A model generated the notes under the pieces. The model had not been told where the DNA came from, did no database searches, and was given only the letters and a program-made list of their open reading frames with translations. This document shows positions 1 through 64,000 of a stretch of 64,000 nucleotides of DNA, in pieces. The first letter of the stretch is position 1, and every line of letters begins with the position of its first letter. A program made the position numbers and the translations under genes. Source of the DNA: Lucinisca nassula (taxonomy: Eukaryota; Mollusca; Bivalvia; Lucinida; Lucinidae); assembly GCA_963580285.1 (NCBI GenBank), contig OY757025.1:116067900-116131899 (forward strand), written 5' to 3'.

Positions 1-35
1 CCATCTATTTCTTCAAGCCCCAATGGGCGGGGGCC
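1..35 (-). mobile_element. SINE-A 5' end, cut by window edge
   Basis: Reverse complement of the first 35 bp of the commonest SINE here, which begins GGCCCCCGCCCAT and continues GGGGCTTGAAGAAATA. The rest lies outside the window. Bases 36-162 hold nothing I recognise. Confidence 0.8.
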
Positions 36-162
36 TTAGTGTATTTTCATAATCTTTATATCATATAAACTAAAATCTTGACATTTTCGTTGCTTTTTGT
101 TTGTCTATTTTATAGTCATTGAATATATGCTAAAAATTGATAGCAAAATGTATCCACCATCC

Positions 163-396
163 AGGGGAATGGGTACACCTTCAGGGGAGGCAAATCCTAC
201 AAAAGTATTTTTGTCTCCCATGCAAAAAGGGATCAACTCTTAAAGGAAAAAATTTGCTCCTGAGGAGCAAATTGTTTCCTTTAAGAGTAGACCCCTTTTT
301 CCGTGGGACAGGGCTTATAGAAAGCGAACAGGAAGTCCTGAAAGTTGTCTCCCTTTGAAAGATGGAGGAAAAATCTGCCAGGTGTTCCCAGTCCCC
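163..396. mobile_element. Palindromic MITE, family M1
   Basis: Ends are inverted repeats (AGGGGAATGGGTACACCT at the left, GGTGTTCCCAGTCCCC at the right). The centre (about 230-298) is a near-perfect palindrome around TTTGCTCCTGAGGAGCAAA. The better-preserved copy at 49431-49673 has TTAA at both ends. This copy has lost TTAA, so it is older. No coding capacity. Confidence 0.8.
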
Positions 397-829
397 ATAA
401 ATGCTAAAATTTTATATTTCTTAAAGTTTCTCACTTATAAAAAACATGGCAATGCCAAAAATTCTTTGAAAGACTTGGATGGTTAAATTGTCAATTTATA
501 TGCACTTTTTGAGAAAAAAAAAAGGATTAAATTGACAAATTTTGGTGCAGTCTATTCTTAAAGAAGTGGTAAAATAGAATCGATACAACTAACGCGCACC
601 TCACATCAGAGACACCAAAGGGAAAGAAACACAAACGTGACATAACTAGACCCTAATGGAAACATCAATAGGGGAAAGCCAAAAGGACAGATACTTTCCA
701 AATGACCAGTTGGCTATCCAAACCAAAAAGATATAAGCGATACAGGCATTCACAGACGAACTATAACAAAAATAAACCGCGACGGAAGAACCGCCTTGGA
801 ACGGTCAGTGAAATATATTTCACGGAAGG
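397..829. other. No gene seen
   Basis: AT-rich sequence between M1 and the mariner element. No conserved protein, RNA or known repeat is apparent; only short chance reading frames occur. Confidence 0.5.
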
Positions 830-881
830 TACGAGGGATGTTCGAAAAGAATTGCTTATTTCCATCTGGAGACTTCAAATT

Positions 882-1922
882 TCAAGTTAGCCCAAAAGTG
901 CTCATTTTCATGCCCTTGAAGTACTCCCCGTGGCTAGAAATGCAAAGTTTCAGCAGACTTCTTGAAGGTGTCACGGTACGCTGATTTGGGCACAGTAATA
1001 TGGTACCAATGAAAGGCAGATCCAAGTGCCTGTCGGGACTGGTATTTCCACCCACCAAGGAATGATTGTAATTTCGGAAATAAAAAGAAATCACATGGGG
1101 CAAGGTCTGGGGAATCAGCGGTGAGACAAAACAGTTACTTCGTAACTATTGCGGGGGTATGAGCGGTTGCATTGTCATGTCGAAGACGGACATGTTTAAA
1201 ACCAGTGTTGGGGCGTCGTTTCTGATAATACTTTTTCAGTTTCTTCAGTACTACGTCTTTGTGGTACTTTCCGGTGATGCTTTTGCCCTTTTTCACCGGC
1301 ACTTTTATTGCGACTCCTTCACCAGAGAAGAAGATTGTATACAGAACCTTCTTTGTACTCAAATAACGTTTGGCAAATTGTTGGGCGTTTGCTGTGTTTA
1401 GTGGCCCAGATCTTATTGCTAATCTTTCTGACGGGCTCAAAATAATTGACCTAGGTTTCATCACCTGTGACGACATTGGTAAACTGCATTTTATCATATT
1501 TTGGAAACATTTGAAGCAGCTTTTTGGCCACTTTAACCCGTTGCCTCTTTTGCCCGTCAGTCAACAGATGTGGCAACCATCTAGCAGAACTCTTTCTGAC
1601 TTTCGAATGCTTCTTCAAAATAAGGTGAATCGTTGATAGTGATATGCCTGCCTTTCGTGCAATATCACGAACTGTAAATCTGGCATCTCCTTCAATGGTT
1701 TCCTTTATTTTGGAAACGATTTCTTTACGAAATGCAGATTTTGGCCTACCTGATTTCGGTGCACTTTTGATGGACTCTACACCAGACTCAGATTTCTGTT
1801 TCCTCCGCCGAACCGTATCATAAGACACACAAGAAGGTCCAAAAGCAATAGAAATTTCAATCATCAGCTTCTTCGAAGAACAACCAAGTTTTGAGCAAGC
1901 TTTCATGCAAGCCCGTTTTTTT
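882..1922 (-). pseudogene. Mariner transposase, frameshifted and truncated
   Basis: A DNA-cutting and joining transposase relic of the mariner family. Read on the - strand, the N-terminal part has a helix-turn-helix-like stretch (SGRPKSAF, then DIARKAGISLSTIHLILKKH). WLPHLLTDGQKRQRV follows, then the first catalytic Asp in VTGDET (about 1451-1470). In other frames come the second Asp in RHDNATAHT (about 1165-1190), the third in SPDLAPCDFFLF (about 1080-1110, Asp codon at 1090-1092), and a C-terminal SHGEYFKGMK. The family spacing is D,D34D. Here a stop codon and deletions shorten the second interval to about 28 residues. Several frameshifts, plus the SINE directly upstream, mean no functional protein can be made. 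Confidence 0.93.
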
Positions 1923-2217
1923 AGCCCCCGCCCATAGGGGCTTGAAGAAATATATGGGCTGCATGATGCTTCCACGCAGAGCTGAATCCGGCCCGCACAC
2001 TAGTACTGGTAAACCGCTTAGAGGATCTAAGCCTGTCCAGGAACCACGGTGCGAGGCGGACCTTCCATGCTAATAAACCCTATTGGTTTCATTGGGCGAC
2101 AGGGCTTGAGATGTCATTTCATCTCAATGTCGGGTAAAAGTCCCACAAAATTGGAAGCAACGTCTCCAAAATGACCTTTACAGTGTTGACGGGGACGTTA
2201 AACCTCAAATCAATCAA
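1923..2217 (+). mobile_element. SINE-A, near full length, inside mariner
   Basis: Starts AGCCCCCGCCCATAGGGGC and ends ACGTTAAACCTCAAATCAATC. The flanks share TTTTTAG (5' about 1916-1922, 3' just after the tail), a plausible target duplication. It interrupts the mariner, so it is younger than that element. Confidence 0.9.
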
Positions 2218-2446
2218 TTTCACCTTTTTAGTCGACGCTTCTATCAACCATTTTACTGCAGTGGTCAATGACTGCATGTATTCAAATGGCTTATTTTATG
2301 TCTTACACTTAGTCTAACATGTACATTTATACATCATTGTGTAGATATTGAATAGCCCTATAGAAGTATGTATTGGTTTTGATCGTGCCCCACGTGGATA
2401 TCGAGCTTGAGGACAATAAGCAATTCTTTTCGAACATCCCTCGTAA

Positions 2447-2514
2447 GTGGGGAGGGGTGTGTGGGTGGGTGTGTGTGTGGGTGGGTGTGTGGGTGTGTGT
2501 GTGGGGGGGGGGGG
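2447..2514. repeat. GT/GGGT microsatellite
   Basis: GTGTGGGT-type simple repeat ending in a 12-G run, directly beside the mariner right end. Confidence 0.95.
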
Positions 2515-3598
2515 TCCTAACTCATCAGTGCAACATCTCCAAGAACATAACAAGAGGGCCCAGATTCGCTCACCTGAATGCCACTGTCTCTAGTACATTC
2601 TATTTTAGCTCTGGCAGCCATCTTGTTCATTAGAGCGGAACGAGCTTAGCTATTTTGGTAGGGTGTCACCTAGGCAACATTCCTGTGAAATTTGAACCAA
2701 TTTGACCCAAGGGATTAGTACGAGTTCGCATTTGAAGAAACTTTACGATGTTTTTTTTTCCATTTTAACTCTGGTGGCCATATTGTTCATTGGAGCGGGA
2801 TCATTTTAGTTATTTTGGTAGAGGGTCATCTAAGCAACATTCTCGTGAAGTTTGAATGAAATTGGCCCAAGGGTACAGGAGGACTTGTCGCTTGAAGGTT
2901 TTTATCTATTTTAGCTCTGGCGGCCATCTTGTTCATCAGAGCGAAATGATTTTAGCTATTTTGGTAGGCAGTCACTTGTGCAACATTCCTGTGAAGTTTG
3001 AATCAAATTGGCCCAAGTGTTTAGGAGAAGTTCGCGTTTGATTTTTTCTTCTTTTTTTTTAGCTCTGGTGGTTATTCTGTTCATCGGAGCGGGATAGGTT
3101 TAGCTAATTTAGTATTTTAGTCATCTAAGCAACATTCCCATGAAGTTTGGATGAAATTGGCCCAAGGGTACAGGAAGACTTGTCGTTTGAAGATGTTTTC
3201 TATTTTTAGCTCTGGTGGCCATCTTGTTCGTCAGAGTGGAGCAATTTTAGCTATTTTGGTAGGGAGTCACCTACGTAATATTCCTATGAAGTTTGAATCA
3301 AATTGGCCCAAGTGTTAAGGAGGATTTCGCGTTTGAAGCAAATTTACGATGTTTTTTTTTTCTATTTTTAGCTATGGCAGCCATTTTGCTCATCAGAACA
3401 ACACATTTTAGCTCTTTTGGTAGAGGGTCGCCTAAGCAACATTCCTATGAAGTTTGAATGAAATTGGCCCAAGGGTACAGGAGGAGTTGTCGTTTACAGA
3501 TTTTTTTCTATTTTAAGCTCTGGAAGCCATCTTTTTTGTCAGAGCGGAACGAATTTAGCTATTTTGGTAGGGAGTAACCTGGGCAACATTCCTTTGAA

Positions 3599-3916
3599 TA
3601 TGTTCTATAAAAGAGTTATCCTTTGGAAGCAAGGAATACACCACAGAACTGAAAAAAATATGGAGTGTACATGTTTTCTGGGCCAGACTAGCTAGTTTCG
3701 GCCATTTAGGCCTCATCAGTGACCCTCAGATATCTTCAAATTCCATAGTGGAATCAATGATCCCAAAGGACAAGAAAATATAATCTACACTATGATGTAG
3801 GGCAGGGAGACGTTTTACCGCCACCACACATTCCCACACACCAGCTGTAGTGAAGTTAAATATGTTCTATAAAAGAGTTATCCTTTGGAAGCAAGGAATA
3901 CACCACAGAACTGAAC
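3599..3916 (-). mobile_element. Retrozyme-like insertion (hammerhead repeat), copy 1
   Basis: A 318-bp insertion in an E1 unit, flanked by identical 9-bp copies of TCCTTTGAA (3590-3598 and 3917-3925). It holds one complete 262-bp monomer (3599-3860) and the first 55 bp of a second (3861-3915), which match perfectly. On the - strand each full monomer carries a type-I hammerhead ribozyme. Tandem multimers of a few hundred bases, a ribozyme in each monomer, and target duplication on insertion match animal retrozymes, which are non-autonomous RNA-mediated elements. A Penelope-like terminal repeat is the alternative. A diverged relative is at 25233-25519. Confidence 0.85.
3680..3725 (-). ncRNA. 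Hammerhead ribozyme, type I (HHR1)
   Basis: Read on the - strand: stem I 5' arm GGGTCA (3720-3725), core CTGATGA (3713-3719), stem II GGCC (3709-3712), loop TAAAT, GGCC (3700-3703), core GAAA (3696-3699), stem III CTA-GC-TAG (3688-3695), cleavage triplet ending TC (3686-3687), stem I 3' arm TGGCCC (3680-3685). All invariant core positions are present. Stem I gives six pairs including one G-U. Stem III is very short, as in other small animal type-I hammerheads. Self-cleavage is predicted, not shown. Confidence 0.9.
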
Positions 3917-4636
3917 TCCTTTGAAGTATGAATTAATTTGGACCAAGGCTTTAGGAGGAGTTCGGGTTTGAAGCAAATTTACGATGTTTTTCTATTTTTA
4001 GCTCTGGTGGCCATATTTTTCATCGGGGCAGAAAGATTTTAGCTATTTTGGTAGAGACACGCCTAAGCATTATTCCTATGAAGTTTTAATGAAATTGGCC
4101 CAGGGGTTTGGGAAGAGTAGTCGTTTAAAGATTTTTCTTTTTTTAGCTCTGGTGGCCATCTTGCTCATCCGAGCAGAACAACTTTAGCTGGTTTAGTAGA
4201 GGGCTACAAAGGCAGCTTTCCTATGAAGTTTGAATGAAATCGGCCAATGGGTATGGGAGGAGTAGTCGTTTAGACATTTTTCTACTTTTAGCTCCGGTGG
4301 CCATCTTGTTCATCGGAGCAAAACCATTTTGGCTATTTTGATAGCGAGTCACCTAGGCAACATTCCTGTGGAGTTTCAATGAAATTGGCCATAGGGTTTA
4401 GGAGGAGTAGTCTTTTAAAAGAATTGTAGACGACGCACACCGTACGACGGACATTGACCGATCATGAGCACTTCGTGCTCAGGTGAGCTAACAAGAGCAC
4501 CGCATGCGGATGCCAACGCTCGGCTGCAGTTTCTTTTAGTTAAACAAAAATTCTAAGTCGAAAAAGGGGCATAACTGTGCCAAAAATATTTTGAGGGTTA
4601 CATCACCTATTGGTATGAGTTCCCCTTTTCATAATG

Positions 4637-7010
4637 AACAACTAGTCGGAGTTTAAAGTTAATATGTTAAGTAATGACAGAGATATTACAAAATGTCCAA
4701 GTTTTTCTAAGTCAAAAAGGGGCATAACTGTGCCAAAAATATTTTGAGGGTTACCTCACCTATTGGTATGAGTTTCCCTTTTCATAATGAATAACTAGTC
4801 CGAGTTTCAAGTAAATATGTTCAGTAATGACAGAGACATTACAAATGTCCAAGTTTTTGCAAAATTCTAAGTCGAAAAGGGGCATAACTGTGCCAAAAGT
4901 ATTTTGAGGGTTACCTCACCTATTGGTATGAGTTCCCCTTTTCATAATAAACAACCTGTCCGAGTTTCAAGTAAATATGTTCAGTAATGACAGAGTTATT
5001 ACAAAATGTCCAAGTTTTTGCAAAATTCTAAGTCAAAAAGGGGCATAACTGTGCCAGTTCCCCTTTTCATAATGAACAAATGCAGTTTCTTTTAGTTAAA
5101 CAAAAATTCTAAGTCGAAAAAGGGGCATAACTGTTCCAAAAATATTTTGAGGGTTACATCACCAATTGGTATGAGTTCCCCTTTTCATAATGAACAACTA
5201 GTCCGAGTTTAAAGAAAATATGTTCAGTAATGACAGAGATATTACAAAATGTCCAAGTTTTTCTAAGTCAAAAAGGGGCATAACTGTGCCAAAAATATTT
5301 TGAGGGTTACCTCACCTATTGGTATGAGTTCCCCATTTCATAATGAACAACTCGTCCGAGTTTCAAGTAAATATGTTCGGAAATGACAGAGGTATTACAA
5401 AATGTCCAAGTTTTTGCAAAATTCTAAGTTGAAAAAGGGGCATAAATTTGCCAAAAGTATTTTGAGGGTTACCTCACCTATTGGTATGAGTTCCCCTTTT
5501 CATAATAAACAACTTGTCCGAGTTTCAAGTAAATGTGTTCAGCAATGACAGAGATATTACAAAATGACCAAGTTTTTTTAAGTCAAAAAAGGGGCATGAC
5601 TGTGCCAAAAATATTTTGAGGGTTACCTTGCCTATTGGTATGAGTTCCCCTTTTTATAATGAACAACTAGTCCGAGTTTCAAGTAAATGTGTTCAGTAAT
5701 GACAGAGATATAACAAAATGTCCAAGCTTTTGCAAAATTCTAAGTCGAAAAAAGGGCATAACTGTGCCGAAAGTATTTTGAGGGTTATCTCACCTATTGG
5801 TATGAGTTCCCCTTTTCATAATGAACAACTAGTCGGAGTTTAAAGTTAATATGTTAAGTAATGACAGAGATATTACAAAATGTCCAAGTTTTTCTAAGTC
5901 AAAAAGGGGCATAACTGTGCCAAAAATATTTTGAGGGTTACCTCACCTATTGGTATGAGTTTCCCTTTTCATAATGAATAACTAGTCCGAGTTTCAAGTA
6001 AATATGTTCAGTAATGACAGAGACATTACAAATGTCCAAGTTTTTGCAAAATTCTAAGTCGAAAAGGGGCATAACTGTGCCAAAAGTATTTTGAGGGTTA
6101 TCTCACCTATTGGTATGAGTTCCCCTTTTCATAATAAACAACCTGTCCGAGTTTCAAGTAAATATGTTCAGTAATGACAGAGTTATTACAAAATGTCCAA
6201 GTTTTTGCAAAATTCTAAGTCAAAAAGGGGCATAACTGTGCCAGTTCCCCTTTTCATAATGAACAAATGCAGTTTCTTTTAGTTAAACAAAAATTCTAAG
6301 TCGAAAAAGGGGCATAACTGTTCCAAAAATATTTTGAGGGTTACATCACCAATTGGTATGAGTTCCCCTTTTCATAATGAACAACTAGTCCGAGTTTAAA
6401 GAAAATATGTTCAGTAATGACAGAGATATTACAAAATGTCCAAGTTTTTCTAAGTCAAAAAGGGGCATAACTGTGCCAAAAATATTTTGAGGGTTACCTC
6501 ACCTATTGGTATGAGTTCCCCATTTCATAATGAACAACTCGTCCGAGTTTCAAGTAAATATGTTCGGAAATGACAGAGGTATTACAAAATGTCCAAGTTT
6601 TTGCAAAATTCTAAGTTGAAAAAGGGGCATAAATTTGCCAAAAGTATTTTGAGGGTTACCTCACCTATTGGTATGAGTTCCCCTTTTCATAATAAACAAC
6701 TTGTCCGAGTTTCAAGTAAATGTGTTCAGCAATGACAGAGATATTACAAAATGACCAAGTTTTTTTAAGTCAAAAAAGGGGCATGACTGTGCCAAAAATA
6801 TTTTGAGGGTTACCTTGCCTATTGGTATGAGTTCCCCTTTTTATAATGAACAACTAGTCCGAGTTTCAAGTAAATGTGTTCAGTAATGACAGAGATATAA
6901 CAAAATGTCCAAGCTTTTGCAAAATTCTAAGTCGAAAAAAGGGCATAACTGTGCCGAAAGTATTTTGAGGGTTATCTCACCTATTGGTATGAGTTCCCCT
7001 TTTCATAATA
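4637..7010 (+). repeat. Higher-order duplication, 1187-bp period, inside E2
   Basis: The run of variant units starting at CTAGTCGGAGTTTAAAGTTA (4642) recurs at 5829, 1187 bp later, with the same order of variant and truncated units and only a few base differences. About two copies are present. Confidence 0.88.
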
Positions 7011-7167
7011 AGCAAATTGTCCGAGTTTTAAGTAAATATGTTCAGTAATGACAGAGTTATTACAAAATGTTCAAGTTTTTGCAAAATTCTAAGTCGAAAA
7101 AGGGGGCATAACTGTGCCAGTTTCCCTTTTCATAATGAACAACTAGTCCGAGTTTCAAGTAAATATG

Positions 7168-7408
7168 TGCCGGGGTCGGCAACATTCTATTGTGGACATT
7201 GATCATATAATCTTTTCTACGGTCATTCTCTCCCTTCCGCTGATTCAAGAAGGGCAGATATCAGTTTCTGGCGAAAGAATGTGCACTGTACTGGTTAACC
7301 GCTTACGTATAAGCCTGCCCAGGAAAAGTGTGGATAGGAAAACTGACCGGCTCAAAAATGACCTTAAATAGTGTTGACTGGGCCGTAAAACTCCAAAACA
7401 AACAAAAA
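7168..7408 (+). mobile_element. SINE-B with 13-bp target duplication
   Basis: A 241-bp SINE beginning in the GGGTCGGCAACATTCT segment and ending TGACTGGGCCGTAAAACTCC plus an A-rich tail. It is flanked by TCAAGTAAATATG (7155-7167) and TCAAGTGAATATG (7409-7421), so it inserted into an E2 unit. The tRNA-like head seen in other copies is missing. Confidence 0.9.
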
Positions 7409-7955
7409 TCAAGTGAATATGTTCAGTAATGACAGAGATATTACAAAATGTCCAAGTTTTTTTTTTTGCAATATTCTAAGTCGAAAAAGGGGCATAACTG
7501 TGCCAAAATATTTTGAGGGTTACCTCACCTATTGGTATGAGGTCCCCTTTTCATAATGAACAACTAGTCCGAGTTTCAAGTAAATATGTTCAGTATTGAC
7601 AGAGATATAACAAAATGTCCAAGTTTTTGCACGACGACGACGACGCAGACGACGCCAGAGCTATGACAATACCTCGTCGTTTTCTTCGAAAACAGCCGAG
7701 CTAAAAATCAAACAACCACAGAGATGAAACAACGGTGAGGACTCGACAGCAAGAAATAACCCAAATACTGTAGCAAAAGGAAACCAACAGTTAGACTCCG
7801 ATGGGCCCAACCAGAGACAGAGCATCGCCATCAGGTACCAACCAACAGTACATAAAATCAAATTTTAATTCTAAGCAAGCCTTTACGCTGGAAACGTCAT
7901 AGAATCTGAGGTCTGACTTGACTTGACTTGATAGATTTTGTAAGGTAACCGGGCG

Positions 7956-8607
7956 CTAAAAGCACATAGGGGCTACCCCTTCTTCTGAGGTCTGGCCCAC
8001 CTGCGTGCAATAAAAGAGGGTAGCAAAGTTATCAACCGTGATAATGCAATGCAGTCTGTCATGACATTTATGCTGCAGCCAATTTTTTTTATATCGTAGT
8101 ATGATTTTACGAAATTGGACACTGAAGTCAATGCAATTATATATTTTTCTGAATTTATACACTAAGTCACCATAAAATTCGGGTTCCGATAGACCTTGTT
8201 GCAGAAGAGATTTAAGTCCAACACTGAATTTTGAAATTAAGTCGGAATGACGTCTGTAAGATTTGGAAAAGGCTTCGCGTAGTTTATGATACCGATAACC
8301 CTGATTAAGAAGTTTAGCAGTTAACAATTTATTACAGGTGTTGAGGTCAGTTACATGACTAGACACTCTGGTAAATCGAATTAAATGTGAAATATAAACG
8401 CCATAGGATGGCGCACGAGGAAGATCACCATCCATGAAAGGAAAATTTACAACCTCAAAGTCAAAATTATCGCGTTTATCATTAATTTTCCAGGAAACAA
8501 ACCCATCTACAATAGATAGATGTAAATCCAAAATTGGGCCTCGGAATCAGACGAATTTGCTTTATTTAACTGAAGTTCTGGGAGTAAAAAGACTGGTAAA
8601 AAAATCT
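7956..8607 (-). pseudogene. Retrotransposon reverse-transcriptase C-terminal fragment
   Basis: An open stretch of 191 codons (7956-8531) is preceded, in another frame, by LNKANSSDSEA (about 8540-8580). Motifs include DLHLSIVDGFVSWKI, DLPRAPSYGVYISHLIRF, TAKLLNQGYRYHKLR and GLSEPEFYGDLVYKFRKI. I recognise this block from many invertebrate and fish retrotransposon proteins, downstream of the reverse-transcriptase catalytic palm. The catalytic motif itself is not in the fragment, which ends at the CTAT microsatellite. The frameshift near 8531 and the missing 5' part mark it as dead. Which retrotransposon clade it belongs to is uncertain. Bases 7708-7955 downstream hold nothing further I can name. 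Confidence 0.75.
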
Positions 8608-8620
8608 GTATCCTGAATTC

Positions 8621-8785
<165 letters not shown>

Positions 8786-8789
8786 GTTT

Positions 8790-9087
8790 TTGTTAGTTTG
8801 ATTTGAGGTTTAACGTTCCCGTCAACACTGTAAAGGTCATTTTGGAGACGTTGCTTCCAATTTTGTGGGACTTTTACCCGACATTGAGATGAAATGACAT
8901 CTCAAGCCCTGTCGCCCAATGAAACCAATAGGGTTTATTAGCATGGACGGTCCGCCTCGCACCGCGGTTCCTGGACAGGCTTTGATCCTCTAAGCGGTTT
9001 ACCAGTACTGGTGTGCGGGCCAGATTCAGCTCTGCGTGGAAGCATCATGCAGCCCATATATTTCTTCAAGCCCCTATGGCGGGGGCC
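8790..9087 (-). mobile_element. SINE-A, full length
   Basis: Complete reverse-orientation copy, flanked by TATCTCCAGTT (8778-8788 and 9092-9102), so the target site was the end of the microsatellite. Confidence 0.92.
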
Positions 9088-9529
9088 CTGTTATCTCCAG
9101 TTAGTTGGGTGGCTAAATTTAGAATTTAGCTTTGGAAAAAAAGCTGACTGGATGAGTCCTTAAAACTATTTACAAACCGATTAACAGAGGTATGCTAAAA
9201 CGCATACCGCTCTAAGTCCAAACCTATACCACAGTAGGGGAGTGGAAGTGAACGGACAATTGCGATTGAACAGGACTTGCGATTTGTACAGTGGGCGATC
9301 AGTCACTTGTATCAAATATTCGCCGACACGGAAAGGACTTTCATTTTTTTGTTCCGTGAAAATAAGGATTATAGGTGATTTATATATCTTGTTGGAAGGT
9401 TAGATGTTTTTATCATAATCCAACAGCATAAATATATTGTTTTTGGACGGCATGGGAAGAGCTAGATTGTTGACCATAACACGTTGTTACATCATAACCG
9501 GTTAACACAATTGTAAATATGCATAAAAC
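9088..9529. other. No gene seen
   Basis: Unique-looking AT-rich sequence. No protein, RNA or known repeat recognised. Confidence 0.5.
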
Positions 9530-10700
9530 GCGTATTTTCTTTAAACTTTGGTCAAATGTTGGCCTAAGTGAGATGATGTGCAGAACCCATAATTCAACCA
9601 TGCGTGGTGAAGGTCACAGTTCAAGGTCACGAGTTTGAACCTTGAATTTCGTGTCCACTTTATATTTCTTTTACCCCTGGAAATCGCCCCCGCCCATCGG
9701 ATCTTGAAGAAATAGATAGGCTGCACGATGCTTCCACGCAGAGCTGAAACCGACCGCACGTGAGTACTGGTAAACTGCTTAGAGCATCTAAGCCTGCCCA
9801 GGCAAAGCGGTGCTAGTCGGACCGTCCATGATTATAAACCCTATTGGTTTCATTGGGCGACATGGCTTGAGATGTCATTTCATGTCAATGTCGGGTAAAA
9901 GTCTCACAAAATTGGAAGGAACGTCTCCAAAATGACCTGTACAGTGTTGAGGGGGACGTTAAACCTCAAATCAAACAAAATTACCCTTGGAAATATTTTC
10001 ATTAAACTTGGGTCTATTTGTCTCAGTTTGATGATGCGCAGAACCGATAACTACACATTGCCGACTCAAAATGAAGGTCACAGATGAAGGTCACGAGTTC
10101 AATTTTTGTCCGTTCCTTATCTCCTTAACCCTTCGATAATTTTTCATTAAACTGGTCAAATTTTCGCCTAAGTGAGCTGGTCACAACTGAAGGTCAAGAG
10201 TTTGAGCCTTGAATTTCGTACACTCTCTACATCCCTTTAAACTTTGAAAGATTTTCATTAAACTTTGCTCAAATATTTGCCTCAGTGTGACGATGTGCAG
10301 AACCCATAACCACACCATGCCGACACAAGGTCAAGGTCAGAATTGAAGGTCATGAGTTTGAGCCTTGAAATTTGGGTTCGTTCCATATATTTATTTTTTT
10401 TAACCACTGGAAGGAGTTTCATTTAACTTTGGTCAAATGGTGGCCAAAGTGAAATGATATGCAGAACGCGTAATCCAAACATGCTGACTCAAGGTGAAGG
10501 TCACAACTGAAGGTCAAGAGTTTTAGCCTCGAATTTCGTGTGCCCTCAATATCTTCTTAACCCCAGAAAGGATTTTCATTAAGGTTTGTTCAATGTTGGC
10601 CTAGAACGCATAACTATACCATGCGGACCATAGGTGAAAGTCGCAGTTGAAGGTCAAGAATTTAAGCCTTGAATTTCGTGTCCGCTCTATATCTCTTTAG
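9530..10700. repeat. Degenerate ~140-bp tandem array
   Basis: About six diverged units with TTTCATTAAACTTTGGTCAA, GATGATGTGCAGAACCCATA and AAGGTCACAACTGAAGGTCA. The array is split by SINE-A at 9685-9980. The AAGGTCAAGGTCA theme recurs in E3, so this may be the inside of an old related element whose ends are lost. Confidence 0.75.
9685..9980 (+). mobile_element. SINE-A, full length
   Basis: Flanked by TTACCCCTGGAAAT (9671-9684) and TTACCCTTGGAAAT (9981-9994), a 14-bp target duplication with one mismatch, inside the 140-bp array. Confidence 0.93.
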
Positions 10701-10786
10701 CGCTCTTGCCCGCAAGATCACGGTTGGTATATGCAAGAACACGCCTCCTAGACGTCCTGTGGCTTAATCTCATAAAATTTATTGAA

Positions 10787-10999
10787 TTAACCCTTATCTT
10801 GCTGTTCACGACAACCCCTATCTTTGGAAACACTGTAGATCCAGATCAGATGGCTTCTGAAGAAGCCATCTGATCAGGATCTACACTGTTTGGCATTCAG
10901 TTTATGAATTTGTAGCAATAAATTACATCAAGTAATTTGATTGGTTGATATACAGAAATGGGTGTGGCTTATATAAATATTCAGCAAGAGAAGGGTTAA
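10787..10999 (+). mobile_element. TTAA MITE, family M2
   Basis: Reference description for this family. About 210 bp long, flanked by TTAA, with inverted ends CCCTTATCTTGCTG and CAGCAAGATAAGGG (here AGAGAAGGG). The centre is a palindrome built on GTAGATCCAGATCAGATGGC. The right half keeps GATTGGTTGATA and GGGTGTGGCT. TTAA targets and CCC-starting ends fit non-autonomous piggyBac-type elements. No coding capacity. Confidence 0.9.
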
Positions 11000-11068
11000 A
11001 GTGCAATTTTAGTGAAATGTGCTCGTATAATGCATACGTAGTCACAAAATTTCCGATACTCTATTGAG

Positions 11069-11320
11069 TTTTTTTTTTTTTTTTTTTTTTTTTTTGGGGG
11101 GGGGGGGGTGGTTTTACGGTCCTTTCAAGATTATTTCACTCATATCGAGCCGATAATCAGAGGTGGGCGAAAACCGGAGTACCCGGAGAAAAAAACACAT
11201 GATTTTCCGTTACAGAACTTTGCGTCTCACATGTGATCCGAGCGAGGCTCGAACCACAGCGGTGAGAGACCTAATGATTAAGAGTCAGTGCTTCTAACCA
11301 CTAGGCCACGGAGGCCCGTC
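11069..11320 (-). mobile_element. SINE-C, tRNA-derived, full length
   Basis: On the - strand the head reads GGGCCTCCGTGGCCTAGTGG and holds an A-box-like TGGCCTAGTGG (complement at 11298-11308) and a B-box-like GGTTCGAGCCT (complement about 11244-11255), as in tRNA-derived SINEs. The body contains CCGGGTACTCCGGTTTTCGC and ends AATAATCTTGAAAGGACCGT. A 27-T run at 11069-11095 is its poly-A tail, and a G run at 11096-11108 lies between the tail and the body. Confidence 0.88.
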
Positions 11321-11499
11321 TGTGCTCTAGAGGTAACACACCCAGTGTTTCCTTACTTTTGGAAAGATTATCCAATCACGAACTGTTCTAACGCTCTGGA
11401 TATGTTGTCATTTAGCACGAACTAGAATTGTCAAAAGATCTGAATATACCCCCACTTTAGCACATTTGTACAGAAATGCACAACCTCTAGATCACCAGT
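11321..11499. other. No gene seen
   Basis: Short unique stretch between SINE-C and the next tandem array. Confidence 0.5.
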
Positions 11500-12600
11500 C
11501 AGAAAGCCCACTGTTTCTTGTATGATATTAGTAATCATTACTGCATTGCATACCAATTTTATTGGTTCCAGAACATATTAACAGAAGCAAGGAGAAGGCC
11601 CTTGCATTGCATACCAAGTTTGAGGCTTCAAGATCTCGTATTTCCTGAGAAATCTTTGACGAAAATTTAAACATTGGCCTATATGGAAAGAAAGAAGAAT
11701 GCAAGAACAAATGAACAAATAAGCCCAGAAAGCCCATTGTCTCTTACACAATATAAGCCATCATTATTGCATGGCAAACCAAGTTTGAGGCTTGTGGCTT
11801 TTGTACTACCTGAGAAATCTTTGACGAAAAGTTTAACATTGGTCTATATGGAGAGAAAGAAGAATGGAAGAACAAATAAACAAATCAGCCAAAAAAGCCC
11901 ATTGTTTCTTGCACCATATAAGCTATCATTATTGCATTGCATACAAAGTCTGCGGCCTCTAGCTTTTGCAGTTCCTGAGAAAATTGGCCTATGTGGAGAG
12001 AAAGATGAATGAAAGAACAAAATGAACAAATAAACCGAGAAAGCCCATTGTCTCTTACACAATATAAGTCACCATAATGTCATTGCATGCCAAGTTTGAG
12101 GCTTCTAGCTTTTGTAGTTCCTGAAAAAAAAATTAACAGTGGTCTATATGGTGAGAAAGAAGAATGGAAGAACAGGGCCCAGTTGTTCAAAGCATCGTTA
12201 GCTTAACGAGCTCGTTAGTGGTCATATTGTTTACTGTTCTAGCAATTTAAATATTTAAAATTTTGGAATTTTTGCTGAAAAATGTGAGCAGCTTTTGCGC
12301 TTGCAAAAGCTGCTCACATTTTTTCAGCAAAAATATTAGCATATTTTCCATAGTAAATGATCAAAGTTTTAACGATACGTTAACTAACAACGTCGTTAGT
12401 TTTGAACAACTGGCCCCAGATGAACAAATAAGCCGATAAATCCCATTGTCTTCATCCAATACAAGTCATCATCATTGAACAGTATACCAAGTTTGAGGCT
12501 TCTAGCTTTTGTAGTTTCTGAGAAATCTTAGACGAAACATTGAACATTGGCCAATATGGAGAGAAAGAAGAATGAAAGAACGGCTGAACAAATAAGCAGA
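11500..12600. repeat. ~170-bp tandem array
   Basis: About six diverged units with TATATGGAGAGAAAGAAGAA, AGCCCATTGTCTCTTACACA and CCAAGTTTGAGGCTTCTAGC. Interrupted by the M7 MITE at 12177-12417, and its end is overlapped by a 5'-truncated SINE-A. Confidence 0.88.
12177..12417. mobile_element. hAT-like MITE, family M7
   Basis: Inverted ends GGGCCCAGTTGTTCAAAG and TTTGAACAACTGGCCCC, with a central palindrome GAGCAGCTTTTGCGCTTGCA. It sits in the 170-bp array between GAAGAACA and GATGAACA, a plausible 8-bp target duplication with one mismatch, which is why I suggest hAT. Confidence 0.8.
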
Positions 12601-12608
12601 TAATGATT

Positions 12609-12881
12609 GGCCTGCATGATGCTTCCACGCAGAGCAGAAACCGAACGCAACATGAGTACTGGTAAACCGTTTAGAGGGTCTAAGCCTGCCCAGGCAAAGT
12701 GTTGCGAGTTGGGTCGTCTAATACATATAAACCTTTTTTGTGTGTGTTGCAGGGCTTGAGATATCATTTCATCTTGGTGTCGGGTAAAAGTTCCACAAAA
12801 TTGGAAGCAACGTGTCCAAAATGACCTTTCTAGTGTTGATCTGGACGTAAAACCTCAATTCAAACAAACAAACAAACAAAA
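12609..12881 (+). mobile_element. SINE-A, 5'-truncated
   Basis: Begins at GCCTGCATGATGCTTCCACG and ends ACCTCAATTCAAACAAACA. It lacks the first ~40 bp. 12882-13157 after it holds no recognised feature. Confidence 0.85.
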
Positions 12882-13157
12882 TCATGGCTAACAGTTTTCA
12901 ACTTTCTGCATGAAATATTCATTCCAGTATGCACATTGACAATTTCCATGCAGATCCTTTCTTGGCACATAATGCAAGATAACTCTGGAATAAAAAGTTG
13001 CACAAATTTCTGTTTTGCACTTTTTGTACGAGGCTCAACTTGTGTTCAGTGAGTCAAAAGTCGACTTCTCATGGAAACTCACAAGTTTACTCAGAAGATT
13101 GTTTTACTGTATTTATGACCAGATGTTAAATGGTGGAATATAGCAAACAAATAATCT

Positions 13158-13628
13158 ATTACTAGATCTCTAGCCTGCCGTAGTATGAATGATCCGGTAC
13201 TGGATCTCTAGACTCCGGGGCCACATGTTTCTGTAGGATTCCTTAGTGTATGAGTGGGAAGATCTAGGACTAAGTCACTGAAATCAATGTCTGCGTTTTA
13301 TTGGCAAAAGTTATAGAAATTGAAGTTCAGGTTTGAGTAGTTTAGTAGCCTCAGCGTTGTAAATTGTTTTGAAGCTACTAACGTTGTATTGAAAGTTCCC
13401 GGAAAAATATCAAGCAGATAACATCTGAAAATCTTCGTTTACAATTCCCTGGACAATTAACGGTGTTCCATTACGAAAGCATACTCGTGCGATAGAGTGC
13501 ATTTTTTTTTTCACATCTCCAAAATGGCTACTTTTCTGATGAAAATCCGTGATATTTTTCATTTTTCTTATTTTCACTCCAAACATAGGTTGTGGGTGCT
13601 CGTTACGGCAGGCTAGAGATCTAGTAAT
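13158..13628. mobile_element. Putative element with perfect 25-bp inverted ends
   Basis: Positions 13158-13182 and 13604-13628 are perfect inverted complements (ATTACTAGATCTCTAGCCTG at the left). Just inside the right arm is a TTGTGGGTGCTCGTTA stretch typical of the M6 palindrome family, which suggests a composite. No target duplication or coding region found. Confidence 0.6.
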
Positions 13629-13639
13629 CATTCATCTTT

Positions 13640-13702
13640 TAGCTGTGCGTGGAAGCATCATGCAGCCTAATCTATTTCTCCAAGCCTCGATGGGCGGGGG
13701 CC
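13640..13702 (-). mobile_element. SINE-A 5' fragment
   Basis: Only the first ~63 bp of the SINE remain. 13703-13849 holds nothing recognised. Confidence 0.8.
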
Positions 13703-13849
13703 AATTTGCCTTCAACTGAGGAAATGATCGAATCGGGAAGAGCATTCCAATCGGGATGAAGGATTGAACCTTATGCCAGTTCTTGCAGTAGGAGTCTGAA
13801 ATGCCAATGAGTGATGATTTCTACAATAACAAGGTAATCTCATCACGTA

Positions 13850-14111
13850 AACACGCCTATATAATTTTGACCCCTTGAACCCCACTTGTATATAGTAAAA
13901 CTGGTGTTTACAGGGGTAAACCTTATTTTTCTTATTTCTGCTCTAAAATATAGGTTGTGGGTACTCGTTAGAACCGCCTCGATGAGGCGGTTTCTATCGA
14001 GTACCCACAATCTATATTTTGAGCAGAAATAAGAAAAAAAATCACAATATTTCATCTTAAAATTTTCATATTTTCGGCGGTAAAATTGACAATGTATTTG
14101 TATAGGCGTGT
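13850..14111. mobile_element. Palindromic MITE, family M6
   Basis: Outer inverted ends ACACGCCTATA and TATAGGCGTGT. The core palindrome (about 13925-14040) is built on GTGGGTACTCGTTAGAACCG and its complement. At least 12 cores of this family occur in the window. 14112-14329 is unannotated AT-rich sequence. Confidence 0.8.
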
Positions 14112-14329
14112 GGGTATAGAATGGAATCAGTATCTTCTCATTTGTATCAGCACTGAATGGTATTCTGCCTCTTTCTCATTCATTTGGTGCTATCAGATAG
14201 ATTTCATTGCTTTTCAGATGGGTTAAAATAAGTAACAATATTCTAATGAAAGAATACAATTAAAAGAATGGACTTTTCCAGTCTAAGGATGCTGGCAGCA
14301 CCCTTTAGACCTTTGTACAATAGTATAAG

Positions 14330-14455
14330 CTGAATCGGATGACAGGTGATCAGAAGGACGCGGGTTCGATACCTGCCGGGTCGGCAACATTCTTTCATGG
14401 AGATTGCTCGTTAAATATTTCTCCCCCTTCCACGGATCCAAGGAGGGCAGTTGTC
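14330..14455 (+). mobile_element. SINE-B, 5' part with tRNA-like B box
   Basis: Contains CAGGTGATCAGAAGGACGCG then GGGTTCGATACC (B-box-like) and GGGTCGGCAACATTCTTTCA. The 3' part is missing. 14456-14717 is otherwise featureless. Confidence 0.8.
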
Positions 14456-14717
14456 AATTAATAATTATAAAAGAGTAATTACATATTTTTTCACTTGAGC
14501 TGAAATTAATCAGTTTGTTTTTAAACCAATTATCAAGCGCAGTCCTTAATTTCTTTGATTTTCTTTAATCACCCTCTTTAAAAATATTGATGATCAATTA
14601 ATTTTGAAATTATAGGTATGGAGGATACTTCGAAAATTTGATTTCTTCAAAACCAGGGAAACTTGAAGCCCATTTGAGTACCATTCCTTTGGCGGTAATC
14701 AGCAAGGTGCATTATTG

Positions 14718-14905
14718 TCCGATGGGGATTTTGTCCATTTTATGGAGGGGATTTTGTCCACCTTGTAAAAATCACGAGGGGGATTATGGCCACCCTGTAA
14801 AAAGTTTCAAAGGGGAATTATGTCCACCTTGTAAAAACATGAAGGGGATTTCGTCCACCTATGCAAAAATGAGCAGAGGGGAATTTTGTTCTGAGGGGAT
14901 ATTGT
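14718..14905 (+). repeat. ~34-bp minisatellite, five diverged units
   Basis: Units of the type GGGGATTTTGTCCACCTTGT plus AAAAA-rich spacer. They leave a reading frame open across the array, but the repeat itself explains it. Confidence 0.85.
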
Positions 14906-14910
14906 CCGGA

Positions 14911-15005
14911 TACCGTCAGTTTCTGGCGAAAGAATGTGCACGCTTACGTTTAAGCCTGTAGACAGGTAAGTCAGGTAATCTGACCGACTCGATATGACCT
15001 TAGTG
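14911..15005 (+). mobile_element. SINE-B 3' part, split by SINE-A
   Basis: Runs from TTTCTGGCGAAAGAATGTGC to ATATGACCTTAGTG, then resumes after the inserted SINE-A at about 15335-15372 (TTGACTGGGTCGTTAAACTA). SINE-A is the younger element. Confidence 0.85.
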
Positions 15006-15324
15006 TCGTTTGTTTGTTTGTATGTTTAGTTTGAGGTTTAACGTCCCCGTCAATTAACACTGTAAAGGTCATTTTGGAGACGTTACTTCCAATTTTGTGG
15101 AACTTTTACCCGATATTGAAATGAAATGACATCTCAAGCCCTGTCGCCCAATGAAACAAATAGGGTTTATAAGCATGGACGGTCCGACCCGCACCGATTT
15201 GCCTGGGCAGGCTTACATGTAGACCCTCTAAGCAGTTTACCAGTACTCGTGTGCGGTTGGTTTCAGCTCTGCGTGGAAGCATCATGCAGCCCATCTATTT
15301 ATTCAAGCCCAGATGGGCGGATGA
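15006..15324 (-). mobile_element. SINE-A, full length, inside SINE-B
   Basis: Flanked by GACCTTAGTG at 14996-15005 and 15325-15334. Confidence 0.9.
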
Positions 15325-15372
15325 GACCTTAGTGTTGACTGGGTCGTTAAACTACAATATAAACAAACAATC

Positions 15373-16639
<1,267 letters not shown>

Positions 16640-16828
16640 TTAACCCTTATCCTGCTGTTCACGACAACCCCTATCATCCAGATCAGATGGCTGAAGCCAT
16701 CTGATCAGGATCTACACCGTTTGACATTCAGTTTATGAATTTGTAGGAATATTGCAATAAGTAATCTGATTGGTTCAAAGACAGAAATTGGTGTGGCTAT
16801 ATTGAATATTCAGCAGGATATGGGTTAA
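16640..16828 (+). mobile_element. TTAA MITE M2, internally deleted, in PARD3 intron 1
   Basis: TTAA at both ends, CCCTTATCCTGCTG at the left. The palindrome is shortened and lacks one AACAGTG arm. Confidence 0.88.
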
Positions 16829-16909
16829 GATGCTGGGTAATAGTCCCACTCTCAGAAAGGACCTAAATAGTGTTGATGGGGACATAAAACCACAACACAA
16901 ACAGACTGT
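16829..16909 (+). mobile_element. SINE-A-like 3' fragment, old
   Basis: GTTGATGGGGACATAAAACC and an A/C-rich tail resemble the SINE-A 3' end, with many changes. Confidence 0.55.
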
Positions 16910-17034
16910 TACAGACATATTACAAAATACTTGCCATGAATGGGCCTTTTGGTTGTACTTACCACAGGAGCCCAAATCAGCTATCGTACATGTATATTGT
17001 GAGGTGAGGGTCCATTAAATTTTGTTCAAAACAT

Positions 17035-17275
17035 TCTTTGCTGTTCTGTTAAGGAGCTTGTTAGTGGTCAAATTAATAACTTTTCTAGTAAGTACAATAT
17101 CTACTTATACTCTGATCTTTTGGCTGACAAAAATGTTAGCAGTTTTGCGTTGCAAAAGCTGCTCACATTTTTCTCTGCAAAAATAATAGTAATATTTGTT
17201 TGTCATATTAAATAATCGATTTTTTAACAATACAATAATTAACATCAGTGTGAGTTTTGAACAACTGGTCTCTAA
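17035..17275. mobile_element. hAT-like MITE M7, degraded
   Basis: Shares GAGCTTGTTAGTGGTCAAAT, TGCAAAAGCTGCTCACATTT and TTTTGAACAACTGG with the copy at 12177-12417. The left end is decayed. A second M7-like end (CAACTGGGCC) is at 17353-17362. Confidence 0.75.
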
Positions 17276-17401
17276 CAAAACTGCTAGGTAATATTTGTTT
17301 AAAATATTGTTTAAGCTGGACTGGCTGTTGTAAAACGTTCTTTGAGTTTCAGACAACTGGGCCTTTTACAGAAGTCATATTTCTGGCTTTCTTATTTCCA
17401 G

Positions 17402-17506
17402 GCTGTTGACCACTGGGTAAGCGTCCATTCTCTACAGACTTCCAGTGAGGGGAGTATACTAGACCCTGACGATACACTCTCAGATGTTGTAGATGACAGA
17501 GAACAA
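17402..17506 (+). CDS. PARD3: PAR-3 polarity scaffold, coding exon 2
   Basis: Acceptor CTTATTTCCAG (ending 17401) and donor CAA before GTGAGT (17507). The 105 bp encode 35 residues in phase 0 on both sides, running from AVDHWVSVHSLQ through EGSILDPDDTLSDVVDDREQ. This matches the second half of the PAR-3 N-terminal domain, where an aromatic WV or WI followed by HxL and an acidic LDxDDxLxDVxDD stretch is conserved. The acidic cluster is one face of the front-to-back self-association surface known for this domain. Intron 1 is 1162 bp and intron 2 is 7073 bp. Confidence 0.95.
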
Positions 17507-17553
17507 GTGAGTTATTATTACTAATTTGTATCAGACATCAGCCAGCCGTGGTT

Positions 17554-17895
17554 GGGCCCCCCACCATTAGTGCTTGGAGAAATAGATTGGGCTGCATGAT
17601 GCATCCTCGCAGAGCTGAACCTGAGCACAGTTGAGTACTGGAAAATCGCTTAGATGGTCTAAGCCTGCCCAGACAAAGTGGTGCGAGTCAGTCCCTACAT
17701 ATAAACCCTTTTGGTTTCATTGGGTGGCAGGGCTTGATATGTCATTTCATCTCAGTATCAAGTAAAAGTCTCACAAAATTGGAAGCAATGTCTCCAAATT
17801 GGTCTTCGGACGTTAGCCCCCCCCCCCCCCAGGAACGTTTGCCCCAAATTACCTAAATAATGTTGACAGGTCATAAAACGTCAGTTCAAACAAAT
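17554..17895 (+). mobile_element. SINE-A, diverged, with C-run insertion
   Basis: Starts GGGCCCCCCACCATTAGTGC and ends near CATAAAACGTCAGTTCAAAC. A poly-C tract with flanking bases (about 17812-17850) is inserted near the 3' end. Confidence 0.85.
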
Positions 17896-17924
17896 CAGCC
17901 AAACTCTGTCGGATGCTTACATGT

Positions 17925-18083
17925 ATCTGGCTGGTGATCAGGAGGTTGAGTGTTTGCTGGGGCCCGCAACATTCTTCTCATGGAAATTGATCATGAAAGC
18001 TTTTCTACTGTCACTCTCTTCCTTCCACAGATTCAAGAAAGACAGTTGTCAATTTCTGGCAAAAGAATGTACACTGTACTATA
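17925..18083 (+). mobile_element. SINE-B, 3'-truncated
   Basis: GGCTGGTGATCAGGAGGTTG, GGGCCCGCAACATTCTTCTC and TTCTGGCAAAAGAATGTACA are present. The 3' tail is missing. Confidence 0.82.
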
Positions 18084-18520
18084 GTGTTTCCCCCCGGCCC
18101 TTTTTTAGTATGGTGCAGCATTATGCCCTTTTTTCTCTTACGTCATGCCCTTTTTTCTAGCATCATTTTTAAGATAGAGTAAATGTTGTCCTACATTTTG
18201 GTACAAAAATCACTGAAATTTATCAAAAAATTACAAAGGATCATTCTAGCAATAAATTTGCCTATTTGACAGTCCATTTATGGTTGACTGCTAATCCCTG
18301 TTTATTCTACTTAATTAACTCATAACTGTGTTTGGATAGCAATTGTAAGTGACATCAATTAAAGAAGTGAAGTGTGAAAGTGTGCCTGACCAGTGTCATA
18401 TCAGTGTTTGGCCCAAACATGTACAAGACTTAATCTGACTTATCTAGTTTGCTTGCTTACAAATGTCACCAATGATGAATGTGACGTCTCTTCACTTTGC
18501 ATAGAAAATAGGCAGAATAA
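18084..18520. other. PARD3 intron 2, no feature seen
   Basis: AT-rich. A short run of diverged GCCCTTTTTT repeats lies at 18110-18165; nothing else recognised. Confidence 0.5.
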
Positions 18521-21457
18521 TTATGTCTCCCCCGAAAAAAATTTTTTCGGAGAGACATATTGTTTTTCCCCCGGGCGTCTGTCTGTCTGTCTGTCCGTCT
18601 GTCCGTCTGTCACACTTTCGTGTCCGCTCTGTAACTTGAAAACCGTTAGAGCTATCGTCACGAAACTTCGTATAAATATTAATCAGCATTAGACGACGTG
18701 CAGTACGCAAGAACAATAACTCTCGCATTTATACTTTTTGAATTATCTCCCTTGGAAGTTTGTTGGTATGTATATATGTATGGGCAAATCGTGTCCGGTC
18801 AATAACTTTCTTATTTTTTGATGGATTTTAAAATTACTCGGCAGAAATATTAACAACCATAAGATGATGTGTGGTGCGCATGAGGCAGGTCGGTACCTCA
18901 AAGGTCAAGGTCATACTTAGAGGTCAAAGGTCAAAAAAGGGGCCTTTTTTTCGTATTTGGTCAATAACTTTCTTATTTTGAGATGGATTTTAAAATTACT
19001 TGGCATAATTATTAACATCCATAAGACGATGTGTGGTGCGCATGAGGCAGGTCGGTTCCTCAAAGGTCAAGGTCATACTTAGAGGTCAAAGGTCAAAAAA
19101 GGGGCCTTTTTTCGTATTTGGTCAATAACTTTCTAATTTTGAGATGGATTTTAAAATTAATTGGCATAATTATTAACAATCATGAGACGATGTGTGGTGC
19201 ACATGAGGCAGGTCAGTACCTCAAAGGTCAAGGTCATACTTAGAGGTCAAAGGTCAAAAAGTGGGCCTCTTTTTCGTATTTGGTCAATAACTTTCTTATT
19301 TTGAGATGGATTTTGAAATCTGATAATCACATGGCAGAAATGTGAACCAATATAAGGCGATGTGTTGCGCGCATGACCCAGGTTGGTACCTCAAAGGTCA
19401 AGGTCATACTTAGAGGTCAAAGGTAAAAAAAGGGGCCTTTTTTCGGGTTTTGTCAATAACTTGCCTATTTTTAAATAGAATTTGAAGTTACTTGGCAAAC
19501 ATGTTAACTATCATGGGATGATGTGTTGCTTGCATGTTTCAGTTTGGTACCTAAAATGTCAAGGTCATACATAGAGGTCAAAGGTAAAAAAGTGGCCTTT
19601 TTTCGTGTTTGGTCAATAACTTTCTTATTTTTAGATGGATTTTGAAATTGCTAGGCAGAAATGTTAACCACCATGAGATGATGTGTTGCACGCATGACCC
19701 AATTTAATACCTGAAAGGTCAAGGTCATACATAGAGGTTAAAGGTAAAAAAAGGGCCTTTTTGTGTTCTGTCAATAACTTTCTTATTATGCCCCCAACTT
19801 TGAAAAAGTTTGAGGGGCATATTGGTTCTGGTTCGTTTGTCCGTCCATTACGCTTTTGATGCATAGCATAACTAAAGAACCGTGTATGCTAGGGTTTTGA
19901 AATTTCATATATGGATTCCTCATGGAAAATTAGCTGACACATATTTTTTTTCTCGTCCGGATTATGCCCCCTTCAAGAGTTATTGCCCTTTGAATTTTTT
20001 TTTTTTTTAATAAAATCTTGCCAGCAAGATATCTCAAAAACTATTGGAGCTAGAGCCTTGAAAGTTGGTGATTATATTGATGGTGATGAGTAGATGAACT
20101 GATTAACTTATGACAAAATTCCGAAAAATACTTTGTGAGTTATGGCCCTTTGTCATTTTGGTAATTTGTGCCCATTGTAATGTATGCTAAAAGTGATGCA
20201 TAGCATAACTTTAGAACGGTGTATGATATAATTTTGAAATTTCATATATGCATTGCTGATGGAAAATAAGCCGACGAGTATTTTTTTTCTCGTCAGGATT
20301 ATGCCCCTTTCAAGAGTTATTGCCCTTTGAATTTTTTTTAATAAAATCTTGTCAGCAAGATATCTCAAAAACTATTGGAGCTAGAGGCTTGAAAGTTGGT
20401 GAATATATTGGTGGTGATGAGTAGATGAACTGATTAACTTTTGACAAAATTCCAAAAAATACTTTGTGAGTTATGGCCCTTTGTCATTTTGGTAATTTGT
20501 GCCCATTGTAATGTATGCTAAAAGTGATGCATAGCATAACTTTAGAACCGTGTATGCTAGTGTTTTGAAATTTCATATATGGGTTCCTCATGAAAAATTA
20601 GCTGACGCGTATTTTTTTTCTCGTCCGGATTATGCCCCTTTCAAGAGTTATTGCCCTTTGAAATTTTTTTAATAAAATCTTGTCAGCAAGATATCTCAAA
20701 CACTATTGGAGCTAGAGCCTTGAAAGTTGTTAAGTATATTGGTGGTGATGAGTATATGAACTGATTAACTTTTGACAAAATTCCGAAAAATACTTTGCGA
20801 GTTATGGCCCTTTGTCATTTTGGTAATTTTTGCCCATTGTAATGAATCCTAAAAGTGATGCATAGCATAACTTTAGAACTGTGTATTCTATGGTTTTGAA
20901 ATTTCATATATGCATTCCTAATGGAAAATAAGCTGACACGTATTTTTTTCTCATCCGGATTATGCCCCTTTCAAGAGTTATTGCCCTTTGAATTTTTTTA
21001 ATAAAATCTTGTCAGCAAAATATCTCAAAAACTGTTGGAGCTAGAGGCTTGAAAGTTGGACCATGAGTCATGTGCAAGACCAAGGTCCATACCTCCAATG
21101 TCAAGGTCATACCTAGAGGTCAAAGGTTAAAAAAAAGGACAGTCAATAACTTCCTTATTCTTTGATGGATTATGAAATTACTTGGCAGAAATGTTAACCA
21201 TCATGTGACGATGTGTTGTACCGCAAAGGTCAAGGCCATACTTAGAGGTCAAAGGTAAAAAAGTGCTTTTTTTGTTTACGGCCAATAACTTTTTTATTTT
21301 TCTATGAACATTTTTAAAGTTACTATGCAGAAATGTTCATCTTCATTAGATGATGTTTTGCACACAAGACCCAGCTCAATACCTCCAATGTCAAGGTTAT
21401 ACTTAGCAGTCAAAAACGGGGGAGACATCTGTGTTTTTGTAGAAAAACAAATTCTAG
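18521..21457 (+). mobile_element. Helitron-like tandem-repeat element E3
   Basis: Begins with a hairpin TATGTCTCCCCCGAAAAAAA / TTTTTTCGGAGAGACATA, followed by GTCTGTCTGTCCGTC repeats. Then come ~165-bp units with GGTCAATAACTTTCTTATTT, GATGATGTGTTGC and CAAAGGTCAAGGTCATACTT. It ends GGGGGAGACATCTGTG and CTAG before TTT. The 5' hairpin, the pyrimidine-rich GTCYGTC segment and the CTAG end followed by T match Helitron/Helentron-type ends. E4 is nested inside. Confidence 0.75.
19787..21059 (+). mobile_element. Nested Helitron-like element E4, 3'-truncated
   Basis: Starts with a hairpin (ATGCCCCCAACTTTG / AAGTTTGAGGGGCAT) and TTTGTCCGTCCATTACGC inside an E3 unit. It carries about three and a half ~350-bp units with AGTGATGCATAGCATAACTT and TGAGTTATGGCCCTTTGTCA. 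The copy stops abruptly at 21059 where E3 resumes, without the usual terminal hairpin. Confidence 0.75.
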
Positions 21458-21524
21458 TTTAGCATTGAAGACAAAAGGGGGCAGATGCCTCCGTGGTGTT
21501 GTGGTTATGCTACTCTCCTTGTAA

Positions 21525-22756
21525 ACCAGGGGCCGCAGATCAATCCCGGGTTTCTCCAGACTATCGGAGGAGTCTTTAAACTGAGGCTCTGACTCCATAT
21601 GACCTTTAGTGTTGGTGAGACGTACATGTAAAACTCAAATACTCACTCTGAAAGCAAAGGGTAAGAGAAAGATCTTTTTATTCCAAGTTCAGAGATCTGC
21701 CCTTTCAGCAAGGTTGTGCATATTTAATGCATATTTAATGTGCCCATTTTACATATTTTCACGCACACCAGCCTCTGTAGCTCAGATGGTTGAGCATCTG
21801 ACTGGTGATCAGGGGGACGTGGGTTGGATGTGGCTTGAAACCCTTTGGCTTTTACATGTACCATGGATGAGTGGAAGCCTTTCTTTGGTCCGCAGGGAAT
21901 TCCTCCATTTACCATATAAGGATAATTTAGGGCGATTTTTTCTTTTATCTGGCAAATTTATGCTGTGTGTACTCATTAGAATCGCCTCAATGGGGCGATT
22001 CTAATGAGTACACACAGCATCATATAGAACAACAAAAAGATATCCCACAATTATCTTCATTACGTCTCCTGGTATGGCACCAATGGTAACCCTCCAGTAG
22101 TCAAACTACTACTGAAAGAAATTTTCATGGTCCCAAATCCTTTACCAGGGGCCGCAGATCAATCCCGGGTTTCTCCAGACTATCGGAGGAGTCTTTAAAC
22201 TGAGGCTCTGACTCCATATGACCTTTAGTGTTGGTGAGACGTACATGTAAAACTCAAATACTCACTCTGAAAGCAAAGGGTAAGAGAAAGATCTTTTTAT
22301 TCCAAGTTCAGAGATCTGCCCTTTCAGCAAGGTTGTGCATATTTAATGCATATTTAATGTGCCCATTTTACATATTTTCACGCACACCAGCCTCTGTAGC
22401 TCAGATGGTTGAGCGTCTGACTGGTGATCAGGGGGACGTGGGTTGGATGTGGCTTGAAACCCTTTGGCTTTTACATGTACCATGGATGAGTGGAAGCCTT
22501 TCTTTGGTCCGCAGGGAATTCCTCCATTTACCATATAAGGATAATTTAGGGCGATTTTTTCTTTTATCTGGCAAATTTATGCTGTGTGTACTCATTAGAA
22601 TCGCCTCAATGGGGCGATTCTAATGAGTACACACAGCATCATATAGAACAACAAAAAGATATCCCACAATTATCTTCATTACGTCTCCTGGTATGGCACC
22701 AATGGTAACCCTCCAGTAGTCAAACTACTACTGAAAGAAATTTTCATGGTCCCAAA
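21525..22756 (+). repeat. 619-bp near-perfect tandem duplication
   Basis: 21525-22137 and 22144-22756 are almost identical; one difference noticed is GAGCATCTGACT versus GAGCGTCTGACT. Each copy carries a SINE-B-type tRNA-like head (CTCTGTAGCTCAGATGGTTG) and an M6 palindrome (about 21960-22018 and 22579-22637). It is followed by a 34-C run. Recent duplication or an assembly artefact. Confidence 0.92.
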
Positions 22757-22759
22757 GGC

Positions 22760-22760
<1 letters not shown>

Positions 22761-22794
<34 letters not shown>
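22761..22794. repeat. Poly-C tract
   Basis: 34 consecutive C. Long homopolymers like this are error-prone, so the junction with the duplication should be treated with care. Confidence 0.95.
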
Positions 22795-22796
<2 letters not shown>

Positions 22797-22876
22797 GGAG
22801 TTCGAGCCATCGAAGATTGACTGTAGGAAATAACATGTATAGTTTGAACAAATTGACCTGAGACTGGTGAACTCTA

Positions 22877-23089
22877 TTAACCCATCTCTTGCTGAATATT
22901 CAGTTTAGCCACACCCATTTCTGACTTTGAACCAATCAGATTACTTGATGTAATTTATTTCTACTAAGCCATGAACTTAATGTCAAACAAAGTAGATCCT
23001 GATCAGATGGCTTCTTCAGAAGCCATCTGATCTGGATCTACACTGTTTCCAAAGATAGGGGTTGTCGTGAACAGCAAGATAAGGGTTAA
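22877..23089 (-). mobile_element. TTAA MITE M2
   Basis: 213 bp with TTAA at both ends and an intact central palindrome, in PARD3 intron 2. Confidence 0.92.
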
Positions 23090-23255
23090 GTTAACATAAA
23101 TTCACACCCGACTGAATGCATTATATTCATCTTCCACGTTTTCCGAAGAAATACATGTACATAGAGGTCAGAAAATGGGTCGCCATTCACGACATGCCGA
23201 AAATTCACGAGGAGTTACGAAAGGCGAATTTTTAGGCGATAGCATTGACTAATTA

Positions 23256-23487
23256 TCCCCACGTTTTTTAAGAAAAGTGGGGATATTGTTATCGCCTCCG
23301 TCCGTCTGTCTGTCCGGCTATCTCCTCCTATACCGTTCATTGGAATTCAACCAAATTTTGTGTGTGAGTTACTTACATGAATGGCTTCTGCAAGAGCACA
23401 TTAATTTTTGGACCAGCCCCCAGGGGTCCCTGGAAGAGGTCAAAACGTGGGGATTTGCGATGGCGCGCCATCGACTGCGCGATCTAG
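23256..23487 (+). mobile_element. Short Helitron-like element E6
   Basis: Starts TCCCCACGTTTTTT with a hairpin partner AAGTGGGGAT, then GTCCGTCTGTCTGTCCGG. It ends GTGGGGATTTGCGATGGC, hairpin GATGGCGCGCCATC, then CTAG. The 5' flank is A and the 3' flank is T. TC start, 3' hairpin, CTRR end and A/T insertion are the Helitron hallmarks. At 232 bp it is non-autonomous. Confidence 0.8.
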
Positions 23488-23540
23488 TTTATTCCTTGCA
23501 TAAAGATCAGTCTTATGTCAAATTGTTCGAACTATACACA

Positions 23541-23766
23541 TACACCACAACATAGTTATTTCACGGTTCGTTATAACATGGTAATGGATAATATAACACG
23601 ATTTCAAGATGGATCCCAAAAATGTATAGATTATATAGAAAAATGACCATAAATGGTCATTTTTCTATGTAATCTATACATTTTTGTTTTGATATAACAC
23701 ATTTGTTTAACTAACACGGTTTCTGCTTTTGACCCCATTAATAGTGTTATAAAGAGGTTGTGGTGT
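23541..23766. mobile_element. Palindromic MITE, family M5
   Basis: Inverted ends TACACCACAAC and GTTGTGGTGTA. The core palindrome (about 23620-23688) is built on AAATGACCATAAATGGTCAT. TA at each end suggests a Tc1/mariner-type target. Confidence 0.85.
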
Positions 23767-23788
23767 ATGCAAGATTTATCCTCAGTAT

Positions 23789-24577
23789 GCCTCCTTACAT
23801 GGGACTACCGTAAAAATCCTAAAAATTAGGACGCCTTGAGGACTTGCTGTAATTCTCCTAAAATTTTTAGTTTGTTTCACGATCAAGCAAGGAGTCCTAA
23901 AGTCGCAGACAGAATGGCAATCTGTGTAGACCCTGATCAGACTGCTCCTTCAGGAGCAGTCTGATCTGGGTCTGCACTGTTTGCCAAGGCCTACTGGGTA
24001 TCTGTCCCAATACTCAAGATCATTTCGTTACATATTTTTGTGCTTGAAGAAATATATGGGCTGCATGATGCTTCCGCGCAGAGCTGAATCCGGCCCGCAC
24101 ACGAGTACTGGTAAACCGCTTAGAGGATCTAAGCCTGTCCAGGAACCGCGGTGTGAGGCGAACCGTCCATGCTAATAAACCCTATTGGTTTCATTGGGCG
24201 ACAGGGCTTGAGATGTCATTTCATCTCAATGTCGGGAAAACTCCCACAAAATTGGAAGCAACGTCTCCAAAATGACCTTTACAGTGTTGACGGGGACGTT
24301 AAACCTCAAATCAAACAAACAAAAGCCTCCTTACATGGAACTACCGTAAAAATCCTAAAAATTAGGACACCTTGAGGACTTGCTGTAATTCTCCTAAAAT
24401 TTTTAATTTGTTTCACGATCAAACAAGGATTCCTAAAGTCGCAGACAGAATGGCAAACTGTGTAGACCCGGATCAGACTGCTCCTTCAGGAGCAGTCTGA
24501 TCTGGGTCTGAACTGTTTGCCAAGGCCTTCTGGGTATCTGTCCCAATACTCACGATCATGTCAAAACATATTTTTGT
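23789..24577 (+). repeat. Direct duplication carrying MITE M4 and exon-3 acceptor flank
   Basis: 23789-24040 and 24325-24577 are direct copies, offset 536 bp. Each holds an M4 MITE (AAAATCCTAAAAATTAGGAC, palindrome GACTGCTCCTTCAGGAGCAG), then CTGGGTATCTGTCCCAATAC and CATATTTTTGT. In the right copy that last stretch continues into the exon 3 acceptor. In the left copy it runs into a SINE-A. Confidence 0.88.
24041..24323 (+). mobile_element. SINE-A, 5'-truncated, between the duplicated segments
   Basis: Starts at GCTTGAAGAAATATATGGGC and ends ACCTCAAATCAAACAAACAA. No conventional short target duplication; it sits exactly at the junction of the 536-bp duplication. Confidence 0.9.
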
Positions 24578-24579
24578 AG

Positions 24580-24769
24580 CTGATAGCGGACTATGAAGAG
24601 CAAGGTGGTGGGGGATCTTTCGGAAATGGAGATGGGGCCAGCACGTGTTCTACCGGCACAGCGAGCCCGGATATTTTCCACAATGAGGCTATCAACAGCA
24701 AACACCTCCGAGGCTACTCCCTGGATGGTGGAAATGATGTCGTCGTTACTCCTAGAGACATAGCCACGG
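24580..24769 (+). CDS. PARD3: PAR-3 polarity scaffold, coding exon 3
   Basis: Acceptor CATATTTTTGTAG (ending 24579) and donor ACGG before GTAAGT (24770). The 190 bp start in phase 0 and leave one base over. The 63 residues open LIADYEEQ, then a Gly-rich stretch, STCSTGTASPDIF, KHLRGYSLDG and VVVTPRDIAT. The L(I/V)A.(Y/F)(D/E)EQ start and the (S/A)STGT.SP(D/E)IF motif follow directly after the N-terminal domain in PAR-3 proteins, so this is the correct next exon. It codes for the disordered linker before the first PDZ domain. The acceptor lies within a few bases of duplicated repeat sequence. Confidence 0.95.
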
Positions 24770-24844
24770 GTAAGTGCTGAAGAGGTTCAGTAAACTTCAA
24801 ACAATAAACACAGTCAGTGTAGACAACATTTTCCAAGTACCGGT

Positions 24845-25057
24845 AACATATTTTCCGTATGTATTCAGACAGACAGACTTTAGCCAACAGTGTAGACCCA
24901 AATGAGATGCTGCAGAATCCAGCATCTCATCAGGGTCTACACTGTTTGCCACTCATCCTGCCACCTCCAGACACAACATCGGGTCGTAAACCCGACTTGT
25001 TCAAATTTTAAAACAAGTATGGTAAAGAGTTGAGGTGTCTGAATATTTAGGGTAAAT
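24845..25057. mobile_element. MITE family M8
   Basis: Shares CGTATGTATTCAGACAGAC, the palindrome GAGATGCTGCAGAATCCAGC with its AACAGTGTAGACCC arm, CACTCATCCTGCCACC and GACACAACATCGGGT with 38285-38505. Confidence 0.7.
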
Positions 25058-25232
25058 ACACAACAATTTTCTTAATTTTCAGAGAAAACAAGGTTTAACA
25101 TGAAAAGTCAAGCTTTGTACATGTATGCTCTTGAAAAAAAAAGATAGATAATCATCTTATGTAGAATTCTATGCAGTATTTTGATGACATGGACATTTTA
25201 TTATTGAATATTAACCAAGATGTGATGAAATT

Positions 25233-25519
25233 CAGATTTAGAACATTTGACTTCACGACAACTGGTGTTTAATGTGTGGTGGCAGTAAAAAGTCTCCTTG
25301 TCCTTCATCATACTGTGGGCCTTTGGGATCATTGATTCAACTGCGAAAATTTGAAAACACAAATACATTGTGTATTTGAGGGTCACTGATGAGGCCTAAT
25401 TGGCCGAAACTACATATAGCTAGTCTGGCCCAGAAAAACTTGTACACACTATGTTTTACAGTTCTATGTTCAGTATTTTTTAAGCATTGCTTCCAAAGGA
25501 TTACCATTTTATAGAATGT
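25233..25519 (+). mobile_element. Retrozyme-like hammerhead repeat, copy 2, in PARD3 intron 3
   Basis: In the same orientation as PARD3. It aligns end to end with the monomer at 3599-3860 (read on -): AGAACATTTGACTTCACGAC, GTGTGGTGGCAGTAAAAAGT, TTTGGGATCATTGATTCAAC, the ribozyme, then GCTTCCAAAGGATTACC and TTTTATAGAATGT. Only one monomer is seen, with many substitutions, so it is an older or separate insertion. The minisatellite starts 14 bp downstream. Flanking duplications are not clear. Confidence 0.8.
25380..25431 (+). ncRNA. Hammerhead ribozyme, type I (HHR2), sense in PARD3 intron 3
   Basis: Stem I 5' arm GGGTCA (25380-25385), core CTGATGA (25386-25392), stem II GGCC (25393-25396), loop TAATT, GGCC (25402-25405), core GAAA (25406-25409), stem III CTA (25410-25412), 8-nt loop, TAG (25421-25423), TC with predicted cleavage after 25425, stem I 3' arm TGGCCC (25426-25431). 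Every core base is kept although the surrounding repeat and both loops differ from HHR1, which suggests past selection for activity. It would be transcribed with PARD3 pre-mRNA. Confidence 0.9.
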
Positions 25520-25532
25520 TTATTTATCTGGT

Positions 25533-26934
25533 TGTCAGAAGCCTCACAGGCTGGTAACAACTGGCTGTTAGATGCCACACAGGCTGGTAACAACTGGCTG
25601 TTAGATGCCTCACAGGCTGGTAACAACTGGTTGTCAGAAGCCTCACAGGCTGGTAACAACTGGCTGTTAGATGCCACACAGGCTGGTAACAACTGGCTGT
25701 TAGATGCCTCACAGGCTGGTGACAACTGGTTGTCAGAAGCCTCACAGGCTGGTAACAACTGGCTGTTAGATGCCACACAGGCTGGTAACAACTGGCTGTT
25801 AGATGCCTCACAGGCTGGTAACAACTGGCTGTCAGAAGCCTCACAGGCTGGTAACAACTGGCTGTTAGATGCAACACAGGCTGGTAACAACTGGTTGTCA
25901 GAAGCCTCACAGGCTGGTGACAACTGGTTGTCAGAAGCCTCACAGGCTGGTAACAACTGGCTGTTAGATGCCACACAGGCTGGTGACAACTGGTTGTCAG
26001 AAGCCTCACAGGCTGGTAACAACTGGCTGTTAGATGCCACACAGGCTGGTGACAACTGGTTGTCTGTAGCCTCACAGGCTGGTAACAACTGGCTGTTAGA
26101 TGCCTCACAGGCTGGTAACAACTGGTTGTCAGAAGCCTCACAGGCTGGTAACAACTGGCTGTTAGATGCAACACAGGCTGGTGACAACTGGTTGTCTGTA
26201 GCCTCACAGGCTGGTAACAACTGGCTGTTAGATGCCTCACAGGCTGGTGACAACTGGTTGTCAGAAGCCTCACAGGCTGGTAACAACTGGCTGTTAGATG
26301 CAACACAGGCTGGTAACAACTGGCTGTTAGATGCCACACAGGCTGGTAACAACTGGCTGTTAGATGCAACACAGGCTGGTAACAACTGGCTGTTAGATGC
26401 CTCACAGGCTGGTGACAACTGGTTGTCAGAAGCCTCACAGGCTGGTAACAACTGGCTGTTAGATGCAACACAGGCTGGTAACAACTGGCTGTTAGATGCC
26501 ACACAGGCTGGTAACAACTGGCTGTTAGATGCAACACAGGCTGGTAACAACTGGTTGTCAGAAGCCTCACAGGCTGGTGACAACTGGTTGTCAGAAGCCT
26601 CACAGGCTGGTAACAACTGGCTGTTAGATGCCACACAGGCTGGTAACAACTGGTTGTCAGAAGCCTCACAGGCTGGTAACAACTGGCTGTTAGATGCCAC
26701 ACAGGCTGGTGACAACTGGTTGTCTGTAGCCTCACAGGCTGGTAACAACTGGCTGTTAGATGCCTCACAGGCTGGTGACAACTGGTTGTCTGTAGCCTCA
26801 CAGGCTGGTAACAACTGGCTGTCAGATGCCACACAGGCTGGTGACAATTTGCTGTCAGATGCCACACAGGCTGGTAACAACCGGTTGTCTGTAGCCTCAC
26901 AGGCTGGTAACAACCGGTTGTCAGCAACCATCAC
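25533..26934 (+). repeat. 33-bp minisatellite, about 42 units
   Basis: Units read CTGGCTGTTAGATGCCACAC then AGGCTGGTAACAA, with CTGTCAGAAGCCTCAC and CTGTCTGTAGCCTCAC variants in mixed order. Since 33 is divisible by 3, frames stay open for more than 460 codons on both strands (11-residue repeat on +, QAGNNWLLDAT). There is no start context, no splice signal and no known protein, and it lies in PARD3 intron 3, so I call it a non-coding array. Confidence 0.95.
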
Positions 26935-27075
26935 CATTAATAATATCAGAGTTCCTATTAACTAACTCCAAATTTGGAGTCATTTACTCCAACTTCTCAT
27001 TTCTGACTCCAACTTGTTTGGAAACCTGTTTGGTTTGCTTGAAATATGTCCAAACCCTGACCTAGTGCTGTGAAG

Positions 27076-27288
27076 TTAACCCTTGTCCTGCTGAATATTT
27101 ATATATGCCACACCCACTACCAATTATCAACCAATCAGATTACTTGATGCAAATTATTGCAACAAATTCACAATCTGAATTGCAAACAATGTAGATCCTG
27201 ATCAGATGGCTTCGTCAGAAGCCATCTGATCTGGATCTACATTGTTTCAAAGATAAGGCATATCCGGGATTAGCAGGACAAGGGTTAA
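27076..27288 (-). mobile_element. TTAA MITE M2
   Basis: 213 bp with intact TTAA ends (CCCTTGTCCTGCTG type) and full palindrome, in PARD3 intron 3. It is a subfamily with TATCCGGGATTAGCAGGACA at one end. Confidence 0.92.
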
Positions 27289-27660
27289 AAAATCTAATCC
27301 TTACAAAAGCCTTATAACCCGAGTCTGTAAAGGTTATTTTCGTACATGTACAAACAGAGACACATATGTAACCACACATGCACAACCCAAAAGACTGTTT
27401 CAACTTGCCCCCTAACATCAGACCCGTGATGGGAACAAAATAAAAAAAAACTATTTGAATTGCAGTATTTGTTTAATTTGCCTTAAATACATGTATTATA
27501 TATGATTATATATACATTGTATCACATTGAAATGTGGTCTCTAACTGAACCAAGCACCCTAATTGGTATGAAACATAAGCCTTGATGTGCTGTCTGTCAT
27601 GTGAATTCATACACTACATGGGAGTTTTACTCTTTGATACATTTTGTCTTCCTTATATAG
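27289..27660. other. PARD3 intron 3, no feature seen
   Basis: Unique AT-rich sequence with a short TATATA tract near 27496-27515. Confidence 0.5.
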
Positions 27661-27728
27661 GGGTCTACTTTTAAAGGAATGAATTTGCTCCTCAGGAGCA
27701 AATTCTTTCCTTTAAAAGTAGACCTCTA
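27661..27728. repeat. M1-family palindrome core
   Basis: Near-perfect palindrome around TTTGCTCCTCAGGAGCAAA with arms GGTCTACTTTTAAAGGAA, matching the M1 centre at 49501-49566. The outer M1 ends are absent. Confidence 0.85.
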
Positions 27729-27929
27729 TCTGGAAGAGGAGTTCAATATACAGGCATCTCTAAGCAAAGGTGAAGCCACATATGCGTAGGTAATTTTTCT
27801 TTTGTAAAAAATGCTAGAAAAAATGTATGGGAAAGTCAAACTAAAGAAATGGTTACCTATACATGTTTCTAAACCTTACTTTTGCCTACATAAGTTTCAG
27901 TTTGTAAGTGAGTTCATTGTACAGGCTGG

Positions 27930-28146
27930 TTATCCCTTGTCCTGCTGAATAAATTAATTTTGCAACACCCACTTCTTACTGTCAACCAATCAAATTACTT
28001 GATAAAAAGTATTATTTCAAATTGGGAAACTGAATGACAAACATTTTAGATCCTGATCAGCAGGAGCCATCTGACTGAAGAAGCCATCTGATCAGGATCT
28101 ACACTGTTTGCAAAGTAAGGATTTATTGGGATTCAGCAAAACAAGA
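27930..28146 (-). mobile_element. TTAA MITE M2, decayed
   Basis: TATCCCTTGTCCTGCTGAAT at the left, palindrome partly rearranged, right end degraded. Confidence 0.8.
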
Positions 28147-28390
28147 CTTTGAAAACTGCTGGCCACTTTTGCCAGTGTATCTGTAATTACATTAAGTTGC
28201 CTTGACCAATTTTGTACCTGAGAACCCAAAACGGGTAGTTGGCAAACAGTGCAGGCCCAGATCAGATGCCAAAGAATGTGGCGTCTGATCAACACCTACA
28301 CTGTTTGCAAAACATTCAGCCATTTTCTAAATAAATTTTGAAGAAAACACAACCTGACACCCCAAAATTTTGAAATGAACTCCCTCTATA

Positions 28391-28759
28391 TACACCATAA
28401 CCTAATTATAACAAGGTTCATTATAACAGGGTTAAGGATATTACACAGTTTCAAGATGGATCCCAACTGCAGCGGAAGGTCAGGTGGTTTTGCTCCGGGT
28501 ACTCCGGTTTTCGCCCACCTCTGATTAACGATCGGCTCGATATGAGTGAAATAATCTTGAAAGGGCCGTAAAACCCAAACCAAAAAAAAAAGAAAAAAAG
28601 ATGGATCCCAAAAATGTATTGATTATATAAATAAATGACCATAAATGGTCATTTTTCTGTATAATCTATACATTTTTGTTTGGATATAACACGGTTGTTT
28701 AAGTAACACGATTTCTGCTTTAGACCCCAACAATAATGTTATAAAGAGGTTGTGGTGTA
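28391..28759. mobile_element. MITE M5, itself split by SINE-C
   Basis: Ends TACACCATAACC and GAGGTTGTGGTGTA, core palindrome AATGACCATAAATGGTCATT near 28634-28655. TATA flanks fit insertion at TA inside M3. Confidence 0.85.
28467..28597 (+). mobile_element. SINE-C, 5'-truncated, with 14-bp target duplication
   Basis: Contains TGCTCCGGGTACTCCGGTTT and AATCTTGAAAGGGCCGTAAA plus an A-rich tail. AAGATGGATCCCAA occurs at 28453-28466 and 28598-28611. Confidence 0.93.
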
Positions 28760-28816
28760 TAAGGAGGAAGATTCCATTTGGTACAAAAGGGTTAATTGTA
28801 TCCAATTTAATTTCAG

Positions 28817-28929
28817 GATCAGGTTTAACAGTGAGGAGGGGCAGTGAACCGTCACTAACAATATTTGATGAAAAGAAATCCAACTCCAAGGGAAGTCCAC
28901 TAGAGCAAGATAACCTGAGCAGTAAAATT
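28817..28929 (+). CDS. PARD3: PAR-3 polarity scaffold, coding exon 4
   Basis: Acceptor TTTAATTTCAG (ending 28816) and donor ATT before GTAAGT (28930). Two bases complete the split Gly codon from exon 3, then 37 codons follow: SGLTVRRGSEPSLTIFDEKK, a Ser/Lys-rich stretch and LEQDNLSSKI, ending in phase 0. The VRR(G/S)S(E/D)P(A/S)L motif is the conserved short linear block between the N-terminal domain and PDZ1 of PAR-3, likely a phosphorylatable basic-serine site (family-based inference). Running total from exon 1: 178 codons. No following exon was found to 64000. Confidence 0.93.
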
Positions 28930-28977
28930 GTAAGTTTTTGGTCAAATCTCTTTGGTGTGCAGAGGACCCTCGTTTTT

Positions 28978-29172
28978 GTTTTGTTTGTTTGTTTGTTTGA
29001 TTTGAGGTTTAACGTCCCCGTCCACATTGTAAAGGTAATTTTGGAGACATTGCTCCAATTTTGTGGGACTTTTACCCAACATTGAGATGAAATGACATCT
29101 CAAGCCCTGCTGCCCAATAAATAAAACTAATAGGGCAGACTCGCAGTGCTTTGCCTGGGCAGGCTTACATCC
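28978..29172 (-). mobile_element. SINE-A, 5'-truncated
   Basis: Begins 48 bp after the exon 4 donor. The 3' tail (GTTTGTTTGTTTGTTTGATT) and body are present to GCCTGGGCAGGCTTACATCC. Confidence 0.88.
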
Positions 29173-29189
29173 TTTAGTTATAAAGACAG

Positions 29190-29380
29190 TACACCACAAC
29201 CTCTTTAAAACCCTATTAATGTGGTCCAAAACAGAAACCGTAAGATAAACAACTGTGTTATATCTAAACAAAAATGTATAGATTATATGGAAAAAATGAC
29301 ATTTTTGGGATCCATATTGAAACCATGTTATGTACAAAACCGTGCTTAAATGAACCGTGTTATAATGAGGTTGTGGTTTA
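29190..29380. mobile_element. MITE M5
   Basis: TACACCACAACCTC at the left and GAGGTTGTGGTTTA at the right; one palindrome arm is partly deleted. Confidence 0.8.
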
Positions 29381-29445
29381 TTTGTTTCCTAACATTTGAC
29401 TGTTATAAAGAGTTATCGTAGGAGTAGTATAGTAGGTGAAAAAGG

Positions 29446-29555
29446 GCATTTCACCCTCAATTACTCCAAGAAACAAATCCTGTGGACATTTGTTAGAATT
29501 GCCTCGCTCAGGCAGGTCTAACAAATATCCACAACATCTGTCTTTTTGGAGTAAC
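29446..29555. mobile_element. M6 palindrome
   Basis: Arms TACTCCAAGAAACAAATCCT and its imperfect complement, core TTAGAATTGCCTCGCTCAGG. A diverged second core is at 29876-29960. Confidence 0.7.
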
Positions 29556-29574
29556 AGATTCAGTATTCTTGAAT

Positions 29575-29735
29575 GGCTGCGTCTCCTGACAACTGGTTGT
29601 CATTAGCATCTTTGCTATCCAAAATGCTCCTGACAACCAGCAATATTTTTTCAATAAAAGCCTGCTATATTAGCATTATTTTGGTTACTTAGCCCAGTAT
29701 TTTAAGTTTCTTGATACATGTTTAATAGTTTTGGT
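29575..29735. repeat. Hairpin repeat, inverted partner at 30558-30720
   Basis: TCCTGACAACTGGTTGTC, AAAATGCTCCTGACAACCAG and ATTATTTTGGTTACTT recur in reverse complement at 30558-30720. The two copies lie about 0.8 kb apart. Confidence 0.75.
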
Positions 29736-30199
29736 CTTCTTTGGTATTTAACGTTAACTAATGGATTGAAAGTAAAAGAGAAAAATTTTTAGAGAAGTAA
29801 TTAGAAAAATATCACCAACAATACCATGGTAGGTGTTATCAAACATAAATGTATGTTGTATATAGCATTTGTATGAATACATGTACTCATTAGAAGTGCC
29901 TCATGGAAACCCACAACGTATTTTTTCATGCAGAAATGAGAAAACCACCTCTTATCCGGGGCTATGTCAATGTTTCGATAACATGTCAAACCTTAAGACA
30001 CCGAGAAAAACTACATATGAAAATTTTGTCTGCTGAATTATTTTGCAAACTTTTTAAAAAATATTTTTGCAAACAGGCAAACAGTGTGGATCCTGATCAG
30101 ACTGCTCCTACTCTCTGGGTCTACACTATTGGCAAAAAATTAATTTTAAGGTAACACAGCAAAACATAATGACAATGGTTGTGACTGACATTTTATGGG

Positions 30200-30412
30200 T
30201 TAACCCTTGTCCTGCTGAGCCCGGATATGCCTTATCTTTGAAACAATGTAGATCCAGATCAGATGGCTTCTGAAGAAGCCATCTGATCAGGATCTTCATT
30301 GTTTGCCATCCAGTTTATAAATTTGTTGCAATAATTTGCATCAAGTAATCTGATTGGCTGATAATCAGTGGTGGGTGTGACATATATAAATATTCAGCAG
30401 GACAAGGGTTAA
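30200..30412 (+). mobile_element. TTAA MITE M2
   Basis: 213 bp, TTAA ends, of the subfamily with GAGCCCGGATATGCCTTATC at the left. Confidence 0.92.
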
Positions 30413-30557
30413 CTAACTAACAAGGTTGTTAGGTTTACTTTGCAATTACAAAAATAATAGGCCAGAATTTGATTGATTCCATTCTTGGAATTTATTCCCA
30501 AAATAAAAAAGTACATGGATTAAGTTCGTTTGAATACTAAAAAATGACAAAAAAGCA
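30413..30557. other. No feature seen
   Basis: Short AT-rich stretch. The inverted hairpin repeat partner occupies 30558-30720 after it. Confidence 0.5.
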
Positions 30558-30778
30558 TTAAACATGTATCAAGAACCATGAAATACTTAAAAAAAGGGTA
30601 ACCAAAATAATACTAATATCATAGGTTTTTATGGAAAAATATTGCTGGTTGTCAGGAGCATTTTTGATAGCAAAAAATGCTCCTGACAAACAGTTGTTAG
30701 GAGACACCTCCTTCTTGAATATCTTCATTAACACCATCAATCTTGATCTAAGTTTTTTAAGGCTTATGATTTGTTCCA

Positions 30779-30975
30779 TTAACCCATTTAGTACCAGAAA
30801 CCCCAAAACAGGTACCCTGGCAGACAGTGCAGGCCCAGATCAGACGCTGCAGAATTTACACTGTTTGCAAAACGTCAAGCCATTTTCCAAATAAATTCTA
30901 AAGAAAACACAACATGACACCCCTAAATTTTGAAATGGACTCCTGGAAGATTCCATTTGGTACAAAAAGAGTTAA
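30779..30975. mobile_element. TTAA MITE M3
   Basis: TTAACCCATTTAGTACCAG at the left and TTTGGTACAAAAAGAGTTAA at the right, with the GGCCCAGATCAGACGCTGCA core partly deleted. Confidence 0.85.
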
Positions 30976-31049
30976 CATTGTCGTTTTGTAGTGAATTTTG
31001 TCGGTTATATCAAGTGTGGTATAGAGAATGTTATGCACTAGTCATTTAT

Positions 31050-31284
31050 ACAGGGTCAACAACATTCTTTCATGGAGATTTTCTACGGTCATTCTCTCCC
31101 CTACGCTGATTCAAGAAGGGTAGTTGTCAGTTTCTGGCAAAAGAATGTACACTGTACTGGTTAATCGCTTATGTATAAGCCTGCCCATGACAAGTGTGGA
31201 TAGGTGGTAAACTGACAGGCTCAAAAATGACCTAAAATAGTGTCAACTGGGCTGTTAAAAGTCTAATACAAACAAACAAACAAA
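31050..31284 (+). mobile_element. SINE-B, head-truncated
   Basis: From CAGGGTCAACAACATTCTTT to TGTCAACTGGGCTGTTAAAA and an ACAAACAAAC tail. Confidence 0.88.
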
Positions 31285-31317
31285 AATGAAAGGCTAATGT
31301 GTTCTTATACCAAACAT

Positions 31318-31812
31318 GCCCCTGCCCATTGGAGCCTTGAGAAACAGATTGGGCTGCATGGTACTTCCACACATAGGTGCTAAACATTTGAGTACGGTAC
31401 TGGTTAATCACTGCTTAGAAGGTCTAAGCCTGCCCAGGCAATGTGGTGCAAGTTGGACTTTCCCTTAAAACCTAGCGGTTTCTTTGCGGGGGGTAGGGCT
31501 TCAGATGCCATTTTATCTCAGTGTAGGGTAAAACTCACCGTAAAAGTCCCACACAATCTGAAGCAATGTCTCCAAAATGACCAAAACAGTGTTAACCCTT
31601 ATCTTTCTGTTCTGAGAACCCCTATCTTTGCAAACAGTGCTATCTATCAGGATCTACACTGTTTGTCATTCAGTTTATGAATTTGTAGCAAACATTACAT
31701 CAAGTAATTTGATTGGTTGATAGGTAGAAATGGGTGTGGCTTAAATGAATGTTCAGCAAGATAAGGGTTAATAGGCTTGAAGGACGTAAAACCTCAACAC
31801 AAACAACACACA
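31318..31812 (+). mobile_element. SINE-A interrupted by MITE M2
   Basis: Left part to 31591 (CTCCAAAATGACCAAAACAG). The 3' end resumes at 31772 (GGACGTAAAACCTCAACACA). The M2 inside is younger. Confidence 0.9.
31592..31771 (+). mobile_element. TTAA MITE M2 inside SINE-A
   Basis: TTAA at 31592-31595 and 31768-31771. The SINE reads through once one TTAA copy is allowed for, direct evidence of TTAA target duplication. The first palindrome arm is deleted. Confidence 0.93.
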
Positions 31813-32110
31813 CAACCAATCTATTTTGCTCTGTTGTTGTCACCCCAATATATATGTTTTCAATACACAAGTTATAATTGCATTTAAAGAAAATTACAAG
31901 TTGAATATAAGCCCATATTTAGGTATTACCTTCTCATACCCAAACGATAAAATCTTTGCTGCCTTAGTAACCAGAAAATTCACAAAAATTTATTAATAAT
32001 GAATACAGTATATTTTACTGAGGACTTCACCACTTTCATACCCAAAGGATCAAATCTTTTGCTGCCATAGTTACCAGTTATCATACGATGAATCAAATAA
32101 AAGTATGAAT
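31813..32110. other. No feature seen
   Basis: Unique AT-rich sequence. An M5 half palindrome (CCATTTATGGTTATTTCTCT) follows at 32116-32203, and a CAGTCAACCCTCTTTATACT end, resembling Tc1/pogo-type elements, at about 32205. Confidence 0.5.
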
Positions 32111-32377
32111 TATACATGTATGGGAAAATGACCATTTATGGTTATTTCTCTATATAGTCTATACATTTTGGGATCAATCTTCCAACCATATTATACAGTC
32201 AACCCTCTTTATACTGACATTCAGTATAACAACAGAACTGATTTTAACGGCAAATTGAATGGAATGACTACTTAGCTAAAGGCTTAGCCTCGCAACTAGC
32301 TGCTTGGGCTTCCCTTTGGTTGGAAATGCACAAATCGAGACCATAGTCATGAAAGATTCCATGAAAGATTCTTGTGA

Positions 32378-32491
32378 GCCTTTACTCCAAGAAACAAATG
32401 TTATAGAAACTTGTTAGAATCGCCTCATCGAGGCGATTCTAACAAATGTCTATAACATTTGTTTCTTATAACATTTGTTTCTTGGAGTAAT
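32378..32491. mobile_element. M6 palindrome
   Basis: Arms TTACTCCAAGAAACAAATGT and ACATTTGTTTCTTGGAGTAA, core TTAGAATCGCCTCATCGAGG. Part of one arm is duplicated. Confidence 0.8.
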
Positions 32492-32510
32492 GATGGGGAA
32501 AATACCTTTT

Positions 32511-33520
32511 TAGCTCACCGTCACGTAGTGACGAGGTGAGCTTTTGGGATCACTTTTTGTCTGTCGTCCGTCGTGCGCGGGTCAGTCCGTGTGTGCGTCC
32601 GCAATTTCTTCAAATGACATCTCCTCCTAAACCACTGAGCGGATTTTGACCAAACCTCACAGGAATGTCCTAAGGTGGTCCCCTTTCAAAGTTGTTCAAA
32701 TGGTTCGGGTCCGTTGCACATCTACATGTAGGTCACAGGAGCCAAAAATATATTTTTTTTCACTGAAAACTTAAAAATCTTCTTCTCTGAAACCCCAAGG
32801 CCCAGGTCTTTGATATTTGGTATGGAGCTTCATCAAGTGAACCTCTACCAAGATTGTTCAAATTATAGCCCTGAGACTAAAATTGCCCCCACCTCTGGGC
32901 GCTGTGGTGTACATTGACTTATATGGGGAAATTCTCTAAAAATCTTCTTGTGTGAAACCACAAGGCCTAGGTCTTTGATATTTGGTGTGAAATTTCATCT
33001 AGTGGACCTCTATCAAAACTGTTCAAATTACAGCCCTGGGGCCAAAAATGCCCCCCGCCCCGAGACCCTTTGGTTGTACATAGACTTATACAGGGAAATC
33101 TTTGAAAATCTTCTTCTCTGAAACTGCAAGGCCCAGGTCTTTGATATTTGGTGAAGCTTCATCTAGTGGACCTCTATCAAGATTGTTTAAATTATAGCCC
33201 TGAGGCCAAAAATGCCCTGGCCCCGGGGCCATTTGGTTTTACATAGGCTTATGTAGGGAATATCTTTAAAAAAAAATCTTCTTCTCTGAAACCGAAAGGC
33301 CCAGGTCGTTGATATTTGGTGTGTAGCTTCATCTAGTGGACCTTTGCCAAGAGTGTTCAAATTATAGCTGTTGTTGATATTTGGTATGAAGCTTCACCTT
33401 TTTAGACCTCCCTCAACATTGTGCACATTATAGCCCTGGGGTCAATAATGGCCCTCCCCGGGGCCCACTTGTTACTCTATGGATCAGGTGAGCGATTCAG
33501 GGCCATCATGGCCCTCTTGT
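32511..33520 (-). mobile_element. Helitron-like tandem-repeat element E7
   Basis: On the - strand it starts ACAAGAGGGCCATGATGGCC and ends with the hairpin CGTCACTACGTGACG plus GTGAGCTA, the same kind of ends as E1. Inside are about five ~180-bp units (GGCCCAGGTCTTTGATATTT) and a GTCYGTC-rich segment near the 3' end. Confidence 0.78.
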
Positions 33521-33584
33521 TTTGCCTATCATACTCCTAGCTGGGATTATAATGTCACAATAATAGGGAACAAATACTGTCGTT

Positions 33585-33797
33585 TTAACTCTTATCATGC
33601 TGTTCACGACAACCCATATCTTTGGAAACAGTGTAGATCCAGATCAGATGGCTTCTGAAGAAGCCATCTGATCAGGATCTACACTGTTTGACATTCAGTT
33701 TATGAATTTATAGCAATAAATTACATCAAGTAATTTGATTGGTTGATAGACAGAAATGGGTGTGGCTTGAATGAATATTCAGCAAGATAAGGGTTAA
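33585..33797 (+). mobile_element. TTAA MITE M2
   Basis: 213 bp with TTAA ends and full palindrome. An M5 right end (GAGGTTGTGGTGTA) follows at about 33849-33862. Confidence 0.92.
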
Positions 33798-34020
33798 AGA
33801 GGGTCCCCTGTACATGTATCCAAAATCATGTACGAACTGTGTTATAACGAGGTTGTGGTGTAACTTACAGAATAGTGTTAGAATTATGGATTACTCATGT
33901 TGTATGTCTCATCAAGTCTTCCTGTCTTTTTAATTAAAAGACATCCAATTCTGAGTTTTGAATACAAGGCCTGTAACTTGAGTTACCATAGTTTACTTCT
34001 GTATTATGACAGTAGTATCT

Positions 34021-34254
34021 TTAACCCATTGCATGCGGGAAAGCCCTAAAGGGGTACCTTGGCAAATAGTGCAGGCCCAGATCAGACGCCGCAGAATGCG
34101 GCGTCTGATCAGGGCCTTCACTATTTGCTAATAGAATTTTCCGTCAAAAATAGAATAAAAATGAAAAAAAAGTGGCCTGACACCCCTTATATGGTGGCAA
34201 ACGGACTTGTCCAACATATAGTAATGGAAGAGTCCGTTGGTATACAATGGGGTC
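34021..34254. mobile_element. TTAA MITE family M9
   Basis: TTAACCCATTGCATGC at the left and TACAATGGGGTCAA at the right, with core palindrome CAGACGCCGCAGAATGCGGC. A truncated inverted relative is at 41475-41630. Confidence 0.8.
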
Positions 34255-34564
34255 AAGTGAATCTTATACAATTGACAACATTGTATGAAAGATTGCTCAT
34301 GGTATTATAGGCATAATGTCTTCCTGTCTCTTTAGTTTACTGACATCTAGTTACAGAGTCTGAAGATTAGTCCTAAAATTTGATATCATAATTAATCCAA
34401 AGATCAGGGAAGTACTCTGAACCAGTTTAACCCATCAAATACAATTGTCCAAGGTACACTGACACACAGCTTAGGCCCATATCAGCTTCGGCAGTACATA
34501 AACAATAATTTTTGTAAACTTTTCGTATGTAGACATCCTATGCCAAGTTACTGTAATGAGCATA

Positions 34565-34823
34565 TGTATTAGGACAGAGGGTCCTAAGCAAACAGTGCAG
34601 ACCCAGTATTAGGACAGAGAGTCCTAAGCAAACAGTGCAGACCCAGATCAAGAATGCTCCTGAAGGAGCAGTCTAATCAGGGTTTACACTGTTGTCCATT
34701 CCATCTGCACTTTTTGGACTCCTTGCTGGATCGAGAAAGAAATTTTTTAAAATTTTAAGAGAGTTACAGGAAGCCCTCATTGTGTCCGACTTTTTAGGAT
34801 TTTTACAGTACATGTATTTGGTG
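34565..34823. mobile_element. M4-like MITE with short internal duplication
   Basis: AAGCAAACAGTGCAGACCCA occurs twice (about 34577 and 34627), then the GAATGCTCCTGAAGGAGCAG palindrome and TTAAGAGAGTTACAGGAAGC. Confidence 0.7.
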
Positions 34824-34993
34824 GAAGATAGTATAAGAATCTTATACGGGTGTGAGGGGTGGATTGAAAAATCCGTCCCGAGGGACACTGTCCGGCATCA
34901 CGAGGCTTGCCGAGTGATGCCGGACAGTGATCCCGAGGGACGGATTTTTCTATCCACCCCTCACACCCATATTGGATTCTTTTTCTTGCATAC
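34824..34993. repeat. ~170-bp long palindrome
   Basis: Arms GGGTGTGAGGGGTGGATTGA / TCCACCCCTCACACCC and CGAGGGACACTGTCCGGCAT with complement ATGCCGGACAGTGATCCCGA. Nearly the whole element folds on itself. Confidence 0.88.
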
Positions 34994-35780
34994 CTTCCAT
35001 TTCTATTGCAAATTTTTAATGCTGCTGTCACTTAGGTTACCGACGTCCGCCATTTTGTGATGACACAACAGGAATGTTTAGTGACGTCACGCATGACGAC
35101 GCCGCGCATGAGGTTGTAATCAACCAGTGCATTTATCAAACACGCGATTATATTCGATTAGGGGTCGGAACACCAGGGTCAGAACATAAATTTCTATCCC
35201 AGGGTAAAATCACGGATTTCCATGTCTGGTGTGCAAGAATATTTGTTATCATATGTGGGTTCATAATGAGAATTTACCCTTTAACTGCTACAGAAATTAC
35301 GGGAGCAGATGACTATTTGATTTTAGTTGTGCCAGCGTTTAGCGTGGCACAAAATAGGGAGGTCAATTTTCCATCCAATTATTTGTCTGTTCATCCATTG
35401 TTCATCAAACCATCAACATTTGTGACCACCTTAGCAGTCACTCAAATGGCCAAGTTTATACAAGCACGACATAGCCTTTGGAGAAATTCTTGTTAACCAT
35501 TTTTTCATGATGAGTAAGACTCAACTTTACATAGTCAGCCTGAAAATTAATGTCAGTAACTATTATTGGACACTGGCCAGTCTGCAAAAAATTCATCACA
35601 AACAAATGGTACATGTACACCGTTCAAAATCATAAAAAATTTCTGGCTGCAAAATATTTGATTTACAGTACTTTCCAAAGTTAATTGACTGTAAGGCCAA
35701 ATCATACAGTAGAGCAGTCTGATCAAGGCACATTACACAGTAGCAGTTCATAATTATAAGTCCCTTCCCCATCATATTAG
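34994..35780. other. No gene called; open frame only
   Basis: A 140-codon frame on + (35074-35496) is open, but it has no recognised motif, no splice context and no PAR-3 similarity. A small hairpin TTGTGCCAGCG / CGTGGCACAA lies at about 35330-35352. Confidence 0.4.
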
Positions 35781-35993
35781 TTAACTCTTATCTTGCTGTT
35801 CACGACAACCCCTATCTTTGGAAACAGTGTAGATCCAGATCAGATGGCTTCTGAAGAAGCCATCTGATCAGGATCTGCACTGTTTGACATTAAGTTTATG
35901 GCTTTGTAAGAATAAATTACATCAAGTAATTTGATTGATTGATAGACATAAATGGGTGTGGCTTAAATGAATATTCAGCAAGATAAGAGTTAA
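35781..35993 (+). mobile_element. TTAA MITE M2
   Basis: 213 bp with TTAA ends and full palindrome; terminal variant ACTCTTATCTTGCTG. Confidence 0.92.
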
Positions 35994-36051
35994 TAGAGCA
36001 TCCAGCCTGTCCTAACAAAATGGTTAAATGAGCTGCACCATGTAATATCTA

Positions 36052-36245
36052 TTGTAGAAATCCTAAAAATTTGGATGCCTTCAGGACTTGCTGTAATTCT
36101 CCTAAAATTTTAATAAATTTGTTTTACGATCAAGCAAGGAGTCCAAAAGGGTGCTGACAGAATGGCAAACAGTGTAGACCCTGATCAGACTGCTCCTTCT
36201 GGAGCTTCTAGGTCTGCACAGTTTGCTCAGGCCTATCTTTCCCGA
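36052..36245. mobile_element. MITE M4
   Basis: AAATCCTAAAAATTTGGATG, then GCAAACAGTGTAGACCCTGA-type core and TCTGCACAGTTTGCTCAGGC. Confidence 0.8.
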
Positions 36246-36265
36246 TCATTATGGTGGTCTTGATC

Positions 36266-36517
36266 ACCCCCCCACATAATAGATTTGGCTGCATGGTGCT
36301 TCCATGCTGATCTAGAACACAAGAGTACGGGTAAACTGCCTAGAAGGCCTAACCCTGCCCAGGCCAAGCGGTGTGAGTCAAGAAGGGCAGTTGTCAGTTT
36401 CTGGCGAAAGAATGTGCACTGAACTGGTTAACCGCTTACATTTAAGCCTGCCCAGGAAAGTGTGGATAGATAAACTGACCGGCTCAAAAATGACCTAAAA
36501 TAGTCCAATATAAACAA
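36266..36517 (+). mobile_element. SINE-A / SINE-B chimera
   Basis: A SINE-A 5' half (to about 36372, GCCAAGCGGTGTGAGTC) joins a SINE-B 3' half (AAGAAGGGCAGTTGTCAGTT to AATATAAACAAACTGC). Template switching, insertion or deletion could explain the junction. Confidence 0.75.
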
Positions 36518-36530
36518 ACTGCACAAAAAC

Positions 36531-36695
36531 ATACGTTGTGGGTATTCATTAGAAATGCCTAACTGAGGTGCTTCTGATGAATACCCACAACATATTTTTT
36601 TATGCAGAAATGTAAGCGTGAGGTGCTTCTGATGAGTACACAGAATATATGTTATCATGCAGAAATAAGAAAAACATCAGTAATTTTTAGATGAA
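36531..36695. mobile_element. M6 palindrome, rearranged
   Basis: Two partial cores with GTGGGTATTCATTAGAAATG and GAGGTGCTTCTGATGA. Confidence 0.65.
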
Positions 36696-36717
36696 AAAAA
36701 CGTTATTAATCTGGAGC

Positions 36718-36900
36718 TACAGTCCAACCTGTACTAAGCAAGCACCTATGGGATATTCAAAAAGTGCTTGCTTAAAACAGGTGCTTGCTTAACACAGGTG
36801 AATTTTAATGTATTTTCCTTTTTGGGGAACTGAATGCCTGCTTGCTTAAGACAGGTTGCTTGCTTAATAGAGGTGGCCACTAAGACAGGTTTGACTGTAT
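36718..36900. mobile_element. Tc1/mariner-type MITE, M10
   Basis: Ends TACAGTCCAACCTGTACTAA and AGACAGGTTTGACTGTA, TA at both sides, with internal CTTGCTTAA repeats. Confidence 0.78.
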
Positions 36901-36910
36901 ATGTTCTCCA

Positions 36911-36990
36911 ATGTCTCACAAAATTGGAAGCAACATCTCCAAAATGACCTTTACAGTGTTGACGGGGACGTTAAACCTCAAATCATACCA
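36911..36990 (+). mobile_element. SINE-A 3' fragment
   Basis: TCACAAAATTGGAAGCAACA to ACGTTAAACCTCAAATCATA. Confidence 0.82.
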
Positions 36991-37054
36991 AAAACTATGT
37001 TTGCCAAAAACAACTCTTGACATGGCTCAGATAGTGTCTGAATTTTATTGAAGT

Positions 37055-37290
37055 TAACCCATAAATGCCAATCACGACAATTGTTGTCTGCTTTGCCGTC
37101 TGCCAGTTTCCCTAAAAGTAACTTTTTTGCAAACAGTGAGGACCCAGATCAGACTGCTCCTATAGGAGCAGTCTGATCATGGTCCGCACTGTTTTCGTGT
37201 ATGCAGAAATATTTTTAAAAAGTTTGCAAAAAAAATCAGCAAACGACATATGCAGGTGACATTTTCAGATGTAGATTTTCTCTGCATTTT
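37055..37290. mobile_element. Palindromic MITE with shared core
   Basis: TTAACCCATAAATGCC at the left. The palindrome CAGACTGCTCCTATAGGAGC has arms GCAAACAGTGAGGACC and GGTCCGCACTGTTTTC. The right end is unclear. Confidence 0.6.
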
Positions 37291-38284
37291 AAGCGTTGAG
37301 ATATTATAAATACCTTTTATTCGTACGGTTAGGTACTTGATGCAGCGTGTAACAATGATGACAATAGAAACAAAATCATGTTACCGTCTCGTTGTCTAGT
37401 TGACAACACTCAGTTTTTTCCTTGACAAAAACTGAGAGGTTATTGGACTCAAAACAGCTTTTGCAAAATTGATATGTGATGTTATACAAAACGTTGCCCT
37501 TTTTTGATACATTCTGTAATGAATGCATTGTAACCTAATCATTTTATGTTCAAGTTGTGGGTTTGTAACCATTTTGAAATTTTTTGCAGTAGCTTATTAT
37601 ATCTTTTGATATTTTTTTTTCTTTGAGAATTGTCGGCTTTTCTTTCTTTCTGTTTGCTTCACTCATTGTTTTCTTATCATTAGGAAAACATGTCCCTGTG
37701 AAATAATGGCATCCAACATGGTGTCAGAAATGACAAATTTTAAGTAAAAATAATAACATCTTTCTTATATCTGCTTTCAACATAGATTGTAGGGCTCTTA
37801 AGAACCGCCTCAATGAGGCGGTTCTAACGAGTACCGACAATTTATGCTTTTGAGCAAACATAAGGCATATAATGGATACCCCCTAACCCCCATTTTTCTC
37901 TATATAAAGTGGGGTTTATAGGGTTCTTCTTTTCACAGACTTGTTATCCTGATGTAAGACTTGTTCTAAGATGTCACCTTTGGGGCTGCTCAAAAGTGGT
38001 CTTTAAATTTTGAACAGTCTCTATTTGAATTTTACAGTACTATTAAATAGAGTAGTTCTGACACCATGTATCTGTTGATCAATTTGATGTGGGTATAGAA
38101 TGTTGGCCAACACCATGTTATCAAAAACGTTGGAGTGGTACTACTGTGCAAATTTTTTGGACCATTACCATTTGAAATTTAACAATTACCAAAGCTCTTG
38201 TGCAAGAAGATAATTTAAAACACATCTAATTATGTAATCAGTGCCAGTCTCAATTTCTAATTAAATACCAGAAGGAAGCAATGT
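37291..38284. other. No gene seen; one M6 palindrome
   Basis: Mostly unique AT-rich sequence. An M6 core (AGAACCGCCTCAATGAGGCG) lies at about 37757-37865. No PAR-3-like exon was found. Confidence 0.5.
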
Positions 38285-38505
38285 ACCGTATTTAGCGTAT
38301 GTACATGTATTCGGACAAACAGGCCTTACCAAACAGTGTAAACACTGATGAGATGCCACAGGATGTGGCATCTCATCAGGGTCTACACGGTTTGCCACTC
38401 ATCCCGCTATTCTTAGACACAACATCGGGTAGTAAACTGTAATTGTTCAAATTTTAGAACAAGTATGGTAAGGAGTTGTGGTGTCCAAATCTGTAGGGTA
38501 AATAT
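38285..38505. mobile_element. MITE M8
   Basis: Partner of 24845-25057. The palindrome GAGATGCCACAGGATGTGGC is flanked by AAACAGTGTAAACACTGA-type arms. Confidence 0.72.
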
Positions 38506-38540
38506 TGTAATTTCTGTTGCTAATTACATGTGGAGGTCTG

Positions 38541-38785
38541 CATTCTTAGCTCAGTGAGATGTGGTCTGACAGACCAGATTTGATACATGCTGGGTCCGCA
38601 ACATTCTTTGCAGTCATTTTCTCCCTGCCGCTGATTCAAGAAGGGTAGTTGTCAGTTTTCTGACGAAAGAATGTGCACTGTGCCTGTAAGCTTGCTCAAT
38701 ACCTAGGAAAAGCATGCTATGGTAAACTGACTTCCTCAATATGACTTCAGCAGTGTTATCTAGGGCATTAAACTGAAAAAAATGC
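38541..38785 (+). mobile_element. SINE-B, near full length, diverged
   Basis: Head TTCTTAGCTCAGTGAGATGT, then GGGTCCGCAACATTCTTTGC and TTCTGACGAAAGAATGTGCA. Confidence 0.78.
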
Positions 38786-38879
38786 AAGGGGGACCACTTT
38801 TGCTTTTTTGTGAAATGAGATTTTCCAAAAAAGGGTCTCTACTCTTGATGGAAACAGTTTGTTCCTGTGGAGCAAATTA

Positions 38880-39540
38880 TTATACCCGCCTTTTTCGAAG
38901 AAAAATCGGGTATATTGTTTTCGTACCACAGTTCACTCGGGCGTCAGTCCGTCTGTCCGTTGTCCGTCCGTCACGTTTCTTGTAAATGGATCTCCTCTGC
39001 AACCACTGAAGTTACACTTTTAAAACTTTGCATGTGGATGGTACATGGAATGTAGATGGCAGTGGGCAACTTTTTTGTGACCTTGACCTCAACATGACCC
39101 CAAGGTCAAAGGTCAAAAATTATGATTTGCCATATCTCCTAAACTATTGGAGTTTCACTTCTGAAACTTTGCTTATTGGATGGTCCTTGGAATATAGAAT
39201 ATGTTGGGCTACTTTTGGTGTGACCTTGGCCCCAAGGTCAAAGGTCAAAAATTACACTTCTGAAACTTGGTTATTGGATGGCTGTTGGAATATAGAATAA
39301 ATTGGGATACTTTAGGTGGACCTCAACATAACCCCAAGGTCAAAGGTCAAAAAGTATGACTTTGCCATATCTTCTAAACTATAAGAGTTACACTTCTGAA
39401 ACTTTGCTGATCAGTTAGAATGTTCTTTGCAACTTTTTTTTTAACTTACATGTAGTTTTGGCTAGCTAATACATAGTCATTAGTGTTATTAATAGAAAAA
39501 GCGGGTATTTGCGATGGTTTACCATCGACTGCAGCTCTAG
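38880..39540 (+). mobile_element. Helitron-like element E5
   Basis: 5' hairpin TATACCCGCCTTTTTCGAAG / AATCGGGTATA, then a GTCCGTCTGTCCGTTGTCCG segment, then units with CAAGGTCAAAGGTCAAAAA. It ends GCGGGTATTTGCGATGG, hairpin GATGGTTTACCATC, then CTAG before TTT. It interrupts an M1 palindrome core. Confidence 0.78.
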
Positions 39541-39629
39541 TTTCCTTTATTATTAAATTAACAGTAGATCCCTGGTGACAAGTGAGACAGTCTGCTGTTG
39601 ATTTTAGCCGTAACTGCACCTGAAAAATT

Positions 39630-39912
39630 GCCCCCGCCCATCGGGGCTTGAAGAAATATATGGGCTGCATGATGCTTCCACGCAGAGCTGAAACTGACCC
39701 ACACATGAGGATTGGTTAACTGCTTAGAGGATTAAAGTGGTGTGAGTCGGACCGTCCATGTGTATAAACCAAAGTGGTTTCATTGGATGGCAGGGATTGA
39801 GATGTCATTTCATCTCAATGTCAGGTAAAAGTCACACATAATTGGAAGCAGCTTCTCCAAAATGACCTTTAAAGTGTTTACAGGGATGTTAAACCTCAAA
39901 TCAAACAAAAAC
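39630..39912 (+). mobile_element. SINE-A, near full length
   Basis: CCCCCGCCCATCGGGGCTTG start and AAACCTCAAATCAAACAAAA end, with a small internal deletion near 39733. 39913-40189 is featureless. Confidence 0.9.
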
Positions 39913-40189
39913 AAAATCCACATGTCATTGACCCTGGGTTTACTTGAAAATACTTGACTTTATTCTTCAACTGTTTCTTTGTGAAAGATTTTAGGGGTTA
40001 TAGTCAAGATAAAACCACAGGGATTGGTGCATATATCAGATATACCACAATTTTGATAATTGTCTTTTGTCTGACTAGTAAATGTTAAGTTTTGTACCCT
40101 TAAGGGAAAGTTAAGTCAGGACAAATTTAATCAGATTTTCTTTAAATAGTGGAGTAGCTGATAGTATAACCTGATAAGTATTGGTTTAC

Positions 40190-40475
40190 CTTGTCCTGCT
40201 GAATAAATTATTTTTGCCACACCCATTAACCCTATTAGTATCAAATCTTCCTAGGACTTCATTTCAAAATTTAGGGGTGTCAGGTTGTGTTTTCTTCAAA
40301 ATTATTTTGGAAAATGATTGAACTTTTAGCAAACAGTGGAGGCCCTGATCAGATGACACGTTCTGTGGCATCTGATCTGGGCCAGCACTGTTTGCCAGGG
40401 CATCCGTTTTGGGGTTTCTGGTACAAAATGGGTTAATGACTATCAATCAGTCATATTGCTTGATATGCTCAGTAA
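40190..40475 (-). mobile_element. Decayed MITE M2 hosting MITE M3
   Basis: M2 flank CTTGTCCTGCTGAATAAATT and GCCACACCCA at 40190-40225, resuming at 40437 (TGACTATCAATCAGTCATAT). Confidence 0.7.
40226..40436. mobile_element. TTAA MITE M3 nested in M2
   Basis: TTAA at 40226-40229 and 40433-40436, GGTACAAAATGGG at the right, core CAGATGACACGTTCTGTGGC with the AACAGTGGAGGCCCTGATCA arm. Confidence 0.88.
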
Positions 40476-40639
40476 AATTTCTATATTAAGACCACATTTG
40501 GGACTGTTCAAAAGTGGTCTTTAAGACCACTTTTGAACAGTGCCAAAGGTGGTCCCTGATCAGAGGACATTTTGTGCCAAAAACACGAAGAAAGAATAAC
40601 TGCACCCTTCTAAATAAGCTTTTTAAAGCAGAATTAGTT

Positions 40640-40852
40640 TTAACCCTTATCTTGCTGTTCACGACAACCCCTATCTTTGCAAACAGTGTAGATCCAGATC
40701 AGATGACTTCTGAAGAAGCCATCTGATCAGGATCTACACTGTTTGGCATTCAGTTTATGAATTTGTAGCAATAAATTACATCAAGTAATTTGATTGGTTG
40801 TTAGACAGAAATGGGTGTGGCTTAAATGAATATTCAGCAAGATAAGGGTTAA
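40640..40852 (+). mobile_element. TTAA MITE M2
   Basis: 213 bp with TTAA ends. A second decayed AACAGTGTAGAACC palindrome follows at about 40918-40975. Confidence 0.92.
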
Positions 40853-41039
40853 TTTTAGGTGGTCTTAATAGCGGAATTTCACTGTATTCTTTAAAAATTT
40901 GCAAACTGGATGACAACAGTGTAGAACCTGATCAGATTGCTTCTTGAGAAACCATCTGATCTGGGTCTACACCAGAAAGGTAGCGGCTAAAGAGTTCAGC
41001 AGGACAACAGTTATTTGAACGAGCATTACAAACACATGC

Positions 41040-41283
41040 CTATACAAATACATTGTAAATTTTACCGCCAAAAAAAACCGAATATTTTATGATGAAAAAT
41101 TGAGATATTTTTCTTATTAGATTGTTGGTACATGTTAGAACTGCCTCATCGAGGCGGTTATAACGAGTACCCATAATCTATATTATAGAGCAGAAATAAG
41201 GAAAAATAAGGTTTACCCCTACAAACCCCAATTTTACTATATTAAATTGGGGTTTCAGGGGGTCAAAATTACATAGGCATGTT
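41040..41283. mobile_element. MITE M6, full, inverted relative to 13850
   Basis: Ends ATGCCTATACAAATACATTG and TTACATAGGCAT, core AGAACTGCCTCATCGAGGCG. 41284-41474 is unannotated. Confidence 0.82.
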
Positions 41284-41474
41284 TTCGTGAAACCATGAAA
41301 TAGGCCAGGCTGGGGTGAGACAAGATCAAGAAACTGATAGGTAAAGAGAGATGAAGTGAGACTGGACAGGATGAGACATAGTTAGACTTTCCATAGAAAA
41401 CAATCCACATGAAATGTCAATCCTGATTTTCTCACAAAAGAATTTTTAGCATGCTGTCTGCATCAGTTTTGCTA

Positions 41475-41630
41475 TTAACCCATTGTATGCTAGTGGACTC
41501 TTCTGTTGCTATATGCTGGACAATTCCATTTGTCATATAAGGGATGTCAGGCCTATCTTTTCGTTTTTATCCTATTTTTGACGAAAAGTTATGTTAGTAA
41601 ATAGTGCAGGCCCTGATCAGACGCCGCAAA
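41475..41630. mobile_element. MITE M9, truncated
   Basis: TTAACCCATTGTATGC and TATATGCTGGACAATTCC match the inverted end of 34021-34254. It stops after CCTGATCAGACGCCGCA. Confidence 0.75.
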
Positions 41631-41686
41631 CAAACAAATCAAGTCCACCAAATGTTAGCAGAATTATGTCTCCTTGAAAATTTCTG

Positions 41687-41899
41687 TTAACCCTTGTCCT
41701 GCTGAGCCCGGATATGCCTTATCTTTGAAACTATGTAGATCCAGATCAGATGGCTTCTGAAGAAGCCATCTGATCAGGATCTTCATTGTTTGCCATCCAG
41801 TTTATGAATTTGTTGCAATAATTTGCATCAAGTAATCTGATTGGCTGATAATCAGTAGTGGGTGTGACATATTTATATATTCAGCAGGACAAGGGTTAA
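41687..41899 (+). mobile_element. TTAA MITE M2
   Basis: 213 bp, TTAA ends, same GAGCCCGGATATGCC subfamily as 30200-30412. Confidence 0.92.
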
Positions 41900-41999
41900 A
41901 GTTATGTTTCAGTTTACATCTGATCAAGCTGAAACTTGTTAGCTCACTTGCTAAAATTGTTCCGTTCTGATATCCAAGGTGGCTGCCATGGCGACTGTA

Positions 42000-42138
42000 A
42001 GGATTTTAGAAATAAAAAATGATTTCCACAACGGCAGGCAGTGTAGATCATCATTATTATATCAAAAAGGATTTTAGAAATAAAAAAAATGATTTCCACA
42101 ATGGCAGGCAGTGCAGATTGTCCTTATTATATCAAAGA
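42000..42138 (+). repeat. ~69-bp tandem duplication
   Basis: AAATGATTTCCACAACGGCA, then AGGATTTTAGAAATAAAAAA, repeated once with a few changes. Confidence 0.88.
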
Positions 42139-42464
42139 GGAATGAATTTTCTGGGGGTGAAATCCAAAATTCAGAGGAATTACTGTAAAAATGTACATTA
42201 TTCTGTCATGAAAAGGAACCTTTTCCAAAATTTTGAATACCAACAGATCAAAGTACAAATTTTGTCTCTATGTTAAACACCTGATATGTTTACATTTTGT
42301 ATTTTTATTGGCACAGGATTTACTTTTATATCTTTCAATGTTTTTATTATGGTATGCCCCATAACCCATTTATGATACAAGCCCTGTCATGAAAAAATCA
42401 AGTGTTCAGGGTTCTTAAACAAAGCCCCGGACAAGATGGGGTATCCAATTATTATTTTTTCTTA
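42139..42464. other. No feature seen
   Basis: AT-rich unique sequence; the open frame across 42019-42276 is explained by the duplication. Confidence 0.5.
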
Positions 42465-42572
42465 TTTCTGCACGAAAACATATGTTGTGGGTACTCATTA
42501 GAAGCGCCTTGGTGAGGCGCTTCTAATGAGTACCCACAACATAAGTTTTCATTCAGAAATAAGAAAAATATG
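42465..42572. mobile_element. M6 palindrome, near perfect
   Basis: Arms TGTTGTGGGTACTCATTAGA around GCGCCTTGGTGAGGCGC; outer TTTCTGCACGAAAACATA versus TAAGTTTTCATTCAGAAA. Confidence 0.88.
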
Positions 42573-42709
42573 AGTAGTTTACCAATGGAAAAAGTGCCTT
42601 ATCACGTCACTACTTAGATTATAAGTGAAGAGGTGGACCAGTGTCAGATTTGTTCAGTTTGGCAGGGGGTGGGGTTTCTAAGTGGGGCCAGTGGTGCAGA
42701 AGCCTTGTG

Positions 42710-42773
42710 GGGCCAGCAAATGCTCTGATCAGACTGCGCAGATGCGCAGTCTGATCAGAGCATTTGCTGGCCC
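42710..42773. repeat. Perfect palindrome, 31-bp arms
   Basis: Arm GGGCCAGCAAATGCTCTGAT continuing CAGACTGCGCA, two-base spacer, then the exact reverse complement. It shares CTGATCAG with the MITE cores. No flanking element ends are clear. Confidence 0.95.
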
Positions 42774-42799
42774 TAGATGTGAAATTTGATTTTTTCTGG

Positions 42800-43515
42800 C
42801 GACAGGGCTGATACATTGCATATATTAAAGAGATAGCATATCATTAAGAATATGTCAGTGCATTGTAACCTCATATTTATAATCCCATTTACAGTTAGCA
42901 AAATAAAAATATGGCTATAAATGGAAACAATGAATAGATAAAAAGATATAAGTAAAGTTGTGTAAGAAAATCTAAAAGTGTGATAATCCGTTGAATTCAG
43001 TGAATTGTGACAAAAAAGCTATTGTATTCTAACTAACCGACCAAAAATATGATATATTTGGGTAAAGGTTTTTATATAAAACTACAATGTGAAACTTACG
43101 TTATTAGATTACATAGTTTAAAGTAAATTACCGGTATATGATAGTACCAGTACAATTCATTAATAAACCATGTAGAAGGAAGATACAGGATTGCTGTGTA
43201 TTTTTTGCAGTTCGGAAATGTATATGGTGGTAATGATTGCGTTTTTGAATGATATAAACACGAAAATTTCGTAAACTGCCGAAATAGTTCCTGGTTCACG
43301 GCCATTTAATTGTGAGACTTGCAAGGATGAAAAAAATTTGCAATTTAAAGAGAAAATTGTTTGATAAAATTTGTGTTATGGAAGTTACTGATGAATTTGA
43401 ATGAATATCAAATTGCGCCTCTCTGTGATGTTGTACTTATAATACAGTTTTGGATATAACATATGTAATTTAGTGTTAGGTCCTGAAGGTGTTGACACTA
43501 GACAAACAAGTAGGT
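42800..43515. other. No gene seen
   Basis: Unique, very AT-rich sequence. No PAR-3-like exon or other gene recognised on either strand. Confidence 0.5.
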
Positions 43516-43780
43516 TCAACCCCGTTTATTTGTGCTTGGAGAAATAGATTTGGCTGCCATGGTGCTTCTCCGCATTGCTAAAACAGACAGAACTTGAGCA
43601 CTGGTAAACTGTTTAGAAGGTCTTAGTCTGCCCAGGAAAAGTGATGTAAGATGAAATAGCAGTTTGTTTTGGCAATGGGGCTTGAGATGTCATTTTGTCC
43701 CACAAAATCGGAGTCATCATCTCCAAGATGACCTGAATAGTGTTGATGTCGACTAATACCTCAACACAAATGAAACAAAC
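43516..43780 (+). mobile_element. SINE-A, old
   Basis: GTGCTTGGAGAAATAGATTT start and TGTCGACTAATACCTCAACA end, with many substitutions and small deletions. An M5 remnant follows (43795-43880). Confidence 0.75.
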
Positions 43781-43978
43781 ACTGATGTTTTACACAGTTT
43801 AAAATGGATCTCAAAATTAAAAAAAAAAAAATAGATATATTATATATAGAAAAATGACCTTATATGGCTTACTGAACACAGAGTTCTGCTCTTGATCTCA
43901 ACATTGGAGGTTATAATTTATTTGGATTTAAAACACTAAAAAATACAAAAGTTTTATAAAGAGGCATATAGAAAACAT

Positions 43979-44282
43979 GTTTTGTTTGTTTGAGTTGAGG
44001 TTTAACGTCCCCGTCAACACTGTAAAGGTCATTTTGGGGACGTTGCTTCCAATTTTGTGGGACTTTAACCCGGCATTGAGATGAAATGACATCTCAAGCC
44101 CTGCTGCCCAATGAAACCAATAGGGTTTATACGCATGGACGGTCTGACTCTCGCACCGCTTTGCCTGGGCGGGCTTAGATCCTCTAAGTGGTTTACCAGT
44201 ACTCGTGTGCGGGTCGGTTTCAGCTCTGCGTGGAAGCATCATGCAGCCCATCTATTTCTTCAAGCCATGATGGGCGGGGGCC
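43979..44282 (-). mobile_element. SINE-A, full length
   Basis: Well-preserved reverse copy from its TTTGTTTGTTTGAGTTGAGG tail to GATGGGCGGGGGCC. Confidence 0.93.
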
Positions 44283-44394
44283 GAGAAAACATTTATAAAT
44301 GTTGAATATTTCATTTATGATTACCTAATACAGTTGATTTTTCCCATTGCTCCAAATAAGGAGGCGTAGGAAGCATACCGGTAATTAGCGATAA

Positions 44395-44515
44395 TTTTCC
44401 TTATGTCTTCATAAAAACATATGTTGTGGGTACTTGTTAGAATCGCCTCATCGATGCGATTCTAACAAGTACCCACAACATATACTTCCGACAAAAAGTA
44501 AGGAAAATTATCACA
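44395..44515. mobile_element. M6 palindrome
   Basis: Core TTGTTAGAATCGCCTCATCG with arms AACATATGTTGTGGGTAC; wider arms GATAATTTTCCTTATG / AAGGAAAATTATC. Confidence 0.85.
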
Positions 44516-44525
44516 ATTATCTTCC

Positions 44526-45029
44526 GGACGCCTCCTTATCTGGAGCTATGTACAATGTAAGGGGGTCATTCTGGTCATGTCAGCTGAAACCAGGTGACAA
44601 AATTTAGAGGTGTTGGGGAGGTTACCTGAGAACAGTGGACATAAATAATCTAATTATAGATCACAGAGTATACAGAAGGCCGTAAATATGTCAGAAAAAT
44701 TGTTAGAAAAAGTGCATCTTTATAAACAATGTAGATACATTTATTTACAAGAAATCTTCTCAGTGTAATTGTTTCATAAACAATCTGTTACACCAGAATC
44801 ATGGAATATAAACAAAATTCCAGGAGATAACCTTTTTATGGCAGACAATTAATAGTTCACCTGGAATGGCTCAATTTTTTTCCTGGAGTTTAACACCTGT
44901 TTGTGTGGCAGATGGCTAGAGATGTGAGGGTAGGGAATTATGGAATTATTCGTTATTGATGAGGTATGACTTTGTTATTTGACTGAAAAATTACAAACTG
45001 CATCACAAGAAAACTTTTCTTTGGAGTGA
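44526..45029. other. No gene seen
   Basis: Unique stretch with no repeat family or coding signal recognised. Confidence 0.5.
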
Positions 45030-45041
45030 CCTAGTTGTTTA

Positions 45042-45307
45042 TTTTGTTTGATTTGAGGTTTAAAATCCCCGTCAGCACTATTAAGGTCATTTTGGAGACG
45101 TTGCTTCCAATTTTGTGGGACTTTTACAAGACACTGAGATGAAATGACATCTCAAGCCCTGCGGCCCAATGAAACCAATTGGGTTTATATGCATGGACAG
45201 TCCAACTCGCACCACTTTACCTTGGCATGTGCCGTTGGTTTCAGCTCTGCGTGAAAGCATCATGCAGCCCAGTCTATTTCTCCAAGCCCTGATGGGCGGG
45301 GGCCAAG
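45042..45307 (-). mobile_element. SINE-A with small deletion, 12-bp target duplication
   Basis: Flanked by CCTAGTTGTTTA at 45030-45041 and 45308-45319, inserted at the left end of an M7 element. Confidence 0.92.
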
Positions 45308-45660
45308 CCTAGTTGTTTAAAGTAGCCTTAGCTTAACAAGCTGGAAATCGGCAATATCTAATTTTGTTGAAAAATATACGGATAAAGCTGCTCGCATGTT
45401 TTTCAGCAAAAAAATAAGTTATATTTGCAATAACTAGAAGTAATCAAAGCTTAAACAATATAATTATGTTAACTCACATCATCATTGGTTGTTGACAGCT
45501 GCAAATGTTAACCGTTTATACAAGTGCGATATCTAATACTGTGATATTTTTTTGCTGAAAAATGTGTAAAGCTACTAACATGTTTTTCAGCAAAAAAAAA
45601 GTTAAATTTGCAAAAATTAAAAAATAATAAGCTTTAACAGTATGATAACTAACAACACCA
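45308..45660. mobile_element. MITE M7, two diverged halves
   Basis: TTTAAAGTAGCCTTAGCTTA, then two GCTGAAAAA/TTTTTCAGC arms and AACAACACCATTG. Decayed. Confidence 0.65.
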
Positions 45661-45664
45661 TTGC

Positions 45665-46870
45665 TGTAATGATCCTAGGTACTAGGACAGATAGGCCTAA
45701 GCAAACAGTGCAGACTCAGATCAGACTGCTCCTGAAGGAGCAGTCTGATCAGGGTCTACACTGTTTGACATTTCTGTGTGTACCTTTTGTATTCCTTCCT
45801 GGATGGTAATGCCATGGTCAAAAATCACTATTCCATCCACGGCCAACTAGTTGGCGACTAGTTTTCATTTGGGGTGACATTGGGCTGGAGTACGGCCGAC
45901 ATGCCACCGGATGTTGAGGTATCGGTGGTGGTCAGAAGGGGCCCAGTGAAATTTTAACTTGCACTTAAAATTCTCACCGACTTCTTAGTCGAATTAAAGT
46001 CGAGCAGAGCTCGTACTGACATCTGGATGATGTTGATGGCATCTGCTGGCACCCTGTGGCTATATAGAGCGGACCCCGACCAATCAGATAATCGGGCAGT
46101 AATCGGCTGACGCCCGGCAGGTTATCAAGCGGAATCCGCTCGACCAATCCTGTTTCGGCTGTCGCTGCTCATTCGCTGACCGGTTTCCTGCTGGCGTCCA
46201 CCTGATTGACACTTGACTATGTAAGGGCCCGATCTTAGATGCGTGCCAGTTTTTAGCGGACCAGTTGGCGTAAGAGGCATCTCATATCCATTTTCTTCGA
46301 AGAAAAGTTTCTTGGACATCAACAAATTGAAGGTTGTTTACCCACCAACCGAGCTGACGCATTTGTTGAACAGACAGAAGATGCAGTTTATATACCCCTG
46401 GACAACTGGACCATTCCTGGCGAGTGTAAACCTGTCCCTCACCTGGGGACGGGTCATGCCCGGCCGGGAACTGGTCGGACATCTGAGAAACATCGACCGA
46501 TGCTCGGCTGGCTAGTAACAGTCGCAAGGTATACGGCCGGCATACAACCAGTAACCTGCAGTACACAGGGCGATTTCCGCCCGGTGATATGCCAATGCTT
46601 CCCCGTTAAAGTCTGATAGACACCGCCTGATTCCCGGTGGATGTCCCTCCAGGCCCCACACGGCATAGTTTTTGTCAAAACCGAGCCAGACACCGGCTTC
46701 TGACCTCTTCTTGACTTGGACAGCTCGGCCGACCACCACGTCTAGTATAGCTCGGCCGTGGTATGCCGAATTTGTGACCAAGGCATAAAACAAATGTGTC
46801 AAAAATTCAGGAGAATTACAGCAAGTCCTCAAGGTGTCCCAATTTGTTTGGGTTTTTATGGTAGTCCTTG
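45665..46870. mobile_element. M4-like MITE split by GC-rich element
   Basis: Left part to 45806 (AAGCAAACAGTGCAGACTCA, GACTGCTCCTGAAGGAGCAG, TTGTATTCCTTCCTGG). Right part from 46789 (AGGAGAATTACAGCAAGTCC, GTTTGGGTTTTTATGGTAGT). Confidence 0.78.
45807..46788. mobile_element. GC-rich element with imperfect terminal inverted repeats
   Basis: About 980 bp, clearly richer in GC than its surroundings. The left end TAATGCCATGGTCAAAAAT and inner CCACGGCC pair with ATTTGTGACCAAGGCATAA and GGCCGTGG at the right. Inside there is a TATATAG with upstream CCAATCAG on the - strand and a 106-codon frame on - (46512-46832, overrunning the right end) that I do not recognise. It could be a non-autonomous DNA transposon that captured foreign sequence, or a TIR element carrying a solitary LTR-like promoter. 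Confidence 0.6.
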
Positions 46871-46921
46871 AGATCTAGATCTGCACTGTTGATGGGCTGT
46901 CATGTTCAGCAGGATCAGGAA

Positions 46922-47224
46922 GCCCCCGCCCATAGGGGCTTGAAGAAATATATGGGCTGCATGATGCTTCCACGCAGAGCTGAATCCGACCTGCACACTA
47001 GTACTGGTAAACCGCTTACAGGATCTAAGCCTGTCCAGGAACCGCGGTGCGAGGCGGACCGTCCATGCTAATAAACCCTATTGGTTTCATTGGGCAACAG
47101 GGCTTGAGATGTCATTTCATCTCAATGTCGGGTAAAAGTCCCACAAAATTGGAAGCCACGTCTCCAAAATGACCTTTACAGTGTTGACGGGGACGTTAAA
47201 CCTCAAATCAAACAAACAAACAAA
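46922..47224 (+). mobile_element. SINE-A, full length, 16-bp target duplication
   Basis: TCAGCAGGATCAGGAA at 46906-46921 and 47225-47240, perfect. Best example of SINE-A target duplication in the window. Confidence 0.96.
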
Positions 47225-47240
47225 TCAGCAGGATCAGGAA

Positions 47241-47613
47241 CAAGTTCCTGCAAAGTTGTTCTTTGAATTTCTTTGATCACGCAATGATGATTGGACATTT
47301 ATTGATAAGGGGTGTTGTTGTTGTTTATCTTTAAAACATATTGCTGTTTATAACCACAATATGCTTGTGCATTTGATAAGGAAGAAAAGCAATTGTTCTG
47401 AAAGAGTTGCCTCCCCTGAAGCTGTGCATTGCTTGATGGGTATTTTTTTCTGCAGACAACATTTTAAAATATTTTTCTTATTTTTCCTGAAAACAGTACC
47501 TGACATCTCATGCAAATTGTCGGAAACAATTTGCTTGAGATCTCAGGTACTGGAAATGTGCAGGAGATGTGGGAGAAATAGAAATATCAACAATTTTGTG
47601 TATGATGAATTAG
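47241..47613. other. No gene; one palindrome
   Basis: Unique sequence with an inverted repeat TACCTGACATCTCATGCAAA / AATTTGCTTGAGATCTCAGG at about 47500-47552. Confidence 0.5.
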
Positions 47614-47624
47614 CCCAGTTAAGG

Positions 47625-47955
47625 TTTTTTGTTTGATTTGAGGTTTAACGTCCCTGTCAACACTGTAAAGGTCATTTTGGCGACGTTGCTTCCAATTTTA
47701 TGGGAAATGACATCTCAAGCCCTGTCGCCCAATGAAACCAATAGGGTTTATAAGCATGGACGGTCTGACTTGTGCACACCGCTTTGCCAGGGCAGGCTTA
47801 GATCCTCTAAGCGGTTTTTTTTTTGATTTGAGGTTTAACGTCCCTGTCAACACTACTAAGCGGTTTACCAGTACTCGTGTGCGGGTGGGATTCAGCTCTG
47901 CGTGGAAGCATCATGCAGCCCATATATTTCTTCAAGCCCCTATGGGCGAGGAAAA
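47625..47955 (-). mobile_element. SINE-A with 11-bp target duplication
   Basis: CCCAGTTAAGG at 47614-47624 and 47956-47966. Part of the TTTTACCCGACATTGAG segment is deleted near 47704, and a tiny second insertion is inside. Confidence 0.92.
47821..47855 (-). mobile_element. Micro SINE-A insertion (~35 bp)
   Basis: Only the 3' end (TTTGATTTGAGGTTTAACGT through CAACACTA) inserted in the larger SINE-A, flanked by CTAAGCGGTTT on both sides. An extreme 5' truncation with a target duplication. Confidence 0.85.
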
Positions 47956-48012
47956 CCCAGTTAAGGTACCATAGGTGTAAGGGTATTTGAACTCCGGCAA
48001 TGTTTTGATTTA

Positions 48013-48497
48013 ACTAAATAGGGTTTATATGCATTGGAAAGTCTGACTCACACCACTTTGCCTGGGCAGACTTAGACATTCTACCTGGTAAGCATCTTGT
48101 TTGTTTGTTTGATTCGATGTTTAACGTCGCGTCAACACTGTAAAGGTCATTTTGGAGACGTTGTTTCCAATTTTGTGGGACTTTTACCCGACATTGAGAT
48201 GAAAAGACATCTCAAGCCCTGTTGCCCAATGAAACCAATAGGGTTTATTAGCATGGATGGTCTGCCTCGCATCGTAGTTACTGGACAGGCTTAGATTCTA
48301 TAAGCAGTTTACCAGTACTAGTGTGCGGGCTGGATTCAGCTCTGCGTGGAAGCATCATGCAGCCCATATATTTCTTCAACCCCTATGGGCGGGGGCCGAG
48401 GTAAGCATTTTACCAGTACTCATGTGCAATCAGTTCCAGCCCTGCGTGGAAGCACCAAGCAGCCCAATCTATTTCTCCATGCTCTGATGGGCGGGGA
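48013..48497 (-). mobile_element. Old SINE-A split by a younger SINE-A
   Basis: Fragments 48013-48095 and 48409-48497 together make one diverged SINE-A. Confidence 0.85.
48096..48399 (-). mobile_element. SINE-A, full length, inside older SINE-A
   Basis: GGTAAGCAT at 48087-48095 and 48400-48408. Confidence 0.92.
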
Positions 48498-48752
48498 ACA
48501 GTCTGGCAGATTATGTTAAAATACATTTTCATCTAGTTTGCTTAATTGTTAGTCAGTCAGAAACCCCATTGATTCTAGTCTCAATATAGATTAGTTAAAT
48601 GACTGAATAATTACATAGGAATTATGAAACAGTGTTTGAACTTTAAAAAATTATGAAAATATTTCATCTATAGATTACATAATTGTGAGTCAGCCAAACC
48701 TCTGCAGATTCCAGCCTCAGAACATGACAGTGCAATCATAGAAAATCACCCA
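48498..48752. other. No gene seen
   Basis: AT-rich. A ~60-bp segment (ATAATTGTGAGTCAGCCA) recurs at about 50376-50400. Confidence 0.5.
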
Positions 48753-48932
48753 TTAACCGTTATCCTGCTGCATAAATTAAGTTTACCGCCCCCATTGCTG
48801 ACTATCAGCCAATCAAATTACCTGATATATCATATTTGTTCAATTCACAAACTACATGTACATGACAAACTGAAAAGCCATCTGACCTGGACAGAGTAAA
48901 AAGGATTTCGCTGCTGTAAATGCAGGATACAG
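48753..48932 (-). mobile_element. MITE M2, decayed
   Basis: TTAACCGTTATCCTGCTG at the left; only one palindrome arm (AAAAGCCATCTGACCTGG) and no clear right end. Confidence 0.7.
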
Positions 48933-49181
48933 GGTGGCCTCGATAGCTCAGTTGGGTACACGTCTGACTGGTGATCAGGAGGACATGGGTTTGATTTTGT
49001 TTGTTTGCTTTGAGGTTTTATGTCCCTATCAACATTGTCATTTTGGAGACGTTGCTTCCGATTTTGTGGGACTTTTACCCGATGTTGAGATGAAATGACA
49101 TCTCAAGCCCTACCGCATAATGATACCACTAGAGTTTTAGATTGGTCTGGCTCATCTTGCCCAGACGTACACATAGACCTT
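48933..49181. mobile_element. SINE-B tRNA-like head joined to SINE-A (-)
   Basis: 48933-48992 has a tRNA-like 5' half (GGCCTCGATAGCTCAGTTGG, CTGACTGGTGATCAGGAG). 48997-49181 is a truncated reverse SINE-A. No tRNA 3' half is present, so it is not a tRNA gene. Confidence 0.8.
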
Positions 49182-49394
49182 TTAACCTTTAGCCTGCTGT
49201 TGGCGAAAACCCCTATTTTTGCAAACAGTGTAGATCCAGATCAGATGGCTTCTGAAGAAGCCATCTGATCAGGATCTACACTATTTGACATTCAGTTTAT
49301 GGATATAGAGAAATTAATAACATCAAGAATTCTGATTGGTTAAAAATCAGAAATGGGTGTGGCTAAATTAAATATTCAGCAGGTTAAAGGTTAA
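49182..49394 (+). mobile_element. TTAA MITE M2
   Basis: 213 bp with TTAA ends; terminal variant CCTTTAGCCTGCTG. Confidence 0.9.
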
Positions 49395-49430
49395 GCTGTG
49401 TGCCAGTATTCAAGTTCAGTCAGTTTCAGC

Positions 49431-49673
49431 TTAAGGGGAATGGGAACACCTTCAGGGGAGGCAACTCCTGAAAATGTATTTTTTGTCTCCCATGTCAATA
49501 GGGGTCAACTCTTAAAGGAAAGAATTTGCTCCTAAGGAGCAAATTCTTTCCTTTAAGAGTAGACCCCTTTTTCAACAGGACAGGGCTTATAGAAAAGCGA
49601 ACAGGAAGTCCCGAAAGTTGTCTCCCTTTGAAAAATGGTGGAAAAATGTGCCAGGTGTTCCCATTCCCCTTAA
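49431..49673. mobile_element. TTAA MITE M1, best copy
   Basis: Perfect inverted ends TTAAGGGGAATGGGAACACC and GGTGTTCCCATTCCCCTTAA (21 bp in all), with a central palindrome at 49501-49566. TTAA ends suggest a piggyBac-type mover distinct from M2 and M3. Confidence 0.92.
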
Positions 49674-49675
49674 GC

Positions 49676-49950
49676 AGAAGCACCATGCAGCCCAATCAAT
49701 TTCTCCAAGCCTTGGTGGATGGGGGCCTGGGTGGCAACCTTCTTTTGTGGAGATTGATCACGAAGTCTTTTCAACGGTCATTCTCTCCCTACCGTTGATT
49801 TCTACTGACTCAAGAAGAGCAGTGAAAGATTGTGCACTGTACTGGTTAACCGCTTGCAATCATAAGTCTGCCTGAGGAAAAGTGTGGATAGGAAAATTGA
49901 CCAGCTCGATATTACCTGAATAATATTGACTGGGCCTTTTAACTCCAAGG
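49676..49950. mobile_element. SINE-A fragment (-) followed by SINE-B (+)
   Basis: 49676-49728 is a reverse SINE-A 5' end. 49729-49950 is a head-truncated SINE-B ending TTGACTGGGCCTTTTAACTC. Confidence 0.82.
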
Positions 49951-50016
49951 ATACAATTCTTAAAGCTTTCTGTGTTATCTGAAACTGATTTTACATTTTT
50001 TGTTTAAGAACCATAG

Positions 50017-50318
50017 GTCACCCCCGCCCATCGGGGCTTGAAGAAATAGATGGGCTGCATGTTGCTTCCACGCAGAGCTGAAATCAACCATCGGCCACAC
50101 ACAAGTACTGGTAATCCGCTTGGAGGATCTTAGCCTGCCCAGGCAAAGCAGTGTGAGTCAGACTGTCCATACTTATAAACCCTATTAGTTTCATTAGGCA
50201 ACAGGGCTTGAGGTGTCATTTCATCTCTGTGCCACTACATTGGAAGTACATGTAATGTCTCCAAAATGACCTTTACAGTGTTGACGAGGACGTTAAACCT
50301 CAAATCAAACAACAAACA
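50017..50318 (+). mobile_element. SINE-A, 13-bp target duplication
   Basis: TTAAGAACCATAG at 50004-50016 and 50319-50331. 50332-50600 after it holds no recognised feature. Confidence 0.94.
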
Positions 50319-50600
50319 TTAAGAACCATAGCTCTTTGAACTTTGAAAATGCTAAAATACAGATTATATAATTGTGAGTCAGCCAGACTCCCCCTGGTTA
50401 CAGCCTCTATCACATGTTAACCTTCTGAAGCATCATCAATCTGATATATCGGATCATGTCTGATAATTTCTACTGATCATGATAAGTTTTCTAACAACTT
50501 GGTTGGAGAGAGAGAAAAAATTAGCCTTTTTATTGAGAAAAAAAGAGTATGATAAATGTCTTGAAATATAGTATAATTCCACTATAAAGACCAGCTAAAA

Positions 50601-50807
50601 TTAACCCTAATCCTGCTGAATAATTAATCAAGGTACACCCCATTTCTGACTTTGAACCAGTCAGATTCCTTGGTGTTATTTCTTCCTACAAATCACAAAC
50701 TGAATGTCAAACAATGTAGATCCAGATCAGATGGCTTTTTCAATCTGATCTTTTTCTACCATGTTTGCAAAAGAAGGGGTTGTCATTATCAGTGGAATAA
50801 AGGTTAA
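50601..50807 (-). mobile_element. TTAA MITE M2, palindrome shortened
   Basis: TTAACCCTAATCCTGCTG and AGTGGAATAAAGGTTAA ends; one palindrome arm reduced. Confidence 0.88.
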
Positions 50808-50820
50808 GACAAGACTGAAT

Positions 50821-50938
50821 TCTTCTTTCAAAAACATAGATAAAAAGGTTCTTCTTTCAAAAACATAGATAAAAAGGTTCTTCTTTCAAAAACATAGATA
50901 AAAAGGTTCTTCTTTCAAAAACATAGATAAAAAGGTTC
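50821..50938 (+). repeat. 29-bp tandem repeat, four copies
   Basis: Unit TTCTTTCAAAAACATAGATA plus AAAAGGTTC, essentially identical copies, so recent. Confidence 0.97.
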
Positions 50939-51003
50939 AGTTTTTCAAAATTCTTTGTGTTTTCTACACCCAGTGTTCTGTAATAATTGACCACCTTTCA
51001 GAC

Positions 51004-51296
51004 CACCCCAGCCCATTGGGGCTTGGAGAAATAGATGGGCTACATGATTCTTCTACACAGAGCTGAAACCGACCGCACAACGAGTACTGGTAAATTGCTT
51101 AGAGGATCTAAGCCTCCCCAGGCAAAGTGGTGCGAGTCCATGCTTATAAATCCTATTTGGTTTCATTGGGTGACAGGGCTTGAGATGTCATTTCATGTCA
51201 ATATCGGTAAAAGTCCCACAAAATTGGAAGGAACATCTCCAAAATGATCTATACAGTTTTGACGGGGACGTTAAGCCTCAAATCAATCAATCAAAA
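51004..51296 (+). mobile_element. SINE-A
   Basis: CCACCCCAGCCCATTGGGGC start and CGTTAAGCCTCAAATCAATC end. Confidence 0.9.
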
Positions 51297-51400
51297 CCCA
51301 GTTTTAAAATAGGAATTTTACTATACATGTATCTACCAAGCGTAATGAAATTAAGAGAACACATTTGGGACTGTTCCAAAGTGGTCTTTCAAAGTTGGTC

Positions 51401-51613
51401 TTAACCCTTATCTTGCTGTTCACGACAACCCCTATCTTTGCAAACAGTGTAGATCCAGATCAGATGGCTTCTGAAGAAGCCATCTGATCAGGATCTACAC
51501 TGTTTGGCATTCAGTTTATGTATTTGTAGCAATAAATTACACCAAGTAATTTGATTGGTTGATAGAGAGAAATGGGTGTGGCTTTAATGAATATTCAGCA
51601 AGAGAAGGGTTTA
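51401..51613 (+). mobile_element. TTAA MITE M2
   Basis: Full palindrome; the right target is mutated (GGGTTTA). Confidence 0.9.
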
Positions 51614-51835
51614 TAGGCAGTTTTACTGTATTTTATCATGCCTGTTTTAGCAAGCCTATGAAATTGATTGAATGCACAGGAAAGGATGCAGTTATCAGTT
51701 TGCATGATTGGTCAGAATGATTATAGCCTTCTCCCGAGCACACTTAGTCATTCTAATAGTCATCTAGGATAGCATTATATTGCACAAATATGCTTTTTTG
51801 GTAGGTTTGGTTCATTTAATGAGGCAGATCATCCC

Positions 51836-52048
51836 TTAACCCTTCTCTTGCTGAATATTCAGTTTAGCCACACCCATTTCTGACTTTGAATCAATCAGAT
51901 CACTTGATGTAATTTATTCCTACAAATTCATTAAATGATTGTCAAACAGTGTAGATCCTGATCAGATGGCTTCTTCAGAAGCCATCTGATCTGGATCTAC
52001 ACTGTTTGCAAAGATAGGGGTTGTTGTGAACAGCAGGATAAGAGTTAA
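51836..52048 (-). mobile_element. TTAA MITE M2
   Basis: 213 bp with intact TTAA ends and palindrome. Confidence 0.92.
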
Positions 52049-52055
52049 AGCCTAG

Positions 52056-52145
52056 CCGTTTCTTTGAGTGGCATGGCCTGAGAAGTCATTTCATCTCGGT
52101 GTCCAAAATGACCTAAGTGGTGGTGTCAGGGATGTGAAACTTCTA
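52056..52145 (+). mobile_element. SINE-A fragment, old
   Basis: GTCATTTCATCTCGGTGTCC and AAAATGACCTAAGTGGTG. Confidence 0.6.
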
Positions 52146-52229
52146 GGAAATTTCAATGGCTCAAATGCTAATGACTCCTTTAACATGAATGATTCAAACT
52201 CATCATCATCATCATCAACGGATTTTTGA

Positions 52230-52640
52230 TTAACGTGCAGGTACAGGGGCAACGTCCACATAAGTGGGCCCCCTTTCAGGTAGCTGGCTTGCTGCACGCA
52301 TGGCAGATCTTACACCAGATCTCCAGGCTTGTCTATCATGAGGATCGATAGCAGAGAGCTTCCATTCTCTGCAATCTCTTTCTGTTAGCTGCTTCCAGGT
52401 CATCTTGGGCCTTCCTGGCCCCCGCTTTCCACCTACCTGTACATGTATGTCACAGGCAGTCTTGACTGCACCGTTGGAGCGTTCCACATGTCCATGCCAG
52501 CGAAGCCTTCTCTCTTTCAGGATGAGGTTTAGGTCCTCATTGCAAGACGCTCAAGTAACTCACTGGACCTGATGGTGACGGTGTCCTGTGGCTTGACATT
52601 GCAGATCTGTCTGATCATTGCCCTGTCATTCCCAGTTTTC
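52230..52640 (-). pseudogene. LINE reverse-transcriptase C-terminus, frameshifted
   Basis: Read on -: DRAMIRQICNVKPQDTVTIR, SSELLERLA, a frameshift at about 52545, then LNLILKERRLRWHGHVERSN, GKRGPGRPKMTWKQLTERD, SAMRAASQLPERGPT and a stop at 52230. The RLRW(H/F/Y)GHVER and G(K/R)RGRP-type motifs are typical of the C-terminal end of non-LTR retrotransposon polymerases, after the catalytic and thumb regions. The fragment is 5'-truncated, as is normal for LINE copies. A TCATCA-type simple repeat (about 52198-52217) follows its 3' end. The enzyme core is absent, so it is inactive. Confidence 0.88.
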
Positions 52641-52682
52641 TGTTCTTGTTCTTGAATTCCTGTGGAAATTATCCCGTAACTC

Positions 52683-52940
52683 CTGGGACCAGTTGTTCAA
52701 AGCATCATTAGCTTAATGAACTCGTTAGTGGTCAAAATGATAATTGTCCTAATAAGTTAAATAAGTGAAACATTAGTATTTTTGCTGAAAAAATGTGAGC
52801 AGCTTCTGCATTTTCTTCAGAACAAATACTGATATTTTTGTTTAATTCTGCACAAAAACATACACTGTAGCAAGTTGCCCAGACACTTCTAATGAGTACC
52901 CACAACATAATATTTTCAAGCAGAAATAAGAAAAATAATA
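52683..52940. mobile_element. M7 half joined to M6 half
   Basis: GACCAGTTGTTCAAAGCATC and AAAAAATGTGAGCAGCTTCT (M7) run into TTCTGCACAAAAACATACAC and AATGAGTACCCACAACAT (M6). Confidence 0.7.
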
Positions 52941-52949
52941 TTTGGATGT

Positions 52950-53263
52950 CCCCTCTTAACTGGGGCTATGAGGTTTCATACTTCAATTAGGGGTCAAGAT
53001 ACCCCCTCTTATCGGGGGCTTTGGGGTTTCATGGTTCAAGATTTTCTATATTATGGGGGTCAAGTTGGTACAATAGTATGGTAAATTATGGTTAATAAAT
53101 TATCTTGTCAAATGGAGCACACTTGGGAATGTAAACTGAAGTATAATGTATTATGACAGAGGAGACTGTTGGTAGCTTACACAGATGATAGAAGAGCTTT
53201 AACCAGGTAAAAAAAAAAAAAACAATCTTAAAAGCAGCAAATCATATTTTGAAATATTATCTC
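52950..53263. other. No gene seen
   Basis: AT-rich, with two short GGGGCTATGAGGTTTCAT-like repeats near 52962 and 53017. Confidence 0.5.
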
Positions 53264-53475
53264 TTAACCTTATCCTGCTGAATATTTAAATTAGCCAGTC
53301 CCATTCCTGACCACCAGCCAATCAGATTACATGATATAATATTTTCCTTCAAATTCACAAACTGAATGACAAACAGTGTAGATCCTGATCAGATGGCTTC
53401 TGAAGAAGCCATCTGATCTGGATCTACACTGTTTGCAAAGATATGGGTTATCGGGAACAGCTGAATAAGGGTTAA
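53264..53475 (-). mobile_element. TTAA MITE M2
   Basis: TTAA ends, diverged terminal GGGAACAGCTGAATAAGGG, full palindrome. Confidence 0.9.
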
Positions 53476-53479
53476 GATT

Positions 53480-53800
53480 TTAGCGCTTGCCGTGATTCGA
53501 ACTAACCCACAGATGTGATGATGTTGCTTAGCACTGCAGTGGCTGTACATCCTTACCAACTGCACTGCAGAGGCAAACCCTAAAAATGATGCATCTGTCT
53601 GTAGCACAGTTTGTAAGGACCAGAGGCCACTGCAGTGCCAGGACACATGTCCGTGGGTCCTTACAGACTGCACCCCCCCCCCCCCCCCCCCCAAAATGAT
53701 GCCTTTGTAGCGCAGTTGGTAAGGATGTGAGGCCACTGCAGTGCTAGGTGACGTGGCCACATCTGTGCGTGGGTTCAAATCACGGCAAATGCAAATATTT
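53480..53800. repeat. Inverted tRNA-like repeats with poly-C spacer
   Basis: The right arm reads TTGTAGCGCAGTTGGTAAGG and later GTGGGTTCAAATCACGGC (A- and B-box-like). The left arm is its reverse complement (GCCGTGATTCGAAC, CCTTACCAACTGC). A third decayed copy and a 21-C run lie between. These are tRNA-derived SINE pieces, not a tRNA gene, since no acceptor stem closes. Confidence 0.75.
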
Positions 53801-53896
53801 ATTTATTCCTGATTATGTCTCCACTATGGTTGAAAAAAAAAAAAAAAAGTAAAAAAAACGGCTTGGTACACAACAGCCTCATTATGACACTATGGT

Positions 53897-54042
53897 ATTG
53901 GTTCATTGGGCGACAGGGCTTGAGATGTCATTTCATCTCAAGGTCGGGTAAAAGTCCCACGAAATTGGAAACAACATCTCCAAAATGACCTTTGCAGTGA
54001 TGACAGGGATGTTAAACCTCAAATCAATCAAACAAACAAAGA
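53897..54042 (+). mobile_element. SINE-A, 5'-truncated, 16-bp target duplication
   Basis: ATTATGACACTATGGT at 53881-53896 and 54043-54058, perfect; only the 3' half is inserted. Confidence 0.95.
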
Positions 54043-54127
54043 ATTATGACACTATGGTTTGGGTCTAAAGCAAAAACCAGTGTTTCTAAACAAAAATGTA
54101 TAGGTTATTATTTATAAATTATCAACT

Positions 54128-54312
54128 TTTTGGATCTACCATAAAGTCCTTGAGGACTGGCTGTAATTCTCCTAAAATTTTAACAAATTTGTTTCACAAT
54201 CCTGCAAGGAGTCCAACGGAATGGCAAATGGTGTAGACCCTGATCAGACTGCTCAGTCTGATCTGGGCCTGCACTGTTTGCCATTCCGTATGCAACGGCC
54301 TTGCTGTCCCAA
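54128..54312. mobile_element. MITE M4
   Basis: AGTCCTTGAGGACTGGCTGT, CTCCTAAAATTTTAACAAAT, GATCAGACTGCTCAGTCTGATC. An M5 remnant precedes it. Confidence 0.78.
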
Positions 54313-54585
54313 TACTTAATATGATCATTACAGTACCTTTAAAATGTTTTGTATCCAAAACTGTGTAATAATATTAAGACTTTTGGTATATTTTGTGTGT
54401 CAAGCCTAATATTTTAGGCTGTCTATGAAGTCCTACTTTCTCTGAAAAAAATGTCATCTGCTTCAAATTTGGCTTAGCATTTTAAGGCTTTAAAACCAGG
54501 TTTCTGTGTCTCAAAAACAAACAGATACATCTTACACTTCGACTTTTGTCATACTTGTAACTACTGACCTGGCCATCATTATGGT
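54313..54585. other. No gene seen
   Basis: Unique AT-rich sequence. Confidence 0.5.
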
Positions 54586-54798
54586 TTAACTCTTATCCTG
54601 CTGTTCACAACAACCCCTATTTTTGGAAACAGTGTAGATCCTGATCAGATGGCTTCTTCAGAAGCCATCTGATCTGGATCTACACTGTTTGACATTCAGT
54701 TTATGAATTTGTAGGAATAAATTACATCAAGTAATCTGGTTGGTTCAAAGTCAGAAATGGGTGTGGCTAAACTGAATATTCAGCAAGAGAAGGGTTAA
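54586..54798 (+). mobile_element. TTAA MITE M2
   Basis: 213 bp, TTAA ends, palindrome in the opposite asymmetric state (CCTGATC first), so hairpin arms swap between copies. Confidence 0.92.
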
Positions 54799-54888
54799 GG
54801 CATCATGTTAAGAAGTCCATGCTATGAATACCCCCTATAAACCCCCGCTTTATATAGAGAAAACTTGGGTTTACAGTGTATAAATTAT

Positions 54889-54985
54889 TTTTCTTATTTC
54901 TGCTCCAAGACATTGGTTTTGGGTGCTTGTTAGAACTTCCCCAACGAACATCCACAAACTATGGTCATTTCATAAATAAGAAAAA
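54889..54985. mobile_element. M6 palindrome, decayed
   Basis: TTTCTGCTCCAAGACATTGG and GGTGCTTGTTAGAACTTCCC with a shortened second arm. Confidence 0.65.
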
Positions 54986-55060
54986 CATACAAATTTTCAT
55001 CAGGGAAATAACCCTTTTGGAGGCATGAAACAATGCACAATGTCACATGATTGGTGTTAT

Positions 55061-55358
55061 TTGTTTGATTTGAGGTTTAAAGTTCCCGTCAAAACTGTTA
55101 AGGTCATTTTGGAGATGTTGCTTCCAATTTTGTGGGACTTTTACCCGACATTGAGATGAAATGACATCTCAAGCCCTGCCGCCCAATGAAACCAATAGGG
55201 TTTATTAGCATGGACGGTCCGCCTCGCACCGCGGTTCCTGGACAGGCTTAGATCCTCTAAGCGGTTTACCAGTGCTAGTGTGCGGGCCAGATTCAGCTCT
55301 GCGTGGAAGCATCATGCAGCCCATATATTTCTTCAAGCCCCTATGGGTGGGGGCTGAC
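55061..55358 (-). mobile_element. SINE-A, full length, 12-bp target duplication
   Basis: GATTGGTGTTAT at 55049-55060 and 55359-55370. Confidence 0.95.
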
Positions 55359-55390
55359 GATTGGTGTTATGGTAACTTTCAAACCAGGCA

Positions 55391-55540
55391 ATATTTTGTC
55401 CCAGTCTACTCTTAAAGGAAAGAATTTGCTCCTAAGGAGTATATATATATAGACACTATTTTTAGAAGGGAAGCAAAAGAAAACAGGATTTCCTTTGAAA
55501 AATGATGAAAAAAATCTTCAAGGTGGACCCATTCACCATA
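55391..55540. mobile_element. MITE M1, decayed
   Basis: TCTACTCTTAAAGGAAAGAA, TTTGCTCCTAAGGAGTATAT, then CAAGGTGGACCCATTC at the right. Confidence 0.7.
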
Positions 55541-55670
55541 ATTGTTATAATTCAATTTATACAGGTGCATGGCTTATTTTTTTCACTTCCTTATGTTATT
55601 GTAACTATTGGTACATTATAACACCCAGTTAAGATGGTACAGTATTTGCTTCAGTGTTGATTAGGCCAAA

Positions 55671-55840
55671 TTGACCCTTCTCTTGCTGAATATTCATTTA
55701 AGCCACACCCATTTCTGTCTATCAACCAATCAAATTACTTTATGCAATTTATTGCTACAAATTCATAAACCGAATGCTAAACAGTGTAGATCACTGTTTC
55801 CAAAGATAGGGGTTGTCGTGAACAGCATGATAAGAGTTAA
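55671..55840 (-). mobile_element. MITE M2, palindrome deleted
   Basis: Ends TTGACCCTTCTCTTGCTG and CAGCATGATAAGAGTTAA; the AACAGTGTAGATC arms are fused, removing the hairpin. Confidence 0.9.
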
Positions 55841-55961
55841 AAAAAAAATCCCCTGTAGTATTCTGCTCTGATGCAGTGCTGTAATTCACTGGCTGGATTC
55901 ATCCAGCCCAGGATTGCACCATGCTGACAAGTCTGTGTTATTAATTAATATCCCTCTAAAC

Positions 55962-56130
55962 CCCACTTCATATAGAGAAATTTACATGGGGTTTACATGA
56001 GTATACATTATTTTTCTTTCTGCTGCAAGACATAGGTTGTGGGTACTTGTTAGAACTGCCTCATTGAGGCAGTTCTAACGAGCACCCACAACTATGTTTT
56101 TGGAGGATAAATTAGAAAAATGTCTCAAAT
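55962..56130. mobile_element. MITE M6
   Basis: Palindrome 56038-56092 around AGAACTGCCTCATTGAGGCA; TTATTTTTCTTTCTGC outer arm. Confidence 0.82.
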
Positions 56131-56160
56131 TTTCGTCCGAAAAATCATAATGAACAGGAC

Positions 56161-56372
56161 TTAACCCTTATCTTGCTGAATTTTCATTTAAGCCACACCC
56201 ATTTCTGTCTATCAACCAATCAAATTACTTGATGTAATTTATTGCTTCAAATTCATAAACTGAATGCCAAACAGTGTAGATCCTGATCAGATGGCTTCTT
56301 CTGAAGCCATCTGATCTGGATCTACACTGTTTGCAAAGATAGGGGTGGTCGTGAACAGCAAGATAGTGTTAA
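56161..56372 (-). mobile_element. TTAA MITE M2 at satellite edge
   Basis: TTAA at 56161; right end AACAGCAAGATAGTGTTAA merges with the first 49-bp satellite unit. Confidence 0.9.
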
Positions 56373-59190
56373 CTGGGTCATTAAACTAACTGATCATTTG
56401 ACATGACTTAATTAGTGTTAACTGGGTCATTAAACTAACTGATCATTTGACATGATTTAATTAGTGTTAACTGGGTTTGTTAAACTAACTGATCATTTGA
56501 CATGACTTAATTAGTGTTAACTGGGTCATTAAACTAACTGATCATTTGACATGACTTAAATAGTGTTTACTGGGTTTGTTAAACTAACTGATCATATATA
56601 GTGTTAACTGGGTCATTAAACTAACTGATCATTTAACATGACTTAATTAATGTTAACTGGGTCGTTAAACTAACTGATCATTTGGCATGACTTAAATAGT
56701 GTTAACTGGGTCGTTAAACTAATTGATCATTTGACATGAGTTAATTAGTGTTAACTGGGTTTGTTAAACTGAAGCCATCTGATCTGGATCTACACTGTTT
56801 GCAAAGATAGGGGTGGTCGTGAACAGCAAGATAGTGTTAACTGGGTCATTAAACTAACTGATCATTTGACATGACTTAATTAGTGTTAACTGGGTCATTA
56901 AACTAACTGATCATTTGACATGATTTAATTAATGTTAACTGGGTTTGTTAAACTAACTGATCATTTGACATGACTTAATTAGTGTTAACTGGGTCATTAA
57001 ACTAACTGATCATTTGACATGACTTAAATAGTGTTTACTGGGTTTGTTAAACTAACTGATCATGTGAGATGACTTAATTAATGTTAACTGGGTTTGTAAA
57101 CTAACTGATCATTTGACATGACTTAATTAGTGTTAACTGGCTTGTTAAACTAACTGATCATTTAACATGACTTAATTAGTGTTAACTGGGTCATTAAACT
57201 AACTGATCATTTGACATGATTTAATTAGTGTTAACTGGGTTTGTAAAACTAACTGATCATATATAGTGTTAACTGGGTCATTAAACTAACTGATCATTTA
57301 ACATGACTTAATTAATGTTAACTGGGTCGTTAAACTAACTGATCATTTGGCATGACTTAAATAGTGTTAACTGGGTCGTTAAACTAATTGATCATTTGAC
57401 ATGAGTTAATTAGTGTTAACTGGGTCGTTAAACTAACTGATAATTTGACATGACTTATATAGTGTTAACTGGATAATTGATGTAATTTATTGCTACAAAT
57501 TCATAAACTGAATGCCAAACAGTGTAGATCCTGATCAGATGGCTTCTTCTGAAGCCATCTGATCTGGATCTACACTGTTTGCAAAGATAGGGGTGGTCGT
57601 GAACAGCAAGATAGTGTTAACTGGGTCATTAAACTAACTGATCATTTGACATGACTTAATTAGTGTTAACTGGGTCATTAAACTAACTGATCATTTGACA
57701 TGATTTAATTAGTGTTAACTGGGTTTGTTAAACTGAAGCCATCTGATCTGGATCTACACTGTTTGCAAAGATAGGGGTGGTCGTGAACAGCTAGATAGTG
57801 TTAACTGGGTCATTAAACTAACTGATCATTTGACATGACTTAATTAGTGTTAACTGGGTCATTAAACTAACTGATCATTTGACATGATTTAATTAGTGTT
57901 AACTGGGTTTGTTAAACTAACTGATCATTTGACATGACTTAATTAGTGTTAACTGGGTCATTAAACTAACTGATCATTTGACATGACTTAAATAGTGTTT
58001 ACTGGGTTTGTTAAACTAACTGATCATGTGAGATGACTTAATTAATGTTAACTGGGTTTGTAAACTAACTGATCATTTGACATGACTTAATTAGTGTTAA
58101 CTGGCTCGTTAAACTAACTGATCATTTAACATGACTTAATTAGTGTTAACTGGGTCGTTAAACTAACTGATCATTTGACATGATTTAATTAGTGTTAACT
58201 GGGTTTGTAAAACTAACTGATCATATATAGTGTTAACTGGGTCATTAAACTAACTGATCATTTAACATGACTTAATTAATGTTAACTGAGTCGTTAAACT
58301 AACTGATCATTTGGCATGACTTAAATAGTGTTAACTGGGTCGTTAAACTAATTGATCATTTGACATGAGTTAATTAGTGTTAACTGGGTCGTTAAACAAA
58401 CTGATAATTTGACATGACTTATATAGTGTTAACTGGATAATTGAACTAACTGATCATTTGACATGACTTAATAAGTGTTAACTGGGTCGTTAAACTAACT
58501 GATCCTTTGACATGAGTAAATTAGTGTTAACTGGGTGGTTAAACTAACTGATAATTTGACATGACTTATATGGTGTTAACTGGGTCATTAAACAAGCTGA
58601 TCATTTGACATGACTTAATAAGTGTTAACTGGGTCGTTAAACTAACTGATCATTTGACATGACTTACACCTGTGGACACACAAGCGTTTAAACTCCGATG
58701 AAGTACCTTTCAATGAATCTCTTTCCATCAAATTAGTTTGACAAGCAAATGTCATTCATCAAAGTAATCTAAAACTGGTTCAAGCAATATACATTGATTG
58801 GTCTTATTGTGGCAAGCACTTTTTTTTCATTTTTAGATCTGATTGACATTCGAGATGTATTCTGATTGGATAGTGCAGGGTCCACAATGATATATATAAC
58901 ACTTTGTGTTTTGACTTTATTCCTGTCTTGCAGTTGACTGACAGGATGTAAGGAAATATTGAATGAAACATCAGCTCAGAATGAAATGAAGCTCATCAAA
59001 GTTTGAACGCTTTTGTGTCCACAGGTGTAATTAGTGTTAACTGGGTCGTTAAACTAACTGATCAATTGACATGACTTAATTAGTGTTAACTGGGTCATTA
59101 AACTAACTGATCATTTGACATGACTTAAATAGTGTTACCTGGGTCATTAAACTAACTGATCATTTGACATGACTTAATTTATGTTGACTT
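56373..59190. repeat. 49-bp satellite array with co-amplified MITE end
   Basis: Unit GTGTTAACTGGGTCATTAAA, CTAACTGATCATTTGACATG, ACTTAATTA, more than 45 copies. Longer blocks repeat as well: the M2 end (GAAGCCATCTGATCTGGATC to AACAGCAAGATA) recurs at about 56769, 57548 and 57735, and a longer M2 piece begins at 57478. A MITE interrupts the array at 58667-59027. Confidence 0.93.
58667..59027. mobile_element. TA-flanked MITE M11 inside the satellite
   Basis: Ends CACCTGTGGACACACAAGCG and CGCTTTTGTGTCCACAGGTG, TA at 58665-58666 and 59028-59029. The inner sequence has GATATATATAACACTTTGTG and a TTGCAGTTGACTGACAGG stretch. Non-autonomous Tc1/mariner-like by target. Confidence 0.92.
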
Positions 59191-59338
59191 GGCTCCAAAA
59201 CAATAACAAAAATTCCTATACATGTGACTTTAGTTGGGTTTCAAGCAAATCCTGGATTCAGTTCTGCCAAATGATAACTAACTTTTGAAAATTGAATGAG
59301 GAAGCTATGATTTTAAGCCAATTACACGTAAAATACCA
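59191..59338. other. No feature seen
   Basis: Short unique stretch. Confidence 0.5.
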
Positions 59339-59641
59339 CGGCCCCTGCCCATTGGGGCTTGAAGAAATATATGGGCTGCATGATGCTTCCACGCAGAGCT
59401 GAAACCGACCCGCACACGAGTACTGGTAAACGACTTAGAGGATCTAAGCCTTCCCAGGCAAAGCGGTGCGAGTCAGCCCGTCCATGCTTACAAACCCTAC
59501 TGGTTTCATTGGGCGACAGGGCTTGAGATGTCATTTCATCTCAATGGCGGGTAAAAGTCCCTCAAAATTGGAAGCAACGTCTCCAAATTGACCTTTACAG
59601 TGTTTACGAGGATGTTAAACCTCAAATCAAACAAACAAAAA
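59339..59641 (+). mobile_element. SINE-A, full length
   Basis: GGCCCCTGCCCATTGGGGCT start and AAACCTCAAATCAAACAAAC end. Confidence 0.93.
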
Positions 59642-59738
59642 AGAAGTAAAATAACCCATTTCAGACAGGTTACTCTCAAAATGACCCTGATCAGAAGCTG
59701 CATTCTGTGGCATCTGATCATGGGCTTCCTGTTTGCAA

Positions 59739-59951
59739 TTAACTCTTCTCTTGCTGAATATTCAATTTAGCCACACCCATTTCTGACTCTGAACCAATCA
59801 GATTACTTGATGTAATTTATTCTTACAAATCCATAAACTGAATGTCAAACAGTGTAGATCCTGATCAGATGGCTTCTTCAGAAGCCATCTGATCTGGATC
59901 TACACTGTTTCCAAAGATAGGGGTTGTCGTGAACAGCAAGATAAGGGTTAA
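59739..59951 (-). mobile_element. TTAA MITE M2
   Basis: 213 bp with TTAA ends and full palindrome. Confidence 0.92.
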
Positions 59952-60046
59952 AGTTCAGTCATTTTCTAATAACGTAATCTGACACCCTTGAAATTGAAAA
60001 TGGACATTTTCTGTGAGGTGGAAGAGTTTATTCAGTTCAAAAGGGG

Positions 60047-60253
60047 TTAACCCATTTTGTACCAAATGGAATCTTCCTCCTTATATATATCAGAAGTCCA
60101 TTTCAAAATTTAGGGGTGTCAGGTTGTGTTATCTTCAAAATTTATTTGGAAAACGGCTGAACTTTTTGCAAACAGTGTAGGCCTTGAGTCTGATCTGGGC
60201 TTGCACTCTTTGCCAATTATCCCTTCAGGGGTTTCCGGTACAAAATGGGTTCA
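60047..60253. mobile_element. TTAA MITE M3
   Basis: TTAACCCATTTTGTACCAAA at the left and GGTACAAAATGGGTTCA at the right; core partly deleted. Confidence 0.85.
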
Positions 60254-61080
60254 ATGCGCTTGGCTATTGATCTGCTAAATTTAACCTTTAATATGATCAA
60301 AAGTAGAAAGATTTGAGCTTCATTAAATTTTGCATGATCTTTTAAGTTCTTTTATTCATCTAGAAATATTGAAGTGAAACTGAGTAGTTAACCTTAAAAC
60401 ACCAAATTTGCTTGAAGCATGTGAGATTTTCAAAAGTTTATTACCTCAGCTTTGGGGTTGAGCCTCGCTTATGCCAGGTTCTGCAGCAGACGGTCAGGTG
60501 GTTTTTGGGTCGATTGTTTATCAATCCACCCAAAGGTATAAAGGACAAAACCTCTATTAGTGCTGGAGTCCAAGTGACTATCACTGATTTGTAGGAATCC
60601 ATGCAGATTATTTATAGAATTTTATCGCAGTGAGGTTAGCGTGTTTACGTAAAAAGGTTAACTGTAAAATCTGGGCTGGAAGCTGGAATCATGGGTTGGG
60701 CTAGGCAAACGGTGTAGACCCAGATCAGACGCCGCAGAACGTGACGTCTGATCAGGGTCTTCACTGCTTGCTTAGAGTATAGGTCAGGCGCCAAAAAATG
60801 CAGCGTCTGATCAGGGTCTACACGGTTTGCTTTCAGTAAAGGAGTTTAAGGGTTAAACGAAAATCCACGCTCAGGCCCATTTTTCCTAAATACACCCAGA
60901 GACAATCGACCCACCAGTACTCTCAGTGCTTTGATTCTTTTGAGACATCCAGTTTTTCCCACTCTCTGATTAATGACCAGCTCAAAATAAGTGAACTAAT
61001 CTTAAAAATCTTAGTTACAACCACAATATTATGCAGCATCTCATCTGGTTCTACACTGTTTACTCAGGTCAGTTCTGTCC
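60254..61080. other. Mixed decayed repeats
   Basis: 60430-60520 and 60965-61015 resemble SINE-C (GAGCCTCGCTTATGCC, GGTCAGGTGGTTTT, then TCTGATTAATGACCAGCTC). 60700-60840 holds two AACGGTGTAGACCCAGATCA / GGGTCTACACGGTTTGC palindromes. No gene. Confidence 0.6.
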
Positions 61081-62083
61081 GACAATGTAATCAAAGCGCC
61101 AAAGGCACTGGAATGACAGATTCTATGGGAAAATCATAACACTGTGAAAACTTACAGAAATCCTTTCTAAAAAGAGCTTAAAATTTAGAAAAGTAGTTCT
61201 GCAAATTCCAATATAGGATATGTTTGCAGATGTCTATAGACCAGTGGTATTATGAAACACCATTCGATGTTTCAAATTTTTGAAAGAAACTATTTACGTT
61301 TTCAAAACCAAACATTAAAATTCTAGGTTTAACAATGCTACTGTCCATAAGTAACAGTTTTTGTCTGGTAGGTTGTGGACACCTCTACCCAAAGATACTC
61401 TATGGGAAAGAGATCGGAGGAGAAAGGCTGGCTAGTCCAGTACACGAATTCCATTGGCTTAAAGACATTTTTGAGTAAGAACAGCACTATGTTTCCGCTC
61501 ATAATCCTGCTGATAAGATATCCCGGATTCTGAGCGTAAACAAATAAATGGAACCATGCGAGGCCGAAGCACTTGATTGATGTAACCTCACGCTGTTCAA
61601 TTCACATCTCATCTATGATCTTGAATGTTCCTATTGACACTAAGCTGCGTTCGCTAACTATGCTCTGTTACGCACGCGTCGCCTCTGCATACCTTACACC
61701 TATACATCAAACATCCGGAAACTACAACCGGCATGATTCACGCTTAAGTGCGATTTGTCACAGAAACGCATATGTCAGTCGCTTAGATGCCAACTTATGT
61801 ATTTCATGCACTAGCGTAAGTGTTCCATACTGTGTTGACGCGTTAACTTTGGTCACTACAGGGACATCTAGCGCTCAAACGTGCATCGCATAAGGGCGAC
61901 GAACAGTGTCAGTGCTTATTAGTTGGTAGTTGAGACCTTCTGTTTATCTACAGGTACAGTGTAGCAGCTGCCGGCGGAAATCGGTTTCCCATATGCGTCT
62001 GAGGGTGGAATCGATCTTGACGTACGGACGCCAGTCTTCCGCTACGTCGACGTCCACTAGCGTCTTCTGTATATCGTAAGATG
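61081..62083. other. No gene called
   Basis: Repeat-poor. 61570-62100 is richer in GC and CG dinucleotides than its surroundings. Open frames on both strands (for example 61573-61893 on +) have no recognised motif. Confidence 0.4.
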
Positions 62084-62458
62084 TCACTCCAATAGACGAT
62101 ACGTGTAGATCACACACATGTGGCACCCAAAATCAGAGTCAACATCATCCGCTTTCCGACCAGCTTCTAACTGTCCAGGGGCACGCTTACCATCCTTTAA
62201 TGAAAAATTTTGCAATACGCTCTCACTAAATGCTTTTTTGAGAATAAATTTCAGTTTCTTCTCTTCAAGGCACAACCTTACATTACACATCAACAGTTTG
62301 ATCCTGAACATGTGGTTTCTATCCGTACTGGTGTGAGGTTGGTGCACAGGATCGACGTGGCTGGACTGGTAACCAGACGTCACGGTTGATTGATTTAACC
62401 TTTTTAGCTTAAGGGCATGGTGCCTAAATGTGTTGTAATTGTTTGGTTTCAGAATCAA
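62084..62458 (-). CDS. Unidentified open frame, low confidence
   Basis: 124 codons on the - strand with a moderately protein-like composition: a basic stretch KLKFILKKAFSESVLQNFSL, then DGKRAPGQLEAGRKADDVDS. The neighbouring frame downstream (61944-62126) continues with LVDVDVAEDWRPYVKIDSTL and RRIWETDFRRQLLHCTCR. I do not recognise either. They could be one decayed gene or transposon joined by a frameshift, or chance. It is antisense to PARD3 and lies in its presumed intron 4. No signal peptide, membrane segment or named domain seen. Confidence 0.2.
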   Translation of the reverse strand: MILKPNNYNTFRHHALKLKRLNQSTVTSGYQSSHVDPVHQPHTSTDRNHMFRIKLLMCNVRLCLEEKKLKFILKKAFSESVLQNFSLKDGKRAPGQLEAGRKADDVDSDFGCHMCVIYTYRLLE

Positions 62459-62879
62459 GGCACTGAGAGTGTGGGGTGCAGGTTGGAGTAATAGGCCTGG
62501 GCTGAGATTTAAACTGTTAACTCTGAAATTCCAAACAAATAGTGAAGATTTTGATAAGAAGAGGTGTTCGGTAGCGTCTAATCTTGGTCTACACTGTTTG
62601 CCAAGGTCACCCTATGATTCCAGGATAACCCTCTTCCGTCTTATGGAATACCCTGATCTCACTGCGGCTATTTTCTACAAGACAAAAAGTTATTTTGACA
62701 AGTCAGTGATAGTCATGTAGACATTAGCACTGAAGCGCTTTTCTTATTATCAACTTTGGGTAGAATGCCAAACAATATACCCAAACATAGCCGCGTTGTT
62801 TATCAGTGTTGGGTACATGTAAGTGTTATCTGTAAAATCTGCACATGAATCAAATGTTGGATCTGGCAAACAATGTAAT
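62459..62879. other. No gene seen
   Basis: Contains one decayed TTGGTCTACACTGTTTGCCA MITE arm near 62583. Confidence 0.5.
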
Positions 62880-63560
62880 CCCTGGTGAAAATGACAATGA
62901 AATTTCACTGAGATTTTAGCGTTATTTCATGGAAATAACACTGGAATTTCAGTGAAAGAATCGGGCAAAATAACACTGAAATAACACTGAGATTTCAGTG
63001 AAATTTCACTCTTATTTCAGTCAATTAACACTGAAATCTCAGTGAAAGAATCAGGCAAAATATTACCAAATTTCAGCAAAATCTCATAGAAATTTCAGTG
63101 AAAATTTGTTAGTATTTCAATAAAATGATACTGGTTTTCAGTGAAGTTTCACTGTTATTTCAGTCAAATAACACTGAAATCTCAGTGAAAGAATCGGGCA
63201 AAATATTATCGAATTTCAGTAAAATCTCATGGAAATTTCAGTGAAAATTTGTTAGTATTTCAATAAAATATTACTGATTTTCGGTGAAATTTCACTGTTA
63301 TTTCAGTCAAATAACACTGAAATCTCAGTGAAAGAATCGGGCAAAATATTACCAAATTTCAGTGAAAATTTGTTAGTATTTCAATAAAATAATGCAGAGA
63401 TCTCATTGAAAGAAATGGGCAAAATACCTCTAAATTTTGTTGAAATCTCAGAAATCTCCTGAAAGTGTGTTAGTATTTCACAAAAATTTTAATGAAATTT
63501 TAGGAAATATTCAATAGCATTTCACAGATATATCAATGAGATTTCAAAATTGTTTCCCCT
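62880..63560. repeat. ~142-bp tandem array rich in self-complementary TTTCAGTGAAA
   Basis: GAAAGAATCGGGCAAAATAT recurs near 62955, 63045, 63187, 63330 and 63407. Within and between units, AACACTGAAATTTCAGTGAA and its complement alternate, so the array can fold extensively. Confidence 0.85.
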
Positions 63561-64000
63561 TTGATGGTACTTGATTTATGTTTTGATATACACAGATTTA
63601 ATTACTATTAGTTCGCATGAGAAATATATATAATGAACAACTTCATTCATCCCCCAAATACTTTTTTCTCTAAATGGTTGCATAATGATATCAATTACAA
63701 CAGCCAAGAGTCTCTGTTTACATGCCACACTGTACCCCACCCATTTCGAATGACCATATTAATTTTCGGACAAGAAGAAAAAAAAAGTAATTTATTAAAT
63801 ATAATTATGTCTGATTTATCTTTTTTTTCTGTCAAACTTGTGTTTTCTAAGGCCTTTCAGCATGTTTGTTAATCTAACACAGACATTGAATGACCAGAAA
63901 CTTTTGACCTTCAAAATCCGCATGCTGACCTGCTAACCTGTGTCTGCCATCATTTCTGCCCAATTCAAACAGCACCTTTTCAAATTGTGTCCTGAAGTGT
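63561..64000. other. No gene seen
   Basis: AT-rich sequence to the window end; no PAR-3 exon or repeat family recognised. Confidence 0.5.

Follow-up and report, generated by a model that had tools for sequence, protein, structure and literature searches.

A hammerhead ribozyme sequence that appears intact lies within what looks like an intron of PARD3 in the bivalve Lucinisca nassula, which raises the question of whether the ribozyme serves its host gene or belongs to a mobile element that was inserted there. The motif was examined within a window of 64 kb (the whole stretch of DNA that was analysed), and copies of it were sought in other parts of the genome assembly.

The hammerhead and its surroundings

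The motif occupies positions 25380-25431 of the plus strand (copy 1) and was recognized by sequence reading, by a strict descriptor and by R2, a covariance model built from other copies. It consists of GGGTCA (25380-25385), CTGATGA (25386-25392) and GGCC (25393-25396), followed by the stem II loop TAATT, a second GGCC (25402-25405), GAAA (25406-25409), the stem III strands ACTA and TAGT enclosing an 8-nt loop, and finally C at 25425 and TGGCCC at 25426-25431. The layout is that of type I, in which a CUGANGA...GAAA...UH core is combined with three helices and the molecule is open at stem I; the core and all three helices are present, and cleavage is predicted at 25425/25426. At the level of sequence, this is a real and correctly located hammerhead, and a previous sequence-only reading of this DNA had given its letters, coordinates, sense orientation, core and helices exactly. 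The strict descriptor (stem I of 6 bp, stem II of 4 bp, stem III of 3 bp and full core) matched twice in the window, at 25380-25431 (+) and 3680-3725 (-), and twice in total in 5871 dinucleotide shuffles of the window (751 Mb, both strands). The folding energy of the 52-mer is ordinary (z -1.14; 24 of 200 shuffles were equally stable). No clear tertiary contact between loop I and loop II was seen by eye; in excerpts of PMC7229834, hammerheads of Mytilus are reported without most of the nucleotides that form this contact.

The genomic context was assessed by tblastn with an approximate N-terminal sequence of human PARD3. Collinear matches on the plus strand were found at 16120-16239 (E 5e-12) and 17393-17509 (E 0.001), followed in the same order and on the same strand by a weak third match at 24640-24687 (E 1.3). 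The open frame of the exon with this third match runs into GTAAGT at 24770, and the hammerhead starts 610 bp past this donor on the same strand, which bears out the earlier statement that it lies 610 bp downstream of an exon on the coding strand. Searches of Pfam and PDB with the putative third exon gave no matches. Judged from the tblastn matches and the donor, the surroundings of copy 1 resemble a PARD3 intron that follows the third match.

Several other features were observed in this part of the window. The same intron contains a near-perfect inverted repeat, identified by eye, at 24888-24945 (ACAGTGTAGACCC...GGGTCTACACTGT), which resembles a miniature inverted-repeat element. A minisatellite with 33-bp units (TRF periods 66 and 99) starts 12 bp past copy 1 and extends over 25528-26924, within a 493-codon open frame at 25484-26965 (+) that encodes an 11-residue repeat like ASQAGNNWLLD; this frame may merely follow from the period, because two minus-strand frames are open too. 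In addition, two 133-codon open frames at 21603-22004 and 22222-22623 (+), 619 bp apart and differing by one residue in translation, are probably the product of a recent local duplication.

A dispersed repeat in the window and the genome

The second hammerhead of the window, at 3680-3725 on the minus strand (copy 2), was found by its core, by the strict descriptor and by R2, and has a palindromic stem III. It lies 21.7 kb from copy 1, in the opposite orientation and upstream of the first PARD3 match. Homology between the two copies extends well beyond the hammerhead: the segment 25239-25516 (+), which comprises about one unit and whose ends are approximate, is 72.6% identical to copy 2 when gaps are counted (E 6e-45), and at ungapped positions 45/46 bases of the hammerhead and 170/198 bases of the flanks are identical. 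By homology, copy 1 is one insertion of a dispersed repeat and not a device specific to PARD3. Thus, of what had been proposed for this locus, the type I hammerhead in sense orientation in an apparent PARD3 intron stands, whereas its presentation as a means for PARD3 pre-mRNA to cut itself overlooks the repeat to which it belongs.

Copy 2 is a clean insertion into a satellite. It spans 318 bp (3599-3916, -), or 1.2 units of 262 bp, and carries a 60-bp terminal direct repeat, the two copies of which are 98.3% identical and 262 bp apart (5' copy at 3856-3915 and 3' copy at 3594-3653, both on the minus strand; the alignment of the latter enters the target-site duplication by a few bases). The 318 bp are bounded by a 9-bp target-site duplication, TTCAAAGGA, at 3917-3925 on the 5' side and 3590-3598 on the 3' side (-). 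When the flanks are joined with one duplication kept, they give a gap-free 130-base alignment to the surrounding 146-bp satellite units, with empty-site matches at 3350-3221 (83.8%) and 2749-2620 (81.5%). The longest stop-free stretch of copy 2 over six frames is 60 codons, as expected of a non-coding element; its GC content is 0.41, a second value being 0.37. Elsewhere in the window, at 1135-1999 (-), transposase remains that are presumably mariner-like were noted in two overlapping frames (Transposase_1 PF01359, E 3e-5; HTH_32, E 2e-6, below its curated Pfam cut-off).

Public covariance models responded weakly to these sequences. At gathering thresholds, Rfam listed nothing anywhere in the window. 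At relaxed thresholds, the best Rfam match to copy 1 was RF03152 (RAGATH-1 hammerhead; 24.8 bits, cut-off 56.3), RF00008 reached 20.1 bits (cut-off 48.5), and the best match to copy 2 was HH9 (RF02275; 19.5 bits, cut-off 52). With E allowed up to 10, the matches listed for the two copies do not include RF00163; one of these listings omits an unnamed, lower-scoring overlapping hit from the same clan. At E up to 1, Rfam lists no hammerhead in five of the stretches sampled elsewhere in the genome (L002, L004, L009, L013 and L015). Because Rfam scored both copies below its cut-offs and was silent on sampled loci, two further models were built: R1 from both window copies, one hammerhead of L015 (L015b) and the two of L002, and R2 from three hammerheads outside the window. 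R2 gave 58.3 bits for copy 1 at 25380-25431 (E 7.5e-15) and 63.9 bits for copy 2 at 3680-3725 (E 1.5e-16), the E-values of models this small being rough, and these were its only matches in the 64 kb up to E 10. Moreover, the new models detect hammerheads in L002, L009 and L015, where Rfam lists none. The covariance search that had been suggested as a check therefore has two outcomes, a score below threshold with the public models and a match at E 7.5e-15 with R2; since R2 finds copy 1 from outside copies, the sub-threshold Rfam score is not taken as a refutation. A scan of viral contigs gave 0 matches to the hammerhead core. A search of whole genomes with RF00163 gave no match, but it scored 73 of 434402 candidates and produced no signal in any of 14 control genomes, so that it has no weight in either direction.

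The genome assembly (2.93 Gb, 696 contigs) was sampled in 20 stretches of 10 kb, of which L001 adjoins the window and L002-L020 were placed at hand-set positions, on 16 large contigs. At E <= 0.01, R1 identified hammerheads in 4/19 of the set stretches, namely L002 (two places), L003, L009 and L015 (two places, L015a and L015b); L002 and L015b had contributed to the model, and L003, L009 and L015a had not. In L001, R1 found no match at E 0.01 or better. A decayed hammerhead was seen in L010 (R1 E 0.27), and element pieces were also found by blast in L004, L010 and L013, which brings the family to 7/19 set stretches. Of the sampled hammerheads, L015b alone passed the strict scan; those of L009, L015a, L003 and L010 are truncated or decayed, and stem I is broken in L002. 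A looser scan (5/3/3 bp, intact core) of L001-L018 and the window recovered only L015b and the two window copies. Extrapolated to 2.93 Gb, the four ribozyme-bearing insertions seen in 190 kb would correspond to roughly 60,000 (with a Poisson range of about 17,000-160,000), a figure that comes from a small sample at hand-set positions.

The sampled copies differ in their arrangement. Two hammerheads lie about one unit (262 bp) apart in L015, and two lie 383 bp apart in L002, which represents a subfamily (B) distinct from that of copy 2 and L015 (A). Single hammerheads are present in copy 1, L003 and L009, the last two being 5'-truncated insertions that start beside or within the hammerhead. No arrays beyond two hammerheads were found in the window and the sampled 10-kb stretches. 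A sibling repeat at L013:4537-4756 and L004:4385-4508 shares the tail of the element, and in L013 its central part too, and has a different block of ~100 nt at the hammerhead position, which includes AACAGACTCAATGAAACCGAGTCTGC in L013. The possibility that this block is another ribozyme was considered and rejected; for E up to 1, Rfam lists no family in it. Sequence similar to a 165-bp tandem repeat of the window (32753-33368) was noticed on both sides of the L013 sibling repeat, which seemingly interrupts it.

Variation among the hammerheads was also compared with their predicted pairing. Stem II occurs as GGCC/GGCC, as GGCT/AGCC and in one form with GAC/GTC and a single mismatch, so that two stem II pairs are changed on both sides among five sequences; none were in slid controls. 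The covariation score was reached by 9/500 shuffles and the percentage paired by 27/500. This helix covariation is suggestive only, because the alignment comprises five sequences, 64/500 shuffles contained two doubly changed pairs and 457/500 matched the number of pair types. In this alignment, all four sequences other than copy 1 have a palindromic stem III, ACTAGCTAGT or ACTACGTAGT, and the palindrome measures 10 nt in most copies; copy 1 has six additional stem III bases, which are absent from the other six aligned copies. Two-strand folds were predicted to form double hammerheads in both window copies (-43.3 kcal/mol for copy 2 and -35.6 for copy 1).

Insertion ends and a retrozyme reading

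The borders between insertions and flanks were drawn by eye except in copy 2. In subfamily A, the 3' ends (AGAACATATT) lie 89 (copy 2), 87 (L015) and 89 (L009) nt past the predicted cut, that of copy 2 being ambiguous by a T or two because TT opens the target-site duplication; in subfamily B, they lie 65 (L002) and 66 (L003) nt past it. The corresponding TAGAAT of copy 1 ends 92 nt past the predicted cut. On the other hand, the 5' ends differ among copy 2, L003, L009 and L015. A target-site duplication was recognized only in copy 2, and inspection by eye of copy 1, L002, L003, L009 and L015 revealed none. Set 3' ends together with variable 5' ends are established for non-LTR elements as the outcome of target-primed reverse transcription from a set start. 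The pattern suggests that reverse transcription starts at a fixed point on an RNA joined across the cut site, and such a start point is compatible with Penelope-like machinery. Because the copies run through the cut site, the template would be a circle or uncut RNA rather than a cut linear monomer.

Very probably, the motif is the ribozyme that belongs to a genomic copy of a short, non-coding, non-autonomous element of the animal non-LTR retrozyme kind, the unit of which measures 262 bp in subfamily A and 383 bp in subfamily B. The observations behind this reading are a dispersed hammerhead repeat, partial or dimeric tandems, one 9-bp target-site duplication with an empty site, and 3' ends that are set while the 5' ends differ. 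Transcripts longer than one unit would be cut by the hammerhead, and the monomers would be ligated into circles; a reverse transcriptase acting in trans, most likely Penelope-like, would then start 65-89 nt 3' of the cut, and copying would pass over the cut site in its joined state, with more than one circuit in some cases. A fuller version of this scheme, in which the start lies at that distance, the 5' ends mark where copying stopped, the template has a joined cut, the tail is read by a Penelope-like enzyme in trans, and the tail is essential and the ribozyme exchangeable, is offered as a tentative and rather doubtful proposal. The ribozyme might be an exchangeable module because L013 and L004 keep the tail with another block at the hammerhead position.

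The family was compared with published systems. According to the excerpts used here of Cervera and de la Pena 2020 (PMC7229834), which deals with retrozymes of coral, mussel and axolotl, animal non-LTR retrozymes have type I hammerheads, tandem units of 150-450 bp with GC <50%, target-site duplications that exceed 4 bp where present, and no LTR, PBS or PPT. The family described here resembles them, at least as they appear in those excerpts, in its type I hammerhead, low-GC non-coding unit (262/383 bp, where the published range is 150-450 bp), tandems that are dimeric or partial, one target-site duplication >4 bp and apparently many copies, the likeness being one of described features and not of unit sequence. 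It differs in the 10-nt palindromic stem III of most copies and in that no long arrays were seen; the excerpts of PMC7229834 contain no mention of set 3' and differing 5' ends of the kind observed here. A weak palindromic stem III is shared with the satellite hammerheads of newt and axolotl, for which dimer cleavage has been reported (PMC7229834 and PMC7761336, both as excerpted); the double hammerhead of copy 2 is a prediction, and unit length and host differ. Amniote intronic hammerheads (HH9, RF02275) are likewise intronic, and copy 2 scores best in Rfam with HH9, whereas those are described as conserved motifs in the excerpted part of PMC7761336 and the present one is a copy of a dispersed repeat. 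Retrozymes and Penelope-like elements had been named beforehand as known carriers of hammerheads.

Alternatives and the meaning of the PARD3 copy

Three other explanations were weighed, and all of them, namely a Penelope-like fragment, a dedicated PARD3 ribozyme and a chance match, were ranked lower than the retrozyme. The motif might be a piece of the pseudo-LTR of an autonomous Penelope-like element, with no separate retrozyme involved. RF03152, the best Rfam match to copy 1, is a family associated with Penelope-like elements, and a short stem III would suit this explanation, although the scores lie far under the RF03152 cut-off. For the Penelope-like element of the anole, PMC11167929 places the hammerhead cut 26 bp past the start codon and the onset of reverse transcription 111-118 bp inside the ORF, which gives a distance of 85-92 nt from cut to start. 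The corresponding 87-89 nt of subfamily A agree with it suggestively, and the agreement may be due to chance, since subfamily B has 65-66 nt. Thus, the family shares a short stem III and a set start tens of nucleotides 3' of the cut with minimal Penelope-like hammerheads (RF03152; PMC11167929), but, unlike the anole element, it has no reverse transcriptase in the unit. The unit closes within 262 bp (copy 2 and L015) or 383 bp (L002) with no coding sequence between the repeats, and neither the 318 bp of copy 2 nor the spacings of ~262 and 383 bp in L015 and L002 leave enough room for a reverse transcriptase and a GIY-YIG endonuclease, which makes this explanation improbable. It has also been reported that hammerhead mutants of the anole element had no effect on insertion in vitro and that reads with an end at the cut were absent (PMC11167929); in view of these results, an essential part of the ribozyme in insertion should be assumed only with caution.

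It is still less probable that PARD3 has retained or recruited the hammerhead as a means of cleaving its pre-mRNA in the intron, affecting splicing or making an RNA end. The sense orientation of the hammerhead and its position 610 bp downstream of a splice donor would suit such a role, as would its extra stem III bases: with little flank, the predicted probability that all hammerhead pairs form is ~0.3 in copy 1 and ~0.04 in copy 2. In longer contexts, however, copy 1 yields values between 0.3 and 1e-4, some contexts being almost fully misfolded, and with 80 nt upstream it drops to 1e-4 to 3e-3. The better preservation of the hammerhead than of its flanks relative to copy 2 could be counted in favour of co-option, but constraint on the element before insertion explains it equally well, and copy 1 is one copy of a dispersed repeat. 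Copy 1 may cut the PARD3 intron; a role in PARD3, or selection for one, finds no support in the present sequence analysis, and this copy most likely entered the gene as a bystander. Finally, the idea that the motif resembles the hammerhead consensus by chance, for which scores under the Rfam cut-offs and an ordinary folding energy might speak, is hardly credible given two strict matches in 64 kb against two in 5871 shuffles and a repeat family in which the motif recurs with paired changes.

Retrozymes are mobile elements of an established kind, and the site of this one is unremarkable; what the finding chiefly offers is the ends of the copies. In the excerpts of PMC7229834, the enzyme that mobilises animal retrozymes is left open, and Penelope-like elements are named there as a strong candidate on circumstantial grounds. 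If the set 3' ends hold, they would provide a sequence test for the mobilising enzyme, whose start site in this genome should be that point. Moreover, the PARD3 case implies that an intact-looking intronic ribozyme can be a transposon passenger, and such motifs should be interpreted with caution.
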